DNA of 64,000 nt from Gordonia malaquae NBRC 108250 (GTDB lineage Bacteria; Actinomycetota; Actinomycetes; Mycobacteriales; Mycobacteriaceae), in contig NZ_BAOP01000012.1 of assembly GCF_000344135.1 (NCBI RefSeq), positions 1-64,000 on the forward strand, written 5' to 3'. The position numbers and the translations under genes were made by a program. How positions within the stretch are numbered: position 1 is the stretch's first letter; every line of letters begins with the position of its first letter. The notes beneath the pieces are model-generated. The model searched no databases and was not told where the DNA came from. It worked only from the letters and a program-made list of their open reading frames with translations. Below, piece by piece: positions 1-64,000 of the stretch.

Positions 1-2
1 TG

Positions 3-641
3 CTCGACGAGGCAGGGCTGGTCACATCGATCCGAGACGGTCGCCGCAAGCTGCACTACCTGAACGCCGTACCCATCCACGAGATCCAGCAGCGCTGGAT
101 CTGGAAGTTCGAAGAGCCGACGCTGGCGGTCCTCGCCTCCGTCAAACGACACGCAGAGGAGAGTTTCATGACCACGGAGCAAGCGGGTTCAGTTCCCGAC
201 TACGTCTACACCACCTACATCCGGGCCACTCCGGACCAGGTCTGGGAGGCGCTCACCGACCCGGCGATCACGGCTCGGTACTGGGGTCACGCGCAGACGT
301 CCGACTGGCAGGTGGGCAGCCGCGTCGATCACGTCCGCATCGACGGTTCCGGCACCGTCGATGTGACGGGTCGCGTGATCGAGACCGATCGGCCCACGAG
401 GCTGGTGTTCGGTTTCGGTGATCCCGCCGTCGCGGATGATCCCGACGCAGAGATCAGCGTCGTCGCATTCGACATCGAGCAGGGGCGCGACATCGTCAAA
501 CTCACTGTCACGCACACCAACCTGCAGAGCGCGAACGACCTGCGCGACATCAGTCAGGGGTGGCCCGCCGTGCTCGCGAACCTCAAGACGCTCCTGGAGA
601 CCGGCGACGTGCTCCCTCAGGAGCCGTGGACATTGGAGTGA
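3..641 (+). CDS. ArsR-type regulator fused to SRPBCC (AHSA1) domain, 5' end missing
   Basis: The reading frame is open from the window edge (codon at 3-5) to the stop at 639-641. The first ~55 codons read as the end of an ArsR winged helix: wing residues DGRRKLHYLN, then the terminal helix with QRWIWKFEEP. The frame then continues without a stop into an SRPBCC domain with the typical start YTTYIRATPDQVWEALTDP and RYWG. ArsR regulators and AHSA1 proteins are often adjacent genes in actinobacteria, and here they share one frame. An ATG at 168 has a good Shine-Dalgarno (GAGGAG, 7 nt upstream), so the SRPBCC part could also be translated alone. SRPBCC domains bind hydrophobic ligands, which would suit a ligand-sensing repressor, but the ligand is unknown. 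Confidence 0.8.
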   Translation, partial: LDEAGLVTSIRDGRRKLHYLNAVPIHEIQQRWIWKFEEPTLAVLASVKRHAEESFMTTEQAGSVPDYVYTTYIRATPDQVWEALTDPAITARYWGHAQTSDWQVGSRVDHVRIDGSGTVDVTGRVIETDRPTRLVFGFGDPAVADDPDAEISVVAFDIEQGRDIVKLTVTHTNLQSANDLRDISQGWPAVLANLKTLLETGDVLPQEPWTLE

Positions 642-644
642 GTG

Positions 645-1166
645 TCACGCACGGTGCTCGTGGCCTCGCTCGGCGAGCCGTTCCTTGACCATGACGGTCA
701 CGAACCGGACGCCGAGGCCGAGAAGGATCAGGGAACTGGCCATCTGCAGACTGGTGACGATCCGAGCACCCTGGGTGATCGGCACGATGTCGCCGAACCC
801 GGTGGTCGTGAATACGGTGAGGCAGTAGTAGATCGCGTCGACCCGGGTGAGGGGTTCGGCGAAGGCGCCGGGCGAATGCACGCTCATCAAGAAGTACGAC
901 GCCGAGAAGACGATGAGGTACAACGAGAAGCCTGCGGCGAGCATCTCGATCGCCGTCTCGACAGGTCGAGTCGAACGGATGAAGTGCCGCACCTCCCATG
1001 TGCACACGGCCACGACGGCGAGACATCCGATGACGAGCGCACCCGGCGACGGCTCGCTGGGGAGGGCGAAGTAGCCGGCCAGGAGGACGATCATCGCGCC
1101 CAACGGGCGAAGCAGTGCCGGCCATACACGCCGGTTGTCCGACGCGGGCTCGTCCGTACGGGTCAT
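645..1166 (-). CDS. Two-transmembrane ion channel family protein (K+ channel-like)
   Basis: A 173-residue membrane protein. There are hydrophobic segments near residues 15-35 and 60-80, then a pore loop with filter-like TTTGFGD (compare TVGYGD of K+ channels), then a last helix ending in VKERLAERG. This is the usual layout of the Pfam Ion_trans_2 family. I chose the ATG at 1164-1166 because the frame upstream of it runs through tRNA-His. The gene stops 3 bp from the stop of the convergent ArsR-SRPBCC gene. No cytoplasmic RCK domain is present, so gating is unknown, and the selectivity is inferred only from the filter. Confidence 0.8.
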   Translation of the reverse strand: MTRTDEPASDNRRVWPALLRPLGAMIVLLAGYFALPSEPSPGALVIGCLAVVAVCTWEVRHFIRSTRPVETAIEMLAAGFSLYLIVFSASYFLMSVHSPGAFAEPLTRVDAIYYCLTVFTTTGFGDIVPITQGARIVTSLQMASSLILLGLGVRFVTVMVKERLAERGHEHRA

Positions 1167-1208
1167 CCACTGAACTGTTCCACAGCTCGGGCCAACGGCG
1201 TGAACGAA

Positions 1209-1243
1209 AGAACGCCCGACCGGAAATTCCGGTCGGGCGTTCT
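1209..1243 (-). terminator. Intrinsic terminator downstream of tRNA-His
   Basis: A perfect 15-bp stem (1209-1223 with 1229-1243) has a 5-nt loop. On the minus strand it lies just after tRNA-His and is followed by TTTCGTT. It therefore fits termination of the tRNA transcript before the ion channel gene. Confidence 0.8.
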
Positions 1244-1249
1244 GTTCGG

Positions 1250-1323
1250 GGTGGCTGACGGGACTCGAACCCGCGACAGCCAGGATCACAACCTGGTGCT
1301 CTACCAACTGAACTACAGCCACC
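1250..1323 (-). tRNA. tRNA-His (GTG anticodon)
   Basis: A cloverleaf can be drawn on the minus strand. The acceptor stem GTGGCTG pairs with CAGCCAC, and the anticodon loop contains GTG between CCAGG-type stem halves. The T arm carries GGTTCGAGTC. The extra 5' G paired to a C at the discriminator position (the G-1:C73 feature of tRNA-His) is present. CCA is not encoded. Confidence 0.95.
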
Positions 1324-1433
1324 ATCGGCGCGGATTCCCAGTGTTCACACACTGTTGGCCGAGCCAGGGTCATACTCTAGCCGGTTTCCACCGATCATGG
1401 CCAATCGGTTTCTGACCAGCGTGTTTCCAGGCG

Positions 1434-2033
1434 TCAGGCGGGGCCGAGGTCCGAGACGATCTTCTCGAGTGCCTTCGAGTCGGGGCCGGGGGCGGGCACG
1501 AACGCCGCCGCACGGTAGTAGCGCAGCTCCAGAATCGACTCGCGGATGTCCGCGAGCGCACGGTGCGCCAGACCCTTCGGCGGCTGGCCGAAGTAGATCG
1601 CGGGGAACCAACGACGGGTCAGCTCCTTGATCGAGCTCACGTCGACCATCCGGTAATGGAGGAACGAGTCGAGGCGAGGCATGTCCCGCGTGATGAAACC
1701 GCGGTCGGTCGCGATCGAGTTGCCCGCGAGCGGAACGGTGCCGGTCGCGCTCACGTGTTGGCGGAGGTACGCCAGAACCATCTCCTCGGCCTCGGCGAGG
1801 GTGACGGTCGACGCGCGGACCTCCTCGGTGAGCCCCGACTTCGCGTGCATCTCGGTGACGACGTCGGGCATGTTCGCGAGCGCCTCGTCGTCGGCGTGGA
1901 TCACCACGTCGACGCCTTCTCCGAGGATGTTCAGGTCACTGTCGGTGACGAGTGCGGCGATCTCGATGAGCTTGTCCGAGCCCAGATCGAGGCCGGTCAT
2001 TTCACAGTCGATCCATACGAGTTTGTCTTGCAC
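1434..2033 (-). CDS. orn: Oligoribonuclease
   Basis: A 199-residue DEDDh 3'-5' exonuclease that degrades 2-5 nt RNA fragments, including linear pGpG in c-di-GMP turnover. The acidic motifs are visible: [10 protein letters not shown] at the N-terminus, [10 protein letters not shown] near residue 105, and [11 protein letters not shown] near residue 158 with the family histidine and aspartate. Length and motif order are typical for Orn. The gene stands alone between tRNA-His and a short-chain dehydrogenase, all on the minus strand. Confidence 0.96.
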
Positions 2034-2057
2034 GGTGTCGACTGTAGTCGCCGAACG

Positions 2058-2864
2058 CTAATCGCCCTCGCCGAGCTTGCCGTAGAAGCCGCCGACGATC
2101 GGCGCGACGATCGCTCGCGGGGAGTACCCGCCTGCTACGGACATCGCCTTCGACAGGGTGCCTGGAACGACGCGCATCTTGTTGCGGGCGAGGGCGTCCA
2201 AGCTCATCTCGGCGACCTTCTCCGACGAGTGCCAGAGGAAGTCGGGGACCATCTTGTCGACGATCGACTGATCCTCGGGAGCGGGCGTCTGGGTACGGAC
2301 GGGCCCGGGCGCAAGCAGCGTCACGTGCACACCCGTGCCCTTGAGTTCACCGCGCAATGATTCGCTGAACGTGTTGACGAAGGCTTTCGTCGCGGCGTAC
2401 GTGGCGTTGTTCGGAATCGGCATGTTGCCGGCCGCCGAGCCGACCATGAGGATGCCGCCGGTGTTTCGTTCGATCATCTGCGGCAGGACAGCCAAGGTCA
2501 GGTCGTGCACGGCGACGGCGTTCAACCGGACCTGGGCGCGCTCGTATGCGGCGTCGAGTTCGGCGATCGGACCGAACGTCGCGATTCCCGCGTTGTTGCA
2601 CAGAACCGAGACCTGGCGGTTCGAGAGTTCGTCGCAGAGCACGCCGACCGCGTCCAGATCCGACAGATCCACGGCGCGCACCTCGGCCTCCACCGCAAAA
2701 CGAGAACGCAGTTCGGTGGCCAGCTCTTCGAGGATCTCGCCGCGTCGAGCCACCAGGATCACCGAGTGACCGCGGGCGGCGAGGGCCCTGGCGAGCGCCA
2801 TGCCGATTCCGGATGATGCGCCGGTGACGACGGCGCGGGCGGAGGCAGAGGGAGGTACTGGCAT
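2058..2864 (-). CDS. SDR family NAD(P)-dependent oxidoreductase
   Basis: A 268-residue classical short-chain dehydrogenase. It has the Rossmann motif TGASSGIGMA near the N-terminus, NNAG (LCNNAGIA), a catalytic serine in GSAAGNM, and YAATK as the catalytic Tyr-x-x-x-Lys. I start it at the ATG at 2862-2864, whose upstream sequence on the minus strand is not coding-like. The C-terminal extension (after APGPVRTQ) contains the PDFLW-type segment seen in mycobacterial SDRs of unknown substrate. The substrate cannot be told from the sequence. Confidence 0.9.
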   Translation of the reverse strand: MPVPPSASARAVVTGASSGIGMALARALAARGHSVILVARRGEILEELATELRSRFAVEAEVRAVDLSDLDAVGVLCDELSNRQVSVLCNNAGIATFGPIAELDAAYERAQVRLNAVAVHDLTLAVLPQMIERNTGGILMVGSAAGNMPIPNNATYAATKAFVNTFSESLRGELKGTGVHVTLLAPGPVRTQTPAPEDQSIVDKMVPDFLWHSSEKVAEMSLDALARNKMRVVPGTLSKAMSVAGGYSPRAIVAPIVGGFYGKLGEGD

Positions 2865-3002
2865 GGACCGATCGTAACCGTCGCATCGTCGTGGTCGACG
2901 TCGTGACCGCCGACCCGAGGATGGTGTCGACCGTTCAACCGATTTGTGTGGAACCCGATGTATCGGTGACCGAGAGTCGCTGCTGCAGACCACACTGCAA
3001 GG

Positions 3003-5540
3003 GTGATCACCGACCACGCATTTCGAGCCGGCCAGGCGTGGCAGCGTGCGGCAATTCCCGACGTCGTGGTCACAGGCTGTGTTCTCACCGGTGCAGCGGG
3101 AGTCGGAAAGACGACGGTTCTCGAAAGTCTGCGCGACCGGATCGGTGGCCCTGTCGTCGCAGTCAGCGGTGTCCGACGCACGGCTGAGTTGGTCTTCGGG
3201 CATCTTCCGGGGCTTCGGACCGCACCGCCTGCGGATTCGTCGCAGTCGCTCCGCTGGGCGGTCGCCCGTGAGTTCGGCGACGGCCGGGCCCGAGCCCTGA
3301 TCGTGGACGATGCGCATCTTCTCGACGACGACGCGGCGTCGATCGTCCATTCGCTCGCGGTGCATGACGGAATCCCCATGTACGTCGCCTACACGACATC
3401 GCGCGGCCGCCGTGCGCGGGCCGCCATGCGGTCACTGTGGAAGGACGGACACTTGCCGCGGTACGAGCTGTCTCCGATGAGCGAGGTCGAGGTCCGGGAG
3501 TATCTCGAGTTCGCCGTCAGGGCACCTGTGACGAGCCGCGACGTCGATTCATTCACGCGGTGGTCGCGGGGTGAACCTGGAGTGCTTGTCGAACTCGTCG
3601 CGGCGTCCGACGGACAATGGCGGACGGTGAACGGCGTCGCGATTCTGGCCACTCGTCCGACTCCGCCGCCTGCGCTGATCGAAGAACTCGAGGCGGCGGT
3701 AGCCGAGCTCTCCGAGCGTGAACGCGAAGTGGTGGAGGCTTTTGCCGCTGCCGGACCGGAGATCGGTGGTCGGCTCCTCGACCAGCTGCCGCTGAGTCCG
3801 ATGATCGACTACTGCGGCATGGACACGCTTCTCGAGGCCGAACGTGGCGGCGTCATCGTCGTCGAAGGCGACCGGGTGCGGCTGTCCGTGCCCTTTCTCG
3901 CCGACGCGGTCGCGAACGGCACGCCCGCGCTGCGACGTTCATTGGTCGCTGAGGAACTGGCGCGGTCGGTCCGAGTGGCCCGCATGGCCGGTTCCCCAGC
4001 CGACCCGACGGCACTCGAACAGGCGGTGACTGGGCTCCTGACCGCGCAGTCGCATGCCGGCGTGGGCCCGGTCCGGACGGTTGAGCTGGCGCGCAGCGTT
4101 CTTCGCCTCGGGGACCCGACGATGGTGTGCGACGTTGCCGCGCCAAGAGGAGCGGCACCGGAGAATTCGGCGTTGGCGGCGCTCTACACGTGGGCATTGA
4201 CCGATCTGAACGACGTCCCCCGGATCATGGAGATGCTGGAGACCTGGAAGTCGGACCAGTCGCCGGCGTGGCGTGGAATCGTGGACTTCTACGCCGCGTA
4301 CGGGACCCGGCGTGCTCGCGGTGCGAAGGAGTTCATCACGAAGCACGACACGACGGACGGAGGTGTCGTGGGCAGTGCACTTCGCTGGATCGATCGCGAC
4401 CGTCTGAGCGGAGTCTGGTTCGCCTTCCTCCTTGCCGAGACCGCGATGATGGTCGGGAGATACGACGACGCGCGACGACTGCTCGACGCAGCATCGCCAG
4501 AGGCTGACGACAACGGGTTGCTGGTCTTCGACCTCGCGATGATCGACGTCCACCTCGAGACTGTCGTGGCGGGCGCAGGCCGGGCGTGCGAGCGTGCAGA
4601 GAACGCGAGGCGCGAGAGTTGGTGGCGCAGCGACCACGCCTGCGCCGCAGCCGACTACGTGTGCGCGTCAGCCCACGTATCCGCGGGTCGATTCGCTCAA
4701 GCGAAGGACGAACTGCGCGACAGTGCGCCGTTCGTGGCTGGTCCGGCGCTTGACGGAGCGCCCGCCCGGCTGATGAAGTTGATCGATCGCATGTCGACGG
4801 GCCAACCGAGCCCAGAGGTCGAAGCCACTGTCGACGTGCTGGACGACACGGTCGACCCGTATGCCGTGGTGAGAGTCCGGGACGCAACGATAGTCCGCGC
4901 GTGGGCGGCGGCCACGGCCGACGAGATGTCGGATGCCGTCGATGCACTCCTCGACGCCGGAGCCACGATCGTCGAGCACACGCCGACGATCGCCGTCGAC
5001 CTGTTGGAACTGGCCGCGCGGTTCGTGACGCCGGGCGATCCTCGGATCCAGCGACTCGAGACGATCATCTCTCTGGTCGCCGACAGCGTCGAACCGGCGG
5101 CGCAGGTCGATGCTCTCATCGACTACTGCACAGCGTTGTCCGACACCGACGGCGCCGGACTGTGCGAAGCGGCCAGTCGATATGAACGCCTCGGTCACCT
5201 CCCCGTAGCCGCAGACGCGTTCGCTCATGCCGTGGCAGCGCACCAGGTCAACGGCGATGCGCGGCGAGCTGCGGCAGCCCGATCGGCCGCCCAGAACCTC
5301 GTTCGAACAGTGGGCGGATTGACGTCGCCTGCCCAGCGTGCAATCGCGGCGCCGGTGTTGACTCGACGTGAACGGGAGATCGTGGGGTTGGCCGCCGAAG
5401 CGTTGAGCAACCAGCAGATTGCCGAACGCGTGTCCCTGTCGGTGCGGACAGTCGAGGGCCACGTGCTGCGCGCGTCGGCGAAACTCGGTGTGCAGGATCG
5501 GCACGCTCTCGTGGCAGCATGGCAGGAGCTGCAGACATGA
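3003..5540 (+). CDS. STAND-class LuxR-family transcriptional regulator (first of tandem pair)
   Basis: An 845-residue protein starting at GTG. The N-terminus is an AAA/STAND ATPase: Walker A GAAGVGKTT at about residues 30-38 and Walker B LIVDDAH at about 99-105. A long helical, TPR-like middle of low conservation follows. The last 60 residues are a LuxR helix-turn-helix (LTRREREIV, then NQQIAERVSLSVRTVEGHV). Proteins of this build (MalT/LAL type) bind an inducer with the helical region, hydrolyse ATP and activate promoters. The stop overlaps the start of the next gene by 4 bp (ATGA), so the pair is translationally coupled. The inducer and targets are unknown. The secreted proteins downstream are the nearest candidates. 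Confidence 0.9.
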   Translation: MITDHAFRAGQAWQRAAIPDVVVTGCVLTGAAGVGKTTVLESLRDRIGGPVVAVSGVRRTAELVFGHLPGLRTAPPADSSQSLRWAVAREFGDGRARALIVDDAHLLDDDAASIVHSLAVHDGIPMYVAYTTSRGRRARAAMRSLWKDGHLPRYELSPMSEVEVREYLEFAVRAPVTSRDVDSFTRWSRGEPGVLVELVAASDGQWRTVNGVAILATRPTPPPALIEELEAAVAELSEREREVVEAFAAAGPEIGGRLLDQLPLSPMIDYCGMDTLLEAERGGVIVVEGDRVRLSVPFLADAVANGTPALRRSLVAEELARSVRVARMAGSPADPTALEQAVTGLLTAQSHAGVGPVRTVELARSVLRLGDPTMVCDVAAPRGAAPENSALAALYTWALTDLNDVPRIMEMLETWKSDQSPAWRGIVDFYAAYGTRRARGAKEFITKHDTTDGGVVGSALRWIDRDRLSGVWFAFLLAETAMMVGRYDDARRLLDAASPEADDNGLLVFDLAMIDVHLETVVAGAGRACERAENARRESWWRSDHACAAADYVCASAHVSAGRFAQAKDELRDSAPFVAGPALDGAPARLMKLIDRMSTGQPSPEVEATVDVLDDTVDPYAVVRVRDATIVRAWAAATADEMSDAVDALLDAGATIVEHTPTIAVDLLELAARFVTPGDPRIQRLETIISLVADSVEPAAQVDALIDYCTALSDTDGAGLCEAASRYERLGHLPVAADAFAHAVAAHQVNGDARRAAAARSAAQNLVRTVGGLTSPAQRAIAAPVLTRREREIVGLAAEALSNQQIAERVSLSVRTVEGHVLRASAKLGVQDRHALVAAWQELQT

Positions 5541-8050
5541 CGTGGGAGTACCGGCGGACGGAACAGTTCGATGTCGTCCGACGTGCGTGGTCTAGCGGTC
5601 ACGGTGTGCTGCTGAGCGGCCCCGCCGGTATCGGGAAGACCGCTCTGGCGAGGCACTTCGCCACATCGATCGGCAGGCGGCCGCTGTGGATCATCGCGAC
5701 GCCCGGGATGGTGCAGACTCCGCTTGCGGCTGTGGCGTCCGTAGTTGAGACCGAGCGACTCGGTGACACCGCGGCGACCGTCGAAACGCTCCGGGCACGT
5801 GTCAGGTCCGGTGAGATCGTCGTCGTCGAAGGGGCCGAGTATCTGGACCCGTCGTCAGAAGCGGTGATCGCGCGGCTGTTCACGTCGGTCGCCTGCGCGG
5901 GACTGCTGACCGCACGCGACGCTGCGGGCCCGGTGCTGGGACGTGCGCTTGGAGCAGCAGGTGTCGTCGAGGTGGCGATGACACCGCTCGAGCTCAACAC
6001 CGTCGCGGAGATGGTGGAGCATCGAGTCGACGGGCGACTCTCGGTCGACGACGCGGTACGCCTTCATCGGACCACCGCGGGCAATCCGTTCCTGCTGATC
6101 GCCTGCGTGGACAGCGCATTCGACGGTGGCTCATTGACAGTCGAGGACGGCGTCATCGCCTTGGACGGAGCTTTCGGCGGGTCCCCGGACCTCCTCGATC
6201 TCGGCGCTGATCGCCTCGAACGAGCGAACGATGCGGAACGCGAGTTGATCGACCTGCTGAGCCTGTGTGAACCGCTGCCTCGAGCTGTGGTCGATCATCT
6301 CGGTCTCGCGGATGGAATCAGCGACGCCGAAGGAGGATTGGTTCTTCCGTTGGACGACGCAGTAGTGCCGGGGCATCTCATCTACACTGCGATCCGTCGA
6401 GCGACCATGGGACTGCTTGAGCGGCGGGTGCGTGCTTCCCGGCTGGCGGACGCGATGAACGCCGTCGACGGAGGCCCGATCGGCCGAGTCCACCGAGCGC
6501 GACTGTGCCTGGACTACACCATGCCGATCAGTGCGGGTGATCTCGCCGAGAGCGCGGCTCTTGCGTTCATGATGGGTGACTTCCCGATGGCCGAGCGCTG
6601 TGCGCGCGCAGCGGTGACCGCAGGCGGAGGCCTCGGTGCGCTCCTGCAGTTGGCGCGAGCCCAGTCCGGGATGGGGCGGTCGGCGCTGGCACACCAGACC
6701 CTCGACGGTGTCGATCCGGACTCGCTCGACGCAGACGAGCTCGGCGGCTACGCGATCAGTGCGGCGCTGACGTTCCTGGTGGGCGACGGTGACCACTCCG
6801 GTGCGGTGACCGTCCTCGACAAATTCGAGCCACGCCTCGAATCGGCGGCGGCACTGTCGTCGTTCGCTGCGGTACGGGCTCTCGCACACGTCAATGCTGG
6901 AGCTCAGGCCGCAGCACTCCGGTGGTCGCGGCGGGCGCAAGCGCTGGCGGCGGGCGCACCGCTGTGGACAAGTTTGGGGGAGTACGTCGAAGCGGAATCC
7001 CTGCGTCGATCCGGCGAAGTACGCCGACCCGTGCACCTCGCGAGCGACGCCCTCGTCCAAGCCGGACAGCTGGGCTCGGTGTTGGCCACCGGTGCGCGCA
7101 GGACGATTGTGCAAGCTCTGCTGGCGGACGGCGACGTCGGGACTGCAGCAGCCGTCGCCGACAAGCTCCTTGAGGCGACGCTTCTGCACCACGTCCCCCG
7201 TGCGATCGCCTGTGCGACGAGAGCCGCAGTCGACATAGCCCGCGGCCAGCACGAACCGGCGCTCAGACTATGCGCCGAATCGTTGCAGTCGCTCGGCGAG
7301 TACGACCGGACCGGTCTGGGCCGGGGCGTCGCCATGCTCGTTGCGCTCGTGTGCGCGGAGACTGGCGACGTTGACGGAGCGCGGCGCGCCGTTGAGCAGA
7401 GCACGCGTGGCACAGTCGCAGCCGACGGCTGGGGCGGCATCAACCCTCGACTCGCCGCCGCGTTCACCGCCGTCGCCGAGGGCGAGCTGATCGCTCCTTC
7501 GGCAGTGCTTCGGGACATCGCTCAGACATGCATCCGTGCTGAGCAGTGGACCGACGCTGTAGCGGTGCTGCATTGCGCGGTGCGGTGGGGCGACGTCGAA
7601 GCAGCTCGGATGCTGACTGAAGCAGCCGCAACATGTGAAGGTCGCACTGTCGAGGTTCAGCGGCGGCACGCATCGGCGTTGGCGGCGTCCGACGCAGAGG
7701 GGCTTGTCCTCGTCTCCGGCCAGTTCGCCGATCTTGGGTTCATCCCCTCCGCGGTCGATGCGCTCGGACAGGCGGTCGTTGCTCATCGGTCAGCCGGACG
7801 AGCAGGCCTGGCCGACACACTCCTGACGTGCCTCTCTGCGCTGCAGGGCAGGTGCGGTCCACTGGACACGCCGGCTCTCCGCGCGGCGCTCGGTCCCGCC
7901 GGGCTGACACGACGAGAGTCCGAAGTGACGTGGTTGCTCGCTTCCGGCGAGTCGGTCCAGCAGATCGCCGACCGCCTGTCTGTGCGTGCGCCGACGGTAC
8001 GGGCGCTGGCAGCACGTGCTCGCGCCAAGTCGACGGTCACCGGGCACTGA
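5537..8050 (+). CDS. STAND-class LuxR-like regulator (second of tandem pair, divergent HTH)
   Basis: 837 residues, the same layout as its neighbour: Walker A SGPAGIGKTAL at about residues 27-37, a helical middle, and a C-terminal LTRRESEV segment. I start it at the ATG at 5537 inside the ATGA overlap, with AGGAG 8 nt upstream, rather than the GTG at 5519. The HTH differs from the canonical form: the recognition helix is APTVRALAARARAK instead of TVEGHV, and the protein ends early in VTGH. Tandem duplication followed by divergence is the likely origin. It may bind DNA poorly alone and act with the first protein, but that is inference. Confidence 0.85.
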   Translation: MTWEYRRTEQFDVVRRAWSSGHGVLLSGPAGIGKTALARHFATSIGRRPLWIIATPGMVQTPLAAVASVVETERLGDTAATVETLRARVRSGEIVVVEGAEYLDPSSEAVIARLFTSVACAGLLTARDAAGPVLGRALGAAGVVEVAMTPLELNTVAEMVEHRVDGRLSVDDAVRLHRTTAGNPFLLIACVDSAFDGGSLTVEDGVIALDGAFGGSPDLLDLGADRLERANDAERELIDLLSLCEPLPRAVVDHLGLADGISDAEGGLVLPLDDAVVPGHLIYTAIRRATMGLLERRVRASRLADAMNAVDGGPIGRVHRARLCLDYTMPISAGDLAESAALAFMMGDFPMAERCARAAVTAGGGLGALLQLARAQSGMGRSALAHQTLDGVDPDSLDADELGGYAISAALTFLVGDGDHSGAVTVLDKFEPRLESAAALSSFAAVRALAHVNAGAQAAALRWSRRAQALAAGAPLWTSLGEYVEAESLRRSGEVRRPVHLASDALVQAGQLGSVLATGARRTIVQALLADGDVGTAAAVADKLLEATLLHHVPRAIACATRAAVDIARGQHEPALRLCAESLQSLGEYDRTGLGRGVAMLVALVCAETGDVDGARRAVEQSTRGTVAADGWGGINPRLAAAFTAVAEGELIAPSAVLRDIAQTCIRAEQWTDAVAVLHCAVRWGDVEAARMLTEAAATCEGRTVEVQRRHASALAASDAEGLVLVSGQFADLGFIPSAVDALGQAVVAHRSAGRAGLADTLLTCLSALQGRCGPLDTPALRAALGPAGLTRRESEVTWLLASGESVQQIADRLSVRAPTVRALAARARAKSTVTGH

Positions 8051-8188
8051 GACGACCCGGTTTCCGTTCAGTGCACGTAGTCGAGTAGTGATCGCGTCGT
8101 AAACGAGTAGTCGGTGATCTGTCGCGCCGCTGCAGCTCAGCGCATGGTCGATGGGACCGAGACGCGGTCATCTGAAGGGAGTTCGACG

Positions 8189-8788
8189 ATGAGATCTACA
8201 CATGCAGCGACACGACTCGCGGTGGTCGGCGCGGTCGCGGCAACGGTCGGAGCAGCGTCGCTCATCGGGGCGGGTGACGCGTCCGCGTGGGCGACGAAGT
8301 CCGGGCATCCTGCAACAATCGACACGTCGGGCGGGACACTCACGGTGACGGTCACGAATCCGTTCACCGTGCCGATCGACTGCGCTGCCGCGGTCTTTCC
8401 GCGGTCGCAGAAGGACAAGGCTGCACAGCTCGCTTCGCATACCAACACCATGATGGCGAAGTACAATTCGGGCGATTACGCCGGTGCCGCGGCGGAGAAT
8501 GCGGCTGCGGATGCGGTGTATCAGGAACTGATCCCGACTGCGATCGGTGGCGGTCAGATCGACGTTCCTGCGTCGTCGACGAGGAGCGAAGAGGTCCAGC
8601 AGCTACCGGTGTCGCCTGACCAGTACACAGTGCTCTCGATCTGTCGGGCCGACTTGAACGGTGAGGCCGAAGACGAGATTCCCGCTCAGCTCGACGCCGA
8701 TGCTCAGGTGTTCAATCCCGGTTCGGTGTCGACTGGACCCGACTGGGGAAGCGTCGGCGATCTGCTGCCGGACTTCCTCCCGAACTGA
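8189..8788 (+). CDS. Secreted protein of unknown function
   Basis: 199 residues with a clear signal peptide: MRSTHAATRLAV, a hydrophobic core and cleavage after GDASA. The start is the ATG at 8189, preceded by GAAGGGAG. The mature part begins WATKSGHPATI and contains an Ala-rich helical segment (residues ~95-125) and a Pro/Asp-ending tail DLLPDFLPN. I recognise no family. It lies 138 bp after the second LuxR-like gene on the same strand and is followed by another secreted protein. Confidence 0.75.
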   Translation: MRSTHAATRLAVVGAVAATVGAASLIGAGDASAWATKSGHPATIDTSGGTLTVTVTNPFTVPIDCAAAVFPRSQKDKAAQLASHTNTMMAKYNSGDYAGAAAENAAADAVYQELIPTAIGGGQIDVPASSTRSEEVQQLPVSPDQYTVLSICRADLNGEAEDEIPAQLDADAQVFNPGSVSTGPDWGSVGDLLPDFLPN

Positions 8789-8930
8789 CCGCATTGCAGC
8801 GTGCTCATGCCGGAGTTCACCGGAGTGTCTCTGCCGCGTAGCGGTCGTGGAACACGAGTGGTCGCGCAACCAGTCCACCTTCAGGAACGGTCATCGGTGA
8901 CCGAGAAGCCGTCACGAATGAGAGAGTCAG

Positions 8931-10505
8931 ATGCGTTCACATGTATCCGTCGGATCGGCGATGACCTGGCAGTTGCGCACGATCGGCGCTGCAGCGGGAG
9001 TCGGCGCGGCGATCTGCCTGAGCCAGGGCCAGGCGTGGGCCGAGGATGAACCGCCGCAGTCACCCAGCGTGACAGCCGAGGTGACTGAGCCCGATTCTGC
9101 AGCCGAATCGTCTGACTCCGGTACGCCTGCAGAATCGGAATCGGGGTCTTCAGACGACACCGCCCCGACAACGCCGGCTCCGATCGAGACCGCACCCGAG
9201 ATCGAGGCGGAACGTTCGAGTCCGACCGGCTCCGCCGATGCGGCGTCTGATGTCCCCGAGGCCACCGCCGCCTCGACGAATATCGTCCACGACGTTGATG
9301 GTCACCTGCGGCACGGCGATCAGGGCGTGACCGATAGAACGGCTGGTGGACGTCCCGCCGCGGTGTCGCCGTCGGTCGGTCAGCCTGGTGTGGTGTCCGA
9401 CCGACGGACGTCGGCGGTTGTGCCGTTCGAGGCCGTTCGAGTGCCCTCTGCGGGTCCGTCGGTGGCGTTCCCGCGGCCCACGTTCGGGTCGACGGCGCCG
9501 GCACCGATGCCAGGTTGGCTCGGCGTGTTTGGTCTGACCCCGACGTCCGGCTCAGGCGAGAAGCCGCCGCGAACGGTCGACGCGTTGTCGTGGGTCCTGC
9601 TGTGGTTCACCCGGCGGCAGCCGCAGGAGGCGAGATCCGCGATCGACCCGATCGCGACGCCCGTCGCTACGGCGTTCGCAACCATGTCGGCGGAGCCGAC
9701 GCTGACCGACGCAGCCACCGGTGCGCTCGCCTTCGAGCCGGTTCTTCCGTCGAGTCTGGAAGACAACCCGCTGTGGGACTACAGCGAGTCTCCGTCGTGG
9801 TTGCGGGTGGTTCGAACCGCGCCTGCACCGTCGACGATGGTCGACCCGATCACCGGCGAAGAGGTCGCAGTGGAGTACTGGCTCATCGCGACGGAGGGGC
9901 AGGTCTGCGTTGAGGCTTCGTGTGACGGACTCACTCCTCACCATCCGATTGCGGCAAAGCCCTTGGCTGTTGGGGACAACGTCTACGAGGAGATCCGGCT
10001 CGGAGGCGTCTATACCCACGGCGAGAAGGTCAACAATTACTATCTCGCGGTGTATCGAGTGGGTGAGACGCCGGTCTCGATCTCTACGCTGCCGAGGATG
10101 ATGCCGTCAGCGCCGGGGACCACACCCACGGACCCGGTCGACCCGACTGATCCCACAGATCCCACAGATCCGACTGATCCCACTGACCCGACCGATCCGC
10201 CTGTCACCTGGCCCGGGTTTCCGTGGGAGGAGGGATTCAACGAGGAGTCGTGGGAGGCGTTCACCACGATCACCGGGAACATTCCAGTCGTCGGCAACGT
10301 CACGAGTGCAATCGGCATGTTCGTAGACGGATACCAATACGGGACGTGTCTCATCAACGGCGACGCGGAATGTCTCGCGGACGAACTGGGCGACATCGTC
10401 GGTGGCTTCGTCGGCACATTCGTTCCGGCGCCGTTCGGGGACACGGTCGGCAACTACATCGGGAACGCAGTGACCGACGGAATTCACGACCTGTTCGACT
10501 TCTGA
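8931..10505 (+). CDS. Large secreted protein with Asp-Pro-Thr repeat linker
   Basis: 524 residues. The signal peptide ends at GQAWA (about residue 37), followed by a Ser/Glu/Asp/Pro-rich disordered stretch to about residue 200. A folded region of about 200 residues follows (around WLRVVRTAPAP and ITGEEVAVEYW, with two closely spaced Cys, CVEASC). Then comes a Pro-Thr-Asp repeat linker. The last ~100 residues carry Gly-rich helices (VVGNVTSAIGMF, DIVGGFVGTFVP) and two further Cys. The start could also be the internal ATG 10 codons on. No family is recognised. The layout resembles a surface protein whose C-terminal domain is held on a flexible stalk. Confidence 0.8.
   Translation: MRSHVSVGSAMTWQLRTIGAAAGVGAAICLSQGQAWAEDEPPQSPSVTAEVTEPDSAAESSDSGTPAESESGSSDDTAPTTPAPIETAPEIEAERSSPTGSADAASDVPEATAASTNIVHDVDGHLRHGDQGVTDRTAGGRPAAVSPSVGQPGVVSDRRTSAVVPFEAVRVPSAGPSVAFPRPTFGSTAPAPMPGWLGVFGLTPTSGSGEKPPRTVDALSWVLLWFTRRQPQEARSAIDPIATPVATAFATMSAEPTLTDAATGALAFEPVLPSSLEDNPLWDYSESPSWLRVVRTAPAPSTMVDPITGEEVAVEYWLIATEGQVCVEASCDGLTPHHPIAAKPLAVGDNVYEEIRLGGVYTHGEKVNNYYLAVYRVGETPVSISTLPRMMPSAPGTTPTDPVDPTDPTDPTDPTDPTDPTDPPVTWPGFPWEEGFNEESWEAFTTITGNIPVVGNVTSAIGMFVDGYQYGTCLINGDAECLADELGDIVGGFVGTFVPAPFGDTVGNYIGNAVTDGIHDLFDF
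10131..10200 (+). repeat. In-frame 9-bp repeats coding Asp-Pro-Thr
   Basis: About seven units of a GAYCCSACN-type 9-bp repeat code for DPT/DPV/DPP in a row inside the secreted protein gene. This is a low-complexity linker that can change in length by slippage. Confidence 0.85.
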
Positions 10506-10526
10506 TCGGTCAGACCAGCGCACTCT

Positions 10527-10563
10527 CCGCCGATTGTGACCGCATTTCGGTCACAATCGGCGG
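10527..10563. terminator. Bidirectional terminator hairpin between convergent genes
   Basis: A perfect 16-bp stem (10527-10542 with 10548-10563) with a 5-nt loop lies between the stop of the secreted protein and the stop of fadH. The right arm is followed by AAAG. Its arm sequence is closely related to the hairpin at 62669-62705. Confidence 0.85.
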
Positions 10564-10574
10564 AAAGTGTCAGA

Positions 10575-13239
<2,665 letters not shown>

Positions 13240-13255
13240 GCGATGACGCTAGCAG

Positions 13256-13292
13256 TGCAACAGTGCGGTATGCAACAGAATGTTATGCAACA
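13256..13292. promoter_or_regulatory. Candidate PadR operator: three 15-bp-spaced TGCAACA repeats
   Basis: TGCAACA occurs at 13256-13262, 13271-13277 and 13286-13292, exactly 15 bp apart. The second and third are preceded by A or T to give ATGCAACA, and AACA-GAA-TGTT forms a small dyad between them. The block lies 17-53 bp upstream of padR and 51-87 bp upstream of the divergent gene, a fitting place to control both. Confidence 0.6.
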
Positions 13293-13342
13293 AGGTTCAT
13301 AGTCGCGAGCGGGCGGCCTCAATCCCTGCTAAGAAAGGTGCC

Positions 13343-14260
13343 GTGAGCACTTTTCGTCGCATCGACCTGCCCGGATCCGCGCCCGAAGACGTCGTCGTGT
13401 TGCCCGACGGACGCATCGGCACCGGCCTCTCGGATGGAAGACTGCTGGCCGTTGACGCCGAGTCCGGCACGGTGGAGGTGATCGCCGACACCGCGGGCCG
13501 ACTCCTCGGGCTCGACGTGCAGGCCGACGGGTCCGTTGTGCTCTGCGATCACGATCGTGGTCTGTTGCTCCTCGGCGCGGGGAGACAACGGGCGTCGGTG
13601 CTCGTCGACACCGTCGACGGTCGCCCGCTGCACTTCGCGAGCAACGCCGCCACCGCGTCGGACGGGTCGGTGTACTTCTCATCGTCCAGTCAGCGCTTCA
13701 CGATCGATCGGTGGCGGGCCGACCTCATCGAGCATTCCGGCACCGGACGGCTGATGCGCCGCAATCCGGATGGAACGGTCGACGTGCTGCGCGGTGGCCT
13801 TCAGTTCGCCAACGGTGTCGTGCTGTCGCCGGACGAGACGTTTGTGCTGGTGGCCGAGACCGGCGCGGCCCGGATCTCCAGGCTGTGGCTCAACGGCGCA
13901 CGCGCCGGGGAATGGGACGTGTTCGCAGACGATCTGCCCGGCTATCCGGACAACATGTCGGTCGGCAGTGACGGACACGTCTGGGTGGCCCTGGCGTCAC
14001 CCCGCAACAGCGTCCTCGAAGCGCTCTTCAAACTGCCTCTGCGGGCCCGCAAGGTCCTCGCACGTGCCCCGGAACGCGTGGGACCGGCGCCGGAGGAGAC
14101 CCTGTGGGCCCTCGGAATCGCCTTCGACGGCACGGTGGCGCGCGAGGTCCGGCTCGACGACGTCGACTTCTCGTTCGCAACGAGTGTCGTCGAGCGGGAC
14201 GGTGTCCTGTTCTTCGGGACCATCGCCCACGACGCGCTCGCCGTTGTCACGCTCGACTGA
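13343..14260 (+). CDS. SMP-30/strictosidine synthase-like beta-propeller protein
   Basis: 305 residues starting at GTG 13343, with AAGAAAGG upstream. It shows repeated propeller blades: PEDVVVLPDGRIGTGLSDGR, GLDVQADGSVVLCD, NGVVLSPDETFVLVAET, YPDNMSVGSDGHVWVA. The block with LQFANGVVLSPDE and the DRWRADLIEH segment match the strictosidine-synthase-like arm of the family (lactonase or esterase type). Substrate unknown. It is divergent from padR-fadH and may share their regulation. The last 264 bp overlap the antisense end of the ABC exporter frame. Confidence 0.85.
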   Translation: MSTFRRIDLPGSAPEDVVVLPDGRIGTGLSDGRLLAVDAESGTVEVIADTAGRLLGLDVQADGSVVLCDHDRGLLLLGAGRQRASVLVDTVDGRPLHFASNAATASDGSVYFSSSSQRFTIDRWRADLIEHSGTGRLMRRNPDGTVDVLRGGLQFANGVVLSPDETFVLVAETGAARISRLWLNGARAGEWDVFADDLPGYPDNMSVGSDGHVWVALASPRNSVLEALFKLPLRARKVLARAPERVGPAPEETLWALGIAFDGTVAREVRLDDVDFSFATSVVERDGVLFFGTIAHDALAVVTLD

Positions 14261-15913
14261 CCAGCACGTCTCCGGTTCGAGGACATTACCGTCTCGGAGC
14301 GTCGCCACTCGGTCCGCGAGACGCAGGATTCGGGGGTCGTGTGTGATGAGCAGTGTGGTGCGGCCTTCGATCAACGTCGTCAACGCGCCCATCAGGCCGG
14401 CCACCGCCTCGTCGTCCAGCGCAGACGTCGGTTCGTCCAGGACGAGGATGCGGGTGTCTCGCAGCAGTGCTCGTGCGATGCACAGGCGTTGACGCTGGCC
14501 GCCCGACAGGTCGAGTCCGCCGTCGGACAGCACGGCGTCGTAGCCGCCGGGCAGGGAACGAATGAAGTCGTCGGCGCCCACCGCGACGGCGGCGTCGATC
14601 ACATCGTTCCGCGCCGCACCGGGTCGCCCGTAGGCGATGTTGTCGGCGACGGTGCCGGGTTTGATCAGCGGGACCTGCGGCAGCACAGTGACGTGATCGC
14701 GGACGGATGCCGCAGTCGTCGAAGCGATGTCGACGCCGTCGATATGCACTGAACCTCGGCTGGGAGTCTCGAGCCTGCCGAGGATTCCCGCCATCGTCGA
14801 CTTGCCCGCGCCACTGGGGCCGACCAGCGCGGTCACCCTCCCGGCAGGCAGCGTGAGGTCGGCGTGACGCAGAACCGTCCTGTCGCCCCGCTGCATCGTG
14901 ACCTGGCGGAAATGAACGTGACCCGCGTGGATGGCGAGCGGACGCGCCTCGGGTCGATCCGGTGCGTGCGGTTCCTCGTCGAGCAGTTCGGCGATCCGGG
15001 CCGCACTGACCCCCGTCGACGCCAACGACAATCGGACCTCAGCCAACTCCTGGAACTTGGGGTACAGCATCGCGACATAGCCGGTCAGCGCCATCAACTG
15101 GCCGACGCTCATCGAGCCCTGACGGACCTGCCACACACCGGTGATCGCGACGCTCAACGACACGAGGACCTGCGCGAATCCGAGCATCGCGCCGAAGCCG
15201 GCCTCCACCCGCGTCAGAGCCACCCGGGCCGTCATCCAGTCCCGTCCACGACGGTGCAGCGCGGTCTGTTCGGTGCCCTCCTGGTTGTACGCAACCGTCA
15301 CCTCGTGACCGGTCAGCGCCGAATGGAGTGTGTCAGTGAGTGCAGAGTCGGCGTCGCGTTCGCGCCACGTCTCGGTCGTCTGACGGCGCCCGTACCATGC
15401 CGACAGCAAGGCGATCGGCGGCACTGCGCACACCGCGACGACGGTGACGACGGTGTTCATCCAGAAGGCGGCGACCAGCAGGGCGACCATGTTGACGACC
15501 GCGATCACGCCCGTGAGCAGGCCCGACGCGATGAGGTGCTCCACGGCTTCGAGATCGCTGGAGTGGCGGACCACCAGATCGCCGATGCCACGTCTCCGGT
15601 GGGCAGCCGGTGAGAGCCGCTGGACGTGAGCGAAGACGGTGTCTCTGAGCGTCAGGACGATCTTCTCCGACTCCTTCGCTGCGATCACCTGGCCGAGATA
15701 GTCGCCGAGCGAGGCGATCCACATGCACGCGAGGGGGATCAGCGCTGCTGTCGTATCGGAGTCGAGTGCGCTGTCGACGACGTCGGAGAGCACGAACACG
15801 CCGACGGCGTCGCAACTCGCCGCGATGATGAACAGCAGGGCGGCCGTCGTGAGCAGTCGGCGGTGACCGCGGAGCAGAGGGACGAAGCGGGCGAGTGCGC
15901 GGCGGGCTGTCAT
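13997..15913 (-). CDS. ABC exporter, fused permease and ATPase, with unusual C-terminal tail
   Basis: 638 residues. Transmembrane segments occupy about residues 15-290 (for example LFIIAASCDAVGVFVLSDVV). The ATPase has Walker A GPSGAGKST, signature LSGGQRQR, Walker B ILVLDEPTSALDD and H-loop LLITHD. This is the type I half-exporter layout that dimerises. Core homology ends near LRDGNVLEPET, around 14275. The frame then lacks a stop for about 88 codons that run antisense to the SMP-30-like gene. The start is the ATG at 15911-15913 after GAGAGA. It follows a small Arg/Trp-rich peptide gene and a strong hairpin. The substrate is unknown: that peptide, or a drug. Confidence 0.88.
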   Translation of the reverse strand: MTARRALARFVPLLRGHRRLLTTAALLFIIAASCDAVGVFVLSDVVDSALDSDTTAALIPLACMWIASLGDYLGQVIAAKESEKIVLTLRDTVFAHVQRLSPAAHRRRGIGDLVVRHSSDLEAVEHLIASGLLTGVIAVVNMVALLVAAFWMNTVVTVVAVCAVPPIALLSAWYGRRQTTETWRERDADSALTDTLHSALTGHEVTVAYNQEGTEQTALHRRGRDWMTARVALTRVEAGFGAMLGFAQVLVSLSVAITGVWQVRQGSMSVGQLMALTGYVAMLYPKFQELAEVRLSLASTGVSAARIAELLDEEPHAPDRPEARPLAIHAGHVHFRQVTMQRGDRTVLRHADLTLPAGRVTALVGPSGAGKSTMAGILGRLETPSRGSVHIDGVDIASTTAASVRDHVTVLPQVPLIKPGTVADNIAYGRPGAARNDVIDAAVAVGADDFIRSLPGGYDAVLSDGGLDLSGGQRQRLCIARALLRDTRILVLDEPTSALDDEAVAGLMGALTTLIEGRTTLLITHDPRILRLADRVATLRDGNVLEPETCWSVERDNGERVVGDGPEEQDTVPLDDTRCEREVDVVEPDLARHRAVEGDSEGPQGLLRRRSHAFRGTCEDLAGPQRQFEERFEDAVAG

Positions 15914-15952
15914 TCGGGTGGTCTCTCTCGATCGAAGTGGGTGCGGACGCGC

Positions 15953-15990
15953 CGCGTGCGCCGGACCCGAGGGGGAGTCCGGCGCACGCG
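15953..15990 (-). terminator. Strong hairpin between peptide gene and ABC exporter (attenuator-like)
   Basis: A perfect 14-bp GC-rich stem (15953-15966 with 15977-15990) with a 10-nt loop begins 22 nt after the peptide stop codon and ends 40 nt before the exporter start. No T-run follows on the minus strand. It may be a leaky terminator, an mRNA-stabilising hairpin, or part of an attenuation switch. Confidence 0.6.
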
Positions 15991-16011
15991 CAGGGGTTGA
16001 GGTGGTGCTTG

Positions 16012-16143
16012 TCAGCGCCAGATCCAGGTCCAGCGGTGATTGCGGCGATCCCACTGACGCGTCCGGCGACGACGCGTCGGCTGCTGCTGGGTCTGGCGGT
16101 GCGGCTGCTGGTTGCCGGGGCGGGGTGCGGTGGTGTTCGACAT
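16012..16143 (-). CDS. 43-residue Arg/Trp-rich small peptide
   Basis: A short gene reading MSNTTAPRPGNQQPHR at the start and NHRWTWIWR at the end, with an Arg-rich middle (TRRRRTR). It has a very good Shine-Dalgarno, AAGGAG, 8 nt before the ATG, and nearly all third codon positions are G or C, as in real genes here. It lies 98 bp upstream of an ABC exporter on the same strand, with a hairpin between. It has no signal peptide or transmembrane segment. It may be an antimicrobial-type precursor exported by the ABC protein, or a leader peptide on which ribosomes stall. No known family is recognised. Confidence 0.65.
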   Translation of the reverse strand: MSNTTAPRPGNQQPHRQTQQQPTRRRRTRQWDRRNHRWTWIWR

Positions 16144-16415
16144 GTGATGGTCTCCTTGTTCGCAGATTGTTTCTTGCTTCTCTTCGGGCGCCTCGGGTGT
16201 GCGCCACGTGATTCAAGGTAGGAATCGTTCCTGGCAGGATTCGGGTGCGCGGCCTGCCAACTTCCTGGCCGCGATCTCACACACGCGATGTTCGACCTGC
16301 GAGGTGTTCATTACGTACCGGTGATCGACCCCGCAGTCGGATGCAACATCGTCTCCCTAGTTTCGAAGTCGACAGTCGACGACCAAGCCGTCGACTCCAG
16401 CACGAGGAGGCACAC
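16144..16415. promoter_or_regulatory. 272-bp divergent promoter region between peptide-ABC unit and narK
   Basis: This gap must hold the promoters of the minus-strand peptide-exporter unit and the plus-strand narK operon. The narK ribosome site GAGGAGG (16404-16410) is clear. I see no certain promoter or GlnR box. GTGTTCATTACGTACC around 16305-16320 is only loosely GlnR-like. Confidence 0.4.
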
Positions 16416-17804
16416 GTGAGACGCAGTCACACGATTGAGAACTGGGACGCGGAGGACGTCGCCGCGTGGGAGTCCGGCGGGAAGGACATCGCGCGCCGGA
16501 ACCTCATCTGGTCGGTGGTCGCCGAGCACGTCGGCTTCTCGGTGTGGTCGCTGTGGTCGGTGATGGTGCTGTTCATGCCGTCCGACGTCTACGGGATCTC
16601 CGCGGGTGACAAGTTCCTGATCGGCGCCGTCGCCACGCTCACCGGTGCGGTGCTGCGGTTCCCGTACACGATGGCCACCACCCGATTCGGCGGGCGGAAC
16701 TGGACGATCTTCTCCGCAGTGGTGCTGCTGGTTCCGGTCTCGGCGACGATCGTCCTGCTCGCCAATCCCGGTCAGCCACTCTGGATGTACCTGGTGTGCG
16801 CGGCCTTGACAGGCCTCGGCGGCGGCAACTTCGCGTCGTCGATGACCAACATCAACGCGTTCTATCCCCAACGGCTCAAAGGCTGGGCGCTCGGTCTCAA
16901 TGCGGGCGGCGGCAATCTGGGTGTGCCCGCCGTGCAGCTGCTGGGACTGCTGGTCCTGGCGCTGGTCGGCGACACCGAGCCCTATTGGGTGTGCGCCTTC
17001 TACCTGGTCGCGCTGGTCGTCGCGGGCATCGGCGCGGCGCTCTTCATGGACAATCTGGACGGTCCCGGCGTGGACATGTCGGCGATGCGAGCCGCGGTCG
17101 CCGATAAGAACACCTGGGTGATCGCCCTGCTGTACATCGGGACGTTCGGCTCGTTCATCGGCTTCTCATTCGCGTTCGCCCAGTTGTTGGTCATCAACTT
17201 CAAAGCCGACGGCCAGTCCGCGGGTGATGCCGCACTGCACGCTGCGTCGATCGCGTTCATCGGGCCGTTGCTCGGTTCGATCAGCCGCGTGTACGGCGGA
17301 AAGCTCGCCGACCGCATCGGCGGAAGCGTGGTGACCCTCGGTGTGTTCGTCGGCATGATCGGCGCTGCCGCGCTGCTGATCGTGGGGAACGGTTCACTCA
17401 CCGTCTCCGTGATCGCCTTCATCGTCCTGTTCGTGTTGTCGGGCATGGGCAACGGCTCGGTGTACAAGATCATCCCGTCGGTGTTCGACGCGGCCTCGCG
17501 GTCGCTGCCCCTCGACGAGGCAGGGCGCTCGGACTACTCGCGGTCCATGTCGGGTGCGGTCATCGGAATCGCGGGCGCCGTCGGCGGCCTCGGCGGAGTC
17601 GGCATCAACCTGGTCCTCCGCCAGTCGTATCAGTCCGGCGACGCCGGATCCGGAGTGTGGGCGTTCACCGTCTTCGCAGTGTTCTACCTGATCGCCGCAT
17701 TGGTCACCTGGCGCGCCTATGTCGCCACTCCTGCCGCGACGAGCGGCGGCGACGAGCAGGCACTCGCGTCGGAACCGGCCACATCTGGAACGATTGCTTC
17801 ATGA
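16416..17804 (+). CDS. narK: MFS nitrate/nitrite transporter, NarK type
   Basis: 462 residues with about 12 transmembrane segments. The nitrate-signature residues of the NNP family are visible: GGGNFASSMTNIN in segment 5 and NAGGGNLGVPAVQLL, plus SGMGNGSVYKIIP in the second half. I start at GTG 16416, with GAGGAGG 5 nt upstream. The stop overlaps the next gene by 4 bp (ATGA). It imports nitrate (possibly exchanging nitrite) for the assimilatory enzymes encoded just downstream on the other strand. Gene order matches M. tuberculosis narK3-Rv0260c. Confidence 0.93.
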   Translation: MRRSHTIENWDAEDVAAWESGGKDIARRNLIWSVVAEHVGFSVWSLWSVMVLFMPSDVYGISAGDKFLIGAVATLTGAVLRFPYTMATTRFGGRNWTIFSAVVLLVPVSATIVLLANPGQPLWMYLVCAALTGLGGGNFASSMTNINAFYPQRLKGWALGLNAGGGNLGVPAVQLLGLLVLALVGDTEPYWVCAFYLVALVVAGIGAALFMDNLDGPGVDMSAMRAAVADKNTWVIALLYIGTFGSFIGFSFAFAQLLVINFKADGQSAGDAALHAASIAFIGPLLGSISRVYGGKLADRIGGSVVTLGVFVGMIGAAALLIVGNGSLTVSVIAFIVLFVLSGMGNGSVYKIIPSVFDAASRSLPLDEAGRSDYSRSMSGAVIGIAGAVGGLGGVGINLVLRQSYQSGDAGSGVWAFTVFAVFYLIAALVTWRAYVATPAATSGGDEQALASEPATSGTIAS

Positions 17805-18937
17805 GTCTCGGTACCGATCGGGGAACCCCGCCCACGTTGGCGGGGTTCTCCGTTGCCATCACTGCGGCTCGGCGCGCGGAAGAGTTCGAGGCGCTGCTGA
17901 CTCGCCGCGGCGCGCGCGTCGTGTCGGCCGCCGCCATTTCGATGGTCCCGCTGGCCGACGACCGCGGTCTCTCTGAAGCGACAGCCGACCTCATCGAGAA
18001 CCCGCCGGACGTCTTGATAGCGACGACCGGCATCGGTTTCCGCGGCTGGATCGAGGCCGCCGACGAGTGGGGTGTGGCCGACGACCTGCTGTCCGCGCTC
18101 GCCGGCGCTCGTGTGATCTCCCGGGGCCCGAAGGCCACCGGGGCCCTGCGCGCAGCGGGGCTGCGGGAGGAGTGGTCGCCGGAGTCGGAGTCGTCCGCCG
18201 AGGTCCTCGCGCACTTGACCAGTGACGACCTCGGCGGAAAGCGGGTCGCCGTCCAACTCCACGGGGCGATCGACGCGTGGGATCCCAATCCCGGATTCCT
18301 GTCCGGGCTCGTCGGTCGCGGTGCCAGCGTCGTCGGAGTGCCCGTCTACAGATGGGAGGGACCGAGTGACGTCGCCGCGTTCGACGCCCTCGTCGACGAC
18401 GTCGCCCGAGCACGCGTCGACGCGGTGGCCTTCACGTCGGCGCCCGCAGCGGCGTCCATGCTGCTGCGGGCGGACGAGCTCGGCGTTCGAGACGCGTTGG
18501 TCGCGGCGCTGTCCGGCCCGGTCACCGCGTACAGCGTCGGCCCGGTGACGTCGGCGCCACTGGAGGCGGCAGGCATACCGTCGGTGGCGCCCGACCGGAT
18601 GCGGCTCGGCGCGCTCGCTCGTCTGATCGCCGAAGATCTGCCCGCAGGCAGCCCCGACATCGCGGTGGCGGGCCATCGACTCGGTGTGCACGCCGCCGCC
18701 GCAGTGGTGAACGGTGAGGTCCGTGAGGTGTCCGCGAGCGGTCTGACCGTGTTGAAAGCTCTCGCCGAGCAGCCAGGAGACGTCGTGTCCCGACAAGACC
18801 TCCTGGCCTTGCTTCCCGCGGCGGGCGACGACCTGCACGCCGTCGAGGTCGCCATCGGGCGGCTCCGGGACGCGCTCGGCGTCAGGGAGATCGTCGGGAC
18901 CGTGGTCAAACGCGGCTACCGCCTCGCGGTGGACTGA
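17801..18937 (+). CDS. Uroporphyrinogen-III synthase-like domain fused to winged-helix DNA-binding domain
   Basis: 378 residues. The N-terminal ~275 residues are HemD-like (AGFSVAITAARRAEEFEALL, then IATTGIGFRGW, VAFTSAPAAASML and YSVGPVTSAPLEAAG). The last ~95 are an OmpR/PhoB-type winged helix (LTVLKALAEQPGDVVSRQDLL, then VEVAIGRLRDALG and TVVKRGYRLAV). Coupled to narK by a 4-bp overlap. The HemD half may make or sense a sirohaem precursor and the wing may regulate nitrate genes. Such fusions (Rv0260c type) are known next to nitrate genes, but their exact role is not settled. Confidence 0.9.
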   Translation: MSLGTDRGTPPTLAGFSVAITAARRAEEFEALLTRRGARVVSAAAISMVPLADDRGLSEATADLIENPPDVLIATTGIGFRGWIEAADEWGVADDLLSALAGARVISRGPKATGALRAAGLREEWSPESESSAEVLAHLTSDDLGGKRVAVQLHGAIDAWDPNPGFLSGLVGRGASVVGVPVYRWEGPSDVAAFDALVDDVARARVDAVAFTSAPAAASMLLRADELGVRDALVAALSGPVTAYSVGPVTSAPLEAAGIPSVAPDRMRLGALARLIAEDLPAGSPDIAVAGHRLGVHAAAAVVNGEVREVSASGLTVLKALAEQPGDVVSRQDLLALLPAAGDDLHAVEVAIGRLRDALGVREIVGTVVKRGYRLAVD

Positions 18938-18948
18938 GCACAGACAAG

Positions 18949-18989
18949 ACTGGTGACCAACGGCTGCTCGTCAGCCGTTGGTCACCAGT
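18949..18989. terminator. Bidirectional terminator after the narK operon
   Basis: A perfect 18-bp stem (18949-18966 with 18972-18989) with a 5-nt loop, flanked by CACAGA/TCTGTG that can extend it. It sits between two convergent operons (stops at 18937 and 19007). Confidence 0.9.
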
Positions 18990-19006
18990 TCTGTGTGCCG
19001 ACGTGA

Positions 19007-19681
19007 TCAGACAGTGACGGGTCGCGCTGCGAGAGCGCACGCGCGGTCCACGATGAGGGGATGGAGCCCGAGCGGCCGCGCGACGACGTCGGCTCCCGAC
19101 TCGACGAGCCTGCTCTGGAACAGTCCTGGCGCGAGCAGGTGAGATGCGACGGCGACGCGGCCCCGAGTCCTCGACACCGCCTCGGCGACGCTCGGGATGT
19201 GCGCGACGCGCGGCGACGGCGCGGCGAACGCGACGGTCACCGGAGCGTCGACCAGCGACGACAGGCGGTCGGCGACCTCCTCGACGTCGGCGACCGCCAT
19301 CGGGTCCGACGATCCCGCGGCCGCGAGGACCACGGTGTCGCCGCGGCGACGGCCCGCCTCGTCGAGCCGGTCGACGAGGGCGGCGAGCACCTCGTCCGAC
19401 GGTCCGAGGGAGTCGGTGACTCTCGTCGGCGGGAGCCCGGGCCGTGACAGATGCTCGGGGATGTCGCGGCGCACGTGGTACCCGCGGCCGAGGAACGCGG
19501 GAACCACGGTCGTTTCACGGTTCAGGCGCGCGAGGGCCTCGCTCGGGCTGGGGCCGAGGACGTCGACGAACGCCACCGACACGTCGACGTCCAAGCGTTC
19601 GCACATCGCGCAGGCGAGGTCTCCGATGAGGGCGACCCCGTGCGGGTTGCGAGTTCCGTGCGCCACCAGGAGGACCGTCAT
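19007..19681 (-). CDS. Sirohydrochlorin chelatase-like protein (CbiX/SirB family)
   Basis: 224 residues. The family start LLVAHGTRNPHG carries the metal-site histidine, with a second half-domain at LAAAGSSDPMAVADVEEVA. Two CbiX-type halves are present, as in long chelatases. It is the last gene of nirB-nirD-chelatase, overlapping nirD by 4 bp (ATGA). Its likely role is inserting Fe2+ into sirohydrochlorin to make the sirohaem needed by NirB. It corresponds in position to M. tuberculosis Rv0259c. Confidence 0.88.
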   Translation of the reverse strand: MTVLLVAHGTRNPHGVALIGDLACAMCERLDVDVSVAFVDVLGPSPSEALARLNRETTVVPAFLGRGYHVRRDIPEHLSRPGLPPTRVTDSLGPSDEVLAALVDRLDEAGRRRGDTVVLAAAGSSDPMAVADVEEVADRLSSLVDAPVTVAFAAPSPRVAHIPSVAEAVSRTRGRVAVASHLLAPGLFQSRLVESGADVVARPLGLHPLIVDRACALAARPVTV

Positions 19682-20082
19682 TTCACGACCGGTTCCGGGC
19701 GCCGACCGAACCGGACGTCGGGCGTGTTGGCGACGAACACCGTGCCGTCGATTCCGACGCGGGTCGCGAACACCGGCACCCGAACGCCGTCCGCGTCCAG
19801 GCAGCGGCCGTCGAGCAGGCTGAACGCCTGCTTCTTCAACGGTGATGCGACGACCGGGAAACCGTTCCGATCGCCGACGATGCCACGGGACAGTACTGCG
19901 GCCTGCCCGATGGGGTCGATGTTGCCGACCGCCCGCAGTGAATCGTCGGCGAGCCGGAACAGAGCCACCTGCACCTGATCGGGGAGGAGGACGGCGACAC
20001 CGCGCAGCGGCTGGAGCCGGTCGAATGCGCAGGCGGGAGTCCAGTCGCGGGTCCAGCGGTGCAGATCGAAGGCGAGGCTCAT
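19678..20082 (-). CDS. nirD: Nitrite reductase small subunit
   Basis: 134 residues with a Rieske-like fold lacking the cluster ligands, as is usual in NirD. It shows LQPLRGVAVLLPDQVQVALF, VGNIDPIGQAAVLSRG and VASPLKKQAFSLLDGRCL. Overlaps nirB upstream and the chelatase downstream by 4 bp each, so all three are translated as a unit. It forms the small subunit of the NAD(P)H-dependent assimilatory nitrite reductase in the cytoplasm. Confidence 0.95.
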   Translation of the reverse strand: MSLAFDLHRWTRDWTPACAFDRLQPLRGVAVLLPDQVQVALFRLADDSLRAVGNIDPIGQAAVLSRGIVGDRNGFPVVASPLKKQAFSLLDGRCLDADGVRVPVFATRVGIDGTVFVANTPDVRFGRRPEPVVK

Positions 20083-22604
20083 CGGGGACTCCTGACGGTG
20101 GGCTGTCCGAGGAGAACCGGAACCTTGCGGCCGTGGCTCTCGCCGAACGAGATGGTGGGGTCGGGAACGCCTGGGGCGTTGACGAAGGACGTGAAGCGGG
20201 CCAGCTTGTCGGGGTCGTCGAGGACGCCCTTCCACTCGCACTGGTAGCCGGACACGTGGCGGGCCATGTCCGCCTCGAAGTCGGCTGCGAGGCCGAGGCT
20301 GTCGTCGACGACAACGGCCTTGACGTGGTCGAGGCCGCCGTCGACGGTCTCCATCCAGGCCGCGGTGCGCTGCAATCGGTCGGCCGTCCGGATGTAGTAC
20401 ATGAGGTACCGGTCGATGTAGCGGACCAAGGTCTCGGTGTCGAGGTCGCCCGCGAGGAGCTGTGCGTGTCGCGGCGTCATTCCGCCGTTGCCGCCGACGT
20501 ACAGATTCCAGCCGCTCTCGGTCGCGATGACGCCGATGTCCTTGCCGCGTGCCTCCGCGCACTCGCGTGCACAACCGGAGACGCCCATCTTGATCTTGTG
20601 CGGCGACCGGAGTCCTCGGTATCGCAGTTCGAGGTCGATGGCGAGCTGCACCGAGTCCTGCTGCCCGTACCGGCACCAGTCCGATCCGGCGCAGCTCTTC
20701 ACGGTGCGCAACGACTTGCCGTACGCCTGCCCCGACTCCATCCCGCCGTCCACGAGACGCTTCCAGATCTCGGGAAGCTGGTCGACGGTGGCGCCGAACA
20801 TGTCGATGCGCTGGCCCCCGGTGATCTTGGTGTACAACCCGAAGTCACGGGCGATCTCGCCGATCAAGATGAGCTGATCGGCGCTGATGTCGCCGCCGGG
20901 AACTCGAGGCACCACCGAGTACGTGCCGTTGCGTTGGATGTTGGCGAGGAAATGGTCGTTCGAGTCCTGTAGAGACGCCTGCTCGCCGTCGAGGATGTGA
21001 TCACTGCTCGTGGATGCGAGGATCGACGCGACGGTCGGTTTGCAGATGTCGCAGCCGGTTCCGGTTCCGAAGCGTTCGACCAGGCCGGTGAACGTGCGGA
21101 TCCCACTCGCGCGGACGAGCTCGAAGAGTTCCGCGCGAGAGGCGCTGAAGTGCTCGCACAGCGCCGTCGACTGTTCGACGCCGGAGTCGGCCAGGATCTG
21201 CGACAGCAGCGGGACACACGAGCCGCACGACGTGCCCGCGCCCGTGCACTTCTTGAGCTCGGCGACGTCGCACGCGCCGTTCTCGATCGCCGCGCACAGG
21301 GTCCCCTTGGAGACGTCGTTGCAGGAGCAGATCTGGGCGTCGTCGCCGAGCGCGCCGACACCGAGTGCGGGAGCGTCGCCGGATGCCGGGCTGATGAGGG
21401 CAACCGGGTCGCCGGGCAGACTCGAACCGACGAGCGGGCGGAGCAGGCCGTACGAGCCGGCGTCGCCCACCAACACACCGCCGAGGAGAGTGGAGGCGTC
21501 GTCGGACAGGACGAGCTTGGCGTACGTGCCGTTGATCGGATCGCTCACCACCACGTTCAGCGCGCCCGGGGTCTCGCCATGCGCGTCGCCGAAACTGGCG
21601 ACGTCCACGCCGAGGAGCTTCAACTTGGTCGAGGTGTCGGCGCCGGGGAACTCTGCGGTGCCGTCGAGGAGGCGGTCGGCGACGACTTCTGCGGTCGCAT
21701 AGCCCGGGCCCACCAGCCCGTAACACCGTCCTTCGACGGCCGCGACCTCGCCGATCGCGTAGATCGCCGGATCGCTCGTCACGCCGGAAAGGTCGGTGAG
21801 CACACCGCCGCGTTCGGCCATCGCGAGTCCGGCGTCTCGTCCGAGTTCGTCGCGCGGGCGGACACCGGCCGCGAAGACGAGCAGAGCCGCGTCGACGACG
21901 GTGTCGTCGGCCAGGGTCACCGCGACGCCTGAAGCGCCGGGGGTGATGGCCTTGGTCCCGGACGACAGCGAGATGTCGATGCCGAGCTCGCCGATCATCC
22001 GCGCGAGGTGCTCGCCGCCCGCCGGGTCGATCTGTTGGGGCATCAGTCGCGGATTCACCTCGACCACGTGCGGTCGAAGGCCCATCTGGCGGAGCGCGTT
22101 CGCGGCCTCCAGACCGAGCAGTCCACCGCCGACGACAAGCCCGACCGGCGTCGTGTCGGGGTTCGCCGCGAGTGCCGCATCAGCGTCGACGCGGATGGCG
22201 TCGAGATCGTCGAGAGTGCGGTAGACGTGGCAGCCGACGGTGTCGTGACCCGGCACCGGCGGCACGAACGCGTACGACCCGGTAGCGAGGACCAGCGCGT
22301 CGTACGAGACGGTGTGGCCGTCGTCGAGACGGACGACGCGAGCATCGCGGTCGATCCCGGTGACGCGTCGACCGAGCACCACCTGAACGTTGTCGTCTCC
22401 GGCGTAGTCGTTGCCCGGCAACGCCAGCGCGCTCCGATCCCAGGCGCCGACATACGACGAGAGGCCGACCCTGTCGTAGGCGGCGTCGGTCTCCTCGCCG
22501 ATCACGACCACCCGCCACTGCGAGTCGATGTCGCGTGTGCGGAGTGCTTCGACGAAACGGTGACCGACCATTCCGTGCCCGATGACTGCGACTGTTCTGT
22601 TCAT
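20079..22604 (-). CDS. nirB: Nitrite reductase large subunit
   Basis: 841 residues. The N-terminus is a FAD/NAD(P)H oxidoreductase (VIGHGMVGHRFVEAL, then LVVGGGLLGLEAANAL and YAIGEVAAV). The middle BFD-like domains carry cysteine motifs ICSCNDVSKG, GTSCGSC and TGCDICKP. The C-terminal sirohaem/4Fe-4S domain has KSCAGSDWCRYG and GVSGCARECAEARGKDIG. It reduces nitrite to ammonium with six electrons. It is the first gene of nirBD-chelatase. The 105-bp upstream gap to the nitrate reductase stop contains GTAACAC (minus strand), a possible GlnR half-site. Confidence 0.97.
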   Translation of the reverse strand: MNRTVAVIGHGMVGHRFVEALRTRDIDSQWRVVVIGEETDAAYDRVGLSSYVGAWDRSALALPGNDYAGDDNVQVVLGRRVTGIDRDARVVRLDDGHTVSYDALVLATGSYAFVPPVPGHDTVGCHVYRTLDDLDAIRVDADAALAANPDTTPVGLVVGGGLLGLEAANALRQMGLRPHVVEVNPRLMPQQIDPAGGEHLARMIGELGIDISLSSGTKAITPGASGVAVTLADDTVVDAALLVFAAGVRPRDELGRDAGLAMAERGGVLTDLSGVTSDPAIYAIGEVAAVEGRCYGLVGPGYATAEVVADRLLDGTAEFPGADTSTKLKLLGVDVASFGDAHGETPGALNVVVSDPINGTYAKLVLSDDASTLLGGVLVGDAGSYGLLRPLVGSSLPGDPVALISPASGDAPALGVGALGDDAQICSCNDVSKGTLCAAIENGACDVAELKKCTGAGTSCGSCVPLLSQILADSGVEQSTALCEHFSASRAELFELVRASGIRTFTGLVERFGTGTGCDICKPTVASILASTSSDHILDGEQASLQDSNDHFLANIQRNGTYSVVPRVPGGDISADQLILIGEIARDFGLYTKITGGQRIDMFGATVDQLPEIWKRLVDGGMESGQAYGKSLRTVKSCAGSDWCRYGQQDSVQLAIDLELRYRGLRSPHKIKMGVSGCARECAEARGKDIGVIATESGWNLYVGGNGGMTPRHAQLLAGDLDTETLVRYIDRYLMYYIRTADRLQRTAAWMETVDGGLDHVKAVVVDDSLGLAADFEADMARHVSGYQCEWKGVLDDPDKLARFTSFVNAPGVPDPTISFGESHGRKVPVLLGQPTVRSPR

Positions 22605-22677
22605 GGCAACGACGTTATGGATCGGGTGTTGCAGCTGATGGGGCCCGGCGTTGCCCGATTGTCACCGCTTCCGCACA

Positions 22678-22684
22678 GTGTTAC
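22678..22684 (-). promoter_or_regulatory. GTAACAC motif upstream of nirB, possible GlnR half-site
   Basis: GTAACAC on the minus strand lies 74 bp before the nirB start. The same heptamer is found upstream of the nitrate reductase gene at 26793-26799. GlnR of actinobacteria binds GTnAC/GAAAC-type half-sites. A full site is not evident, so this is weak. Confidence 0.3.
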
Positions 22685-22709
22685 AGATCCGTGTGTGAGG
22701 AGGACGGGG

Positions 22710-25700
22710 TCAGTACACGTCGCGGACGTAGCGGTGATCGGCGGCGAGAGCAGTCACGTACTGGTCGGCGCTGTGCGGCGCGAGACGACCCTGTTGGGCG
22801 ACGATCTCCCGCAGCGCGTCGTCGACGTCACGCGCCATGCGCGACGCGTCTCCGCACACGTAGACGTGGGCGCCCCGCCGGATCCACGACCACAATTCGG
22901 CGGCGTGCTCACGCATCAGGTCCTGGACGTACACCTTCTCGGCCTGATCCCGCGAGAAGGCCACGTCGAGTCGGTCGAGGACGCCCGTGTCGCTGAGCTC
23001 GCCGAGCTCGTCGCGATACAGGTAGTCGGAGGCCCGGTGCTGATCACCGAAGAACAACCAGTTGTCGCCCGACGCACCCGACGCGGCTCGATCGTGCAGG
23101 AAGCCGCGGAACGGCGCGACACCGGTGCCCGGGCCGATCATGATCGCCGGAGCGTCGGAGTCGGCGGGCGGACCGAACTTGGCGTTGGGTTGGACGAACA
23201 CTCGGACGGGTGTGTCGGGGCTGGAGTCGGCGAGGAACGTCGAGCACACCCCGCCACGCGTCGAGCCGGACTCTGCCGCTGCGAATCTGACAGCCGACAC
23301 GGTGATCTCCACTCGGTCGGCGCGGCTCCGGGGACTCGATGAGATCGAGTACAGCCGGGGTTGAAGGGGCCGGAGCACAGTCAGCCACTCTTCGACGTCG
23401 GCGACAACCGGGTACGCCGCCAACAGGTCGACCGACTGCCGTCCCCAGGACCAGTCGCTGAACGCCTCCCGATCGTCCACGAGCGTCTGCAAGAACGGGT
23501 CGTCGTGACGATCGCTGACGAACACCAGGAGGTCGCGGGTGAGCCGCGCGATCTCGAATTGTTCGGACAGCGCCGACCGAAGCGGCGTCTCGCCCGAACC
23601 CACGGCGACGGGAAGGTCGCCGTCCAGTCCCGTCGCCGTCAGCCACTCGTCGACCAGGGACGGCGAGTTGGACGGCCACACTCCGAGAGCGTCGCCCGCC
23701 GTGTACGTGAGGGTGCCGGCGGGCAGGTCGAACGCCAGACGACGCACCTCTTTCGCCGAACTCTCGCCGGTCAAGAGCTCGTTGGCCACCAAGGACGTCG
23801 TCAGCGGATTCTTGCGGGAATACGTCTCGACTGCGCTCGACGAGCCGGGAAGGTCTGAGCTCGACGAGCTGGAGAGGCCCGTGCTCGACGAGCCGGAAGG
23901 ATCCGCGCTCGACGGTTGGGGAGAGGCGAGCTGTGGAAGGAGTGCTGCGATCCAGGCGTCGGCGACGGCGTCGTCCCCAGGCTCGCAGGACACACGCGCC
24001 GCGATGCGTGTCGCTCCGAGATGAGCGAGCCGCCCGTCGAGTTTGCGGGCGAAACCGCAGAAGTCGGCGTACGAGGAGTCGCCGAAGCCGATGACGGCGT
24101 AGGCCAGGTCGTCGACGTCCGACTCGGTGGCCGCCGACAGCCGGGTCCACAGCGCCGCTCCATTGTCCGGTGGGTCTCCGTCGCCGGTCGTCGACACGAC
24201 GAACAGCACGGTGCCGTGAAGTTCGTCGAGGTCGACGGCATCGGCACAGCGCACCGTGGTGGTGACACCCGCCGAGCCCAATGTGGGCTCGAGGCCGATC
24301 GCGTACTCCTCGGCGGTCCCGGTCTGCGATGCCCAGACAACCGTCACCGACGGCTGCGCCGGAGCTCTGTGGGCGACGGCCGCGGCGGGAGTGCGCGAGT
24401 AGAAGCCCGCGAGGACACCATCGGCCCACGCCCGGACGTCCTCGGACAGCGGCGACTGTGCGGGGATCGTCGGGATCTCGTCGACGGGCGGATTGGCGGT
24501 GAGACCGTGTACAAGGCCGGACAGGTACGCCTGCTCGGCGGGCTCGGGCTCCGGACGGCGCCCGACGGTTCCGAACACTCCGGCGAGCGGATGGGCGTCG
24601 AGCGGTTCAGCGGTCACAGGGGGCGTCTCCAACGGTTGATCGATGCGGGTCAGCACGACAGCGCACGCTTTGAACTCGGGCTGCAGGGAGTCCTGGTCGA
24701 CGGCGTCGCTGGTCACGGCGTTGACGGCGAGATCGGGACCGGCGGCGTCGTTGAAGTGCATCGGCACGAAGCAGCAGCCGGGGGAGATGTCGGCCGAGAT
24801 CTGTGCCGGCACGCGGACGGCGCCGCGACGAGAGCGGACCTCAACCCGGTCGCCGTCCGCGATGCCGAGACCGGCCGCCGTGTCCGGATGCAGTTGGACG
24901 AAACTCGACGGATTGAGTCGGTTGAGTTTGGGAACTCGGCCGGTCTTGCTCATCGTGTGCCATTGGTGTGCGAGTCGCCCGGTGGTCATGAGCAGCGGGA
25001 AGTCGTCGTCGGGAAGCTCCGCGGGCGGCAGGTAGGGGCGGGCGAGGAACTGCGCACGCCCGTTGGCGGTCGCGAAGCGAAGACCGTCGCCGTCGATGTA
25101 CCGGATCGGGTTGCGGTCGGGCCCTCCCGGGGCAGCCGGCCATTGCACGGGGCCGCCGCGGAGTCGACTGTGGTCGACACCCCGGACGTCCCATCCGGTG
25201 CGCGGGTTGTGGAAGGTCTTCAACTCGTCGAACACGGCTGCCGTGTCGGGGAAGTCGAAATCGTCTCCGAACCCCATGGCGGTTGCGACGTCGCAGATCA
25301 GACGCCAGTCGGGCCGCGCGTCGCCAGGCGGAGGGACAGCGGGGACGCACAAGGTGAGGCTCCGTTCAGAGTTCACCATGACCCCCTCCGCCTCGGTCCA
25401 GAGCGCTGCCGGGAGGATGATGTCGGCGTACTCCGCCGTCTCCGTGCCGGTGAAGACCTCTTGCACGATCACGAGGTCCGCACGTTCCAGGGCGTCGATC
25501 ACGGTCTGCCGGTTGGCGACCGACGCGACCGGATTGGTGCAGATGATCCACGCGGCGCGGATCTCGCCGGCAGCCATCCGTTCGAACATGTCGATGGTGC
25601 CGCCGCCCGGATCCGACCGCAGGGTTCCCGGATCGAGTCCCCAGACCGATTCGACTTCGGCTCGGTCACGCTCGAGCAGCGCCGTCCGCTGACCTGGGAG

Positions 25701-26750
25701 ACCGGGACCCATGTAGCCCATCTCGCGGCCGCCCATCGCATTCGGCTGCCCGGTCAACGAGAACGGCCCCGATCCGGTGCGACAGATCGCGCCCGTCGCC
25801 AGATGAAGGTTGCAGATCGCGTTGGTATGCCAGGTGCCGTGTGTGGACTGGTTGAGCCCCATCGTCCACAGGCTCACCCACTCGTCGGCGTCGACGATCA
25901 TCTGCGCCACCGCGCGGAGATCGTCCACGGCGAGCCCGGTGACCTCGGCGACCCGCTCCGGCGGGTACTCGTCCAACAGCGGGCCCATCGTGTCCCAGCC
26001 GTCGGTGTTGGCTTCGATGAAACCCTGATCCACACCGCCGGCGTCGACGACGAGGCGGAGCAGGCCGTTGAGCAGCGCGAGGTCGGTGCCCGGCCGTACC
26101 GGGAGATAGATGTCGGCTTTGGCGGCGGTCGCGGTGCGGCGAGGGTCGACGACGACAAGCTTCGCGCCCGCCTTCACTCGGTCCATCATGCGCAGGTACA
26201 GGATCGGATGGCACTCGGCCATGTTCGCGCCGATCACGAAGAACAGATCGGCGTGGTCGAGGTCGTCATAGCTGCCCGGCGGCCCGTCGGCGCCGAGGGA
26301 CTGCTTGTATCCGGTGCCCGCGGACGCCATGCACAGGCGCGAGTTCGACTCGATCTGATTGGTCCCGAGGAATCCCTTGGTCAGCTTGTTCGAGAGGTAC
26401 TGAGCCTCCAGCGACATCTGGCCCGACACGTAGACGGCGACCGAGTCCGGACCGTGCTCGTCGCGGATCGCGGACAGCCTGCGGGCGGCCTCGGCCACGG
26501 CGGCGTCGGTGGTGACCGCTGCCCGTTCGGACAACCGATCCGGACGAACGAACGCTGAGGTCAGGCGGCCCGGAGCCGCGAGCATGTCGACGGTGGTCGA
26601 GCCCTTCGTGCAGAGCCTTCCCCGATTGGCCGGATGCCCCGGTGTGCCCTTCGACGCGGTCACTGCACCGTCGACCACGGTGAGGGTCAGACCGCAGCCG
26701 ACGCCGCAGTAACCGCACACGGTGTCGACGGTGCGAGTGGCATCGTTCAT
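22710..26750 (-). CDS. Assimilatory nitrate reductase fused to a diflavin (CysJ-like) reductase
   Basis: 1346 residues. The N-terminal ~750 residues are a molybdopterin nitrate reductase with an N-terminal 4Fe-4S site (CGYCGVGCGL, then RLCTKGS) and the MGD fold. A flavodoxin domain starts near residue 800 (VVWASQTGTAEEY). A Ser-rich linker (about 946-976) precedes an FAD/NADPH ferredoxin-reductase domain (RLYSISSSPR, then GPGTGVAPFRGFLHDR and YVCGDASRMARDVDDAL). One chain therefore carries electrons from NADPH via FAD and FMN to the Mo site and makes nitrite for NirBD. The linker is coded by a copy of a dispersed genomic repeat. The start is the ATG at 26748-26750. Confidence 0.95.
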   Translation of the reverse strand: MNDATRTVDTVCGYCGVGCGLTLTVVDGAVTASKGTPGHPANRGRLCTKGSTTVDMLAAPGRLTSAFVRPDRLSERAAVTTDAAVAEAARRLSAIRDEHGPDSVAVYVSGQMSLEAQYLSNKLTKGFLGTNQIESNSRLCMASAGTGYKQSLGADGPPGSYDDLDHADLFFVIGANMAECHPILYLRMMDRVKAGAKLVVVDPRRTATAAKADIYLPVRPGTDLALLNGLLRLVVDAGGVDQGFIEANTDGWDTMGPLLDEYPPERVAEVTGLAVDDLRAVAQMIVDADEWVSLWTMGLNQSTHGTWHTNAICNLHLATGAICRTGSGPFSLTGQPNAMGGREMGYMGPGLPGQRTALLERDRAEVESVWGLDPGTLRSDPGGGTIDMFERMAAGEIRAAWIICTNPVASVANRQTVIDALERADLVIVQEVFTGTETAEYADIILPAALWTEAEGVMVNSERSLTLCVPAVPPPGDARPDWRLICDVATAMGFGDDFDFPDTAAVFDELKTFHNPRTGWDVRGVDHSRLRGGPVQWPAAPGGPDRNPIRYIDGDGLRFATANGRAQFLARPYLPPAELPDDDFPLLMTTGRLAHQWHTMSKTGRVPKLNRLNPSSFVQLHPDTAAGLGIADGDRVEVRSRRGAVRVPAQISADISPGCCFVPMHFNDAAGPDLAVNAVTSDAVDQDSLQPEFKACAVVLTRIDQPLETPPVTAEPLDAHPLAGVFGTVGRRPEPEPAEQAYLSGLVHGLTANPPVDEIPTIPAQSPLSEDVRAWADGVLAGFYSRTPAAAVAHRAPAQPSVTVVWASQTGTAEEYAIGLEPTLGSAGVTTTVRCADAVDLDELHGTVLFVVSTTGDGDPPDNGAALWTRLSAATESDVDDLAYAVIGFGDSSYADFCGFARKLDGRLAHLGATRIAARVSCEPGDDAVADAWIAALLPQLASPQPSSADPSGSSSTGLSSSSSSDLPGSSSAVETYSRKNPLTTSLVANELLTGESSAKEVRRLAFDLPAGTLTYTAGDALGVWPSNSPSLVDEWLTATGLDGDLPVAVGSGETPLRSALSEQFEIARLTRDLLVFVSDRHDDPFLQTLVDDREAFSDWSWGRQSVDLLAAYPVVADVEEWLTVLRPLQPRLYSISSSPRSRADRVEITVSAVRFAAAESGSTRGGVCSTFLADSSPDTPVRVFVQPNAKFGPPADSDAPAIMIGPGTGVAPFRGFLHDRAASGASGDNWLFFGDQHRASDYLYRDELGELSDTGVLDRLDVAFSRDQAEKVYVQDLMREHAAELWSWIRRGAHVYVCGDASRMARDVDDALREIVAQQGRLAPHSADQYVTALAADHRYVRDVY
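23823..23915 (-). repeat. Dispersed CTCGACGAGC-type repeat inside the nitrate reductase gene
   Basis: On the minus strand the 20-mer CGTCGAGCGCAGTCGAGACG ends at 23823, the same sequence as the intergenic copy at 45814-45833. Further GCTCGACGAGC units at about 30-bp spacing follow (to 23915). It encodes the Ser-rich inter-domain linker. Confidence 0.75.
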
Positions 26751-26792
26751 GCGTTGATGGTCGCCACCGCGTGTTTCCAGATGTGCCCCTTC

Positions 26793-26799
26793 GTGTTAC
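26793..26799 (-). promoter_or_regulatory. GTAACAC motif upstream of the nitrate reductase gene
   Basis: Same heptamer as upstream of nirB, 43 bp before the nitrate reductase start codon on the minus strand. It could be a GlnR half-site. GGAAAC lies 18 bp further downstream. Confidence 0.3.
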
Positions 26800-26830
26800 G
26801 CCCCGATCAACCGTGAGTGATGATGGTCAT

Positions 26831-27961
26831 ATGCGCGATGCAGTGATCGTCGATGCGGTTCGCACCCCCATCGGCAAGAGAAACGGTTCCTTGTCCACGA
26901 TCCACCCCGGTGACCTGACCGGACACGTCCTCGGGGCGCTCGCCGACCGAGTCGGGTTCGATCCAGCCACCGTCGACGACGTCGTCTGGGGTTGCGTCAG
27001 CCAGGTGGGTGATCAAGCGGGCAGCATCGGACGAGTGGGTGTTCTCGCCGCGGGATGGCCGGAGTCGGTTCCGGCGACCGTCGTCGACCGACGATGCGGA
27101 TCGGGTCAGCAGGCGGTCGTGTTCGCGGCCGCCGGCGTGATCGCCGGTCACTACGACATCGCGATCGCGGGCGGCGTGGAGTCGATGTCCCGGGTTCCGA
27201 TGGGCTCGGCCCGCGGCGACGGTGCGCCCTACCCGGCGTCGGTCCTCGACCGCTACGGCGTTGATGGATTCAACCAGGGTCTCGGCGCGGAGATGATGGC
27301 GAAGCGCTGGGATCTGTCTCGCCAGGTGCTCGACGAGTACTCGGCCCGCTCCCACGAACGCACCGCGGCGGCCATCGACGCCGGAGCGTTCGACGCACAG
27401 CTCGCGCCGATCGGCGGGCTGACGCACGACGAAGGCCTCCGTCGCGGCACGACAGCCGAGAAGCTGGGCGGCCTGAAGACGCCGTTCGACCCCGAGGGTG
27501 TGATCACGGCCGGCAATGCGTCGCAGATCTCCGACGGTGCCGGCGCACTGCTCGTCACGTCGTCGGAGACCGCGGCGGACCACGGTTGGAGGCCGTTGGC
27601 CCGCATCCACACCACGGTCCTCGCCGGGGACGACCCGGTGATCATGCTCAGCGCGCCGATCGCCGCGACCGAGAAGGCCTTGAAGCGATCCGGCCTGTCG
27701 ATCGGCGACATCGGCGCGTTCGAGGTGAATGAGGCGTTCGCACCGGTGCCGCTCGCGTGGCAGAAGGAGACCGGCGCGTCCGACGCCGTCCTGAACCCGC
27801 TCGGCGGCGCCATCTCAGTCGGTCATCCGCTCGGCGGGTCCGGGGCCATCCTCATGACCCGCCTTGTGCACCACATGCGCGACAACGGGATCCGCTACGG
27901 CCTGCAGACGATGTGTGAGGCGGGCGGCATGGCCAACGCGACGATCCTGGAGCTGCTGTGA
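26831..27961 (+). CDS. Acetyl-CoA acetyltransferase (thiolase) family protein
   Basis: 376 residues starting at ATG 26831 (MRDAVIVDAVRTPIG). The catalytic Cys is in VDRRCGSGQQ (about residue 89), the His is in ISVGHPLGGSGA, and the second Cys is in MCEAGGMANA. EVNEAFA is also present. This is a complete degradative-type thiolase. It overlaps the following enoyl-CoA hydratase gene (GTGA), so the two probably act in one beta-oxidation-like pathway. The substrate chain is unknown. A GTG at 26816 is an alternative start. Confidence 0.92.
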   Translation: MRDAVIVDAVRTPIGKRNGSLSTIHPGDLTGHVLGALADRVGFDPATVDDVVWGCVSQVGDQAGSIGRVGVLAAGWPESVPATVVDRRCGSGQQAVVFAAAGVIAGHYDIAIAGGVESMSRVPMGSARGDGAPYPASVLDRYGVDGFNQGLGAEMMAKRWDLSRQVLDEYSARSHERTAAAIDAGAFDAQLAPIGGLTHDEGLRRGTTAEKLGGLKTPFDPEGVITAGNASQISDGAGALLVTSSETAADHGWRPLARIHTTVLAGDDPVIMLSAPIAATEKALKRSGLSIGDIGAFEVNEAFAPVPLAWQKETGASDAVLNPLGGAISVGHPLGGSGAILMTRLVHHMRDNGIRYGLQTMCEAGGMANATILELL

Positions 27962-28758
27962 GCGATGACCTGCTGATTGAGCGTGACGGCGACGTCGTCA
28001 CCTGGACTCTCAATCTTCCAGACCTGCGCAATGCGATCTCCGACGTCGGGATCATCGACGCGATCGTCGACGCGGTCACCGCGACCAACAACGACCATTC
28101 GATCCGCGCGGTGATCCTGACCGGCGCGGGTTCGGCGTTCTCGGCCGGTGGCAATGTGAAGGCGATGGCCGCCGGTGAGGGGCTTTTCGGCGGGGCCGGT
28201 CACACCCAACGAATCGGCTATCGCGAGGGCATTCAGCGGATTCCGCGCGCCATGTACTCATTGGAAGTGCCGGTGATCGCTGCGGTGAACGGTCCGGCCG
28301 TGGGCGCTGGGTGCGACCTCGCGATGATGTGCGACCTCCGCGTCGCGTCGTCGACGGCGTTCTTCGCGGAGAGCTTCGTGAAGCTGGGCATCATTCCCGG
28401 CGACGGCGGCGCGTGGTTCCTGCCCCGGATCATCGGTCCGGCGCGCGCCGCGGAGATGGCTCTGACCGGTGATCGGGTGGACGCCGCGACAGCACTCGAC
28501 TGGGGAATGGTGTCGCAGGTCGTCGATCCCGACGAGCTGCTGCCGACGGCGAGGGCCCTCGCCGCGCGGGTCGCGGTGAATCCGCCTGTCGCGGTTCGCA
28601 TGACGAAGAAGCTGTTGCGCGAATCGTCCCAGCAGACTCTCGACCAGCTCCTCGAACTGTCCGCCGCGATGCAGGGGCTGGCTCACCAGACCGAGGACCA
28701 CCGCGAGGCGGTCGCCGCGATGCTCGAGAAGCGCCCCGGCGTCTACATCGGGCGCTGA
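27958..28758 (+). CDS. Enoyl-CoA hydratase/isomerase family protein
   Basis: 266 residues, starting at GTG 27958 inside the thiolase stop. It has crotonase features: LTGAGSAFSAGGNVKAM (first oxyanion-hole segment), then PVIAAVNGPAVGAGCDLAMMCDLR, FFAESFVKLGIIPGDGGAWFL (acidic catalytic position) and VSQVVDPDELL. Likely hydrates an enoyl-CoA whose product is later cleaved by the upstream thiolase. A gap of 2 bp separates it from the next gene, so the operon continues. Confidence 0.93.
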   Translation: MSDDLLIERDGDVVTWTLNLPDLRNAISDVGIIDAIVDAVTATNNDHSIRAVILTGAGSAFSAGGNVKAMAAGEGLFGGAGHTQRIGYREGIQRIPRAMYSLEVPVIAAVNGPAVGAGCDLAMMCDLRVASSTAFFAESFVKLGIIPGDGGAWFLPRIIGPARAAEMALTGDRVDAATALDWGMVSQVVDPDELLPTARALAARVAVNPPVAVRMTKKLLRESSQQTLDQLLELSAAMQGLAHQTEDHREAVAAMLEKRPGVYIGR

Positions 28759-28760
28759 CC

Positions 28761-29921
28761 GTGCGTGTGATCGTCGTCGGTGCCGGGATAGCGGGACTCA
28801 CCGCAGCCGTCGCCCTGCACCGCGACGGTCACGACGTGACGGTCCTCGAACGCTCGCCGGATCCTGATCCTAGAGCGCAGTCCCGTGCGCCTCGAGCGCA
28901 GTCTCCTGATCCTCGAGCGCAGTCGAGAGGCGGCATCTCCATCTGGCCGAACGCCTTGGCAGCGCTCGACCGGATCGACGTGGGCGATGCAGTTCGCGCG
29001 GCCGGGGGAGCGGTTGCTGCGGGCGCAGTTCGTTGGCGCGACGGAAGCTGGATTCGACGCCCGGCGGCCGATCGCCTGGTCGACGCTCTCGGCGAACCGT
29101 TGGTCGTCATCGAACGGTCGGTGCTCCTGTCCGTGCTCGCGGACCGGTTGCCTGCCGGGACGGTGCGATACGGCGTCGACGTCGAGTCGTCGTCCGATCT
29201 TGACTCCGACGTGGTGATCGGTGCGGACGGGATCGCGTCGCGGGTGGCGACCGCGGTGGACGGTCCGCTGCCGCGAACCTATTGCGGTTACACCGCGTGG
29301 CGCGGCGTGGCCGACGCGAGCTTCGATCCGGTTCTGGCGGGAGAGGTGCTCGGCCCCCGATCACAGTTCGGGCTGGTCCCGCTCGGTGAGGACCGCACGT
29401 ACTGGTTCGCGACCCAGCAACTGCCGGAGCGATCGTTCTTCGACGACGAGCTTGCGCACGTCAAGGACCTGGTCGCCGGGTGGGCGACGCCGCTGCCGGA
29501 CCTGGTCGCGGCGACCGCGCCTCAGAATCTCCTGCGCAACGACCTTCACGATCGCCCGACCGCGGGGCGGTGGGCAGACGGACGAACGGTGCTGATCGGC
29601 GACGCCGCGCACCCGATGCGCCCGCACCTCGGGCAGGGCGGCTGTCAGGCGATCGAGGACGCTGTGATTCTGGCCGCGTGCATCGCCACGGGCCCCGACG
29701 TCGACTCCGCCTGCCGGACTTTCGAGCGCGTACGACGCGGACGGGTCACCGCGATCGTGCGTGAGTCGAAGCTCATCGGTCGAGTCGTGAACGGTCGGCC
29801 CGCAGCACTGGCGGGCGCGATGATTCGAGCCAGTGTCCTTGGCCCGGACCTGTTGGTCCGCAGACATCTCGCGCAGATCGCCGGGCGGGCGGCCTTCGAG
29901 CGAAACCTCGACCGCGTCTGA
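28761..29921 (+). CDS. FAD-dependent aromatic-type monooxygenase with repeat-derived insert
   Basis: 386 residues, GTG start. It has the N-terminal FAD motif VIVVGAGIAGLTAAVAL, ISIWPNALAAL, VVIGADGIASRV (DG motif) and GDAAHPMRPHLGQGGCQAIED, the last typical of class A flavin monooxygenases such as salicylate hydroxylase. Between VLERS and GGISIWPN there is an extra tandem segment of PRAQS units that relatives lack at this point. It is coded by copies of a dispersed repeat. It follows the hydratase by 2 bp. Substrate unknown. Confidence 0.9.
   Translation: MRVIVVGAGIAGLTAAVALHRDGHDVTVLERSPDPDPRAQSRAPRAQSPDPRAQSRGGISIWPNALAALDRIDVGDAVRAAGGAVAAGAVRWRDGSWIRRPAADRLVDALGEPLVVIERSVLLSVLADRLPAGTVRYGVDVESSSDLDSDVVIGADGIASRVATAVDGPLPRTYCGYTAWRGVADASFDPVLAGEVLGPRSQFGLVPLGEDRTYWFATQQLPERSFFDDELAHVKDLVAGWATPLPDLVAATAPQNLLRNDLHDRPTAGRWADGRTVLIGDAAHPMRPHLGQGGCQAIEDAVILAACIATGPDVDSACRTFERVRRGRVTAIVRESKLIGRVVNGRPAALAGAMIRASVLGPDLLVRRHLAQIAGRAAFERNLDRV
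28866..28929 (+). repeat. Three partial copies of a dispersed repeat inside the monooxygenase gene
   Basis: AGAGCGCAGTC, CTCGAGCGCAGTC and CTCGAGCGCAGTCGAGAG lie at about 20-bp spacing (28871-28882, 28891-28903, 28912-28929). They match the core of the 20-mer seen at 45814-45833. In frame they encode PRAQS units. Confidence 0.75.
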
Positions 29922-29994
29922 CCCTCGAATGTTCTCCGCCCGTCGAGCGCGGGTTTTTGCTCGTCGCGCGAAGTCGAGACGTACCGTGGCGAGC

Positions 29995-30645
29995 ATGACT
30001 GTCACACTCTCCGCCCGTGCCCTGCTGCTCGACATGGACGGGACGCTCGTCGACTCGACGCCCGTGGTGAATCGGATCTGGAGTGAGTGGGCTGTTGACC
30101 ATGACGTGGACGTCGAGGACGTTCTGCATCGGGCGCACGGCCGCCAAGGCCACGATGTGATGGCGGAGTTCTTGCCTGACCGGCCGCAGGAGGAGAACGT
30201 CCGCGAGAACGACCTCATGCTCGCGAGGGAGGTCGCCGAGACCGAGGGGATCGTCGAGATCCCCGGTGCCGCAGAGTTCCTCGCGTCGCTCGCCGGGCTG
30301 CCGCACGCACTCGTAACCTCGGCCAACGAACCACTCGCGGCAGGTCGAATGGCAGCCGCGGGACTCTCGTTGCCGTCGATAGCGGTCATGGCCGACGATG
30401 TCGCGGCGAGCAAGCCCGACCCCGAGGGCTTCCTGAAGGCTGCGGGGATCCTCGGCGTGGACCCGGCGGATTGCATCGTGTTCGAGGACTCGCGTGCCGG
30501 CATCACGGCTGCGCGGGCCGCCGGAATGCGTGTGATCGGTGTGGGTGACGCCGTGGCGTTCGAGCCCGACCACGTTGTGCCCGACCTGACGGCGGTAACG
30601 GTCACGCCAACACCGGACGGCGTCGAGGTCACGGTGCGCTCGTAA
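29995..30645 (+). CDS. HAD superfamily phosphatase (phosphosugar-type)
   Basis: 216 residues. It has HAD motif I LLLDMDGTLVDSTP, motif II VTSANE, motif III lysine KPDPEGF, and motif IV FEDSRAGI. A helical cap follows motif I, as in beta-phosphoglucomutase-like and 2-deoxyglucose-6-phosphate-type phosphatases. The start is the ATG at 29995. The upstream 70 bp contain degenerate copies of the dispersed repeat. Likely removes phosphate from a small sugar phosphate; the exact substrate is unclear. Confidence 0.9.
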   Translation: MTVTLSARALLLDMDGTLVDSTPVVNRIWSEWAVDHDVDVEDVLHRAHGRQGHDVMAEFLPDRPQEENVRENDLMLAREVAETEGIVEIPGAAEFLASLAGLPHALVTSANEPLAAGRMAAAGLSLPSIAVMADDVAASKPDPEGFLKAAGILGVDPADCIVFEDSRAGITAARAAGMRVIGVGDAVAFEPDHVVPDLTAVTVTPTPDGVEVTVRS

Positions 30646-30702
30646 CGGTTCCGAACTCTCCCGTCAGCCGATAGCGTTGGGACTCAACCACTATCGGAGG
30701 TC

Positions 30703-31014
30703 ATGGACATGGACGTTCTTGCAGCATCAGAGATTCTGGCTCGTTCGACAACGCTGATGAATGTGGGCTGGATCGGGTACATCGTGATCGGTGCGATCGC
30801 CGGCTTCATCGCCGGGAAGATCGTTCACGGCAGCGGTTCGGGATTCTTCGCGAACATCGTGATCGGCATCATCGGCGCCCTGATCGGCGGTTTTCTGCTC
30901 AGCTTCTGGTTCGACACCGAATCCGGCGGCTGGTGGTTCACGCTGTTCACCGCGGTCCTCGGCTCGGTGATCCTGCTCTGGGTGATGGAGAAGCTCCAGA
31001 AGTCGCGCCGCTGA
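30703..31014 (+). CDS. GlsB/YeaQ/YmgE family stress-response membrane protein
   Basis: 103 residues with three hydrophobic segments. It has the family pattern IGYIVIGAIAGFIAGKIV, a Gly-rich IIGALIGGFLLS segment, and a C-terminal helix FTAVLGSVILLWVMEKL. It has a good ribosome site (GGAGG 4 nt before the ATG). It is inner-membrane and of unknown biochemical role. Family members are induced by stress. Confidence 0.88.
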   Translation: MDMDVLAASEILARSTTLMNVGWIGYIVIGAIAGFIAGKIVHGSGSGFFANIVIGIIGALIGGFLLSFWFDTESGGWWFTLFTAVLGSVILLWVMEKLQKSRR

Positions 31015-31036
31015 CCTGCCGCGCCGATCGCAGCGA

Positions 31037-31681
31037 TCAGTCCAGCGTCACACCGAGGTGCGCGGCGAAGTGATTGACGAGGCCGACGGCCTGGTCGGTG
31101 TCCATCGTGGAACCGCGTAGGCCGTCCAGGTGATGCACGTTGCCGATGGTCAAGCCGCGCAGGTCGACGTCGGTCAGTTCAGCTTGATGCACATCGAGTG
31201 TCTCGACGCGGCAGGCGGTGAACGACACGCGAGCCACCGTCGCGCCGCCGAAGTCGAGTTCGCCGATGATGCAGCCGCGGAACTCGACGTCGCGCACGTC
31301 GCAGCCACGCAGGTTGACCAGCTCGATCTTGCAGTTCTCGACGACCATCGAGCGGACCTTGCCGTCGAAGAGGTCGAGCGCGCCGATCCGGCTGTCGGCG
31401 AGGTGAACGTTGCGGAGAAATGCTCGGGCGAGGGTGAATCGGGGAGCGGTGATCCGAGTGAGTCGTGAGTCTGCGAACCGGGCTCCGGTGAAGTCGGTGT
31501 CGTCGAGGTTCGACGCCACGATCTCGCACTCGACGAGGGATACGCCCACGGCGGATTCGCCTGCGAGGTCGACGTTGTCGAACATGGCCAACTCGACGTC
31601 GGAGTGCGGCGCGATGTCGGTCGCATCTCCCGTTTCGAGTTCTGGGAGGACCAGACGTTCCAAGCGAGGTGCACGTGGCAC
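31037..31681 (-). CDS. Pentapeptide-repeat protein
   Basis: 214 residues starting at GTG, with AAAGG upstream. From about residue 30 to 190 it is built of A(D/N)LxX-like five-residue repeats (MFDNVDLAGES, then NLDDTDFTGARFADSRL, VNLRGCDVRDVEFRGC and GELDFGGATVARVSF). These form a right-handed quadrilateral beta-helix. Some such proteins protect DNA gyrase by mimicking DNA, but nothing here shows that this one does. It is convergent with the GlsB-like gene. Confidence 0.85.
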   Translation of the reverse strand: MPRAPRLERLVLPELETGDATDIAPHSDVELAMFDNVDLAGESAVGVSLVECEIVASNLDDTDFTGARFADSRLTRITAPRFTLARAFLRNVHLADSRIGALDLFDGKVRSMVVENCKIELVNLRGCDVRDVEFRGCIIGELDFGGATVARVSFTACRVETLDVHQAELTDVDLRGLTIGNVHHLDGLRGSTMDTDQAVGLVNHFAAHLGVTLD

Positions 31682-31878
31682 GTTCCGACCTTTCGTAGTT
31701 TTCGTACTGGTGATCGATCCTACCGACGTCGGCGGGCGTCCGATCGCGCTGAAGCCTGCCGGCTGAGTGTCGCCGGACGCCGTGGGGATCGGTGTGTTCG
31801 ATCAGGTCCAGCGGGTTGTCGTGCAAGAGTGATCAGCGGGGGCCTGCTGTAGGCAGGTGAGAACTACAAGGGGGAACA

Positions 31879-32064
31879 ATGACAAGATCTGACGGCTTGA
31901 CCGCATTCTCGTGGACGCTCATCGCGATCGCAGGCGTGGTGGCGGTCGTGACGGGGAGTGGAGAAGGCGCCGGCGACCGGATTCTCATCGTGTTGTTGGT
32001 AGCAGCAGTGGTGGCGGCGATTCAGTCCATCGGCCGAGAACCGGAGGTCTTGGATTCAGAGTGA
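31879..32064 (+). CDS. Small membrane protein of unknown function
   Basis: 61 residues with two hydrophobic stretches (FSWTLIAIAGVVAVVTGSG and ILIVLLVAAVVAAIQSIG), separated by a short Gly/Asp turn. The start is well supported by AAGGGGG 5 nt before the ATG. No family is recognised. It stands alone 64 bp before the first 167-bp repeat. Confidence 0.7.
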   Translation: MTRSDGLTAFSWTLIAIAGVVAVVTGSGEGAGDRILIVLLVAAVVAAIQSIGREPEVLDSE

Positions 32065-32127
32065 CAGGTGCTCGCACCGCCAACCGTGGGCACACGGAGT
32101 GCCGCGGCCGCCCATGCCAGACGATCG

Positions 32128-32294
32128 GCGCGTAAGGTTCCCCGATTTCGTGAGAAGTCCGGGAAACGAGAGCTTCCGCCGCTGTTTTGGGGAACCTTAA
32201 ACGCCGTTCACTGTGGGCAGGTCGCGCCAGTGGTACGTCTCATGACGGCGGACCGTCCATGGCGGCGCGAGGGCCTTCAGCCGTACCACTCGCG
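32128..32294. repeat. 167-bp structured direct repeat, copy 1
   Basis: Copy 2 lies at 33556-33722. The first 130 bp of the two copies are identical; the last 37 differ by scattered substitutions without gaps. Each copy has two structured halves. The first is an 11-bp perfect inverted repeat TAAGGTTCCCC/GGGGAACCTTA (32133-32143 and 32189-32199). The second is an outer stem AGTGGTACG/CGTACCACT (32229-32237 and 32282-32290) that encloses a GACGG/CCGTC hairpin. The remainder of the 279-bp gap holds nothing else I can see. Confidence 0.95.
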
Positions 32295-32343
32295 AGAATC
32301 CGCTGAATCAGATTGACCGCTGCTCGTGCCGCTCACTTGGGTC

Positions 32344-33468
32344 TTAGTCAGGTCGGTTCATCCACGACCACAGTCGGCTCCGAGATTGCGGCCGGGATGC
32401 GTCGTCGTCAAGGATTGACCAATCCTGGAGGCGGTTGAGGGCTTGTTCCGCCAACAGGTAGTTGTGGGACTGCGCGTGCCGTGTCAGCTTGCCCGCACGC
32501 ATCCGATCGAGTGCGAACCGCGCCGCGGCCCGTCGGATCGGTTCCGATTCCCCGAGGGCACTCACGAACGCTTGAATCGACGCGAAGCGTAGTACTTCTT
32601 CGTCGGCGCCTCCTCTGGTGTGCAGTACTCCCTGCATCGTTGCCCCGTGCTTCTTCAGTCGACGTCGGGTTCCCCGAGCTGGGAGGAATTGGTAGTGGGT
32701 TCCGACATCGACGATCACATCGCCGTTCGGCGCTCGGCTGATCCACAGCATCTCGAGGATGCCCATGTTCACCGTCACGATGCGGGTGTATCCCGGCGAC
32801 ACTCGGAGCGCGGGCAACGCCGACACCGCCCAGTACGTCGCTTCGGTCTCGGCGGGAAACGGCACCGCCGTGCGGAGATAGATGCTGACGGCATCGATGA
32901 TCGCGTCGGCCTCGGGGAGATCCAAGAGACGAGTGAAGTTCTTCTGAGATCGGCTGATCTCATTCGGATCAGGGCTTCGCCGTGAATCGGGTGCGTGGAG
33001 GTTCACGCCGGCCGGATCCGCGAGCCACCCGATCTGTCGTTCGGTGACTATCAGTTCGTCGAAGGCGGTGTCGTGTAGGACTGACGAGGCGTGCTCTGTG
33101 TTGAACACAGTCAGCTTTCGAGACCGGATCGCTTCGTGGATGAACTCTCGTTCGATGTCGCGGAGCTCGGGCCGGTCGCCGGAATGCTCGAGGTATCGGA
33201 AGTTCTGGATGTTGGCGAATCCGTAGTCGACCAGGTGTCGACGGAGGCGTTTGACGATGGAGTCGTTCGAGATCCCGATGTAGACCTCGTGCTTCTCGCC
33301 CTCCCAGAGATAGAGACCGACGGGGCGTCCGCCGTGCTCGCGCGCTGTCGCCCGCAGGTTTTGGTCTGTCATCACAATCGGATCGCCGAATCCGTGGGAA
33401 CGCGCCCACGCATCTACAGTTCGATTGGCTGTCCAGTCCGGATTGATCTTGTTCGGTGTTTCGGGCAT
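32344..33468 (-). CDS. GIY-YIG nuclease family protein between direct repeats
   Basis: 374 residues. The N-terminal GIY-YIG domain covers about residues 48-130: GLY (51-53), YIG (63-65), RLRRHL, a candidate catalytic Glu in RDIEREF (about 107), and FNTE. The remaining ~240 residues, with SPDPNEISRSQKNF and a C-terminal helical part, belong to no domain I can name. The start is the ATG at 33466-33468, with no Shine-Dalgarno but a TACTAT box 6 nt upstream, so the transcript may be leaderless. It is bracketed by 167-bp repeats and lies beside tRNA-Arg, which suggests a mobile or acquired cassette. Confidence 0.85.
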   Translation of the reverse strand: MPETPNKINPDWTANRTVDAWARSHGFGDPIVMTDQNLRATAREHGGRPVGLYLWEGEKHEVYIGISNDSIVKRLRRHLVDYGFANIQNFRYLEHSGDRPELRDIEREFIHEAIRSRKLTVFNTEHASSVLHDTAFDELIVTERQIGWLADPAGVNLHAPDSRRSPDPNEISRSQKNFTRLLDLPEADAIIDAVSIYLRTAVPFPAETEATYWAVSALPALRVSPGYTRIVTVNMGILEMLWISRAPNGDVIVDVGTHYQFLPARGTRRRLKKHGATMQGVLHTRGGADEEVLRFASIQAFVSALGESEPIRRAAARFALDRMRAGKLTRHAQSHNYLLAEQALNRLQDWSILDDDASRPQSRSRLWSWMNRPD

Positions 33469-33474
33469 TGCTGG

Positions 33475-33480
33475 ATAGTA
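33475..33480 (-). promoter_or_regulatory. Possible -10 box for leaderless GIY-YIG transcript
   Basis: TACTAT on the minus strand ends 6 nt before the ATG, the spacing expected for a transcript starting at the start codon. No clear -35 is seen. Confidence 0.4.
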
Positions 33481-33555
33481 GGAAGTCGCGCGGAGCTCGA
33501 GGGCAGTTTCCGGTGTCGTTGCAACGGATGAATCTTGTTGAGCGCGTGTTGGTCT

Positions 33556-33722
33556 GCGCGTAAGGTTCCCCGATTTCGTGAGAAGTCCGGGAAACGAGAG
33601 CTTCCGCCGCTGTTTTGGGGAACCTTAAACGCCGTTCACTGTGGGCAGGTCGCGCCAGTGGTACGTCTCATGACGGCGGACCGTCTATGACGGCTCGATG
33701 ACCGTCAGCGGTACCACTCGCG
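33556..33722. repeat. 167-bp structured direct repeat, copy 2
   Basis: Same orientation as copy 1, at an exact offset of 1428 bp. The inverted repeats are at 33561-33571/33617-33627, and the outer stem GTGGTAC/GTACCAC is retained. The variable 3' end folds a second inner hairpin GACGG/CCGTC (33689-33693 with 33702-33706). It ends 17 bp from the 3' end of tRNA-Arg. The other 87 bp between this repeat and the GIY-YIG start show only the -10-like box. Confidence 0.95.
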
Positions 33723-33739
33723 CGATACGACTGTATGGG

Positions 33740-33812
33740 TGCCCCCGATAGGATTCGAACCTATGACCGGCGGATTAGAAGGCCGCTGCTCTATCCCCTG
33801 AGCTACGGAGGC
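33740..33812 (-). tRNA. tRNA-Arg (TCT anticodon)
   Basis: Cloverleaf on the minus strand: acceptor GCCTCCG with CGGGGGC, anticodon loop CTTCTAA (TCT) and T loop GGTTCGAATC. The discriminator is A, and CCA is not encoded. The direct repeat flanking the GIY-YIG gene begins just beyond its 3' end. Confidence 0.95.
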
Positions 33813-33871
33813 GTCGACCGTCACACTAGGTGGCGGCGAGGGTTGAGTATATCGGGTCCTACGATGGACTC

Positions 33872-35923
33872 ATGACAACGACGTCGCCTGCGAGCGGTAC
33901 GGACAAGAGCGACGGCGCGATGATCGACCACGATCGGCTGAAGGACCCCTCCGGAATCCGGCGGATCCTGATCGCGGTGATGATGGTGCTCGGCTCCGTG
34001 GCGGGTGTCCTCGTGACTGCTGCTTCGGCGGCGACGGCGCTGAAGCTGACCGGACTTCCCGACGCGGGGAACCTCACGACCTACGGAATCCCGGTGGTCA
34101 CCGTGGTGGGCCAGATCAGTGCGGCGATCGGCTTCGGGTGCGCGATGTTCGCAGCGTTCTTCGTTCCGCCCCAGCGGTCGGGAATCTTGGACGCAGGCGG
34201 GTTCCGCGCGATCCGATGGGCGTATGCAGCGATGCTGACCTGGGCCGTCTGTGGTCTCATGCTGGTTCCGCTGACGATCTCGAATCAGAGCGGACACTCG
34301 TTGGGGGAGACCCTCAAGCCCGACAATCTCATGAACGCCTACGGTCAGGTGGCCGAAGCGCGGTACTGGCTGTGGACGGCGATCTTCGCGATCGCAGCCG
34401 CCATCGTCGCGCGCCTTGCACTCGCGTGGGGGTGGACGTTCGTCGTTCTTGCGTTGGCATTCCTGTCCCTGATGCCGTCGGCGTTGGCCGGGCACTCGTC
34501 GTCGGGCGGTTCGCACGACATCGCGACCAACAGCCTGATCATCCACATCGTTGCGGCGGCCGCGTGGCTCGGCGGTCTGCTCGCGGTCCTCGCGTACGCG
34601 TTCGGTGACGGTCGATGGCGGACTCTGGCGCTGCGCCGGTACTCGCGGGTGGCCTTCTGGTGCCTCTTCGCGGTCGGCATCAGCGGCGTCATCAACGCGC
34701 TGGTCCGCATGCCGATCGGCGAACTGTTCACCACCACGTACGGACTCATCGTCCTCGGCAAGCTCGCCGCGTTTGTACTGGCAGGCGTCATCGGTGGACT
34801 GCACCGGGCCGTCACGTTGCGGGAGTTGGAAGAGACCGACGAACCTCGGAAGTCGCTGTTCGTGCGCTTCGCCGCGGTGGAAGCCCTCGTCTTCGCAGTG
34901 GCGTTCGGATTCGGCGCGGGGCTGTCACGGACGCCGCCTCCGGTCCTGTCGACGGCCGACGTGACACCGATGGAACTCAAGATCGGCTACAACGTCGACG
35001 GAGCTCCGACGCTTGCGCGACTGGCGTTCGACTGGCGCTTCGACCTGATCTTCGGCACCGCGGCGATCATCGCGGCGGTCGTCTATCTCCGCGGTGTCTA
35101 CCGCCTGCGCAAGCGAGGCGACGCCTGGCCGATCGGTAGGACCATCGCCTGGATCGCAGGCTGCCTCGGCCTGCTCATCGCGACGTCGTCGGGGATGGGA
35201 CGGTATTCGCCCGCGTTGTTCAGCAGTCACATGATGAGCCACATGATGCTGTCGATGCTGGTGCCGGTGCTGATGGTCCTGGGTGGTCCGGTGACACTGG
35301 CCCTGCGCGCGATCCCGCCCGCGGGACGCGGCAACCCGGATGGTCCCCGTGAGTGGATCCTCGCAGGGCTGCACAGCAAGTACTCCCGGATTATCACGCA
35401 CCCGCTCATCGCGGTCACGGTGTTCGTCGGCAGCTTCTACGTCCTCTACCTCGGTGGGCTGTTCGTCGCCGTCGTCGAGAACCACTCGGCGCACCTGCTG
35501 ATGAATCTGCACTTCCTGCTGAGCGGGTACCTGTTCTACTGGATCGTCATCGGCATCGACCCCGCGCCGCGGCAGCTCAGTCACGTCGGGAAGCTCGGCA
35601 TCGTGCTCGGCGCACTGCCGTTCCACGCCTTCTTCGGCGTCGCATTGATGATGACCACGGGGATCATCGCCGAGCAGTACTACAAGGGGCTGCAACTGCC
35701 GTTCGCGCTGGATCTCGCCGCAGACCAGAAGGTGGGCGGCGGTATCGCGTGGGCCACCGGCGAGTTCCCGCTCGTGTTGGTCATGTTGGCGCTGCTGATC
35801 CAGTGGCGGCGTCAGGACGACAAGGTCGCCCGGCGATTCGACCGCCGCGAGGAGCGCGACGAAGACGCCGAACTGGAGGCGTACAACAAGATGCTGCGTG
35901 AGATGAAGGATGCGAGAGACTAG
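33872..35923 (+). CDS. CopD-CtaG fusion membrane protein (copper/cytochrome oxidase assembly)
   Basis: 683 residues with many transmembrane segments. The N-terminal half resembles the CopD family (SNQSGHSLGETL, LAGHSSSGGSHD, IIHIVAAAAWLGGLLAVL, with conserved His). The C-terminal half resembles caa3_CtaG (SSGMGRYSPALFSSHMMSHMML, then LMNLHFLLSGYLFYWIVIG and LPFHAFFGVALMM). Fusions of this kind are usual in Mycobacteriales and are thought to move copper across the membrane toward cytochrome oxidase. The start is the ATG at 33872. The charged tail (RRFDRREERDEDAELE) is cytoplasmic. Confidence 0.93.
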   Translation: MTTTSPASGTDKSDGAMIDHDRLKDPSGIRRILIAVMMVLGSVAGVLVTAASAATALKLTGLPDAGNLTTYGIPVVTVVGQISAAIGFGCAMFAAFFVPPQRSGILDAGGFRAIRWAYAAMLTWAVCGLMLVPLTISNQSGHSLGETLKPDNLMNAYGQVAEARYWLWTAIFAIAAAIVARLALAWGWTFVVLALAFLSLMPSALAGHSSSGGSHDIATNSLIIHIVAAAAWLGGLLAVLAYAFGDGRWRTLALRRYSRVAFWCLFAVGISGVINALVRMPIGELFTTTYGLIVLGKLAAFVLAGVIGGLHRAVTLRELEETDEPRKSLFVRFAAVEALVFAVAFGFGAGLSRTPPPVLSTADVTPMELKIGYNVDGAPTLARLAFDWRFDLIFGTAAIIAAVVYLRGVYRLRKRGDAWPIGRTIAWIAGCLGLLIATSSGMGRYSPALFSSHMMSHMMLSMLVPVLMVLGGPVTLALRAIPPAGRGNPDGPREWILAGLHSKYSRIITHPLIAVTVFVGSFYVLYLGGLFVAVVENHSAHLLMNLHFLLSGYLFYWIVIGIDPAPRQLSHVGKLGIVLGALPFHAFFGVALMMTTGIIAEQYYKGLQLPFALDLAADQKVGGGIAWATGEFPLVLVMLALLIQWRRQDDKVARRFDRREERDEDAELEAYNKMLREMKDARD

Positions 35924-35935
35924 CTCAGAACAGCG

Positions 35936-36334
35936 CTAGGCGAACGCGTAGGGCACCTGGAGCGACCGCTGGTGCTCGAGCCAGGTCTGGACGAGGCGGG
36001 CTCCGGTGATCCGCTCGACGCGACGGTGAACGGCTGCGTCGATCCGCTGCCAAGTGTGCTGCGCGATTGTGCCCGCGCGTCGGAGCGACGCGACGATGAA
36101 CGACGTCACGCGGTGTGCCCATTCGAATTCGGTCGACAGCACGCCGAGTCCGAGGAAGAACGATCCCCAGCCGGGACCCGGGATCGGCAACGGGATCATG
36201 ACGAGGCCGGCCAGGATGAGCAGGCTTCCGACGACGGCGACGCCGACGCGGTACATGCGATCAAGAGAACGGTGACGCCGGATCGCGTATCGCTGCTTCC
36301 GGTGCCAGATCTTGATTCGCAGGCGCGTACTCAA
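35936..36334 (-). CDS. PGPGW-type putative transmembrane protein (TIGR02611-like)
   Basis: 132 residues if started at the TTG at 36332-36334, which follows AGGAG at 12 nt. An ATG further upstream (36460) seems too far. Two hydrophobic segments surround the family signature IPLPIPGPGWGSFFLGLGVLS, followed by EFEWAH and a basic amphipathic tail. The function of the family is unknown. It ends 12 bp from the convergent CopD-CtaG gene. Confidence 0.78.
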   Translation of the reverse strand: MSTRLRIKIWHRKQRYAIRRHRSLDRMYRVGVAVVGSLLILAGLVMIPLPIPGPGWGSFFLGLGVLSTEFEWAHRVTSFIVASLRRAGTIAQHTWQRIDAAVHRRVERITGARLVQTWLEHQRSLQVPYAFA

Positions 36335-36471
36335 ATCGCCGTCCCTCTCCTCGTCCGCCGTGTCGTCGGTGTGTCCGTCGGGCCTGCAGGGTGAACGACC
36401 CGGCTTTGCGCGACGGTTCCCAGTGTGACACACGTCATGGGAACAAATCAGGGTTGGCACGCAAACATCGC

Positions 36472-36918
36472 TCAGGAATTTCCCTGAGTTGAGGACGAGT
36501 TGTACCTGTGCAGGAGCGCGGCGAACGTCGCCACATCGTCGGCGGGCCAGTCCGTCAGCCGGGCGCTGATCGCAGCTTCGCTGGCAGATGCGATGTCGCT
36601 CAGGGTCGTTCGTGCGAGGTCAGTCAGTTCTAGTCGCTGACCTCGGGCGCTGCGACCGTCCGCCGCGCGCGCCAGTAGACCGCGATCACGGAGTGCGCCG
36701 AGCTGTCTGCTCGCCGTCGACTTGTCGATCATTGCAGTGCTCGCCAGTTCGGCGGCGTTCATTCCGGGTCGATCGTCGACCATGCGCAGGAGCGAGTACT
36801 CGGTGAAAGTCAGCCCGTTTGCGGCGTAGATGCCGCGCGCGCCGTTTCGGAGTCGGCGGGAGAGCGCTGTCAGTTCGCGCTCGACGGTGACGACGCTCTC
36901 TTGCCCGGCCTCATTCAT
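36472..36918 (-). CDS. MarR family transcriptional regulator
   Basis: 148 residues. The winged helix has LTFTEYSLLRMVDDRPGMNAAELA, then DKSTASRQLGALRDRGLLAR and ARGQRLELTDLAR. Divergent from a membrane protein gene. Two perfect palindromes with TAT centres lie directly at its start and in the shared promoter region, so it very likely represses itself and its neighbour. The inducer is unknown. Confidence 0.93.
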   Translation of the reverse strand: MNEAGQESVVTVERELTALSRRLRNGARGIYAANGLTFTEYSLLRMVDDRPGMNAAELASTAMIDKSTASRQLGALRDRGLLARAADGRSARGQRLELTDLARTTLSDIASASEAAISARLTDWPADDVATFAALLHRYNSSSTQGNS

Positions 36919-36919
36919 G

Positions 36920-36960
36920 GTTGTATATTACAACTAAGTCGAAGTTGCATATTGCAACTT
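36920..36960. promoter_or_regulatory. Two palindromic MarR operators
   Basis: GTTGTATATTACAAC (36920-36934) and AAGTTGCATATTGCAACTT (36942-36960) are both perfect dyads around a TAT centre, 23 bp centre to centre (about two turns). They lie in the 68-bp gap between marR and the divergent membrane gene. Confidence 0.85.
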
Positions 36961-36986
36961 CACTGAAATGAAAGGTCGAACGCTTC

Positions 36987-38030
36987 ATGTCAGCCAGCCC
37001 GGCACCGGCACTGCCCGTCAAGACGATCGCCTCCCACGTTCTCGTCCCTGTTCTCATCGGCATCGTCATGGCGCTCTGCTACCTGGGCGGCTTCCATAAA
37101 CCGGACCCGCATGGACTGCGTGTCGATGTCGTCGGGCAGCCCGCAGTCACGCAGCCGGTGGGGGAGGCGTTGTCGGCGAAACTCGGCGACGCCGTCGACC
37201 TGGACTACGTCACGACCGTCGGGGAGGCCCGCGCCGCCATCGAGAATCGAGAGATCGTCGCGGCGTTCGTGCCCGGCGCCGACTACAACGAAGTTCTCGT
37301 CTCCACGGCTGCGAGTGATCCGACGGCGATGGTCGCCGAGCGCATCTTCTCCTCGGTCAGTGCCCACACGCAGACCCGACTCGTCATCACCGACGTCGTG
37401 CCCGCGGATCCGGCCACCGACCCGTCCGGCCAGAGCCTGTTCTTCCTTCTTGTCGCTCTCACGGTCGGCTCTTACGGCACCGGCATCGCTATTGCCGTCG
37501 CGGGCGGCGGACGCTCGGTCGGGGTGCGCCTGGCCTTCGCAGCGGCAGCCGCAATCGTCGTCCCCGCCGTGGTCATCGCCGTCGCGTCGGCGTTCGACGC
37601 ACTGCCGGGCTCGGGCTGGGGAGTGTTCGGACTTGCGGTGTCCTACGCCCTCGCGACGATGCTGTTCGCGATCGGCCTGCATCCGCTGATCGGGCGGTTC
37701 ACGACCTTCGCCATGGTCACGATCTTCGTCGGACTCAACTTCACGACAAGTGGCGGTGTGTTCGCGCCGGCTCTTCAACCGGCCTTCTTCGGCGTCCTGC
37801 ACAACTTCTGGATCGGCGCGGGATTCAACGAGGCGGCGCGGAACCTCGCCTACTTCCCGAACCTGAGCATCGCTGGAGAGCTCGGCAAGCTGGCGGGCTG
37901 GCTTGTCGCGGCGTTGGTTCTCGTCGCGGTGGCGACCGTCGTGGAGCGACGTCGTCACGCTGTCACCGTGAAGGCGGCGCAGCCGTCACCGGCCCAGCTC
38001 TCCGAACTCGAGGAGGAGTTCGTCGCCTGA
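36987..38030 (+). CDS. YhgE/Pip-like (ABC-2/SNG1-type) membrane protein under MarR control
   Basis: 347 residues. An N-terminal transmembrane segment (VLVPVLIGIVMALCYLGGF) precedes an outside domain of about 120 residues (NREIVAAFVPGADYNEVLV). Five or six transmembrane segments follow. This is the layout of ABC-2-type permeases of the YhgE/SNG1 group, here without an ATPase gene next door. The probable role is efflux of a small molecule sensed by the divergent MarR protein. The start is the ATG at 36987 after GAAAGG. Confidence 0.78.
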   Translation: MSASPAPALPVKTIASHVLVPVLIGIVMALCYLGGFHKPDPHGLRVDVVGQPAVTQPVGEALSAKLGDAVDLDYVTTVGEARAAIENREIVAAFVPGADYNEVLVSTAASDPTAMVAERIFSSVSAHTQTRLVITDVVPADPATDPSGQSLFFLLVALTVGSYGTGIAIAVAGGGRSVGVRLAFAAAAAIVVPAVVIAVASAFDALPGSGWGVFGLAVSYALATMLFAIGLHPLIGRFTTFAMVTIFVGLNFTTSGGVFAPALQPAFFGVLHNFWIGAGFNEAARNLAYFPNLSIAGELGKLAGWLVAALVLVAVATVVERRRHAVTVKAAQPSPAQLSELEEEFVA

Positions 38031-38182
38031 CCTGCTGCTGTGTCGCCCATGCTGATCACGCCACCGTGACGACCGATAGGATGGCCGATGAACCATGCCC
38101 ACTCTTCCGGCCTGTTGTGACAGCCGAAGTGTCGTGAGCATGTCCGCAATCGCAGTAACCCTGATGCTAGGAGTCGAAACCG

Positions 38183-39859
<1,677 letters not shown>

Positions 39860-39870
39860 CAACACCGTCG

Positions 39871-39909
39871 ACGAGCCGGTTCGGAACGTGAAGTTCCGGA
39901 CCGGCTCGT
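39871..39909 (+). terminator. Terminator after ettA
   Basis: A 17-bp stem with one mismatch (39871-39887 with 39893-39909) and a GTGAA loop lies directly after the ettA stop and before the glutamate dehydrogenase leader. Confidence 0.75.
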
Positions 39910-40021
39910 GTCGTCTGCGGGGTCGGTGCGTCGGACCCGCAGACCATTCCGCCTGATACCTGCGGGTAACACGGTTGCGCCCGTAGGCTCGTCGCAGCAC
40001 GAGAGGAAGGGCGTGGAGGAA

Positions 40022-43000
40022 GTGGCCGACTTGGCGGAGCGCTATGGCGCGGACGTCCATGACCTGGCGAAGGCCCAGGTCGACAGTCAGTTCGATCGGC
40101 ACCGGGCGGTCGGTGCGGTCAGACCGCCGGGACAGGCCCGAGTCGCCGCGACCCGTATCGCAGGCGGGACGATCGAACTGCAGGTGGTGGTCGACGACGT
40201 GCCTCTGCTCGTCGAGTCGATCCTCACCGTGGTCGGAGCCGCCGGGCACTCCGTGATCCGAATCGACCACCCGGCGCTCACCGTCACCCGCGACGCGGAG
40301 GGGCGTCTCGCGGCGTCCGGCGGCGACGTCGCCGAATCGTGGATCAACGTCGCGATCGCCTCAGCGCCTGACGCCGACCTCGACGCACTCGTCCGCGCGG
40401 TGACCGCGGCGCTGTCTCGGGCGGCGTCGGTCCGTGACGACACGATCATGATGCGAGAACGCATCGCAGAAGTGATTGCGGCACTCGCTGATTCCGACGC
40501 TGATCTCGAAGACGTCCGCCTGCTCGAATGGCTCGCCGCGCGCGCCAACTTCGTCGGACTCGGATACCGGGCGGCGGGCCTCGACGCCGAAGCCGGGGAA
40601 GCACTCGGCGTATGGCGCGACCCCGACACACCACGACCCTCACCGGCCGCCGTCGGCGTCGCCGTCGACCGGGTATGGCTCCCGACCGGAGTGCTCCGCA
40701 GCACGTTCCCCGTTCTCGTCCGCGCCGCTGTCGGCGATGTGGAGCACCAGTTCGTCGGCCTGATCACCTCCACCGGGCTCTATCAGTCGGTCCGCGACAT
40801 CCCGGGTGTCCGAGCCAAGGTGCGCGCGGTCCTCGACGGCCTCGCGCTCGACGACGACTCGTACGACGGCCTCGCAGCCATCGAACTCCTCCAGACGTTC
40901 CCACTCGTCGAACTGATGGCGAGCGACGCCGACGACCTCACCGGGAGGATCGGTGAACTGCTCGACGCGCAGGCAGGTCGCACCCCGCGGTTCCAGGTTC
41001 GCGCAGGACTCGACGGGCACACCGTGACCGCGCTGGTCTTCATGCCCCGCGAGGCCTACTCGACGGCTGTCCGCACACGTGTCATCGACATCATCAAACG
41101 GGCGCACGGCGGCGATGAGACCGACTTCACCACCCGCATCTCGAACTCGCCGCTGGCTCAGCTGCAAGTGCTCATGCACGTCGGCGAGGCCACCACGCTC
41201 GCCGACGCCGCGGGCGCATCGTGCCGCGCGCAGCTGGCCGACGCCGTCCGGACGTGGGACGACCACATCCGAGACAGAGTGTCCGACGACGCGTCGCTCC
41301 GACTTCTCGGCACCGTCGCCGAGCGGTATCGCGACGAACGTGACCCCGCCGATGCGGCCGCCGACCTGCCGATCGCGGCAGGGCTGGAGCCGGGTGACCT
41401 CCATGTCGCCGTCGAGACCCCGGACTCCGGCGCCTGGACCTTCACGCTGTATCTCTGCGACCGCCAAGCCGCCCTCACCGACGTGCTGCCGATGCTGCAG
41501 AGCCTCGGACTCACGGTCGACGACGAGCATCCCCACGTCATCGACCGACCTGACGGCTCCCGAGTCTGGATCTACGAGTTCACCGTTCAGCCCGCTCCAG
41601 GCGTCGACGTGGAACAAACCCCGGACCTGCCCGAACGTGTCGCGGACGCCTTCCGCCGGATGTGGCGCGGCGAAGCGGACATCGACGGTCTCGGCGAACT
41701 CGTCCTTCGAGCAGGACTGTCGGCGCGGTGGGTCGCGATGCTCCGCACCTACGCCCGCTACCTCGGCCAGTGCGGATTCGGGTACACCCTCGCGCACATC
41801 GCGACCGTCCTGGGCGAGCACCGTGACGCGACGGCTGCCCTCGTCGACCTGTTCGAGGCGTCGTTCGACCCCGACACCGCAGACGATCAGCGGCGCGTCG
41901 AGGCGTCCGAACGCCTGGACCGGCATATCGCAGGCATCCTCAGCCTCGACGCCGACCGAGTGGTGTCAGCTCTCGCAGCGACTGTCCGGGCCACTCTGCG
42001 CACCACCTTCTACATCGACGCCGACGGCTGGACCAGGCCGACGATCGCAGTGAAGCTCAGCACCGGTGATCTCGCGCACGCGCCCGCGCCGCGCCCCAAG
42101 TACGAGATCTTCGTGCACTCGCCCCTCGTCGAAGGCGTGCATCTCCGGTTCGGTGACGTCTCGCGCGGTGGCCTGCGCTGGTCCGACCGGTTGGAGGACT
42201 TCCGCACCGAGATCCTCGGTCTGGTGAAGGCGCAGGCGGTGAAGAACGCCGTGATCGTGCCGGTCGGCGCCAAGGGCGGATTCGTCGTGCGACGGGGACC
42301 GGCTACCCGCGACGAGGGAATCGAGTGCTACCGGGCGTTCATCGCGTCACTCCTGCAGCTCACCGACGATCTCGACACCGCGACCGGTGCGGTCCTGCAC
42401 CCGCCGCGCGTCGTGCGGCGCGACGGCGACGATCCGTACCTCGTCGTCGCGGCCGACAAGGGCACCGCGTCGTTCTCCGACATCGCGAACAGCGTGTCCG
42501 CACACTACGACTTCTGGCTCGGTGACGCATTCGCGTCCGGCGGGTCCGTCGGATACGACCACAAGGCGATGGGCATCACCGCCCGCGGTGCGTGGGAGAG
42601 CGTGAAGCGCCACTTCTGGGAGATGGGCGTCGACGTCCAGACACAAGACTTCACCGCAGTCGGCGTGGGCGACATGAGCGGCGATGTGTTCGGCAACGGC
42701 ATGCTCGCCTCCCGGCACACGCGACTGGTCGCCGCGTTCGATCACCGCCACGTCTTCGTCGACCCGAACCCCGACGCGGCGTCGTCGTACGTCGAGCGTG
42801 AACGACTGTTCCGGCTGCCACGATCGTCGTGGGCCGACTACAACACCTCGCTGATCTCCGCGGGCGGCGGCGTGTGGCCGCGCGACGTGAAGTCGATCCC
42901 GATCAGCCCTGCGATGCGGTCGGCGCTCGGCCTGGCCGACGATGTGACCGAATTGTCTCCGCCGGAACTGCTGCGCAGTGTGCTGCTGGCGCCCGTCGAT

Positions 43001-44545
43001 CTGCTGTTCAACGGCGGTATCGGCACCTATGTCAAGGCGTCGGACGAAGCCGACGCCGAGGTCGGCGACAAGGCCAACGATCCGATCCGAGTGACCGGCT
43101 CGCAGCTTCGTGTGAAGGTGGTCGGCGAGGGCGGCAACCTCGGCGTCACCGAACACGGACGCATCGAGGCCGACCTGTCGGGAGTTCGGATCAACAGTGA
43201 CGCACTGGACAACTCCGCCGGCGTCGACTGCTCCGATCACGAGGTGAACATCAAGGTCCTGCTCGACTCGCAGATCGCGTCGGGGGCTCTCGACGCGGAC
43301 GATCGTGTGAGCTTCCTCGAGTCGATGACCGACGACGTCGCCGCGCTCGTCCTCGCCGACAACATCGCGCAGAACGCCGAACTCGGCGTCGCGCGCGGTA
43401 CGGCTGTCGATGATGTCGAACTGCATGCCCGAATCCTGACCGAACTGGCCGAGGCCGGCGTCGACCTGGCTCTGGAGGCGTTGCCGACGCCGACCAAGCT
43501 CCGCGCGCGGCGTGCGGGTGAGCTCGGTCGAGGCCTCACCAGCCCCGAGCTGGCCACGGTGATGGCGCACGTCAAACTGCTCACCAAGGGCAGGCTGCTC
43601 GCCTCGAACCTGCCGGACAACGACCTGTTCATTCCGATGGCCGCCGCGTACTTCCCGGAGCCTGTCCGCGACCGGTTCGCCGACGGGATCGCGGGTCACC
43701 GGCTTCGTCGCGAGATCGTCACCACCTGCCTGGTGAACCAGATCGTCGACGACGGCGGCATCGCGCATCTGCTGACGATCGCCGAGTCGACCGGAGCCGA
43801 CACCGGTGAGGGCGCTCGCGGCTTCGTCGTGTCCAACGACGTGTTCGGGCTCAGCGCGCTGATCGGCTCGATCCGCGGCAGGCGGATCCCCGCCGCGACC
43901 GGCGACGCGATGACCTCTCGAGTGAGGCGTCTGTTGGCGACCTCGTCCCGGTGGCTGCTGGCACACCGCCCGCAGCCGCTCGCCATCGCGGCCGAGGCCA
44001 CTCGGTACAACGACGTGTCGGTGCTCGCCCCGAGGCTGGGGGAATGGCTGCGGCGCGCGAGCGCCGACGCCGTCGAGGCGACCGCCTCCGAGTACACCGC
44101 CGCGGGCGTGGACGCGGAGCTGGCCCGGGTCGTCGCCGAGGTCCCGTACCGGGTCCACTTGCTCGACGTCCACGACCTCGCCGAGATCGAGGACCGTGAT
44201 CCAGACGAGGTCGGCGACCTGTTGTTCGCGGTACTCGACCACTTCGGGATCGACCGTCTGATCGCGGCGGTCGACGGGTTGCCGCACGGTGACCGGTGGG
44301 ACCTGCTCGCCAGGGTGGCGTTGCACGACGACCTGCTCGCCGTGCTGCGCGGCCTCACCGGATCGATTCTGGCGATGAGCGAACCCGACGAGACATCGGA
44401 GCAGAAGATGTCCGAATGGTCGTCCGCGCGCACGGCCCTTCTGCAGCGCGCGAGAGGGACTCTCGAGGAGCTCACGGCGGCCGACAGTTGGGACATCGCC
44501 ACGCTGTCGGTTGCGGTTCGGGCGTTGCGTAGTGTGATCGGGTAG
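40022..44545 (+). CDS. gdh: NAD-specific glutamate dehydrogenase, large (GDH-180 class)
   Basis: About 1507 residues. The catalytic part has KYEIFVHSPLVEGVHLRFGD, RGGLRWSDRLEDFRTEILGL, KNAVIVPVGAKGGFV, and the NAD-binding VKVVGEGGNLGVTEHGR. The long N-terminal part holds ACT-like regulatory domains, and a C-terminal helical extension is present. It oxidises glutamate to 2-oxoglutarate and ammonium. I take GTG 40022 because AGGAAGG lies 11 nt upstream. GTG 40013 is too close to it. In M. tuberculosis the orthologue Rv2476c is also beside ettA. Confidence 0.94.
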   Translation: MADLAERYGADVHDLAKAQVDSQFDRHRAVGAVRPPGQARVAATRIAGGTIELQVVVDDVPLLVESILTVVGAAGHSVIRIDHPALTVTRDAEGRLAASGGDVAESWINVAIASAPDADLDALVRAVTAALSRAASVRDDTIMMRERIAEVIAALADSDADLEDVRLLEWLAARANFVGLGYRAAGLDAEAGEALGVWRDPDTPRPSPAAVGVAVDRVWLPTGVLRSTFPVLVRAAVGDVEHQFVGLITSTGLYQSVRDIPGVRAKVRAVLDGLALDDDSYDGLAAIELLQTFPLVELMASDADDLTGRIGELLDAQAGRTPRFQVRAGLDGHTVTALVFMPREAYSTAVRTRVIDIIKRAHGGDETDFTTRISNSPLAQLQVLMHVGEATTLADAAGASCRAQLADAVRTWDDHIRDRVSDDASLRLLGTVAERYRDERDPADAAADLPIAAGLEPGDLHVAVETPDSGAWTFTLYLCDRQAALTDVLPMLQSLGLTVDDEHPHVIDRPDGSRVWIYEFTVQPAPGVDVEQTPDLPERVADAFRRMWRGEADIDGLGELVLRAGLSARWVAMLRTYARYLGQCGFGYTLAHIATVLGEHRDATAALVDLFEASFDPDTADDQRRVEASERLDRHIAGILSLDADRVVSALAATVRATLRTTFYIDADGWTRPTIAVKLSTGDLAHAPAPRPKYEIFVHSPLVEGVHLRFGDVSRGGLRWSDRLEDFRTEILGLVKAQAVKNAVIVPVGAKGGFVVRRGPATRDEGIECYRAFIASLLQLTDDLDTATGAVLHPPRVVRRDGDDPYLVVAADKGTASFSDIANSVSAHYDFWLGDAFASGGSVGYDHKAMGITARGAWESVKRHFWEMGVDVQTQDFTAVGVGDMSGDVFGNGMLASRHTRLVAAFDHRHVFVDPNPDAASSYVERERLFRLPRSSWADYNTSLISAGGGVWPRDVKSIPISPAMRSALGLADDVTELSPPELLRSVLLAPVDLLFNGGIGTYVKASDEADAEVGDKANDPIRVTGSQLRVKVVGEGGNLGVTEHGRIEADLSGVRINSDALDNSAGVDCSDHEVNIKVLLDSQIASGALDADDRVSFLESMTDDVAALVLADNIAQNAELGVARGTAVDDVELHARILTELAEAGVDLALEALPTPTKLRARRAGELGRGLTSPELATVMAHVKLLTKGRLLASNLPDNDLFIPMAAAYFPEPVRDRFADGIAGHRLRREIVTTCLVNQIVDDGGIAHLLTIAESTGADTGEGARGFVVSNDVFGLSALIGSIRGRRIPAATGDAMTSRVRRLLATSSRWLLAHRPQPLAIAAEATRYNDVSVLAPRLGEWLRRASADAVEATASEYTAAGVDAELARVVAEVPYRVHLLDVHDLAEIEDRDPDEVGDLLFAVLDHFGIDRLIAAVDGLPHGDRWDLLARVALHDDLLAVLRGLTGSILAMSEPDETSEQKMSEWSSARTALLQRARGTLEELTAADSWDIATLSVAVRALRSVIG

Positions 44546-44590
44546 GAGCGGCTGGTCCGACGGCCGCCGACGATGAAGGGGGCCGCCGGA

Positions 44591-45073
44591 ATGACCGACC
44601 CGATTGCAGTGACCGATGCCGAACGTCGATTGTTCGACGACGGTGGACGACGCACCGACTCCGGGTACGTCGTCTCGGTACCGGTCCGATGGTCGGACAT
44701 GGACGTCTACCAGCACATCAACCATGCGCGCATGGTGACGCTGCTCGAAGAGGCCCGCATCCCGTGGCTGTTCTACGACGACAAACCGACCGTGCTGTTG
44801 CGCAAGGGCTGCCTCGTCGCCGACCTGCACGTGAAGTACCAGGGACAGATCAGGCACGACGAGTCGCCGATCTCGGTGACCATGCATGTCGAGCGACTTC
44901 GTGCGGTGGACTTCACCGTCGGGTACGAGGTGCGGCCCCGTGGAGCGGACCTCGACTCGAAGCCTGCCGTCGTCGCATCGACCCAGCTCGTGTCGTTCGA
45001 CATCGACACCCAGCGTCCTCGGAGGATGACGGCCGAGGAGAAGGCGTACCTCGCGTCCTTCCAGCGGTCGTGA
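44591..45073 (+). CDS. Acyl-CoA thioesterase (hotdog fold, 4HBT type)
   Basis: 160 residues from ATG 44591, which has AAGGGGG upstream. An ATG at 44573 would add 6 residues. It has the hotdog signature WSDMDVYQHINHARMVTLLEEAR, with the catalytic Asp and His, and LHVKYQGQIRHDE. Orthologous in place to Rv2475c. Probably hydrolyses acyl-CoA esters. Close to the following gene (2-bp gap). Confidence 0.88.
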   Translation: MTDPIAVTDAERRLFDDGGRRTDSGYVVSVPVRWSDMDVYQHINHARMVTLLEEARIPWLFYDDKPTVLLRKGCLVADLHVKYQGQIRHDESPISVTMHVERLRAVDFTVGYEVRPRGADLDSKPAVVASTQLVSFDIDTQRPRRMTAEEKAYLASFQRS

Positions 45074-45075
45074 CG

Positions 45076-45753
45076 ATGTCCACACGCGGCGTCACGCCGC
45101 ACCGGGACTCCGATCGGGCCGATCTCGCAGCATTCGTGTCTCGTGCACGACGCGTCGACGATTCGGGCGTGCTGCGCATTCACTCTCGTCCCGACTCCCG
45201 TGTGGGACTCTGGGTCCGCACCGGCTTCGACGTTCTGGCGACCCGATCGATCTTCGGCTCCGTCGAGCCGGGCGACGTGATCGCCGACGCCGTCGTCATG
45301 TCGTCGGCCCTTGCCGCGGGCGACGCGGTGATCGGTGTGGGTGCGCCGCCGACGATCGCCTGGCAGGGCGCACTTCCCGGCGCCAACGGTTTCGTCCAGG
45401 TGGACGATGTCCCTGCGCGTGACGTCATCGACCTCGCTCGTCGCGGAGCAGGGGTGGCGCGCGACGAGTCGGGAGCGCTCGGGCCCGCCTCGTCACTGCT
45501 CGACCAGAAGGTCCTGTCCGTCGTCGAGGGCGATCTGAGTGTCGACGTCACGATGAGAGCGGTGTTCGCGCTGACGGCGATGGGATTCGTCCGCGATGCC
45601 GCGGGCCGGGAGATCACCTCCGAATCGCCGCTCGACGCGATCGCGCCGGACGAACCGGTCCGTGTCCGCGCATCAGGCGCGTGGGTTCGCATCGACGCCC
45701 GTTTCGGGTCCGTCTACCAACGACGCTCGTCGCTGAATCTCAACGTCGGCTAA
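45076..45753 (+). CDS. Conserved hypothetical protein (Rv2474c position)
   Basis: 225 residues with no signal peptide. Notable segments are GLWVRTGFDVLATRSIFG, ALPGANGFVQVDDVPARDVID, SLLDQKVLSVV and a beta-rich end VRASGAWVRIDARFG. It keeps the position of M. tuberculosis Rv2474c, after the thioesterase. I know no function. It is probably co-transcribed with gdh and the thioesterase. Confidence 0.8.
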   Translation: MSTRGVTPHRDSDRADLAAFVSRARRVDDSGVLRIHSRPDSRVGLWVRTGFDVLATRSIFGSVEPGDVIADAVVMSSALAAGDAVIGVGAPPTIAWQGALPGANGFVQVDDVPARDVIDLARRGAGVARDESGALGPASSLLDQKVLSVVEGDLSVDVTMRAVFALTAMGFVRDAAGREITSESPLDAIAPDEPVRVRASGAWVRIDARFGSVYQRRSSLNLNVG

Positions 45754-45757
45754 GTCT

Positions 45758-45833
45758 TCTCGACTCCGACGCTCGTCGAGCGTTCCCTTCGTTCGTCGAG
45801 CGTTCCCTTCGTTCGTCGAGCGCAGTCGAGACG
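45758..45833. repeat. Intergenic palindromic repeat cluster
   Basis: Two 20-bp tandem units (GYTCGTCGAGCGTTCCCTTC at 45771-45790 and 45791-45810) lead into the 20-mer CGTCGAGCGCAGTCGAGACG (45814-45833). The left edge TCTCGACT (45758-45765) is the inverse of AGTCGAGA (45824-45831). The cluster lies between two convergent genes and may act as their terminator. The 20-mer also occurs inside other genes of this window. Confidence 0.85.
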
Positions 45834-45843
45834 CAGAGACGTG

Positions 45844-47442
45844 TCAGACGAGCCAGGCAGCGGTGTTCGGCGGGAGGAGACCCGCGTCGAGGGGAGTGCT
45901 GACGAGGAGAACCTGCCCCGGAGGCAGGGGGACGGGGACGTCGGAGGCGTTGAGCGCGCAGATCAGTCCGCCGGGACGACGGAACGCGATGCAGCCGTCC
46001 GGGGCGCCGTACCACTCGACGGTGTCGCCGGAGAACTCTGGCCGGTTGTACCGCAGCTCAAGCGCTTGCCGGTAGAGCGACAGCGTCGAGAAGATGTCTT
46101 CCAGTTGGGCTTCGACAGTCAGCGACGCCCATTCCGCCGGAATCGGCAGCCAGGTGTCGGCGCTGGAACTGAAGCCGAACGGCGGCTCGGTTCCCTCCCA
46201 CGGCAGGGGGACGCGGCACTCGTCGCGTCCGCGGTCGGTGTGGCCCGAGTTCTCCCACACCGGGTCGACGAGCGCGTCGTCGGGCAGGTCGGCGTTCGGG
46301 AGGCCGAGCTCGGCGCCGTTGTAGATGAACACGGTGCCGGGCAGAGCGAGTTCCACAAGCGCCATCGCTCGCGCGCGCAGTTCGCCGATCCCGGTGTCCC
46401 CGGCGGGCGCGTACCTCGACACCTCACGCGGCACGTCGTGATTCGACAGCGTCCACGTCGGTGTCGCGCCGACGAGGTCGGTAGCCGCCAACGACGATGC
46501 GATGGCCTCACGGATCTGGTCGCCGTCGAAGTCGACGGTCGCGAGACGGAAATTGAATCCGAGGTGCAGCTCGTCGGGGCGGACGTACTTGGCGAACGCC
46601 TCGTTCGACTCGACCCAGACCTCGCCGACGTTGAACGTGCCCGGATAGTCGTCCATCACGGCGTGGATCGCCCGGTGGATCGCGTGCACACCCTCGCGGT
46701 TGAAGCGGGGGTCGTCGTCGGTGTGCTTGAGAATCTCCGACGGATGTTCCATGTCGGGGAGGCCTTCGGGTTTGGCCATCCCGTGGGAGACGTCGATCCG
46801 GAAGCCGTCGACGCCGCGGTCGAGCCAGAAGCGCATCGTTGTGCGCAGATCCTCGAGGACTTCTAGGTTGTCCCAGTTCAGGTCGGGCTGCTGCGGTGCG
46901 AACAGGTGCATGTACCACTGGCCCGGCGTGCCGTCGGGTTCAGTGATCCGACTCCAGGCCGGGCCGCCGAAGACGCTCGTCCAGTTGTTCGGCGGGAGGG
47001 ACCCGTCGTCGCCGAGACCGTCGCGGAAGATGTATCGCGCACGTTCACGGCTGCCGGGTCCGGCGGCCAGCGCAGCGGTGAACCATGCGTGCTGATCGCT
47101 CGTGTGGTTGGGGACGAGGTCCATGGTGACGCGGATGTCGCGGTCGTGAGCCTCACGCACCAGCCGGTCGAACACGGAGAGGTCGCCGAACAGTGGGTCG
47201 ATGTCCCGCGGGTCTGACACGTCGTAGCCGTGATCGGCCATGGGCGACCGCATGATCGGCGACAGCCAGATCGCGTCGACGCCCAACAACTCGAGGTAGC
47301 CGAGCTTGTCGATGACGCCGGCGAGATCGCCGACTCCGTCACCGTTCAGGTCCGAGAACGATCGCGGATACACCTGATAGACCACGGCGGACCGCCACCA
47401 GTCATCGGCCGGTCCCGAATTGCTCACGTACTGTTCGCTCAC
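45844..47442 (-). CDS. aglA: Alpha-glucosidase, GH13 family
   Basis: 532 residues. It has the GH13 regions VDAIWLSPIMRSP, DLVPNHTSD, GFRIDVSHGM (nucleophile Asp), GEVWVES (acid Glu) and LSNHDVPRE (third acidic residue). It has the length and order of oligo-1,6-glucosidase/alpha-glucosidase proteins. Directly downstream of glbO (19-bp gap), as in M. tuberculosis Rv2471/Rv2470. Likely splits terminal glucose from malto- or isomalto-oligosaccharides in the cytoplasm. Confidence 0.93.
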   Translation of the reverse strand: MSEQYVSNSGPADDWWRSAVVYQVYPRSFSDLNGDGVGDLAGVIDKLGYLELLGVDAIWLSPIMRSPMADHGYDVSDPRDIDPLFGDLSVFDRLVREAHDRDIRVTMDLVPNHTSDQHAWFTAALAAGPGSRERARYIFRDGLGDDGSLPPNNWTSVFGGPAWSRITEPDGTPGQWYMHLFAPQQPDLNWDNLEVLEDLRTTMRFWLDRGVDGFRIDVSHGMAKPEGLPDMEHPSEILKHTDDDPRFNREGVHAIHRAIHAVMDDYPGTFNVGEVWVESNEAFAKYVRPDELHLGFNFRLATVDFDGDQIREAIASSLAATDLVGATPTWTLSNHDVPREVSRYAPAGDTGIGELRARAMALVELALPGTVFIYNGAELGLPNADLPDDALVDPVWENSGHTDRGRDECRVPLPWEGTEPPFGFSSSADTWLPIPAEWASLTVEAQLEDIFSTLSLYRQALELRYNRPEFSGDTVEWYGAPDGCIAFRRPGGLICALNASDVPVPLPPGQVLLVSTPLDAGLLPPNTAAWLV

Positions 47443-47461
47443 GTACGCGATTGTTTCACAG

Positions 47462-47854
47462 TCAGATGGGGCTGTTGATCAACGAATCGGCCGCCATCTC
47501 CATGTATGCGAGGAGTCGGGCCCGATGGTCGTCGTCGAGGACGTCCGATTCGACGGTTCCGATCGCGATCCGCATGCACCGCAGCCACGCGTCACGCTCG
47601 AGGGGGCCGACCTTGTACGGGACGTGGCGCATGCGCAGTCGTGGGTGACCGCGTTCGTCCGAATAGGTGTGCGGTCCGCCCCAGTACTGCTCGAGGAACA
47701 TGCGGAGGCGCCGCTCGGCCGGTCCGAGGTCCTCCTCGGGGTACATCGGGCGCAGAATCTCGTCGGACGCGACCTCCGCATAGAACGCCGCGGTGATCCG
47801 CTCGAACGTCGCGTGGCCGCCGACCTCGTCGTAAAAGGTGCTCACGACGCCCAT
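47462..47854 (-). CDS. glbO: Group II truncated haemoglobin
   Basis: 130 residues. It has [22 protein letters not shown], the distal-side segment with [26 protein letters not shown] (Tyr and Trp residues of group II, proximal His) and [10 protein letters not shown]. Matches mycobacterial HbO (Rv2470) in size and neighbour. It binds O2 and may help respiration or NO/peroxide defence. Confidence 0.96.
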
Positions 47855-48018
47855 TGTCCATGACAGGAGTCGTCTGCGACGTCGATGGCCGTCGTCTACG
47901 ACGCTGCGTAGGCCCTATCGCGACACCGGTCGGAGCCGTGAGCTAAATTAGTCAACGATGACCTGCACCTGGCGGGTCGTGTGCGCTCAACTCCAGGCGC
48001 GAGTCGAAAGGGTGGGGT

Positions 48019-48267
48019 GTGGACCAGCTCATAGTTCCCGTCGGTGTGACGGTCACCGCGCTGTGCGTGCTCTCAGTGATTCTCTGTGTCGTCGCGATGG
48101 CCTTCTCCTGGGGCGTCAAGCGTCCCGAGGTCAAGGAATACACGCTCGACCAGCGGTGGGACCGCGGACCGGCGTTGTTCACCGCGACCGACATCGATCC
48201 GATGACTCTCGCCCGGCACACCGAGCCCGGCGACACCGAGGGAGGTTCCGCAAGTGGCAAGTGGTGA
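48019..48267 (+). CDS. Small single-pass membrane protein upstream of DUF5130 gene
   Basis: 82 residues, GTG start with AAAGG upstream. One transmembrane helix near residues 5-32 (VGVTVTALCVLSVILCVVAMAF) is followed by an acidic polar tail. It overlaps the next gene by 14 bp, so the two are translated together. I do not know its function. The membrane anchor may bring the partner to the membrane. Confidence 0.75.
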   Translation: MDQLIVPVGVTVTALCVLSVILCVVAMAFSWGVKRPEVKEYTLDQRWDRGPALFTATDIDPMTLARHTEPGDTEGGSASGKW

Positions 48268-48721
48268 CATCGCGCACGTCGATCCGGCGTCGCTCCCGAT
48301 CGGTTCGGCCGTCACGTCCAGCGGTCGCGTGTCCGCGGCCCTCTACCCGGGCCAGGGTTTCGGCACCCCGCCGCTGAGCCAGGATGACCTGATCCTGCTC
48401 GACGACACGCTCAAGGAGACCAGCGAAGTGGCCCGCGTGCGCTTCTCGGTCTTCATCGGCGATCTCGGCTCCGACGTCGTCGCAGGTGCGCGTGCCGCGC
48501 TCGCGAAGGCGCCCGAGCCCTACAATGGCGCGCTCCTCGCCGTCTCTCCGAACTCGCGCGACGTTGTTGTGGTGTCGGGATCGGACGTCGCGGGTCGTGT
48601 CAACGATCGTGTCGCCGAACTCGGTGTCTCGGCAGCTCTCTCGGCGTTCAAGCAGGGTGAGCTCGTCGACGGACTCGTCTCTGCGCTGCGCGTGATGGCC
48701 ACCGCCGTCGCCCGCCCCTGA
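48254..48721 (+). CDS. DUF5130 family protein (TPM-like domain)
   Basis: 155 residues, GTG start. It shows GRVSAALYPGQGFGTPPLSQDDLILLDDTLKE and RVRFSVFIGDLGSD. It corresponds to M. tuberculosis Rv2468c by sequence style and place between glbO and pepN. It resembles the TPM fold. The biochemical role is unknown. Confidence 0.82.
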   Translation: MASGDIAHVDPASLPIGSAVTSSGRVSAALYPGQGFGTPPLSQDDLILLDDTLKETSEVARVRFSVFIGDLGSDVVAGARAALAKAPEPYNGALLAVSPNSRDVVVVSGSDVAGRVNDRVAELGVSAALSAFKQGELVDGLVSALRVMATAVARP

Positions 48722-48736
48722 TCTGACCTGTTCTAC

Positions 48737-48772
48737 GCGAAGGACCCCGGCCCGACGGCCGGGGTCCTTCGC
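48737..48772 (+). terminator. Strong intrinsic terminator
   Basis: A perfect 16-bp stem (48737-48752 with 48757-48772) with a 4-nt loop, followed by TGTTCT. It ends the DUF5130 transcript and probably also the convergent ligase transcript. Confidence 0.9.
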
Positions 48773-48859
48773 TGTTCTACTCGTTCCTACTGCTCGTTGA
48801 GCCGCGTCCGAGGCGTTGGCCGAGGCCGCGTGTCGAAGCGTGCCACGCCGCAAGCAGAA

Positions 48860-50461
48860 TCACGGCGTGCACCGCGAGTACGACCGCGAACGGGCGGCGC
48901 GGGACCAGAGGACGTCGGCGCCGACGTCAACGCCCTCAGCGACGAGTGACCGCTTCAGGATCTTGTTCGTCGCGGTGGAGGGCAGGTCGGCGGCCACTCG
49001 GACGTACCGCGGCCACGCCTTGGGCGAGAGGTCGTCCTGCTCGGCCAGAAAGTGGCCGAACTGTTCGGGCGACAGGTCCGCGTCGTCGCGCAGGACGACC
49101 GCCGCCATCACTTCGTCGCCGACCGAGTCGGGGTCGGACGCCGGGTACACGGCGACGCGACTGATCGCGTCCAACCGCATGAGGATCCGTTCGATCGGCC
49201 CGGCGGTGAGATTCTCGCCGTCCACTCGGAGCCAATCCGATGTCCGGCCTGCGAGGTAGAGATATCCGTCGGCGTCCTCGTAGGCGAGATCACCGGACCA
49301 GTACATGCCGCCGCGCATCCGTTCGGCGTTCGCTTCGGCGTTGTTGTAGTAGCCGGAGAAGAATCCGGCGCCCGTGGTGTTCACGAGCTCGCCAATCGCC
49401 TCGTCCGGGTTGATCAACACGTGGTGCTCGTCGAACTCGGCCGTCGCGCATCTGCGTGCGGTGTCGGAGTTGTACACGGCGACACCTTCGAGACCTCGAC
49501 CGATCGAACCGGGAGGGGTCGTCTCGTCGCGGGTGATGATGACGGCGTTCTCGGTCGAACCGAACGCGTCCATGACGTGGGTGCCGAACCGTCGGGCGAA
49601 TTCGGTGATGTCGCGTTCGGAGCCCTCGTTTCCGAAGGCGACGCGCAGCGGGTTGTCGGCGTCGTCCGGGCGAGGCGCGGTTGCCAGCACATACGACAGC
49701 GGCTTGCCGACGTAGTTCATGTACGTGACGCCGTAGCGGCGGAGGTCGTCGACGAAACGCGTCGCCGAGAACCGAGCCGGCACAAGCGTTCCACCTGCGT
49801 TGAGGGCGGGGGAGAAGCCGCCCGCGATGGCGTTCGAATGGAAGAGCGGCATCGACAGGTAGAACACGTCGTCGCCAGTCAGGTCAAAACGCTGCGCGAG
49901 GTTGCTGCCCGCGAACAACACCATCAGATGCGACACGAGGACGGCTTTCGGTTCACCGCTGGTGCCCGAGGTGAAGATCATCATGAACGGGTCTGCCATC
50001 TCGACAGTTCGGACCGGTGTCAGATCCCGTGCAGAGTCGACTTCGGCGGACCACGACCGTGAATCGACGTCGATCACGATGACTCCAGGCAGGTCGAGCC
50101 TGTCGAGGAGCGGTCGATGCTCGGCGTCGACGAGTAGCACCTGCGCGTCCGAGCGTGCGACGTCGCCCGCGAGCGCCGCGCCCCGCCTGGTGTTGTTGAC
50201 GCCGCACAGTACGTACCCGCCCGCTGCAGCGGCTGCCAACGCCACGAGCATGTCGGGTGTGTTTCCGAGGAGGGCGGCGACGTGCGGAGGCCGCGCCGGG
50301 TCGAGGCGGCCGATCACGGCAGCAGCGTGCCGCCGCGCGCGGCCGATGTAGTCGGGCCACGACCACTCGACAAGAACGCCGGTGTCGGCGTGCGTGAAAC
50401 GCACTGCGACACCGGCGGTCTCGGCTCGTTCAGCAATCAATTCCTGGACAGTCTGCGCCAT
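48860..50461 (-). CDS. Acyl-CoA synthetase (AMP-binding family, FadD17-like)
   Basis: 533 residues from the ATG at 50459-50461. It has the AMP-binding motif IFTSGTSGEPKAVL, DAFGSTENAV, the adenylate-site YWSGDLAYEDADGYLYLAGR and the C-terminal lysine TATNKILKRSLVAEG. It activates a carboxylic acid as its CoA ester through an acyl-AMP. It stands between DUF5130 and pepN, which are close together in M. tuberculosis as I recall, so it is probably an insertion into that order. The substrate is unknown. Confidence 0.9.
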   Translation of the reverse strand: MAQTVQELIAERAETAGVAVRFTHADTGVLVEWSWPDYIGRARRHAAAVIGRLDPARPPHVAALLGNTPDMLVALAAAAAGGYVLCGVNNTRRGAALAGDVARSDAQVLLVDAEHRPLLDRLDLPGVIVIDVDSRSWSAEVDSARDLTPVRTVEMADPFMMIFTSGTSGEPKAVLVSHLMVLFAGSNLAQRFDLTGDDVFYLSMPLFHSNAIAGGFSPALNAGGTLVPARFSATRFVDDLRRYGVTYMNYVGKPLSYVLATAPRPDDADNPLRVAFGNEGSERDITEFARRFGTHVMDAFGSTENAVIITRDETTPPGSIGRGLEGVAVYNSDTARRCATAEFDEHHVLINPDEAIGELVNTTGAGFFSGYYNNAEANAERMRGGMYWSGDLAYEDADGYLYLAGRTSDWLRVDGENLTAGPIERILMRLDAISRVAVYPASDPDSVGDEVMAAVVLRDDADLSPEQFGHFLAEQDDLSPKAWPRYVRVAADLPSTATNKILKRSLVAEGVDVGADVLWSRAARSRSYSRCTP

Positions 50462-50483
50462 ATGGCGCATTGTGGCACAGGTC

Positions 50484-53093
50484 TCAGTCGGCAGACTCCG
50501 CATCGAATGAACGGGCCCGCATCGCACGCGCCGCCGAGTCTCGGCCCTCCAGAATCAGTCGCCGCAGTGCCGCGGGCAGGTCGGTCGCGAGCAACGCGTC
50601 CGCTGCGGCCAGCGCCGAGTCGGAGAGATCCCAGCTCGGGTAGAGGCCGATGACAACAGTCTGTGCGACTTCACTCGTGCGTCGTGCCCACAGGCCTTCG
50701 ACCTCGCTGAAGTAGCGGTTCGTGTACGGCGCGAGGAGTTCAGCCTGGCCGGGACGGGCCAGACCTTCGACGATCGACCGGACGGTGACGTTGGCGATCG
50801 AGTCGTCGTCGAACGCGGTGGTCCACGCGGTCTCCTTGGCCTCGGTGGTCGGCAGCGCGGCGCGCGCGGCTGCCGCGTGACGCGCACCGGCCGCGGTGTT
50901 GTCGCGGTCGGCTTCGGCGCTGATCTCGTCGAGGCCGATCGTGCCGTGCGTCGCGAGGGCCTTGACCAGCCGCCAGCGGAACTCGTCGTCGACGACGAGA
51001 CCGGTCAGGCCGTGTGCCGCGGGATCGTCTCCGGCGAGCAGACCCTGGAGCACGGACTGCTGCTGGTCATCGGTCGTCACTCCGGCGAGCAGCGTGTTCA
51101 CAAACGCCAGCTGATGATCCGAGCCGGCCTCCGCTCCGCGGGCGAGTTCCAGGAGACGGTCGGCGAACTGCGGCCAGCCGGTGGAAGCGGCCCAACCCGG
51201 CTCGGCGTACGACTCCAGGGCCGTCGTCGCCTGCAGCAGCACACGCTGCACCACGCCGACCTCCGATTCGGCGGCGATTCCGCGGCTCACCAGTTCGACG
51301 AAGTCGCGCGCGGACATCTCCGCCTGGCGGGTCATCTCCCACGCCGCGGACCAGACCAGGGTCCGAGGCATCGGGTCGTCGATGTCGCCGATGCGGGCGG
51401 TCGCGGTTGCCAACGACTCCGGGTCCAGACGCACGGACGCGTACGTCAGATCGTCGTCGTTGAGGAGGATCAGCTCTCCGCGGTGCTTGCCGACGAGCTC
51501 GGGAACCTCCGTGCGCGGACCTTCGACGTCGAGTTCGACCGACTCGGTGCGGACGAGCTTGCCCCTCGACTCCGCTCGGGGATCGGATGACGCCGAGGCG
51601 TACACGCCGATCCGCATGCGGTGGACGCGGGTCTCGCCCGCGCCGGGAGCCGCGCCGTCCTGCAGCACGGCGAACGAGGTGATGACACCGTCCGAGTCGA
51701 CCTCGATGTCGGGGCGCATCACGTTGATGCCGGTGGTCTTGAGCCACTGGTCTCCCCAGTCCGACAGGTCGCGCCCCGACGCCTTCTCGAGCGCGCCGAG
51801 CAGGTCCGCGAACGTCGCGTTGCCGAATCGGTGGGCGGCGAAGTAGTCGCGCAGGCCAGCCAGGAACGGTTCGAGGCCCACGTACGCCACGAGTTGCTTG
51901 AGGACCGATGCGCCCTTCGCGTAGGTGATGCCGTCGAAGTTCACCTCGACGGCGGCGATGTCGGGGATGTTGGCGGCGATCGGATGGGTCGACGGCAGCT
52001 GGTCCTGGCGGTACGCCCACGACTTCTCGACGTTGGCGAACGTGGTCCAGGCGTTGGTGTATTCGGTGGCCTCCACCTGGGACAGGACGGAAGCGAACGT
52101 CGCGAACGACTCGTTGAGCCACAGATCGTCCCACCACGTCATGGTCACGAGGTCGCCGAACCACATGTGCGCCATCTCGTGCAGCACGGTCTCGGCGCGC
52201 CGCTCGTACAGGTAACGCGTGACACGTGAACGGAAGACGTAGTCCTCCAGGAAGGTGACGGCGCCCGCGTTCTCCATCGCACCCGCGTTGAACTCGGGGA
52301 CGAAGAGCTGGTCGTACTTGCCGAATGCGTACGGAACGCCGAACACTCGGTGGTAGAACCCGAAGCCCTGTTTGGTCTCGGTGAACAGACGCTCGGCGTC
52401 CATGTGCTCGGCGAGTGAGGCACGGCAGAACAGACCTAGCGGAATGGTGCCGTGCTCGTCGGTGTACTCGTCGGTCCAGGTGGCGTACGGTCCGGCGATC
52501 AGCGCGACGAGGTAGGTGCTCATCAGTTCGGTGGTGACGAACCGGTGGACGAGTGCGCCCGATTCGGTCGATGCGGGTGCGCCGTCCGGCGCCCCGTTGG
52601 AGATCACCTTCCAGTCGGCAGGCGCCGTGACCGTCGTCGTGTAGCGGGCCTTCAGGTCGGGCTGATCGAAGCAGGCGAACATGCGCTTCGCGTCGGCCGT
52701 CTCGAACTGCGAGTACAGGTACACCGCGCCGTCTGCCGGGTCGACGAAGCGGTGCAGTCCCTCACCTGTGTTGGAGTACGCGCACTCGGCGACCACGGTC
52801 AGCGTGTTCTGCTCGGCGAGGTCGGGGAGTGTCAGACCGACGGACTCGTCGAAGTCGGTGACGTCGAGCGCAACGCCGTTCAACGTGGCCGAGACCAGGG
52901 TCGGGGCGACGAGGTCGATGAACGTCGACGCACCCGCCGTCGCACGGAAGGTGACAGTCGAGGTGGAGGTGAACCGTTCCTCGCCCGGGGCTCCGGACCC
53001 GTCGGTCAGGTCGAGGTCGACGACGTACTCGTCGACGGCGAGAAGGGCTGCGCGCTGCTGCGCCTGGTCACGTGTCAGATTCGGTGCGCTCAC
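50484..53093 (-). CDS. pepN: Aminopeptidase N (M1 family)
   Basis: 869 residues from the GTG at 53091-53093 (VSAPNLTRDQA). It has the M1 motifs GAMENAGA and HEMAHMWFGDLVTM (HExxH), then NESFA (the third zinc ligand). The C-terminal ERAP1-like helical domain is complete. A zinc exopeptidase of the cytoplasm that trims N-terminal residues. Same place as Rv2467 and divergent from the CPWC oxidoreductase gene, also as in M. tuberculosis. Confidence 0.95.
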   Translation of the reverse strand: MSAPNLTRDQAQQRAALLAVDEYVVDLDLTDGSGAPGEERFTSTSTVTFRATAGASTFIDLVAPTLVSATLNGVALDVTDFDESVGLTLPDLAEQNTLTVVAECAYSNTGEGLHRFVDPADGAVYLYSQFETADAKRMFACFDQPDLKARYTTTVTAPADWKVISNGAPDGAPASTESGALVHRFVTTELMSTYLVALIAGPYATWTDEYTDEHGTIPLGLFCRASLAEHMDAERLFTETKQGFGFYHRVFGVPYAFGKYDQLFVPEFNAGAMENAGAVTFLEDYVFRSRVTRYLYERRAETVLHEMAHMWFGDLVTMTWWDDLWLNESFATFASVLSQVEATEYTNAWTTFANVEKSWAYRQDQLPSTHPIAANIPDIAAVEVNFDGITYAKGASVLKQLVAYVGLEPFLAGLRDYFAAHRFGNATFADLLGALEKASGRDLSDWGDQWLKTTGINVMRPDIEVDSDGVITSFAVLQDGAAPGAGETRVHRMRIGVYASASSDPRAESRGKLVRTESVELDVEGPRTEVPELVGKHRGELILLNDDDLTYASVRLDPESLATATARIGDIDDPMPRTLVWSAAWEMTRQAEMSARDFVELVSRGIAAESEVGVVQRVLLQATTALESYAEPGWAASTGWPQFADRLLELARGAEAGSDHQLAFVNTLLAGVTTDDQQQSVLQGLLAGDDPAAHGLTGLVVDDEFRWRLVKALATHGTIGLDEISAEADRDNTAAGARHAAAARAALPTTEAKETAWTTAFDDDSIANVTVRSIVEGLARPGQAELLAPYTNRYFSEVEGLWARRTSEVAQTVVIGLYPSWDLSDSALAAADALLATDLPAALRRLILEGRDSAARAMRARSFDAESAD

Positions 53094-53154
53094 GCGACCA
53101 TCGTAGAAGACGAGGACGGGAATGCGACCGGTGCCGCGATGGTTGAATGCAGGC

Positions 53155-53763
53155 ATGGCTGATAACGATCGTGTTGACTTCTGGTTCGACCCCTTCTGCC
53201 CGTGGTGCTGGATCACGTCACGCTGGATTCTCGAGGCCGCGCAGGTCCGCGAGCTCGACGTGAACTTCCACATCATGAGTCTGGCCGTCTTGAACGAGGG
53301 CAAGGACATCCCCGACGGCTACCGCGAGATGCTGAAGGACGCATGGCAGCCGGTCCGTGTGCTCGCCGCGGCTCAGGCGCGTCACGGTGACGGCGTCCTC
53401 GCACCTCTGTACACGGCGATGGGCACCCAGCTTCATAACAACGGGAACCGCGACATCCCGGCGATGATCGCGACCTCACTCGCTGAGGCGGGTCTGGAAG
53501 CCGATCTGGCGGACGCCGCGCACAGCGAGGAGTTCGACGCCGCCATCCGTACCAGTCACCATGCGGGCATGGACAAAGTCGGCGACGACGTCGGCACCCC
53601 CACGATCCACGTCAACGGCATCGCGTTCTTCGGGCCCGTCCTGTCCCGCATCCCGCGCGGCGAGGACGCCGGTCGGGTGTGGGACGGCGTCGTCGCACTC
53701 GCGTCGTACCCGCACTTCTTCGAACTCAAGCGCTCCCGCCACGAAGACCCGCAGTTCGACTGA
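53155..53763 (+). CDS. Mycothiol-dependent DsbA-like oxidoreductase (Rv2466c type)
   Basis: 202 residues from ATG 53155. It has the active site DPFCPWCW near the N-terminus, a helical insertion, and cis-Pro GTPTIHVNG. Matches the mycothiol-dependent nitroreductase Rv2466c of the DsbA-FrnE fold, which is cytoplasmic and active on nitro-compounds. Orthologous neighbours: pepN upstream and rpiB further downstream. Confidence 0.92.
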   Translation: MADNDRVDFWFDPFCPWCWITSRWILEAAQVRELDVNFHIMSLAVLNEGKDIPDGYREMLKDAWQPVRVLAAAQARHGDGVLAPLYTAMGTQLHNNGNRDIPAMIATSLAEAGLEADLADAAHSEEFDAAIRTSHHAGMDKVGDDVGTPTIHVNGIAFFGPVLSRIPRGEDAGRVWDGVVALASYPHFFELKRSRHEDPQFD

Positions 53764-53868
53764 CCTCGACCTGGCGGTGGTGCGCCTTTCCACTCCGAGT
53801 CTCGCCGGATATGTCTGTGCCGTGTGGCATGCTGTGCGCACTGGTCACCGAGAGGATCTGTGAGTCGA

Positions 53869-55998
53869 ATGCGTGCGTACGAACTGGACCTGTCAAAAAT
53901 CACATCTTCCTCCGGCGAGGTACAGGGGGATACTGGTGGCGTATCGGCCGTCTGTATCGCGTCGCTGTTCGAGCATCGCGGCAAGCGGTTCCTCACCGAG
54001 GGCGACGCGATGTCGGCAGTGCTCGGGAACGCCGGGTGTGGTGATGGTCCGGGCGATTCTGCATTAGTCAGTTCGTTGCTCCGGACTGTCGGGGTCCCCT
54101 CACCGTCAGTACCTCGACCGCTGCCGGACGACGTCGTTCGGCAGCTCGGTGTGTATGTGTACGCGCTCGTCGACCCGCGCGACGGACTTCCGTTCTATAT
54201 CGGTAAGGGACAGGGCAATCGGGTCCATATGCACGTGTGGGGTGCGATTGGCAGCCCGATAACAACGATCGAGCCCATGATCTCGGAGCTTGAGACGGCG
54301 GTGAAGAGCGCGCGGATTCGGAGTATCTTCGCAGATGGCTTTGGAGTCGAGCACTGGATTCTCCGTCATGGAATCGTTGGAGACGATGATCCGGACGATG
54401 AAGCGTTCGCGATCGAACAATGTCTGATCGACTTCGCGAAATTGTCCAGGGTGTCGTTGACAAACGCTCAGGGTGGTCACGTAAGCACGGGGCAGGGTGC
54501 GTGCCGCACGGAAGAACTCTCAGTGGCCTATGGTGCGCCGCTGGCACCTCCGCTGCCGCGGCCCTGTGCACTGATCAAAGTGAACGCGGCTGCGGCACCT
54601 GACGCGACTACCGAGCAGATCTATGCGTGGGCCAGGGAAGCATGGCGCGCGGGACCTGACTCGCGAGGTGTAGACGGCCTACCGATAATTGTCTTCGCCG
54701 AAGACGTGATCCGCGCGGTCTTCAGGGCGACCTCCTGGGAGCCCGTCGGTGCCGCCTGGCGATTCACCGGTAGACCGGACAAGGTGCTCGAGCGAAAGTT
54801 CGTCGGCACAAGCCTTCGAGAGGTTAGAGCGGCGCGTCGCGGCGAGCGGTGGCGTCAACACGGGTGGCATCCGTATCTCTCAGAGAAGGGCGGAAGTGAC
54901 ACGGCGACGGTGGCGGAGGACCGAATCGCCGGATGCCTTGTCGGAGGAGCTGTCGGAGACGCTCTGGGTGCACCGATCGAGTTCTGTTCCCGCCAGCAGA
55001 TCATGGCCACCTTCGGTCCGCGCGGTTTAGTCGAGTACGCCGAGGCCTACGGCGGTATCGGGAAGGTGACAGACGACACTCAGATGTCGTTGTTCACTGC
55101 TGAGGGCCTCCTGCGTGGACGTTCCCGTGCACTCGATCGCGCGGGCGGTGGTGGTTTCGGAAGTCTCGCAACAGTGGACTTTGCGTATCAGCGATGGTTA
55201 GAGACGCAGGGCATCCGTCCGGTGCTGACGCTTCCAGACGCCGCCGGGCGTTGGCTGATCGATCACCGAGAGCTTCACGACCGAAGGGCACCGGGGGCGA
55301 CGTGTCTTAGCGCCCTGCAGTCGAAGACGGGTCCTGGCGAGTTCGCAACGAATGACAGCAAGGGCTGTGGTGGGGTGATGAGGGCGGCTCCGGTCGGATT
55401 GTTCGGCTACGCCATGGGTGAACCTGTCGATCGAATCTTTGAACACGGTGCCGATGTAGCGAGACTCACGCACGGAAACCCCAGTGGGTATCTTCCGGCG
55501 GGTGTGCTTGCAGCGACGGTCCATCAACTGATCGGCGGTGCGTCCATCGATGAGGCGGTTTCGGCAGCTCTCGCAATTCTGCGTCAATGCGAGGGGGCGT
55601 CTGAGACCCTTACCGCCATAGACCGTGCGCTAGAACTCGCAGAAGGCGGTGTGCCAGTCGCGGAAGCGATCCAGAACTTGGGTGAAGGCTGGGTCGGAGA
55701 AGAAGCTCTTGCTATCGCCATCTACAGCGCGTTGGTGGCAGACAATTTCGACGATGGTGTGGCCATCGCTGTGAACCATGACGGCGATTCGGACTCCACC
55801 GGGGCGATCGTGGGCAACATCCTTGGAGCGAAGCTCGGTGCGTCGGCGATCTCGTCTCAGTGGACTGACGACCTCGAGTTGCGGGACGTCCTTTTCGAGG
55901 TTGCTGAGGATATGGCGGGGTGCGGTAAATGGGACGCCCGAGCCGAAAGAGGTGCCGAGCGTTGGAAAGCAAATCTAGACAAGTATCCGCCATTTTGA
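53869..55998 (+). CDS. GIY-YIG (LEM-3-like) / EVE-like / ADP-ribosylglycohydrolase fusion protein
   Basis: 709 residues from ATG 53869 (a GTG at 53860 is too near its ribosome site). Residues 1-92 are of unknown fold. Residues 93-205 look like a LEM-3-type GIY-YIG nuclease: VYVYAL, FYIGKGQGNRVHMHV, Glu 183 in AIEQCLIDF. Residues 232-335 resemble the EVE/PUA-like partner of such nucleases (IRAVFRATSWEPVGAAWRF). Residues 351-690 are a DraG-type ADP-ribosylglycohydrolase: GCLVGGAVGDALGAP, metal motif TDDTQM (401-406), and HDGDSDSTGAIVGN (638-650). It should remove ADP-ribose from a substrate that the nuclease part may also bind. Codon use is less G/C-rich at third positions than in its neighbours, and it interrupts a conserved block, so it was probably acquired. 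Confidence 0.82.
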   Translation: MRAYELDLSKITSSSGEVQGDTGGVSAVCIASLFEHRGKRFLTEGDAMSAVLGNAGCGDGPGDSALVSSLLRTVGVPSPSVPRPLPDDVVRQLGVYVYALVDPRDGLPFYIGKGQGNRVHMHVWGAIGSPITTIEPMISELETAVKSARIRSIFADGFGVEHWILRHGIVGDDDPDDEAFAIEQCLIDFAKLSRVSLTNAQGGHVSTGQGACRTEELSVAYGAPLAPPLPRPCALIKVNAAAAPDATTEQIYAWAREAWRAGPDSRGVDGLPIIVFAEDVIRAVFRATSWEPVGAAWRFTGRPDKVLERKFVGTSLREVRAARRGERWRQHGWHPYLSEKGGSDTATVAEDRIAGCLVGGAVGDALGAPIEFCSRQQIMATFGPRGLVEYAEAYGGIGKVTDDTQMSLFTAEGLLRGRSRALDRAGGGGFGSLATVDFAYQRWLETQGIRPVLTLPDAAGRWLIDHRELHDRRAPGATCLSALQSKTGPGEFATNDSKGCGGVMRAAPVGLFGYAMGEPVDRIFEHGADVARLTHGNPSGYLPAGVLAATVHQLIGGASIDEAVSAALAILRQCEGASETLTAIDRALELAEGGVPVAEAIQNLGEGWVGEEALAIAIYSALVADNFDDGVAIAVNHDGDSDSTGAIVGNILGAKLGASAISSQWTDDLELRDVLFEVAEDMAGCGKWDARAERGAERWKANLDKYPPF

Positions 55999-56011
55999 GA
56001 AGTCTCGCGGA

Positions 56012-57052
56012 TCAATAGGTCCTGGTCTCCGACAACTTGTTCGGCATCGAACCTGGCGCGACTTGCGCGGGTGGCAGGGGAGCGGGAACGGGGACGACGT
56101 TGCCGCTGCCCGTGCCTCTGACGAAAGCTCGGGGCCGCAGCAGGATGGATCCGCTGCGCGTTCGGTCGCGGAGCGCGGCGGCGCGCCAGGTGAGCACGGG
56201 GTGCGAGCTCAATGCGTTCACCAGGACGACGAAGAACCCCTTCTCGTGGGTGGCGCGGTCGGCGAACTGGTCGAAGTCGACCGCACTGAGCAGGTACTTG
56301 CCCGATGCGAGGACGCCGATCGCGGGCGCCGCGCCGTCGGGCCGGGTGTAGTAGCCGTAGTTGTCGGCGGTGTACTCCTGCGCGCGTGACAGCAGTGAGC
56401 CGAGGATCGGGATGTTCATGATCACGCTGCTGAACAGCTGACGCCAGTAGGAGACGTGGCCCGCCGCGATGTGCCCGACTTCGTGTCCGATCACGAACTC
56501 GAGGGCCTCGGGGCTGCGGGCCCGCCCGCCGACCTCGAACAGGTCCGAGTACACGACGACGAACCGACGAAAACCGTGGCCGGACGCGAACGCATTGATC
56601 TGCCCGTTCCCGGACATCACATACGCGTCGGGGACGTACTCCATTCCATACCGCGCCGCAGCCTCGACGACCATCGTGAACGCCTCGGGAAACTGTGTCG
56701 GCGTGATCTGGACTGCGTTCGCTCGAATGCTCGCGTAACCGATCCCGCGGCCGAGGAAGATGAGGAACGGCAGGGCGAGCGGAATCAGCAGATACTCGGT
56801 CACGAGGCCGATGGAGATCAAGGCGAGGATGACCGCGTAGACGCCGACCGCCAGGAGCACGGCGAGCACAAGCACCGGAATCTCCCACGGATGACGACGC
56901 GGAGCACCCGCGTACAACGCAGGCTGCTGCCAGACGCTCGTCGGCCCGGGAGGCGGGGTTACCGCGGCGGGCCGCGTGTCGTCCACACCGGGAACCGACG
57001 GGATCGGCGAGTCGGCGAGTCTGGAGCGGGGGATGGGCGCATCGGAGTCCAC
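56012..57052 (-). CDS. M48 family membrane metalloprotease (HtpX-like)
   Basis: 346 residues, GTG start. A Pro-rich cytoplasmic N-terminus is followed by two transmembrane segments (IPVLVLAVLLAVGVYAVIL, YLLIPLALPFLIFLG). Zinc motif HEVGHIAAGH follows, and a downstream Glu in RAQEYTADNYGY. A membrane quality-control peptidase. The start lies 22 bp from rpiB on the other strand, and both appear to share one palindromic -10 element. Confidence 0.9.
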   Translation of the reverse strand: MDSDAPIPRSRLADSPIPSVPGVDDTRPAAVTPPPGPTSVWQQPALYAGAPRRHPWEIPVLVLAVLLAVGVYAVILALISIGLVTEYLLIPLALPFLIFLGRGIGYASIRANAVQITPTQFPEAFTMVVEAAARYGMEYVPDAYVMSGNGQINAFASGHGFRRFVVVYSDLFEVGGRARSPEALEFVIGHEVGHIAAGHVSYWRQLFSSVIMNIPILGSLLSRAQEYTADNYGYYTRPDGAAPAIGVLASGKYLLSAVDFDQFADRATHEKGFFVVLVNALSSHPVLTWRAAALRDRTRSGSILLRPRAFVRGTGSGNVVPVPAPLPPAQVAPGSMPNKLSETRTY

Positions 57053-57060
57053 GCCCTCAA

Positions 57061-57068
57061 ACTATAGT
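57061..57068. promoter_or_regulatory. Shared palindromic -10 element for rpiB and the M48 gene
   Basis: ACTATAGT is its own reverse complement, so TATAGT reads on both strands. It ends 6 nt before the rpiB ATG and 8 nt before the GTG of the peptidase gene. Neither gene has a Shine-Dalgarno. Both transcripts would be leaderless. Confidence 0.5.
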
Positions 57069-57074
57069 GGCGGC

Positions 57075-57554
57075 ATGCGCATCTACCTCGGAGCCGACCA
57101 TGCAGGATTTGAACTCAAGAACCAGATCTCTGACCATCTGAAGGCCGCGGGCCACGACGTGGTCGACTGCGGAGCTCACGAGTACGACGCGGTCGACGAC
57201 TACCCGGCGTTCTGCATCGCGGCCGCCGAGCGCGTCGTCGCCGACCCGGGCAGCCTCGGATTCGTTCTCGGCGGAAGCGGCAACGGCGAGCAGATCGCCG
57301 CGAACAAGGTCAAGGGCGCGCGCTGCGCCCTCGCGTGGAGCGTGGAGACCGCCCAGCTCGCGCGTCAGCACAACAATGCGCAGCTCATCGGCATCGGTGG
57401 CCGCATGCACAGCACCGAAGAGGCGCTTGCGATCGTCGACGCGTTCATCGGCGCCGACTGGTCGGACGAGGCGCGTCACCAGCGTCGTATCGACATCCTC
57501 GCCGAGTACGAGACGACCGGCGTCGCGCCGGAGCTGCCCGAGCCCCCTCGCTGA
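57075..57554 (+). CDS. rpiB: Ribose-5-phosphate isomerase B
   Basis: 159 residues from ATG 57075. It has RIYLGADHAGFELKNQI, GAHEYDAVDDYPAFC, the active-site VLGGSGNGEQIAANKVKGARCAL and ARQHNNAQLIGIGGRM. It interconverts ribose-5-phosphate and ribulose-5-phosphate in the pentose phosphate pathway. Same place as Rv2465c, 15 bp before the nei2-type glycosylase. Confidence 0.96.
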   Translation: MRIYLGADHAGFELKNQISDHLKAAGHDVVDCGAHEYDAVDDYPAFCIAAAERVVADPGSLGFVLGGSGNGEQIAANKVKGARCALAWSVETAQLARQHNNAQLIGIGGRMHSTEEALAIVDAFIGADWSDEARHQRRIDILAEYETTGVAPELPEPPR

Positions 57555-57569
57555 TCGGCGTCGGGCACC

Positions 57570-58388
57570 ATGCCCGAAGGTCACGCTCTGCATCGGCTCG
57601 CTCGCCGGCAGCAACGACATTTCGGCGGACAGCGTGTCCGCGTCACCAGCCCGCAGGGTCGGTTCGCCCACGAGGCGGCCCAGCTCGACGGGCTGGTGTT
57701 TCGTCGTGCCGAGGCGTGGGGAAAGCACCTGGTCCACCGATACTCGGCCGACCCGGTCGGCAGGTTGGACGCCGGGCTGATCGTGCATGTCCACCTCGGC
57801 ATCTACGGCACGTTCAGCGAAGAGCCGTCACCGATGGGAGTGCCCACCGGGCAGGTGCGGATGCGCATCGAAGGCTCCGACATCGGCACCGACCTGCGCG
57901 GGCCGAACGCGTGTGAGCTGTACACGCCGGCCGATCTCGACGCACTCGTGGCGCGGCTGGGGCCGGACCCGTTGCGGTCCGACGCCGATCCCGACAAGGC
58001 CTGGCGGGCGATCAGCAGATCCCGACGTGCGATCGGCTCGTTGCTGATGGACCAGAAGGTGATCGCGGGAGTCGGGAACATCTACCGCGCGGAAGTGCTC
58101 TTTCGGGTAGGCGTCGACCCGCACCGACCGGGAACGTCGATCAGCCGTGACGAGTTCGACGAGATGTGGGCCGACCTGCTTCACCTGATGCCGATCGGCG
58201 CCCGGCACGGCAAGATCCACGTCGTGCGACCGGACGACGATCACGGCGCCCCCGCGTACGCCGTAGACCGGCCGCGGACCTACGTCTACCGCCGCACCGG
58301 TGAGGAGTGCCGACTGTGTCGAACACCGATCGCCTGGGAGGACATGGAGGGCCGCAACCTGTTCTGGTGCCCGTCCTGCCAGTCGTGA
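57570..58388 (+). CDS. Fpg/Nei family DNA glycosylase (Nei2 type)
   Basis: 272 residues. N-terminal MPEGHALHRLA supplies the catalytic Pro and Glu. The helix-two-turn-helix has LLMDQKVIAGVGNIYRAEVL, and a zinc finger at the end has CRLCRTPI and CPSCQS (four Cys). It removes oxidised bases and nicks the abasic site. Corresponds to Rv2464c (Nei2). Confidence 0.94.
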   Translation: MPEGHALHRLARRQQRHFGGQRVRVTSPQGRFAHEAAQLDGLVFRRAEAWGKHLVHRYSADPVGRLDAGLIVHVHLGIYGTFSEEPSPMGVPTGQVRMRIEGSDIGTDLRGPNACELYTPADLDALVARLGPDPLRSDADPDKAWRAISRSRRAIGSLLMDQKVIAGVGNIYRAEVLFRVGVDPHRPGTSISRDEFDEMWADLLHLMPIGARHGKIHVVRPDDDHGAPAYAVDRPRTYVYRRTGEECRLCRTPIAWEDMEGRNLFWCPSCQS

Positions 58389-58453
58389 CTTCTCAGAAAT
58401 CCCACAGTCGCAGCGACCGTCGTTTGTCAGAGTCGACGTGCAGAGTGGTCTTC

Positions 58454-59353
58454 ATGAACAGAACCACCGAACCGATCACGGTGTTCGCCGTCGGCGGCAC
58501 CGGTGAGTCGTACCCCGCCGACAACCGCACGCACGTCACCGGAATGCTCGCCGCGGTGACCGACCAGCTCGACTCCCGATTCGTCAGTCGATGGGTGCCG
58601 TATCCGGCCAGCTACGGTCCGACGGCAGGGCGCCACGGGATCGCGTATGTCGACAGCGTCGCATGCGGCGTGGCCTCATTGGCCGCTTCGATCCGTGACA
58701 CCGACGGACCGATCATGCTGATCGGCTACTCGCAGGGCGCGGCCGTGATCCGCACGTTCCTCGCTCACCCCGCATCGTCGAACCCCGTCTCGAAGGTGAC
58801 CGCAGTCGGGTTCGTCGCTGACCCGCATCAGCCGCGAGGCGCTGTCGACGGGTGCACCGGGTGGGGAGTCGCCGGGCCGGGAGCGCCGCTCCCGGGCGAC
58901 GTGCCCGCGTGTTGGGTCGGTGTGGCCGACGACGTCATCTGCAATGCGACGGACGACTCGCTGATCCGCGACATCGCCGACCTCACCGACTCACTGTCGA
59001 TGCTGCACGTCCGCCGTTGGATGACGGCGATGGGTTCCGCGGTGATCGGCAGACGGATGCAGAACGCCGCGCGCACGTCGGTCTCCCCACGTCAGTGGAG
59101 GCGGGACGTTCACCGCATCGCCACCGCAGCCCGGGAAGTCCGGGGATACCTGCCGTCGGTGCTGCCGGTCGGGCGCTGGTCGATCACGAATCGGTCCGGA
59201 GGCCGCCACGTGTCGTATGCGGCCGAGCCGTACCGGCATGCGCCGCTCACCGATCCGGACGTGACGGGATGCGAGATGCTCGCGGCCTGGATGCAGGTGG
59301 AGGCCACGATGTCGTACCGCCACCAGGCGCCTGCGACAGCTGTCGCCGCGTAA
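58454..59353 (+). CDS. Alpha/beta hydrolase of cutinase/LysB (PE-PPE domain) type
   Basis: 299 residues from ATG 58454. The nucleophile elbow is GYSQGAAV, preceded by VFAVGGTGES and the loop WVPYPASYGP. Later acidic and His candidates lie in GVADDVICNATDDSLIRDIADL and HVRRW. This resembles actinophage LysB mycolylarabinogalactan esterases and bacterial cutinase-like proteins. There is no signal peptide or peptidoglycan-binding domain. It could be a domesticated phage-type esterase or a cytosolic lipid hydrolase. No other phage genes are nearby. Confidence 0.8.
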   Translation: MNRTTEPITVFAVGGTGESYPADNRTHVTGMLAAVTDQLDSRFVSRWVPYPASYGPTAGRHGIAYVDSVACGVASLAASIRDTDGPIMLIGYSQGAAVIRTFLAHPASSNPVSKVTAVGFVADPHQPRGAVDGCTGWGVAGPGAPLPGDVPACWVGVADDVICNATDDSLIRDIADLTDSLSMLHVRRWMTAMGSAVIGRRMQNAARTSVSPRQWRRDVHRIATAAREVRGYLPSVLPVGRWSITNRSGGRHVSYAAEPYRHAPLTDPDVTGCEMLAAWMQVEATMSYRHQAPATAVAA

Positions 59354-59368
59354 AGTCGTCACCAACGA

Positions 59369-59409
59369 GACAGGGCCCCTACCGACTGCGAGTCGGAAGG
59401 GGCCCTGTC
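59369..59409. terminator. Bidirectional terminator
   Basis: Stem GACAGGGCCCCT (59369-59380) pairs with AGGGGCCCTGTC (59398-59409), extended inward by CCGACT/AGTCGG with single-base bulges. It lies between two convergent genes. Confidence 0.88.
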
Positions 59410-59422
59410 GACGTCTACGGGA

Positions 59423-60103
59423 CTAGTCGCCGGTGTACTGTCCGCCGATGGTGCCGCGAACCACGATCGGAGTGCCGCGTCCGACGTTGTCGAACACCCA
59501 CTTGCCGTTCTCGGTGCTCACGTTGATGCAACCGTGGCTGGCGTTCGAGACACCCTGCTGGGCGACCGACCACGGTGCGGCGTGGATGAAGATGCCGTCC
59601 CAGGACATGCGCGTCGCGTACTCGACGTACGTGCGGTAGCCCTCGGGGGAGTCGATCGGGACACCGTACGTGGACGAGTCCATGTACATGTCGCGGTACT
59701 TCTCCTTGGTGTGGTACACGCCATTGGGAGTCGGGTGCTTGTCGGTGCCCATCGAGATCGGCATCTTCTTGATGAACTCGCCGTTCTTCCACCAGTAGAT
59801 TTGGTGGTCGCCGTCGACCGCGAGGGCGACGTAGCCGGTCTCGCTCTTCACGTTCGGCATCGCGGGAACACCCGGAGTGGTCGGCGTGGTGGGCTTGGGC
59901 TTCGGCTTCGACTTGGAAGTCGGGGGCACACCCGGGAAGGTCGGAGCCTTCGGGAGGTCGGGCAGCTGCACCGGCGGGAGGCCGGGGATCACGGTGACCG
60001 GAGCTGCGTCGGCGACGGCGGGGAGGCCGGCGGTCAGAGCCGCCACGCTGACTGCGATGGCGGTCAGGCGAGCCGCGCGGCTCGCACTCTTCTTCTTGAA
60101 CAC
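59423..60103 (-). CDS. L,D-transpeptidase (YkuD family), secreted
   Basis: 226 residues. The signal peptide ends near ADAAP, then a Pro/Lys/Thr linker. The YkuD domain has HTKEKYRDMYMDSST, WDGIFIHAAPWS and the catalytic SHGCINVS (Cys and His). It makes 3-3 cross-links in peptidoglycan or attaches proteins to it, outside the membrane. It lacks the Ig-like domains of large mycobacterial LdtA/B proteins and is thus a short form. Confidence 0.9.
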   Translation of the reverse strand: MFKKKSASRAARLTAIAVSVAALTAGLPAVADAAPVTVIPGLPPVQLPDLPKAPTFPGVPPTSKSKPKPKPTTPTTPGVPAMPNVKSETGYVALAVDGDHQIYWWKNGEFIKKMPISMGTDKHPTPNGVYHTKEKYRDMYMDSSTYGVPIDSPEGYRTYVEYATRMSWDGIFIHAAPWSVAQQGVSNASHGCINVSTENGKWVFDNVGRGTPIVVRGTIGGQYTGD

Positions 60104-60267
60104 GTCGTTTCTACCTTCGTTTTGTCGTCACAAAAACGCCACCCCCGTGGACGCTCAGGAGTCATCGTTACACAACCGTTGCAGCCTCGCCAAGCGATAA
60201 CACGCCGCCGGAGGCACTCGGAGTCCGTTTAGCGGGTTATTTGCCGGTGAAGCCTGTCACAGTAGCA

Positions 60268-60825
60268 TCACCGCTGATCATACGGAACGCCGCCGGGACT
60301 GGTGATCACCACGACGGCTTCGGCGGGTCCGTCGACTGTGGCGAACACGTGTTCGCGGTCGCTGGTCCACGCGTGGCATCGACCTGCGGCGACGTCGGCG
60401 GCCTCGTCGACGGTGCCCGCGCGCACGACGCCGGTGACAACACAGAGCTGTTCGCGGACACCGGACCCGTGGGCGGGGGAGACGTGATGTGCGCCGGCGG
60501 GGAACTCGAGGCGGAACACCTCCACGGTTGCGCCGTCTGGGTGTTCTGCTGACGCAGGTAGACGCCTTGTGGACAGCAGGACTGTGACCATTCCGCCCTC
60601 TGCCGCGCCGTGCGCGCCCGGTGACTCGCCGAGTAGCGCCGTCAGTGGGACGTCGAGTGGTGCGCAGAGCGCGTACAGCGTCTCGATTGTCGGGTTGCGG
60701 CGGCCGCTCTCGATCTCCGACAGTGTCGCCTTGCCGACTTCGGCGCGGCGGGCGAGTTCGGAGAGGCTGAGTCCACGAGCAGCGCGCAGTTCGCGGAGTC
60801 GCTTGCCGATGTCGGTGTCGGTCAT
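60268..60825 (-). CDS. XRE-cupin transcriptional regulator
   Basis: 185 residues from the ATG at 60823-60825. The N-terminal HTH has IGKRLRELRAARGLSLSELA, then VGKATLSEIESGRRNPTIETLYALC. The C-terminal cupin has VFRLEFPAGAHHVSPAHGSG. Divergent from benE, and a palindromic sequence lies in the 60-bp gap. Probably controls benE in response to a small ligand bound by the cupin. Confidence 0.9.
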   Translation of the reverse strand: MTDTDIGKRLRELRAARGLSLSELARRAEVGKATLSEIESGRRNPTIETLYALCAPLDVPLTALLGESPGAHGAAEGGMVTVLLSTRRLPASAEHPDGATVEVFRLEFPAGAHHVSPAHGSGVREQLCVVTGVVRAGTVDEAADVAAGRCHAWTSDREHVFATVDGPAEAVVVITSPGGVPYDQR

Positions 60826-60844
60826 GCCGTTGAGCGTATCGAAA

Positions 60845-60876
60845 GTTCCGTTTACAGAACGTTCTGTTTGTGGAAC
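60845..60876. promoter_or_regulatory. Candidate operator between XRE-cupin gene and benE
   Basis: GTTCC (60845-60849) and GGAAC (60872-60876) flank the perfect dyad AGAACGTTCT (60856-60865). The nested palindromes lie 19 bp upstream of the regulator start and 9 bp upstream of benE. Confidence 0.65.
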
Positions 60877-60885
60877 GATCGGCGG

Positions 60886-62076
60886 ATGGCTCATTCCGAC
60901 GTCGAGACTTCAGTGCCCATCGCCATTCCGATCGGCGCAGGCGTGGTCTGTGCACTCGTCGGCTTCACGTCGTCGTTCGCGGTGGTCCTCGCCGGTCTGC
61001 GCGCGGCGGGTGCGGATGCTTCTCAAGCCGCGTCGGGGCTCCTGGCAGTGAGTGTGGCGATGGGGGTGGCGACGATCGTGCTCTCGTGGCGCTTCCGCAT
61101 GCCGATCACGTCGGCCTGGTCGACGCCGGGCGCGGCGCTGCTCGTGAGCACCGGAGCCGTGGCCGGTGGGTGGCCCGCTGCGGTGGGCGCGTTCCTGTGT
61201 TGCGGCGTCCTTCTGGTGGTCACTGGGCTGTGGCCGCGACTCGCCGATCTCGTCACCAGGATTCCGACGCCTATTGCCCAGGCGATGCTCGCCGGCGTCC
61301 TGCTCCCGCTGTGTGTGAAGCCGCTTCACGGGGTGGTCGATGATCCGGCGGCGGTGGTGCCTGTTCTGATCGTCTGGCTCGTGGTCTTGAAGATCCGGCC
61401 GCGCTGGGCCGTGCCCGCGGCGTTTGTGGCCGCTCTGGTGGTCATCGCCGTGTCCGTGGCGCGGGACGGCACCGCGCCCGGCCTGGCCGATCTGGTTCCG
61501 TCGTTGACCCTGACCGCGCCGTCATTCACTCTCGGTGCGCTCACCGGGGTCGCGTTGCCCCTCTATCTCGTGACCATGGCGGCGCAGAATCTTCCGGGTG
61601 TTGCGGTGATGGCCGGATACGACTACGCGGTTCCGTGGAGGCCTGCGATGACGGTGACCGGTATCGGTTCGATTCTCGCCGCGCCGTTCGGCGGCCACGC
61701 GGTGAATCTGTCGGCGATCAGCGCGGCCCTCGCCGCTGCCCCGGAAGCCGATCCGGATCATGAGCGACGCTGGGTTGCCGGACTCACGACGGGCATCACG
61801 TACGTCGTCCTCGGCCTCGGTTCCGCGGGCCTGGTCGCAATCGTGCTCGCCGCCCCCGACGGTGTGGTCCAGGCAGTGGCGGGCGTCGCGCTGCTCGGAG
61901 CTTTCGCGGGCGCCTGTGCCGCTGCGCTCTCCGACGTCGACGGTCGCTTCCCTGCGGCGCTGACGTTTGTGATCGCAGCATCGGGAATCAGCATCGCGGG
62001 AATCGGCTCCGCGTTCTGGGCGCTCGTTGTCGGAGTGCTCGTGTGGGTCTTGGGGATCGGGCGAGAAATTCGGTAA
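60886..62076 (+). CDS. benE: Benzoate/H+ symporter family transporter
   Basis: 396 residues from ATG 60886, with 10-12 transmembrane segments. Family segments are GFTSSFAVVLAGLRAAGAD, PITSAWSTPGAALL, NLPGVAVMAGYDYAVPW and APFGGHAVNLSAI. This fits BenE-type transporters of aromatic acids. No benzoate degradation genes are in this window, so the true substrate is uncertain. Divergent from an XRE-cupin regulator. Confidence 0.9.
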   Translation: MAHSDVETSVPIAIPIGAGVVCALVGFTSSFAVVLAGLRAAGADASQAASGLLAVSVAMGVATIVLSWRFRMPITSAWSTPGAALLVSTGAVAGGWPAAVGAFLCCGVLLVVTGLWPRLADLVTRIPTPIAQAMLAGVLLPLCVKPLHGVVDDPAAVVPVLIVWLVVLKIRPRWAVPAAFVAALVVIAVSVARDGTAPGLADLVPSLTLTAPSFTLGALTGVALPLYLVTMAAQNLPGVAVMAGYDYAVPWRPAMTVTGIGSILAAPFGGHAVNLSAISAALAAAPEADPDHERRWVAGLTTGITYVVLGLGSAGLVAIVLAAPDGVVQAVAGVALLGAFAGACAAALSDVDGRFPAALTFVIAASGISIAGIGSAFWALVVGVLVWVLGIGREIR

Positions 62077-62166
62077 CGCCCCGCGCTAGCCGTCGAGGTG
62101 AGAACCTCTTTCTCAGGCGTCTCTCAGAGGCGTGGGGGCGTTGTCATCCTGATGAAAGGAACCCCC

Positions 62167-62655
62167 ATGAAACGAATCATCGGAACTGCACTTGTAGCGA
62201 TCGCGGCCGCCGCGGTCCTGGCCGGGTGTGGCAGTTCGGACTCCGACAGCAGCAGCGACCCCACGACGACGACAGCGGGCGTCGAGACCGGCTCAGACGC
62301 ATCGACAGGTGGGGCCGCAGTCGTCAAGGTTGAAGGCAAGGATCTCGAGGGACTCGACCTGAAGTCGGTCACGTGCGTCAAGCAGGGCGATGGCATCGCG
62401 ATCGCGAGCGGGACGATCGGCGGCCAGGAGGGCGTCTCGGCCACGATGAAGGACGGTAACCCTCCCACGGTCACCGCGTTGGCTGTGGTCGTCGACGGTT
62501 CGACGCTCGCTGTGGCGCCCGGGGTCGGGTCCGCGGAGGTGGCGGTTGATGGGGACAAGTACACGATTACCGGTACCGCTACCGGCGCGGATCTGAAGGA
62601 CCTCGCTGCTGGCCCGGTGAGCAAGAAGTTCGAGATCGTCATCACCTGCAAGTGA
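62167..62655 (+). CDS. lpqH: LpqH (19-kDa) family lipoprotein
   Basis: 162 residues from ATG 62167, with AAAGGA upstream. A lipoprotein signal with lipobox VLAGC is followed by a Ser/Thr/Asp-rich tether. The LpqH domain shows DGNPPTVTALAV, KYTITGTATGADL and SKKFEIVITCK, the pattern of mycobacterial LpqH. Surface-exposed acylated protein of the cell envelope. Confidence 0.92.
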   Translation: MKRIIGTALVAIAAAAVLAGCGSSDSDSSSDPTTTTAGVETGSDASTGGAAVVKVEGKDLEGLDLKSVTCVKQGDGIAIASGTIGGQEGVSATMKDGNPPTVTALAVVVDGSTLAVAPGVGSAEVAVDGDKYTITGTATGADLKDLAAGPVSKKFEIVITCK

Positions 62656-62668
62656 CGAACGGACGATT

Positions 62669-62705
62669 CCGCCGGTTGTGACGAACATGTCGTCACAACC
62701 GGCGG
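62669..62705. terminator. Bidirectional terminator hairpin, relative of the one at 10527-10563
   Basis: A perfect 16-bp stem (62669-62684 with 62690-62705) with a 5-nt loop, followed by AAAG, between two convergent lipoprotein genes. The arms share CCGCCGRTTGTGAC with the hairpin at 10527-10563. Confidence 0.88.
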
Positions 62706-62724
62706 AAAGTCGGTGGTGCTCGGC

Positions 62725-63351
62725 TTATCTGGCCGCGAATGAGTCCAGAACCCGGGTGAGTTCGATCGGGTCCGGCTCGAGGATCTCCCGCGTGACGCCG
62801 CCGACGACGGTGGTGATCACGGGGCAGCTGTCGGCTGCCTTGCTCTTGACGGTTCCAGCGTCGCCGGCGACCTCACCGGTCCGAGCATTCCGGATTGTCA
62901 CCTTGAACTCGGTTGAGATGAGGTCGATGGTCACCTTCTTGCCATTGACGTCGAATGGGCACGACATCAGCTTCTTCTCCGAAGATGCCACAGACGAGAA
63001 ACACGCGACGGCGTTGGTCGGCGAGGGATCGGTGGGGGACACGTACCAGCTGGACGTGGGCAGTCCGACGATGTTCTTCCGGTCCCCTGTCGCGTCGGGG
63101 TCGCCGAAGAGTTGGAACCGGTACGGCTTGGCGAAGTCCTTCGCATTCGTGATTGCGGTGCCGTCGCACACCGCCGCGTAGTCGAGAAAACTGTTCGCGG
63201 TGGTCTCTGCGGCTGCTGTCTCTGAAGCGGAGTCGGTCGTCGATTCACCGTCTGATCCGCATGCGGTCAATGCAGCAACAGCTCCGATCGCTGCAAATGC
63301 TCCGGCTGTCCGGAGGAATCGAGTGGGAAGCGCAAGGAGCGTTGTTGTCAT
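62725..63351 (-). CDS. Lipoprotein of unknown function
   Basis: 208 residues. A signal sequence with lipobox ALTAC (Cys about residue 31) is followed by an acidic Ser/Thr tether and a domain with four further Cys (AAVCDGTAI, AVACFSS, LMSCPFD, DSCPVITT) that could form two disulfides. It may be a distant DUF3558-like protein, but I cannot assert the family. Convergent with lpqH. Confidence 0.8.
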   Translation of the reverse strand: MTTTLLALPTRFLRTAGAFAAIGAVAALTACGSDGESTTDSASETAAAETTANSFLDYAAVCDGTAITNAKDFAKPYRFQLFGDPDATGDRKNIVGLPTSSWYVSPTDPSPTNAVACFSSVASSEKKLMSCPFDVNGKKVTIDLISTEFKVTIRNARTGEVAGDAGTVKSKAADSCPVITTVVGGVTREILEPDPIELTRVLDSFAAR

Positions 63352-63486
63352 GATGCAGAACTTCCTTCATGTCAGTCGTGGCAGATTGGTGCGTTTTGGC
63401 CCAATATTCGGGTTGACACTAGCGGGGAACTCAGGCATCGTCCACGCGGCGTCGTTCCAATGGGTGACACTCTCTGGAACGACAAA

Positions 63487-63513
63487 GGCCCGGCATCTTT
63501 ACGATGCCGGGCC
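63487..63513 (-). terminator. Terminator downstream of tRNA-Gly
   Basis: A perfect 11-bp stem (63487-63497 with 63503-63513) with a 5-nt loop, followed by TTTGTC on the minus strand. It lies 16 nt beyond the 3' end of tRNA-Gly. Confidence 0.85.
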
Positions 63514-63528
63514 CTCGACGGATCTTTG

Positions 63529-63599
63529 AGCGGGTGACGGGAATCGAACCCGCGTAGCTAGTTTGGAAGACTAGGGCTCTACCATTGAGCTACACCCGC
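63529..63599 (-). tRNA. tRNA-Gly (TCC anticodon)
   Basis: Acceptor GCGGGTG with CACCCGC, anticodon loop CTTCCAA (TCC), T loop GGTTCGATTC and discriminator T as usual for Gly. CCA is not encoded. Confidence 0.95.
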
Positions 63600-63736
63600 G
63601 TGCCGCACGCTTGGTGCGACGGGTGAAACAGTACCCCAGGGCATCGGCGATGGACAAAACCGGTCCCTGGTTCGCGGTGGGACACCCTCGGCCCGTACTA
63701 TGTGCGTTTGGCCGTGCCCGCACTGCGGGACGTCCA

Positions 63737-63810
63737 CGGGATGTGGCGCAGCTTGGTAGCGCATCCGCTTTGGGAGCGGAGGGTCGCAGGTTCAAATCCT
63801 GTCATCCCGA
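63737..63810 (+). tRNA. tRNA-Pro (TGG anticodon)
   Basis: Acceptor CGGGATG with CATCCCG, anticodon loop TTTGGGA (TGG) and T loop GGTTCAAATC. A TACTAT box at 63696-63701 could be its -10. CCA is not encoded. Confidence 0.95.
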
Positions 63811-63850
63811 CGAATACGTGACGTACGGATCTATAAGGAGCATCGAAGTC

Positions 63851-64000
63851 GTGAAGAGCACCGTCGAGCAGCTGAGCCCGACCCGAGTCAAGCTGAGTGT
63901 CGAAGTTCCGTTCGAGGAGCTCTCCGCTGACTTCGACCGGGCATACAAGTCGCTCGCGCAGCAGATCCGAATCCCCGGCTTCCGCCCGGGCAAGGCCCCC
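63851..64000 (+). CDS. tig: Trigger factor, N-terminal part (runs off the window)
   Basis: 50 codons from GTG 63851, with AAGGAG 10 nt upstream. It has the family start [20 protein letters not shown] and the ribosome-binding signature GFRPGKAP. A ribosome-bound chaperone. Same relative place as Rv2462c, beside tRNA genes. Confidence 0.95.

Follow-up and report, generated by a model that had tools for sequence, protein, structure and literature searches.

The fusion gene and its insertion site

The window, by which we mean the whole stretch of 64,000 nucleotides analyzed, carries a 2,244 bp segment between an Rv2466c-like gene and an M48 peptidase gene. In the nearest relative (locus L254, genome G038), 36 bp of intergenic DNA stand in its place, and blastn matches between the two end at 53767 and restart at 56012. 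The other genomes of the genus agree: in 57 of 58, rpiB lies close behind dsbA and the fusion gene is absent, whether or not the M48 gene is there, and the remaining genome (L273) gave no downstream match at the dsbA-rpiB locus. The third-position GC content (GC3) of the inserted gene is 0.649, compared with 0.822–0.862 in seven nearby genes. The fusion gene arrived as a one-gene insertion with foreign GC3. The features of the segment are as follows, with residues of the window protein counted from ATG 53869.

53768..56011, no strand: inserted segment, 2,244 bp
53850..53855, + strand: ribosome-binding-site-like GAGAGG, read in the sequence
53860..55998, + strand: fusion gene, 712 codons from GTG 53860 or 709 from ATG 53869
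53860..54120, + strand: N-terminal extension (residues 1–84 from the ATG)
54121..54507, + strand: GIY-YIG nuclease domain, PD-T4-3/CMoRE family (residues 85–213)
54148..54162, + strand: GVYVY, a "GIYxY" motif with a third tyrosine (Y96 and Y98, equivalent to E. coli Y17 and Y19)
54193..54225, + strand: FYIGKG...NRV, second half-motif (Y110, equivalent to E. coli Y31, and Arg118)
54379..54402, + strand: acidic run GDDDPDDE, directly ahead of the catalytic-Glu helix
54409..54465, + strand: catalytic Glu183 (AIEQ) and Asn199 (LTN), equivalent to E93 and N105 of the E. coli copy (L089)
54508..54882, + strand: modification-sensing domain (residues 214–338)
54883..54918, + strand: linker (residues 339–350)
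54919..55914, + strand: ADP-ribosylglycohydrolase (ARG/DraG/ARH) domain (residues 351–682), placed by PF03747, an alignment (A5) and PDB relatives
55069..55086, + strand: TDDTQM, first metal-binding motif (residues 401–406)
55465..55482, + strand: LTHGNP, the "TH" motif of ARG domains
55783..55803, + strand: GDSDSTG, second metal-binding motif (GDSDST, residues 639–644)

Positions 53869..55998 form one uninterrupted open frame, and the fusion gene is intact. The open run in the segment spans 742 codons, compared with a mean of 211 and a top value of 383 codons when both strands were simulated 500 times under a first-order Markov model. Translation probably starts at GTG 53860 rather than ATG 53869, because GAGAGG lies 4 bases ahead of the GTG and the resulting N terminus, MSRMRAYEL, resembles the MSRMDAVEL with which stand-alone relatives begin. 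The N-terminal extension has no Pfam match; it is partly common to stand-alone actinobacterial relatives and is missing from the E. coli copy. Promoter and terminator scans around the gene found nothing, including no match to a sigma-70-type promoter in 53700–56100.

Nuclease, sensing and hydrolase domains

Judged by profile similarity, residues 85–338 belong to the PD-T4-3/CMoRE family and do not form a new pairing of a nuclease with an EVE domain. CMoRE is a type IV restriction endonuclease that cleaves phage DNA containing 5hmC or 5ghmC, it has been crystallized (PDB 9u75, 9u7u; PMC12923530), and PD-T4-3/CMoRE relatives are proven anti-phage enzymes. The PADLOC PD-T4-3 model matched residues 86–291 (E = 6.1e-27; profile positions 7–190 of 256). 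In the PDB, the N-terminal half matched the CMoRE chains 9u75 and 9u7u best (9u75, E = 1.7e-19 over residues 85–290), and these were the sole matches when the PDB was searched with a profile of the nuclease-sensor half at E ≤ 10. A profile of the window protein and 12 relatives, with E. coli-like rows included, matched 9u75 at E = 4.3e-110. The sequence-only reading had placed a LEM-3-type GIY-YIG domain at residues 93–205 with Glu183 as the catalytic residue; Pfam agrees (LEM-3-like GIY-YIG at 109–208, E = 2.4e-8), and Glu183 is where it was predicted.

The active site is preserved. Ten active-site or near-site positions (Y96, Y98, Y110, G112, K113, R118, H122, K146, E183 and N199) are intact in the window protein, in a second fused protein described below, in G052 and G073, in three Rhodococcus plasmids and the E. 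coli plasmid copy, and in all 10 viral-contig relatives tabulated. The protein thus has the family's GIYxY-YIG motif with its third tyrosine and the Arg and Glu of catalysis (R118, E183). By homology, the window protein is a candidate for PD-T4-3/CMoRE-type cutting of 5hmC- or 5ghmC-containing DNA. In most, not all, CMoRE members, a negatively charged loop lies over the active site (PMC12923530). In the alignment, IGSPITTIEPMISELETA of the window protein stands opposite the acidic stretch of the E. coli copy, and GDDDPDDE sits at another place; the run might act as an autoinhibitory loop.

The following region, residues 232–335, had been read as an EVE/PUA-like domain. Sequence comparison did not confirm this assignment: no relation to EVE was found by Pfam, by PF01878 in the window's own genome, by the PDB profile search or by hhalign, where a weak two-sequence EVE profile gave a probability of 0.2. 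The stretch is better assigned, on homology, to the modification-sensing domain of PD-T4-3/CMoRE, for which the text of PMC12923530 reports no fold homologue. Tyr221 corresponds to Tyr127 of E. coli CMoRE, whose main chain touches 5hmC (PMC12923530), and recognition of modified bases by this domain is predicted from its homologues.

The C-terminal half had been described as a complete DraG-type hydrolase with both metal motifs, and this description is borne out. Pfam ADP_ribosyl_GH (PF03747) matches residues 355–662 at nearly full length (E = 1.4e-69). Across the 14 rows of the A5 alignment, which include the window protein, TDDTQM and GDSDS are invariant, as are the T and H of the TH motif named in PMC9503650. 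The nearest solved chains are MJ1187 and Rhodospirillum rubrum DraG. The domain scores below the NCBIfam cut-offs for DraG (72.7 of 337.05 bits) and Tri1 (72.3 of 490 bits). ADP-ribose hydrolysis by the window protein is thus predicted from homologues. No DarT, macrodomain or NADAR match was found in the protein.

Our earlier impression that no described system has this domain order does not hold for the nuclease and sensing domains. Like CMoRE, the window protein is the product of a single gene, carries a GIYxY-YIG nuclease domain followed by a sensing domain and keeps all catalytic residues checked; this part of the order is that of a described, crystallized enzyme. Unlike CMoRE, it has the extension of ∼84 residues at the N terminus and an ARG domain of ∼330 residues at the C terminus, and nothing matches the acidic stretch of the E. 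coli copy at the corresponding position. Because the first two domains are those of a described defense enzyme, only the C-terminal ARG is new, and the fusion extends CMoRE by an enzymatic module at the C terminus. An ARG-bearing type may already be drawn in PMC12923530, since its text mentions four types of architecture that include further, unnamed domains. With the ARG family (DraG, ARH1, ARH3, Tri1, MJ1187) the window protein shares PF03747, the TDDT and GDSDS motifs and the TH motif; it differs in that its ARG is fused behind a nuclease and no partner transferase was recognized among the neighbors scanned.

Distribution of the fusion and of its halves

The fused order occurs in two of the 59 genomes of the genus. 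The second fused protein (genome G040) is 52% identical to the window protein, and its gene lies among defense genes (Leo-like, GmrSD_N, HmaA-like and DpdE-like). Identity between the two is 53% in the GIY-YIG domain, 61% in the sensing domain and 56% in the ARG domain as against 17% in the linker, a pattern to be expected of selection on both enzymes. Since the two genes occupy separate loci in distantly related species, the fused unit either survived transfer or arose twice. The best trees separate the two fusions; a single origin was not rejected for the nuclease half (AU p = 0.112; tree built without G101 and G105, test also without L200 and L193) or for the ARG (p = 0.161; set reduced from 43 to 27 rows, with a program warning of long branches).

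Beyond the genus, samples of 397 (order), 394 (class) and 396 (phylum) genomes contained no fusion besides the window's own. Among 51 plasmid and 24 phage records, no site reached 80% coverage of the query, and whole-protein searches matched only the ARG half in named genomes (13 loci) and viral contigs (8 loci). The nuclease half, searched by itself, gave 235 viral loci, of which 80 were kept; the frames read in 22 of these 80 span 172–314 codons, too short for a fusion. Likewise, in the sample of 201 relatives, those genomes listed from outside the genus that have a strong ARG match (E < 1e-40) lack a nuclease-half match, and vice versa. Several candidates were rejected. In G151 and G218, the ARG match seems to continue N-terminal to residue 340, but the added stretches have low identity and contain stops; in G423 the local match does not begin until 351; the long frames encode a double ARG in G1045 and a PARG-ARG fusion in G1100; and in the long frame around the ARG match of G614, ARG alone was recognized. 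ARG relatives 42%–45% identical are fused to a DSP/PTP-type phosphatase on a Cereibacter plasmid and to microbial PARG (the G1100 protein). The fusion is rare and may be a transient accident.

The sequence-only reading was to be refuted if homologues had lost the catalytic Glu, and the outcome is split. Both fused proteins retain the residue, as do the plasmid, E. coli and viral-contig relatives tabulated; 12 of the 13 stand-alone chromosomal relatives of the genus have lost it. All 13, which form one branch, have decayed active sites, as do G066 and G105, so the module does not persist as a nuclease in every lineage. The fused proteins are unaffected because the Glu-less stand-alones are a separate branch.

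Among the 59 genomes, a close stand-alone ARG (54%–57% identical) and a CMoRE-like gene occur together in 11, a CMoRE-like gene alone in three, a close ARG alone in none and the fusion alone in one; this count leaves out two ARG genes, a distant one in G025 (32% identical) and another in G000, and within it the ARG of G018 is split over two frames and G022 has a second, distant CMoRE-like gene. We rejected co-occurrence as functional evidence: all 11 genomes fall in one clade of 12 species (by a quick tree with three rows under half filled), two changes account for the pattern, and the co-presence thus amounts to about one event. In the nine genomes with both genes on one contig, they are about 28–86 kb apart and their neighbors differ. 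As a separate observation, nearby lineages have retained the sensing domain where the nuclease active site has decayed.

Proposed function and competing explanations

A nuclease, a modified-base reader and an ADP-ribose hydrolase in one chain had been proposed as the sequence-only reading of the gene, and a role in defense is now very likely, given the homology to PD-T4-3/CMoRE and the setting of the second copy. Our preferred explanation, to which we give a probability of roughly 40%, is a mobile single-gene anti-phage protein that joins a modified-DNA nuclease to an ARG undoing phage-made ADP-ribosylation. The sensing domain would bind phage DNA with enlarged bases (5-hydroxymethylcytosine, known from the T-even phages of E. 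coli, or glucosylated or similar forms), and the GIY-YIG domain would cut it. The ARG would hydrolyze ADP-ribose from macromolecules, most likely proteins of the host or the nuclease itself, tagged by a phage ADP-ribosyltransferase. One chain could then attack modified phage DNA and cancel the protein-tagging counterattack of the same phage. The stricter version, a dual-action immune enzyme in which the attached ARG reverses the ADP-ribosylation that the phage imposes on host targets or on the nuclease while the other domains sense and cut, we hold tentatively; that phage enzymes make the ARG target and that the two activities cooperate is suggested by context. No measured activity for the window protein or a fused relative was found in the literature. 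Further points against the preferred explanation are the rarity of the fusion, the separation of the two halves in the listed genomes outside the genus, the decayed nuclease sites of related stand-alones, the lack of a match to the E. coli acidic stretch at the corresponding position and the fact that 5hmC is known from phages of E. coli.

Large DNA viruses, including phages, often encode ADP-ribosyltransferases, and ARG-centric host systems have been predicted to counter viral ADP-ribosylation, with nuclease effectors and a phosphatase-ARG architecture (PMC9503650, section 3.8). A Vip2-like ADP-ribosyltransferase is known from one Gordonia phage (PMC10586128). In the ARG-centric systems, no ADP-ribosyltransferase or sirtuin is encoded beside the ARG; none was recognized among the part of the window gene's neighbors that was scanned. 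The phosphatase fusion of the Cereibacter relative resembles the phosphatase-ARG architecture of these systems. Their nucleases, in contrast, are restriction-endonuclease-fold proteins from neighboring genes ("GIY" is absent from the text of PMC9503650), and the window gene lacks a Nudix/WYL regulator, phosphatase or chaperone. Because it was inserted alone, it resembles these systems and is not a member. Host resistance to viral ADP-ribosyltransferases was found in the literature as predictions alone (PMC9503650, section 3.8); a natural fusion of a proven modified-DNA restriction family with an ADP-ribose hydrolase opens it to direct tests with a single gene whose halves can be inactivated one at a time. 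If the dual-action version is true, restriction and counter-counter-defense are united in one chain, which would offer an experimental entry into the predicted immunity against viral ADP-ribosylation.

A less probable but serious alternative is that the ARG is a passenger, a CMoRE-type gene having fused with an ARG gene whose activity does not cooperate with it. ARG genes of kindred type are indeed common and were matched alone in the order, class and phylum samples, and the fusion was found in only two of the 59 genomes of the genus. Against this, every catalytic residue checked is kept in both halves of both fused proteins despite about 48% divergence, and the unit occurs at two loci in distant species.

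It is improbable that the protein repairs or destroys ADP-ribosylated nucleic acid, for example after attack by a DarT-like toxin, with the sensor reading the tag, the ARG removing it and the nuclease cutting what cannot be repaired. This substrate had been the initial suggestion and gained some ground from the ARH-like SCO5809, which can take ADP-ribose off RNA phosphate ends (PMC11833690, section 18) and makes nucleic-acid ends a possible substrate, and from the acceptance of bulky base groups (5ghmC) by CMoRE (PMC12923530). However, a link to DarT finds no support: DarT (PF14487) was matched in two of the 59 genomes, neither of them a fusion genome (G000, the window's own, and G040). SCO5809 did not remove ADP-ribose from guanosine in RNA, which NADARs did (PMC11833690). 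Restriction of modified DNA is moreover the sole function found in the literature for the nuclease-sensor half. DarTG and DarT-NADAR likewise involve ADP-ribose and phage defense; they differ in the partners absent from the window protein.

Still less likely is a combined eraser and cutter, whose ARG strips a sugar-like adduct from hypermodified phage bases and thereby enables the nuclease or other restriction enzymes. We know of no ARG relative that acts on glycosylated bases. The ARG is physically fused to a modified-base sensor, and wider ARG substrates have been proposed from context; characterized enzymes nevertheless act on ADP-ribose linkages (PMC9503650), and CMoRE cuts 5ghmC DNA unaided (PMC12923530).

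We similarly doubt that the host ADP-ribosylates the nuclease to silence it and that the attached ARG re-activates it, even though the domain is homologous to DraG. DraT and DraG control nitrogenase in this manner. A brake on the nuclease is plausible because CMoRE is toxic once autoinhibition is lost (PMC12923530). No ADP-ribosyltransferase or sirtuin was recognized among the part of the neighboring genes that was scanned, and this model would require the modifying enzyme to move separately from its eraser. Finally, a selfish homing nuclease is very unlikely: related genes of Pseudomonas phage OBP and Klebsiella phage N1M2 carry the label "putative homing nuclease," but PD-T4-3/CMoRE relatives are proven anti-phage enzymes, an ARG domain would serve no purpose in homing, and the gene sits between two bacterial genes.

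The fusion gene and its insertion site

Judged by its sequence relatives, the protein under study is most probably a restriction enzyme of the CMoRE type to which an ADP-ribose hydrolase has been joined. A single open frame spans 53869–55998 (+), and the open run of 742 codons is far above chance (mean 211 and maximum 383 in 500 simulations). GTG 53860 appears a likelier start than ATG 53869, because GAGAGG lies four bases upstream and the resulting MSRMRAYEL matches MSRMDAVEL of stand-alone relatives. Residues are numbered from ATG 53869.

53860–55998 (+): fusion gene; nuclease-sensor half, residues 85–338; ADP-ribosylglycohydrolase (ARG) half, residues 351–682
56012–57052 (−): M48 peptidase
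56976–57554 (+): rpiB

The neighbour labels Rv2466c-like, M48 and Fpg/Nei come from Pfam, whereas pepN and rpiB are our reading of the sequence. The M48 gene and rpiB, on opposite strands, share sequence at their 5' ends; one of their listed starts is therefore probably set too far upstream.

The nearest relative (G038; 97% identity over four core proteins) has neighbours identical in kind and lacks the insert: matches to the window end at 53767 and restart at 56012, and 36 bp stand in its place. Among the 58 other genomes sampled from the genus, rpiB lies close behind the Rv2466c-like gene (dsbA) in 57 (50 with an M48 gene between, 7 without). The fusion gene was not found at this site in those 57; the remaining genome (locus L273) has no downstream match. 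GC3 is 0.649 in the fusion gene versus 0.822–0.862 in seven nearby genes. The insert-free relative, the fusion-free site elsewhere and the deviating GC3 thus show that the fusion gene arrived alone, with the ∼90 bp preceding it.

The nuclease-sensor half

The sequence-only reading proposed a GIY-YIG nuclease, an EVE-like reader and a DraG-type hydrolase in one chain. Its nuclease assignment holds, LEM-3-like GIY-YIG being the sole Pfam match in the N-terminal half. The PADLOC model for PD-T4-3 matches residues 86–291 (E = 6.1e-27), and the top PDB matches of residues 85–290 are 9u75 and 9u7u. Both are CMoRE, the new name of PD-T4-3, which the text of PMC12923530 describes as a one-gene type IV enzyme that blocks T-even phages; its C-terminal domain binds 5hmC/5ghmC DNA and its GIY-YIG domain cuts. 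A profile built from the window's half and 12 viral-contig relatives retrieved these two CMoRE chain sequences and no others at E values up to 10.

With an E. coli plasmid copy (L089) as reference, whose numbering agrees with Y17, Y19, Y31 and Y127 of the PMC12923530 text, these four residues together with E93 and N105 correspond to Y96, Y98, Y110, Y221, E183 and N199 of the window protein. The ten positions checked are invariant across the window protein and the 12 viral-contig relatives, and all ten are kept in a second fused protein, from genome G040. In the alignment, no counterpart of the E. coli copy's acidic stretch was found at the equivalent place; an acidic run, GDDDPDDE, precedes the catalytic helix of the window protein. 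From its family, we assign CMoRE-like function to the nuclease half with good confidence (roughly three chances in four).

The EVE label was not borne out by sequence: PF01878 has no match in the window's own genome, and the sensor domain alone (residues 214–338) has no Pfam EVE match. Alignment of the sensor to a two-sequence EVE profile with hhalign gave a probability of 0.2, a weak test. According to the text of PMC12923530, the sensing domain of CMoRE has no reported homologue by sequence or structure.

The ADP-ribosylglycohydrolase half

The hydrolase assignment was confirmed, with positions 1–285 of the 287 in PF03747 matched by the C-terminal half. The TDDTQM, GDSDS and TH motifs are invariant in all 14 aligned ARG sequences (window included). 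Among solved structures, those of MJ1187, R. rubrum DraG and Tri1 are closest, and ARH1 ranks lower. Scores against the NCBIfam DraG and Tri1 models fall far under their cut-offs, so the substrate is not readable from the name. The window's genome has a second, distant ADP-ribosylglycohydrolase gene (L002, at G000:C92:24339–25181; PF03747 E = 4.1e-55).

ARG domains uncoupled from a transferase are argued, in the text of PMC9503650, to be host systems against phage ADP-ribosyltransferases; rhodanese-type phosphatases are often fused or adjacent, and nucleases are sometimes linked. According to the text of PMC10586128, the Gordonia phage Nebulosus encodes an ADP-ribosyltransferase (gp2). On Cereibacter plasmid pRSKD131B (L068:6305–7942), a DSP/PTP-type phosphatase (Pfam PTP-SAK, Tc-R-P) is fused to an ARG 44.5% identical to the window's. 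We take this domain for the rhodanese-type phosphatase of those systems; the fusion resembles an architecture predicted in the PMC9503650 text. In genome G1100 (L322:4774–6975), one frame of 734 codons links a PARG domain of microbial type to an ARG 41.9% identical to the window's, and in G1045 (L316:355–2565 and 2796–3965) a double ARG in one chain adjoins an opposite-strand D12 class N6-adenine DNA methyltransferase gene.

A coupled anti-ADP-ribosylation role is our best-supported guess for the fusion protein. Removal of base-linked ADP-ribose by the ARG half seems less likely, because an ARH-like enzyme acted on phosphate ends and did not remove guanosine-linked ADP-ribose (PMC11833690). 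The proposed link to DarT finds no support in the genus: DarT is present in 2 of 59 genomes, both without the fusion.

Distribution and relatives of the fusion

Two of the 59 genus genomes carry the fusion, the window's own (G000) and G040, and the same two were the carriers in a sample of 201 relatives. No further fusion was found in samples of the order (397 genomes), class (394) and phylum (396), which overlap, each include the window's genome and had at most two candidates scored per genome, or among the plasmids, phages, named genomes and viral contigs searched. In the papers searched, no protein joining GIY-YIG and ADP-ribosylglycohydrolase was found: the available text of PMC3482391 mentions ADP-ribosylglycohydrolase a single time and GIY-YIG nowhere, and no such fusion came up in work on type IV restriction with ADP-ribosylation and GIY-YIG (passages of PMC10273834) or on CMoRE/PD-T4-3 with ADP-ribosylation. 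The main text of PMC12923530 contains neither 'ribosyl' nor 'ADP-ribos', though its architecture figure may depict an ARG type.

The G040 protein (732 residues from its first start) is 52% identical to the window's. The GIY-YIG (53%), sensor (61%) and ARG (56%) parts are conserved, whereas the linker (17%) and N-terminal extension (30%) have diverged. Its gene lies at a different locus from the window's. Beside it are an HmaA-like helicase gene spread across two frames (3.5e-225, 4.6e-133) and one for a DpdE-like helicase (4.5e-261); upstream of it lie genes for LeoA/LeoBC-like dynamins and for a GmrSD_N protein, as well as UvrD/PD-(D/E)XK genes. By these single-gene matches the surroundings look like a defence island; the UvrD/PD-(D/E)XK genes could instead be ordinary recombination genes.

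L312:9436–17014 and L048, about 1,023–1,051 kb: defence-like island of G040
L033, L044, L076–L086: stand-alone CMoRE-like genes of the genus (neighbourhoods L047, L049, L051, L054, L058, L060, L062, L063, L121)

In trees, the fusion nuclease half clusters with other actinobacterial copies (support 96/99), and the ARG half with stand-alone ARGs of the genus and copies from Plesiomonas, Pseudomonas veronii and others; the G040 ARG pairs with Plesiomonas (98/88). The best trees separate the two fusions, and a single fusion event was rejected in neither (p = 0.112, nuclease; p = 0.161, ARG). The trees are compatible with one ancient fusion as well as with two similar, separate ones.

Stand-alone CMoRE-like genes occur in 13 genus genomes and form their own branch (100/99). 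K113 and K146 are changed in all 13 and E183 in 12, so the active site is decayed; much of the sensor is retained, and these proteins are possibly readers without a nuclease. Eleven of the 13 genomes, all within one clade, also hold a close stand-alone ARG. In five of the neighbourhoods examined (G014, G022, G023, G033 and G040), the CMoRE-like gene has close to it a gene belonging to a single cluster, which Pfam identifies as ClpC-like in G014. Copies from other genera (G066, G105) do not have an intact active site. That of the G052 copy, which adjoins a phage-type integrase, is intact. Also catalytically intact are three Rhodococcus plasmid copies (L069, L070, L071; about 7863–9969; three of the four Rhodococcus records found), which start 33–52 bases after an annotated recombinase gene (a resolvase by Pfam in L069).
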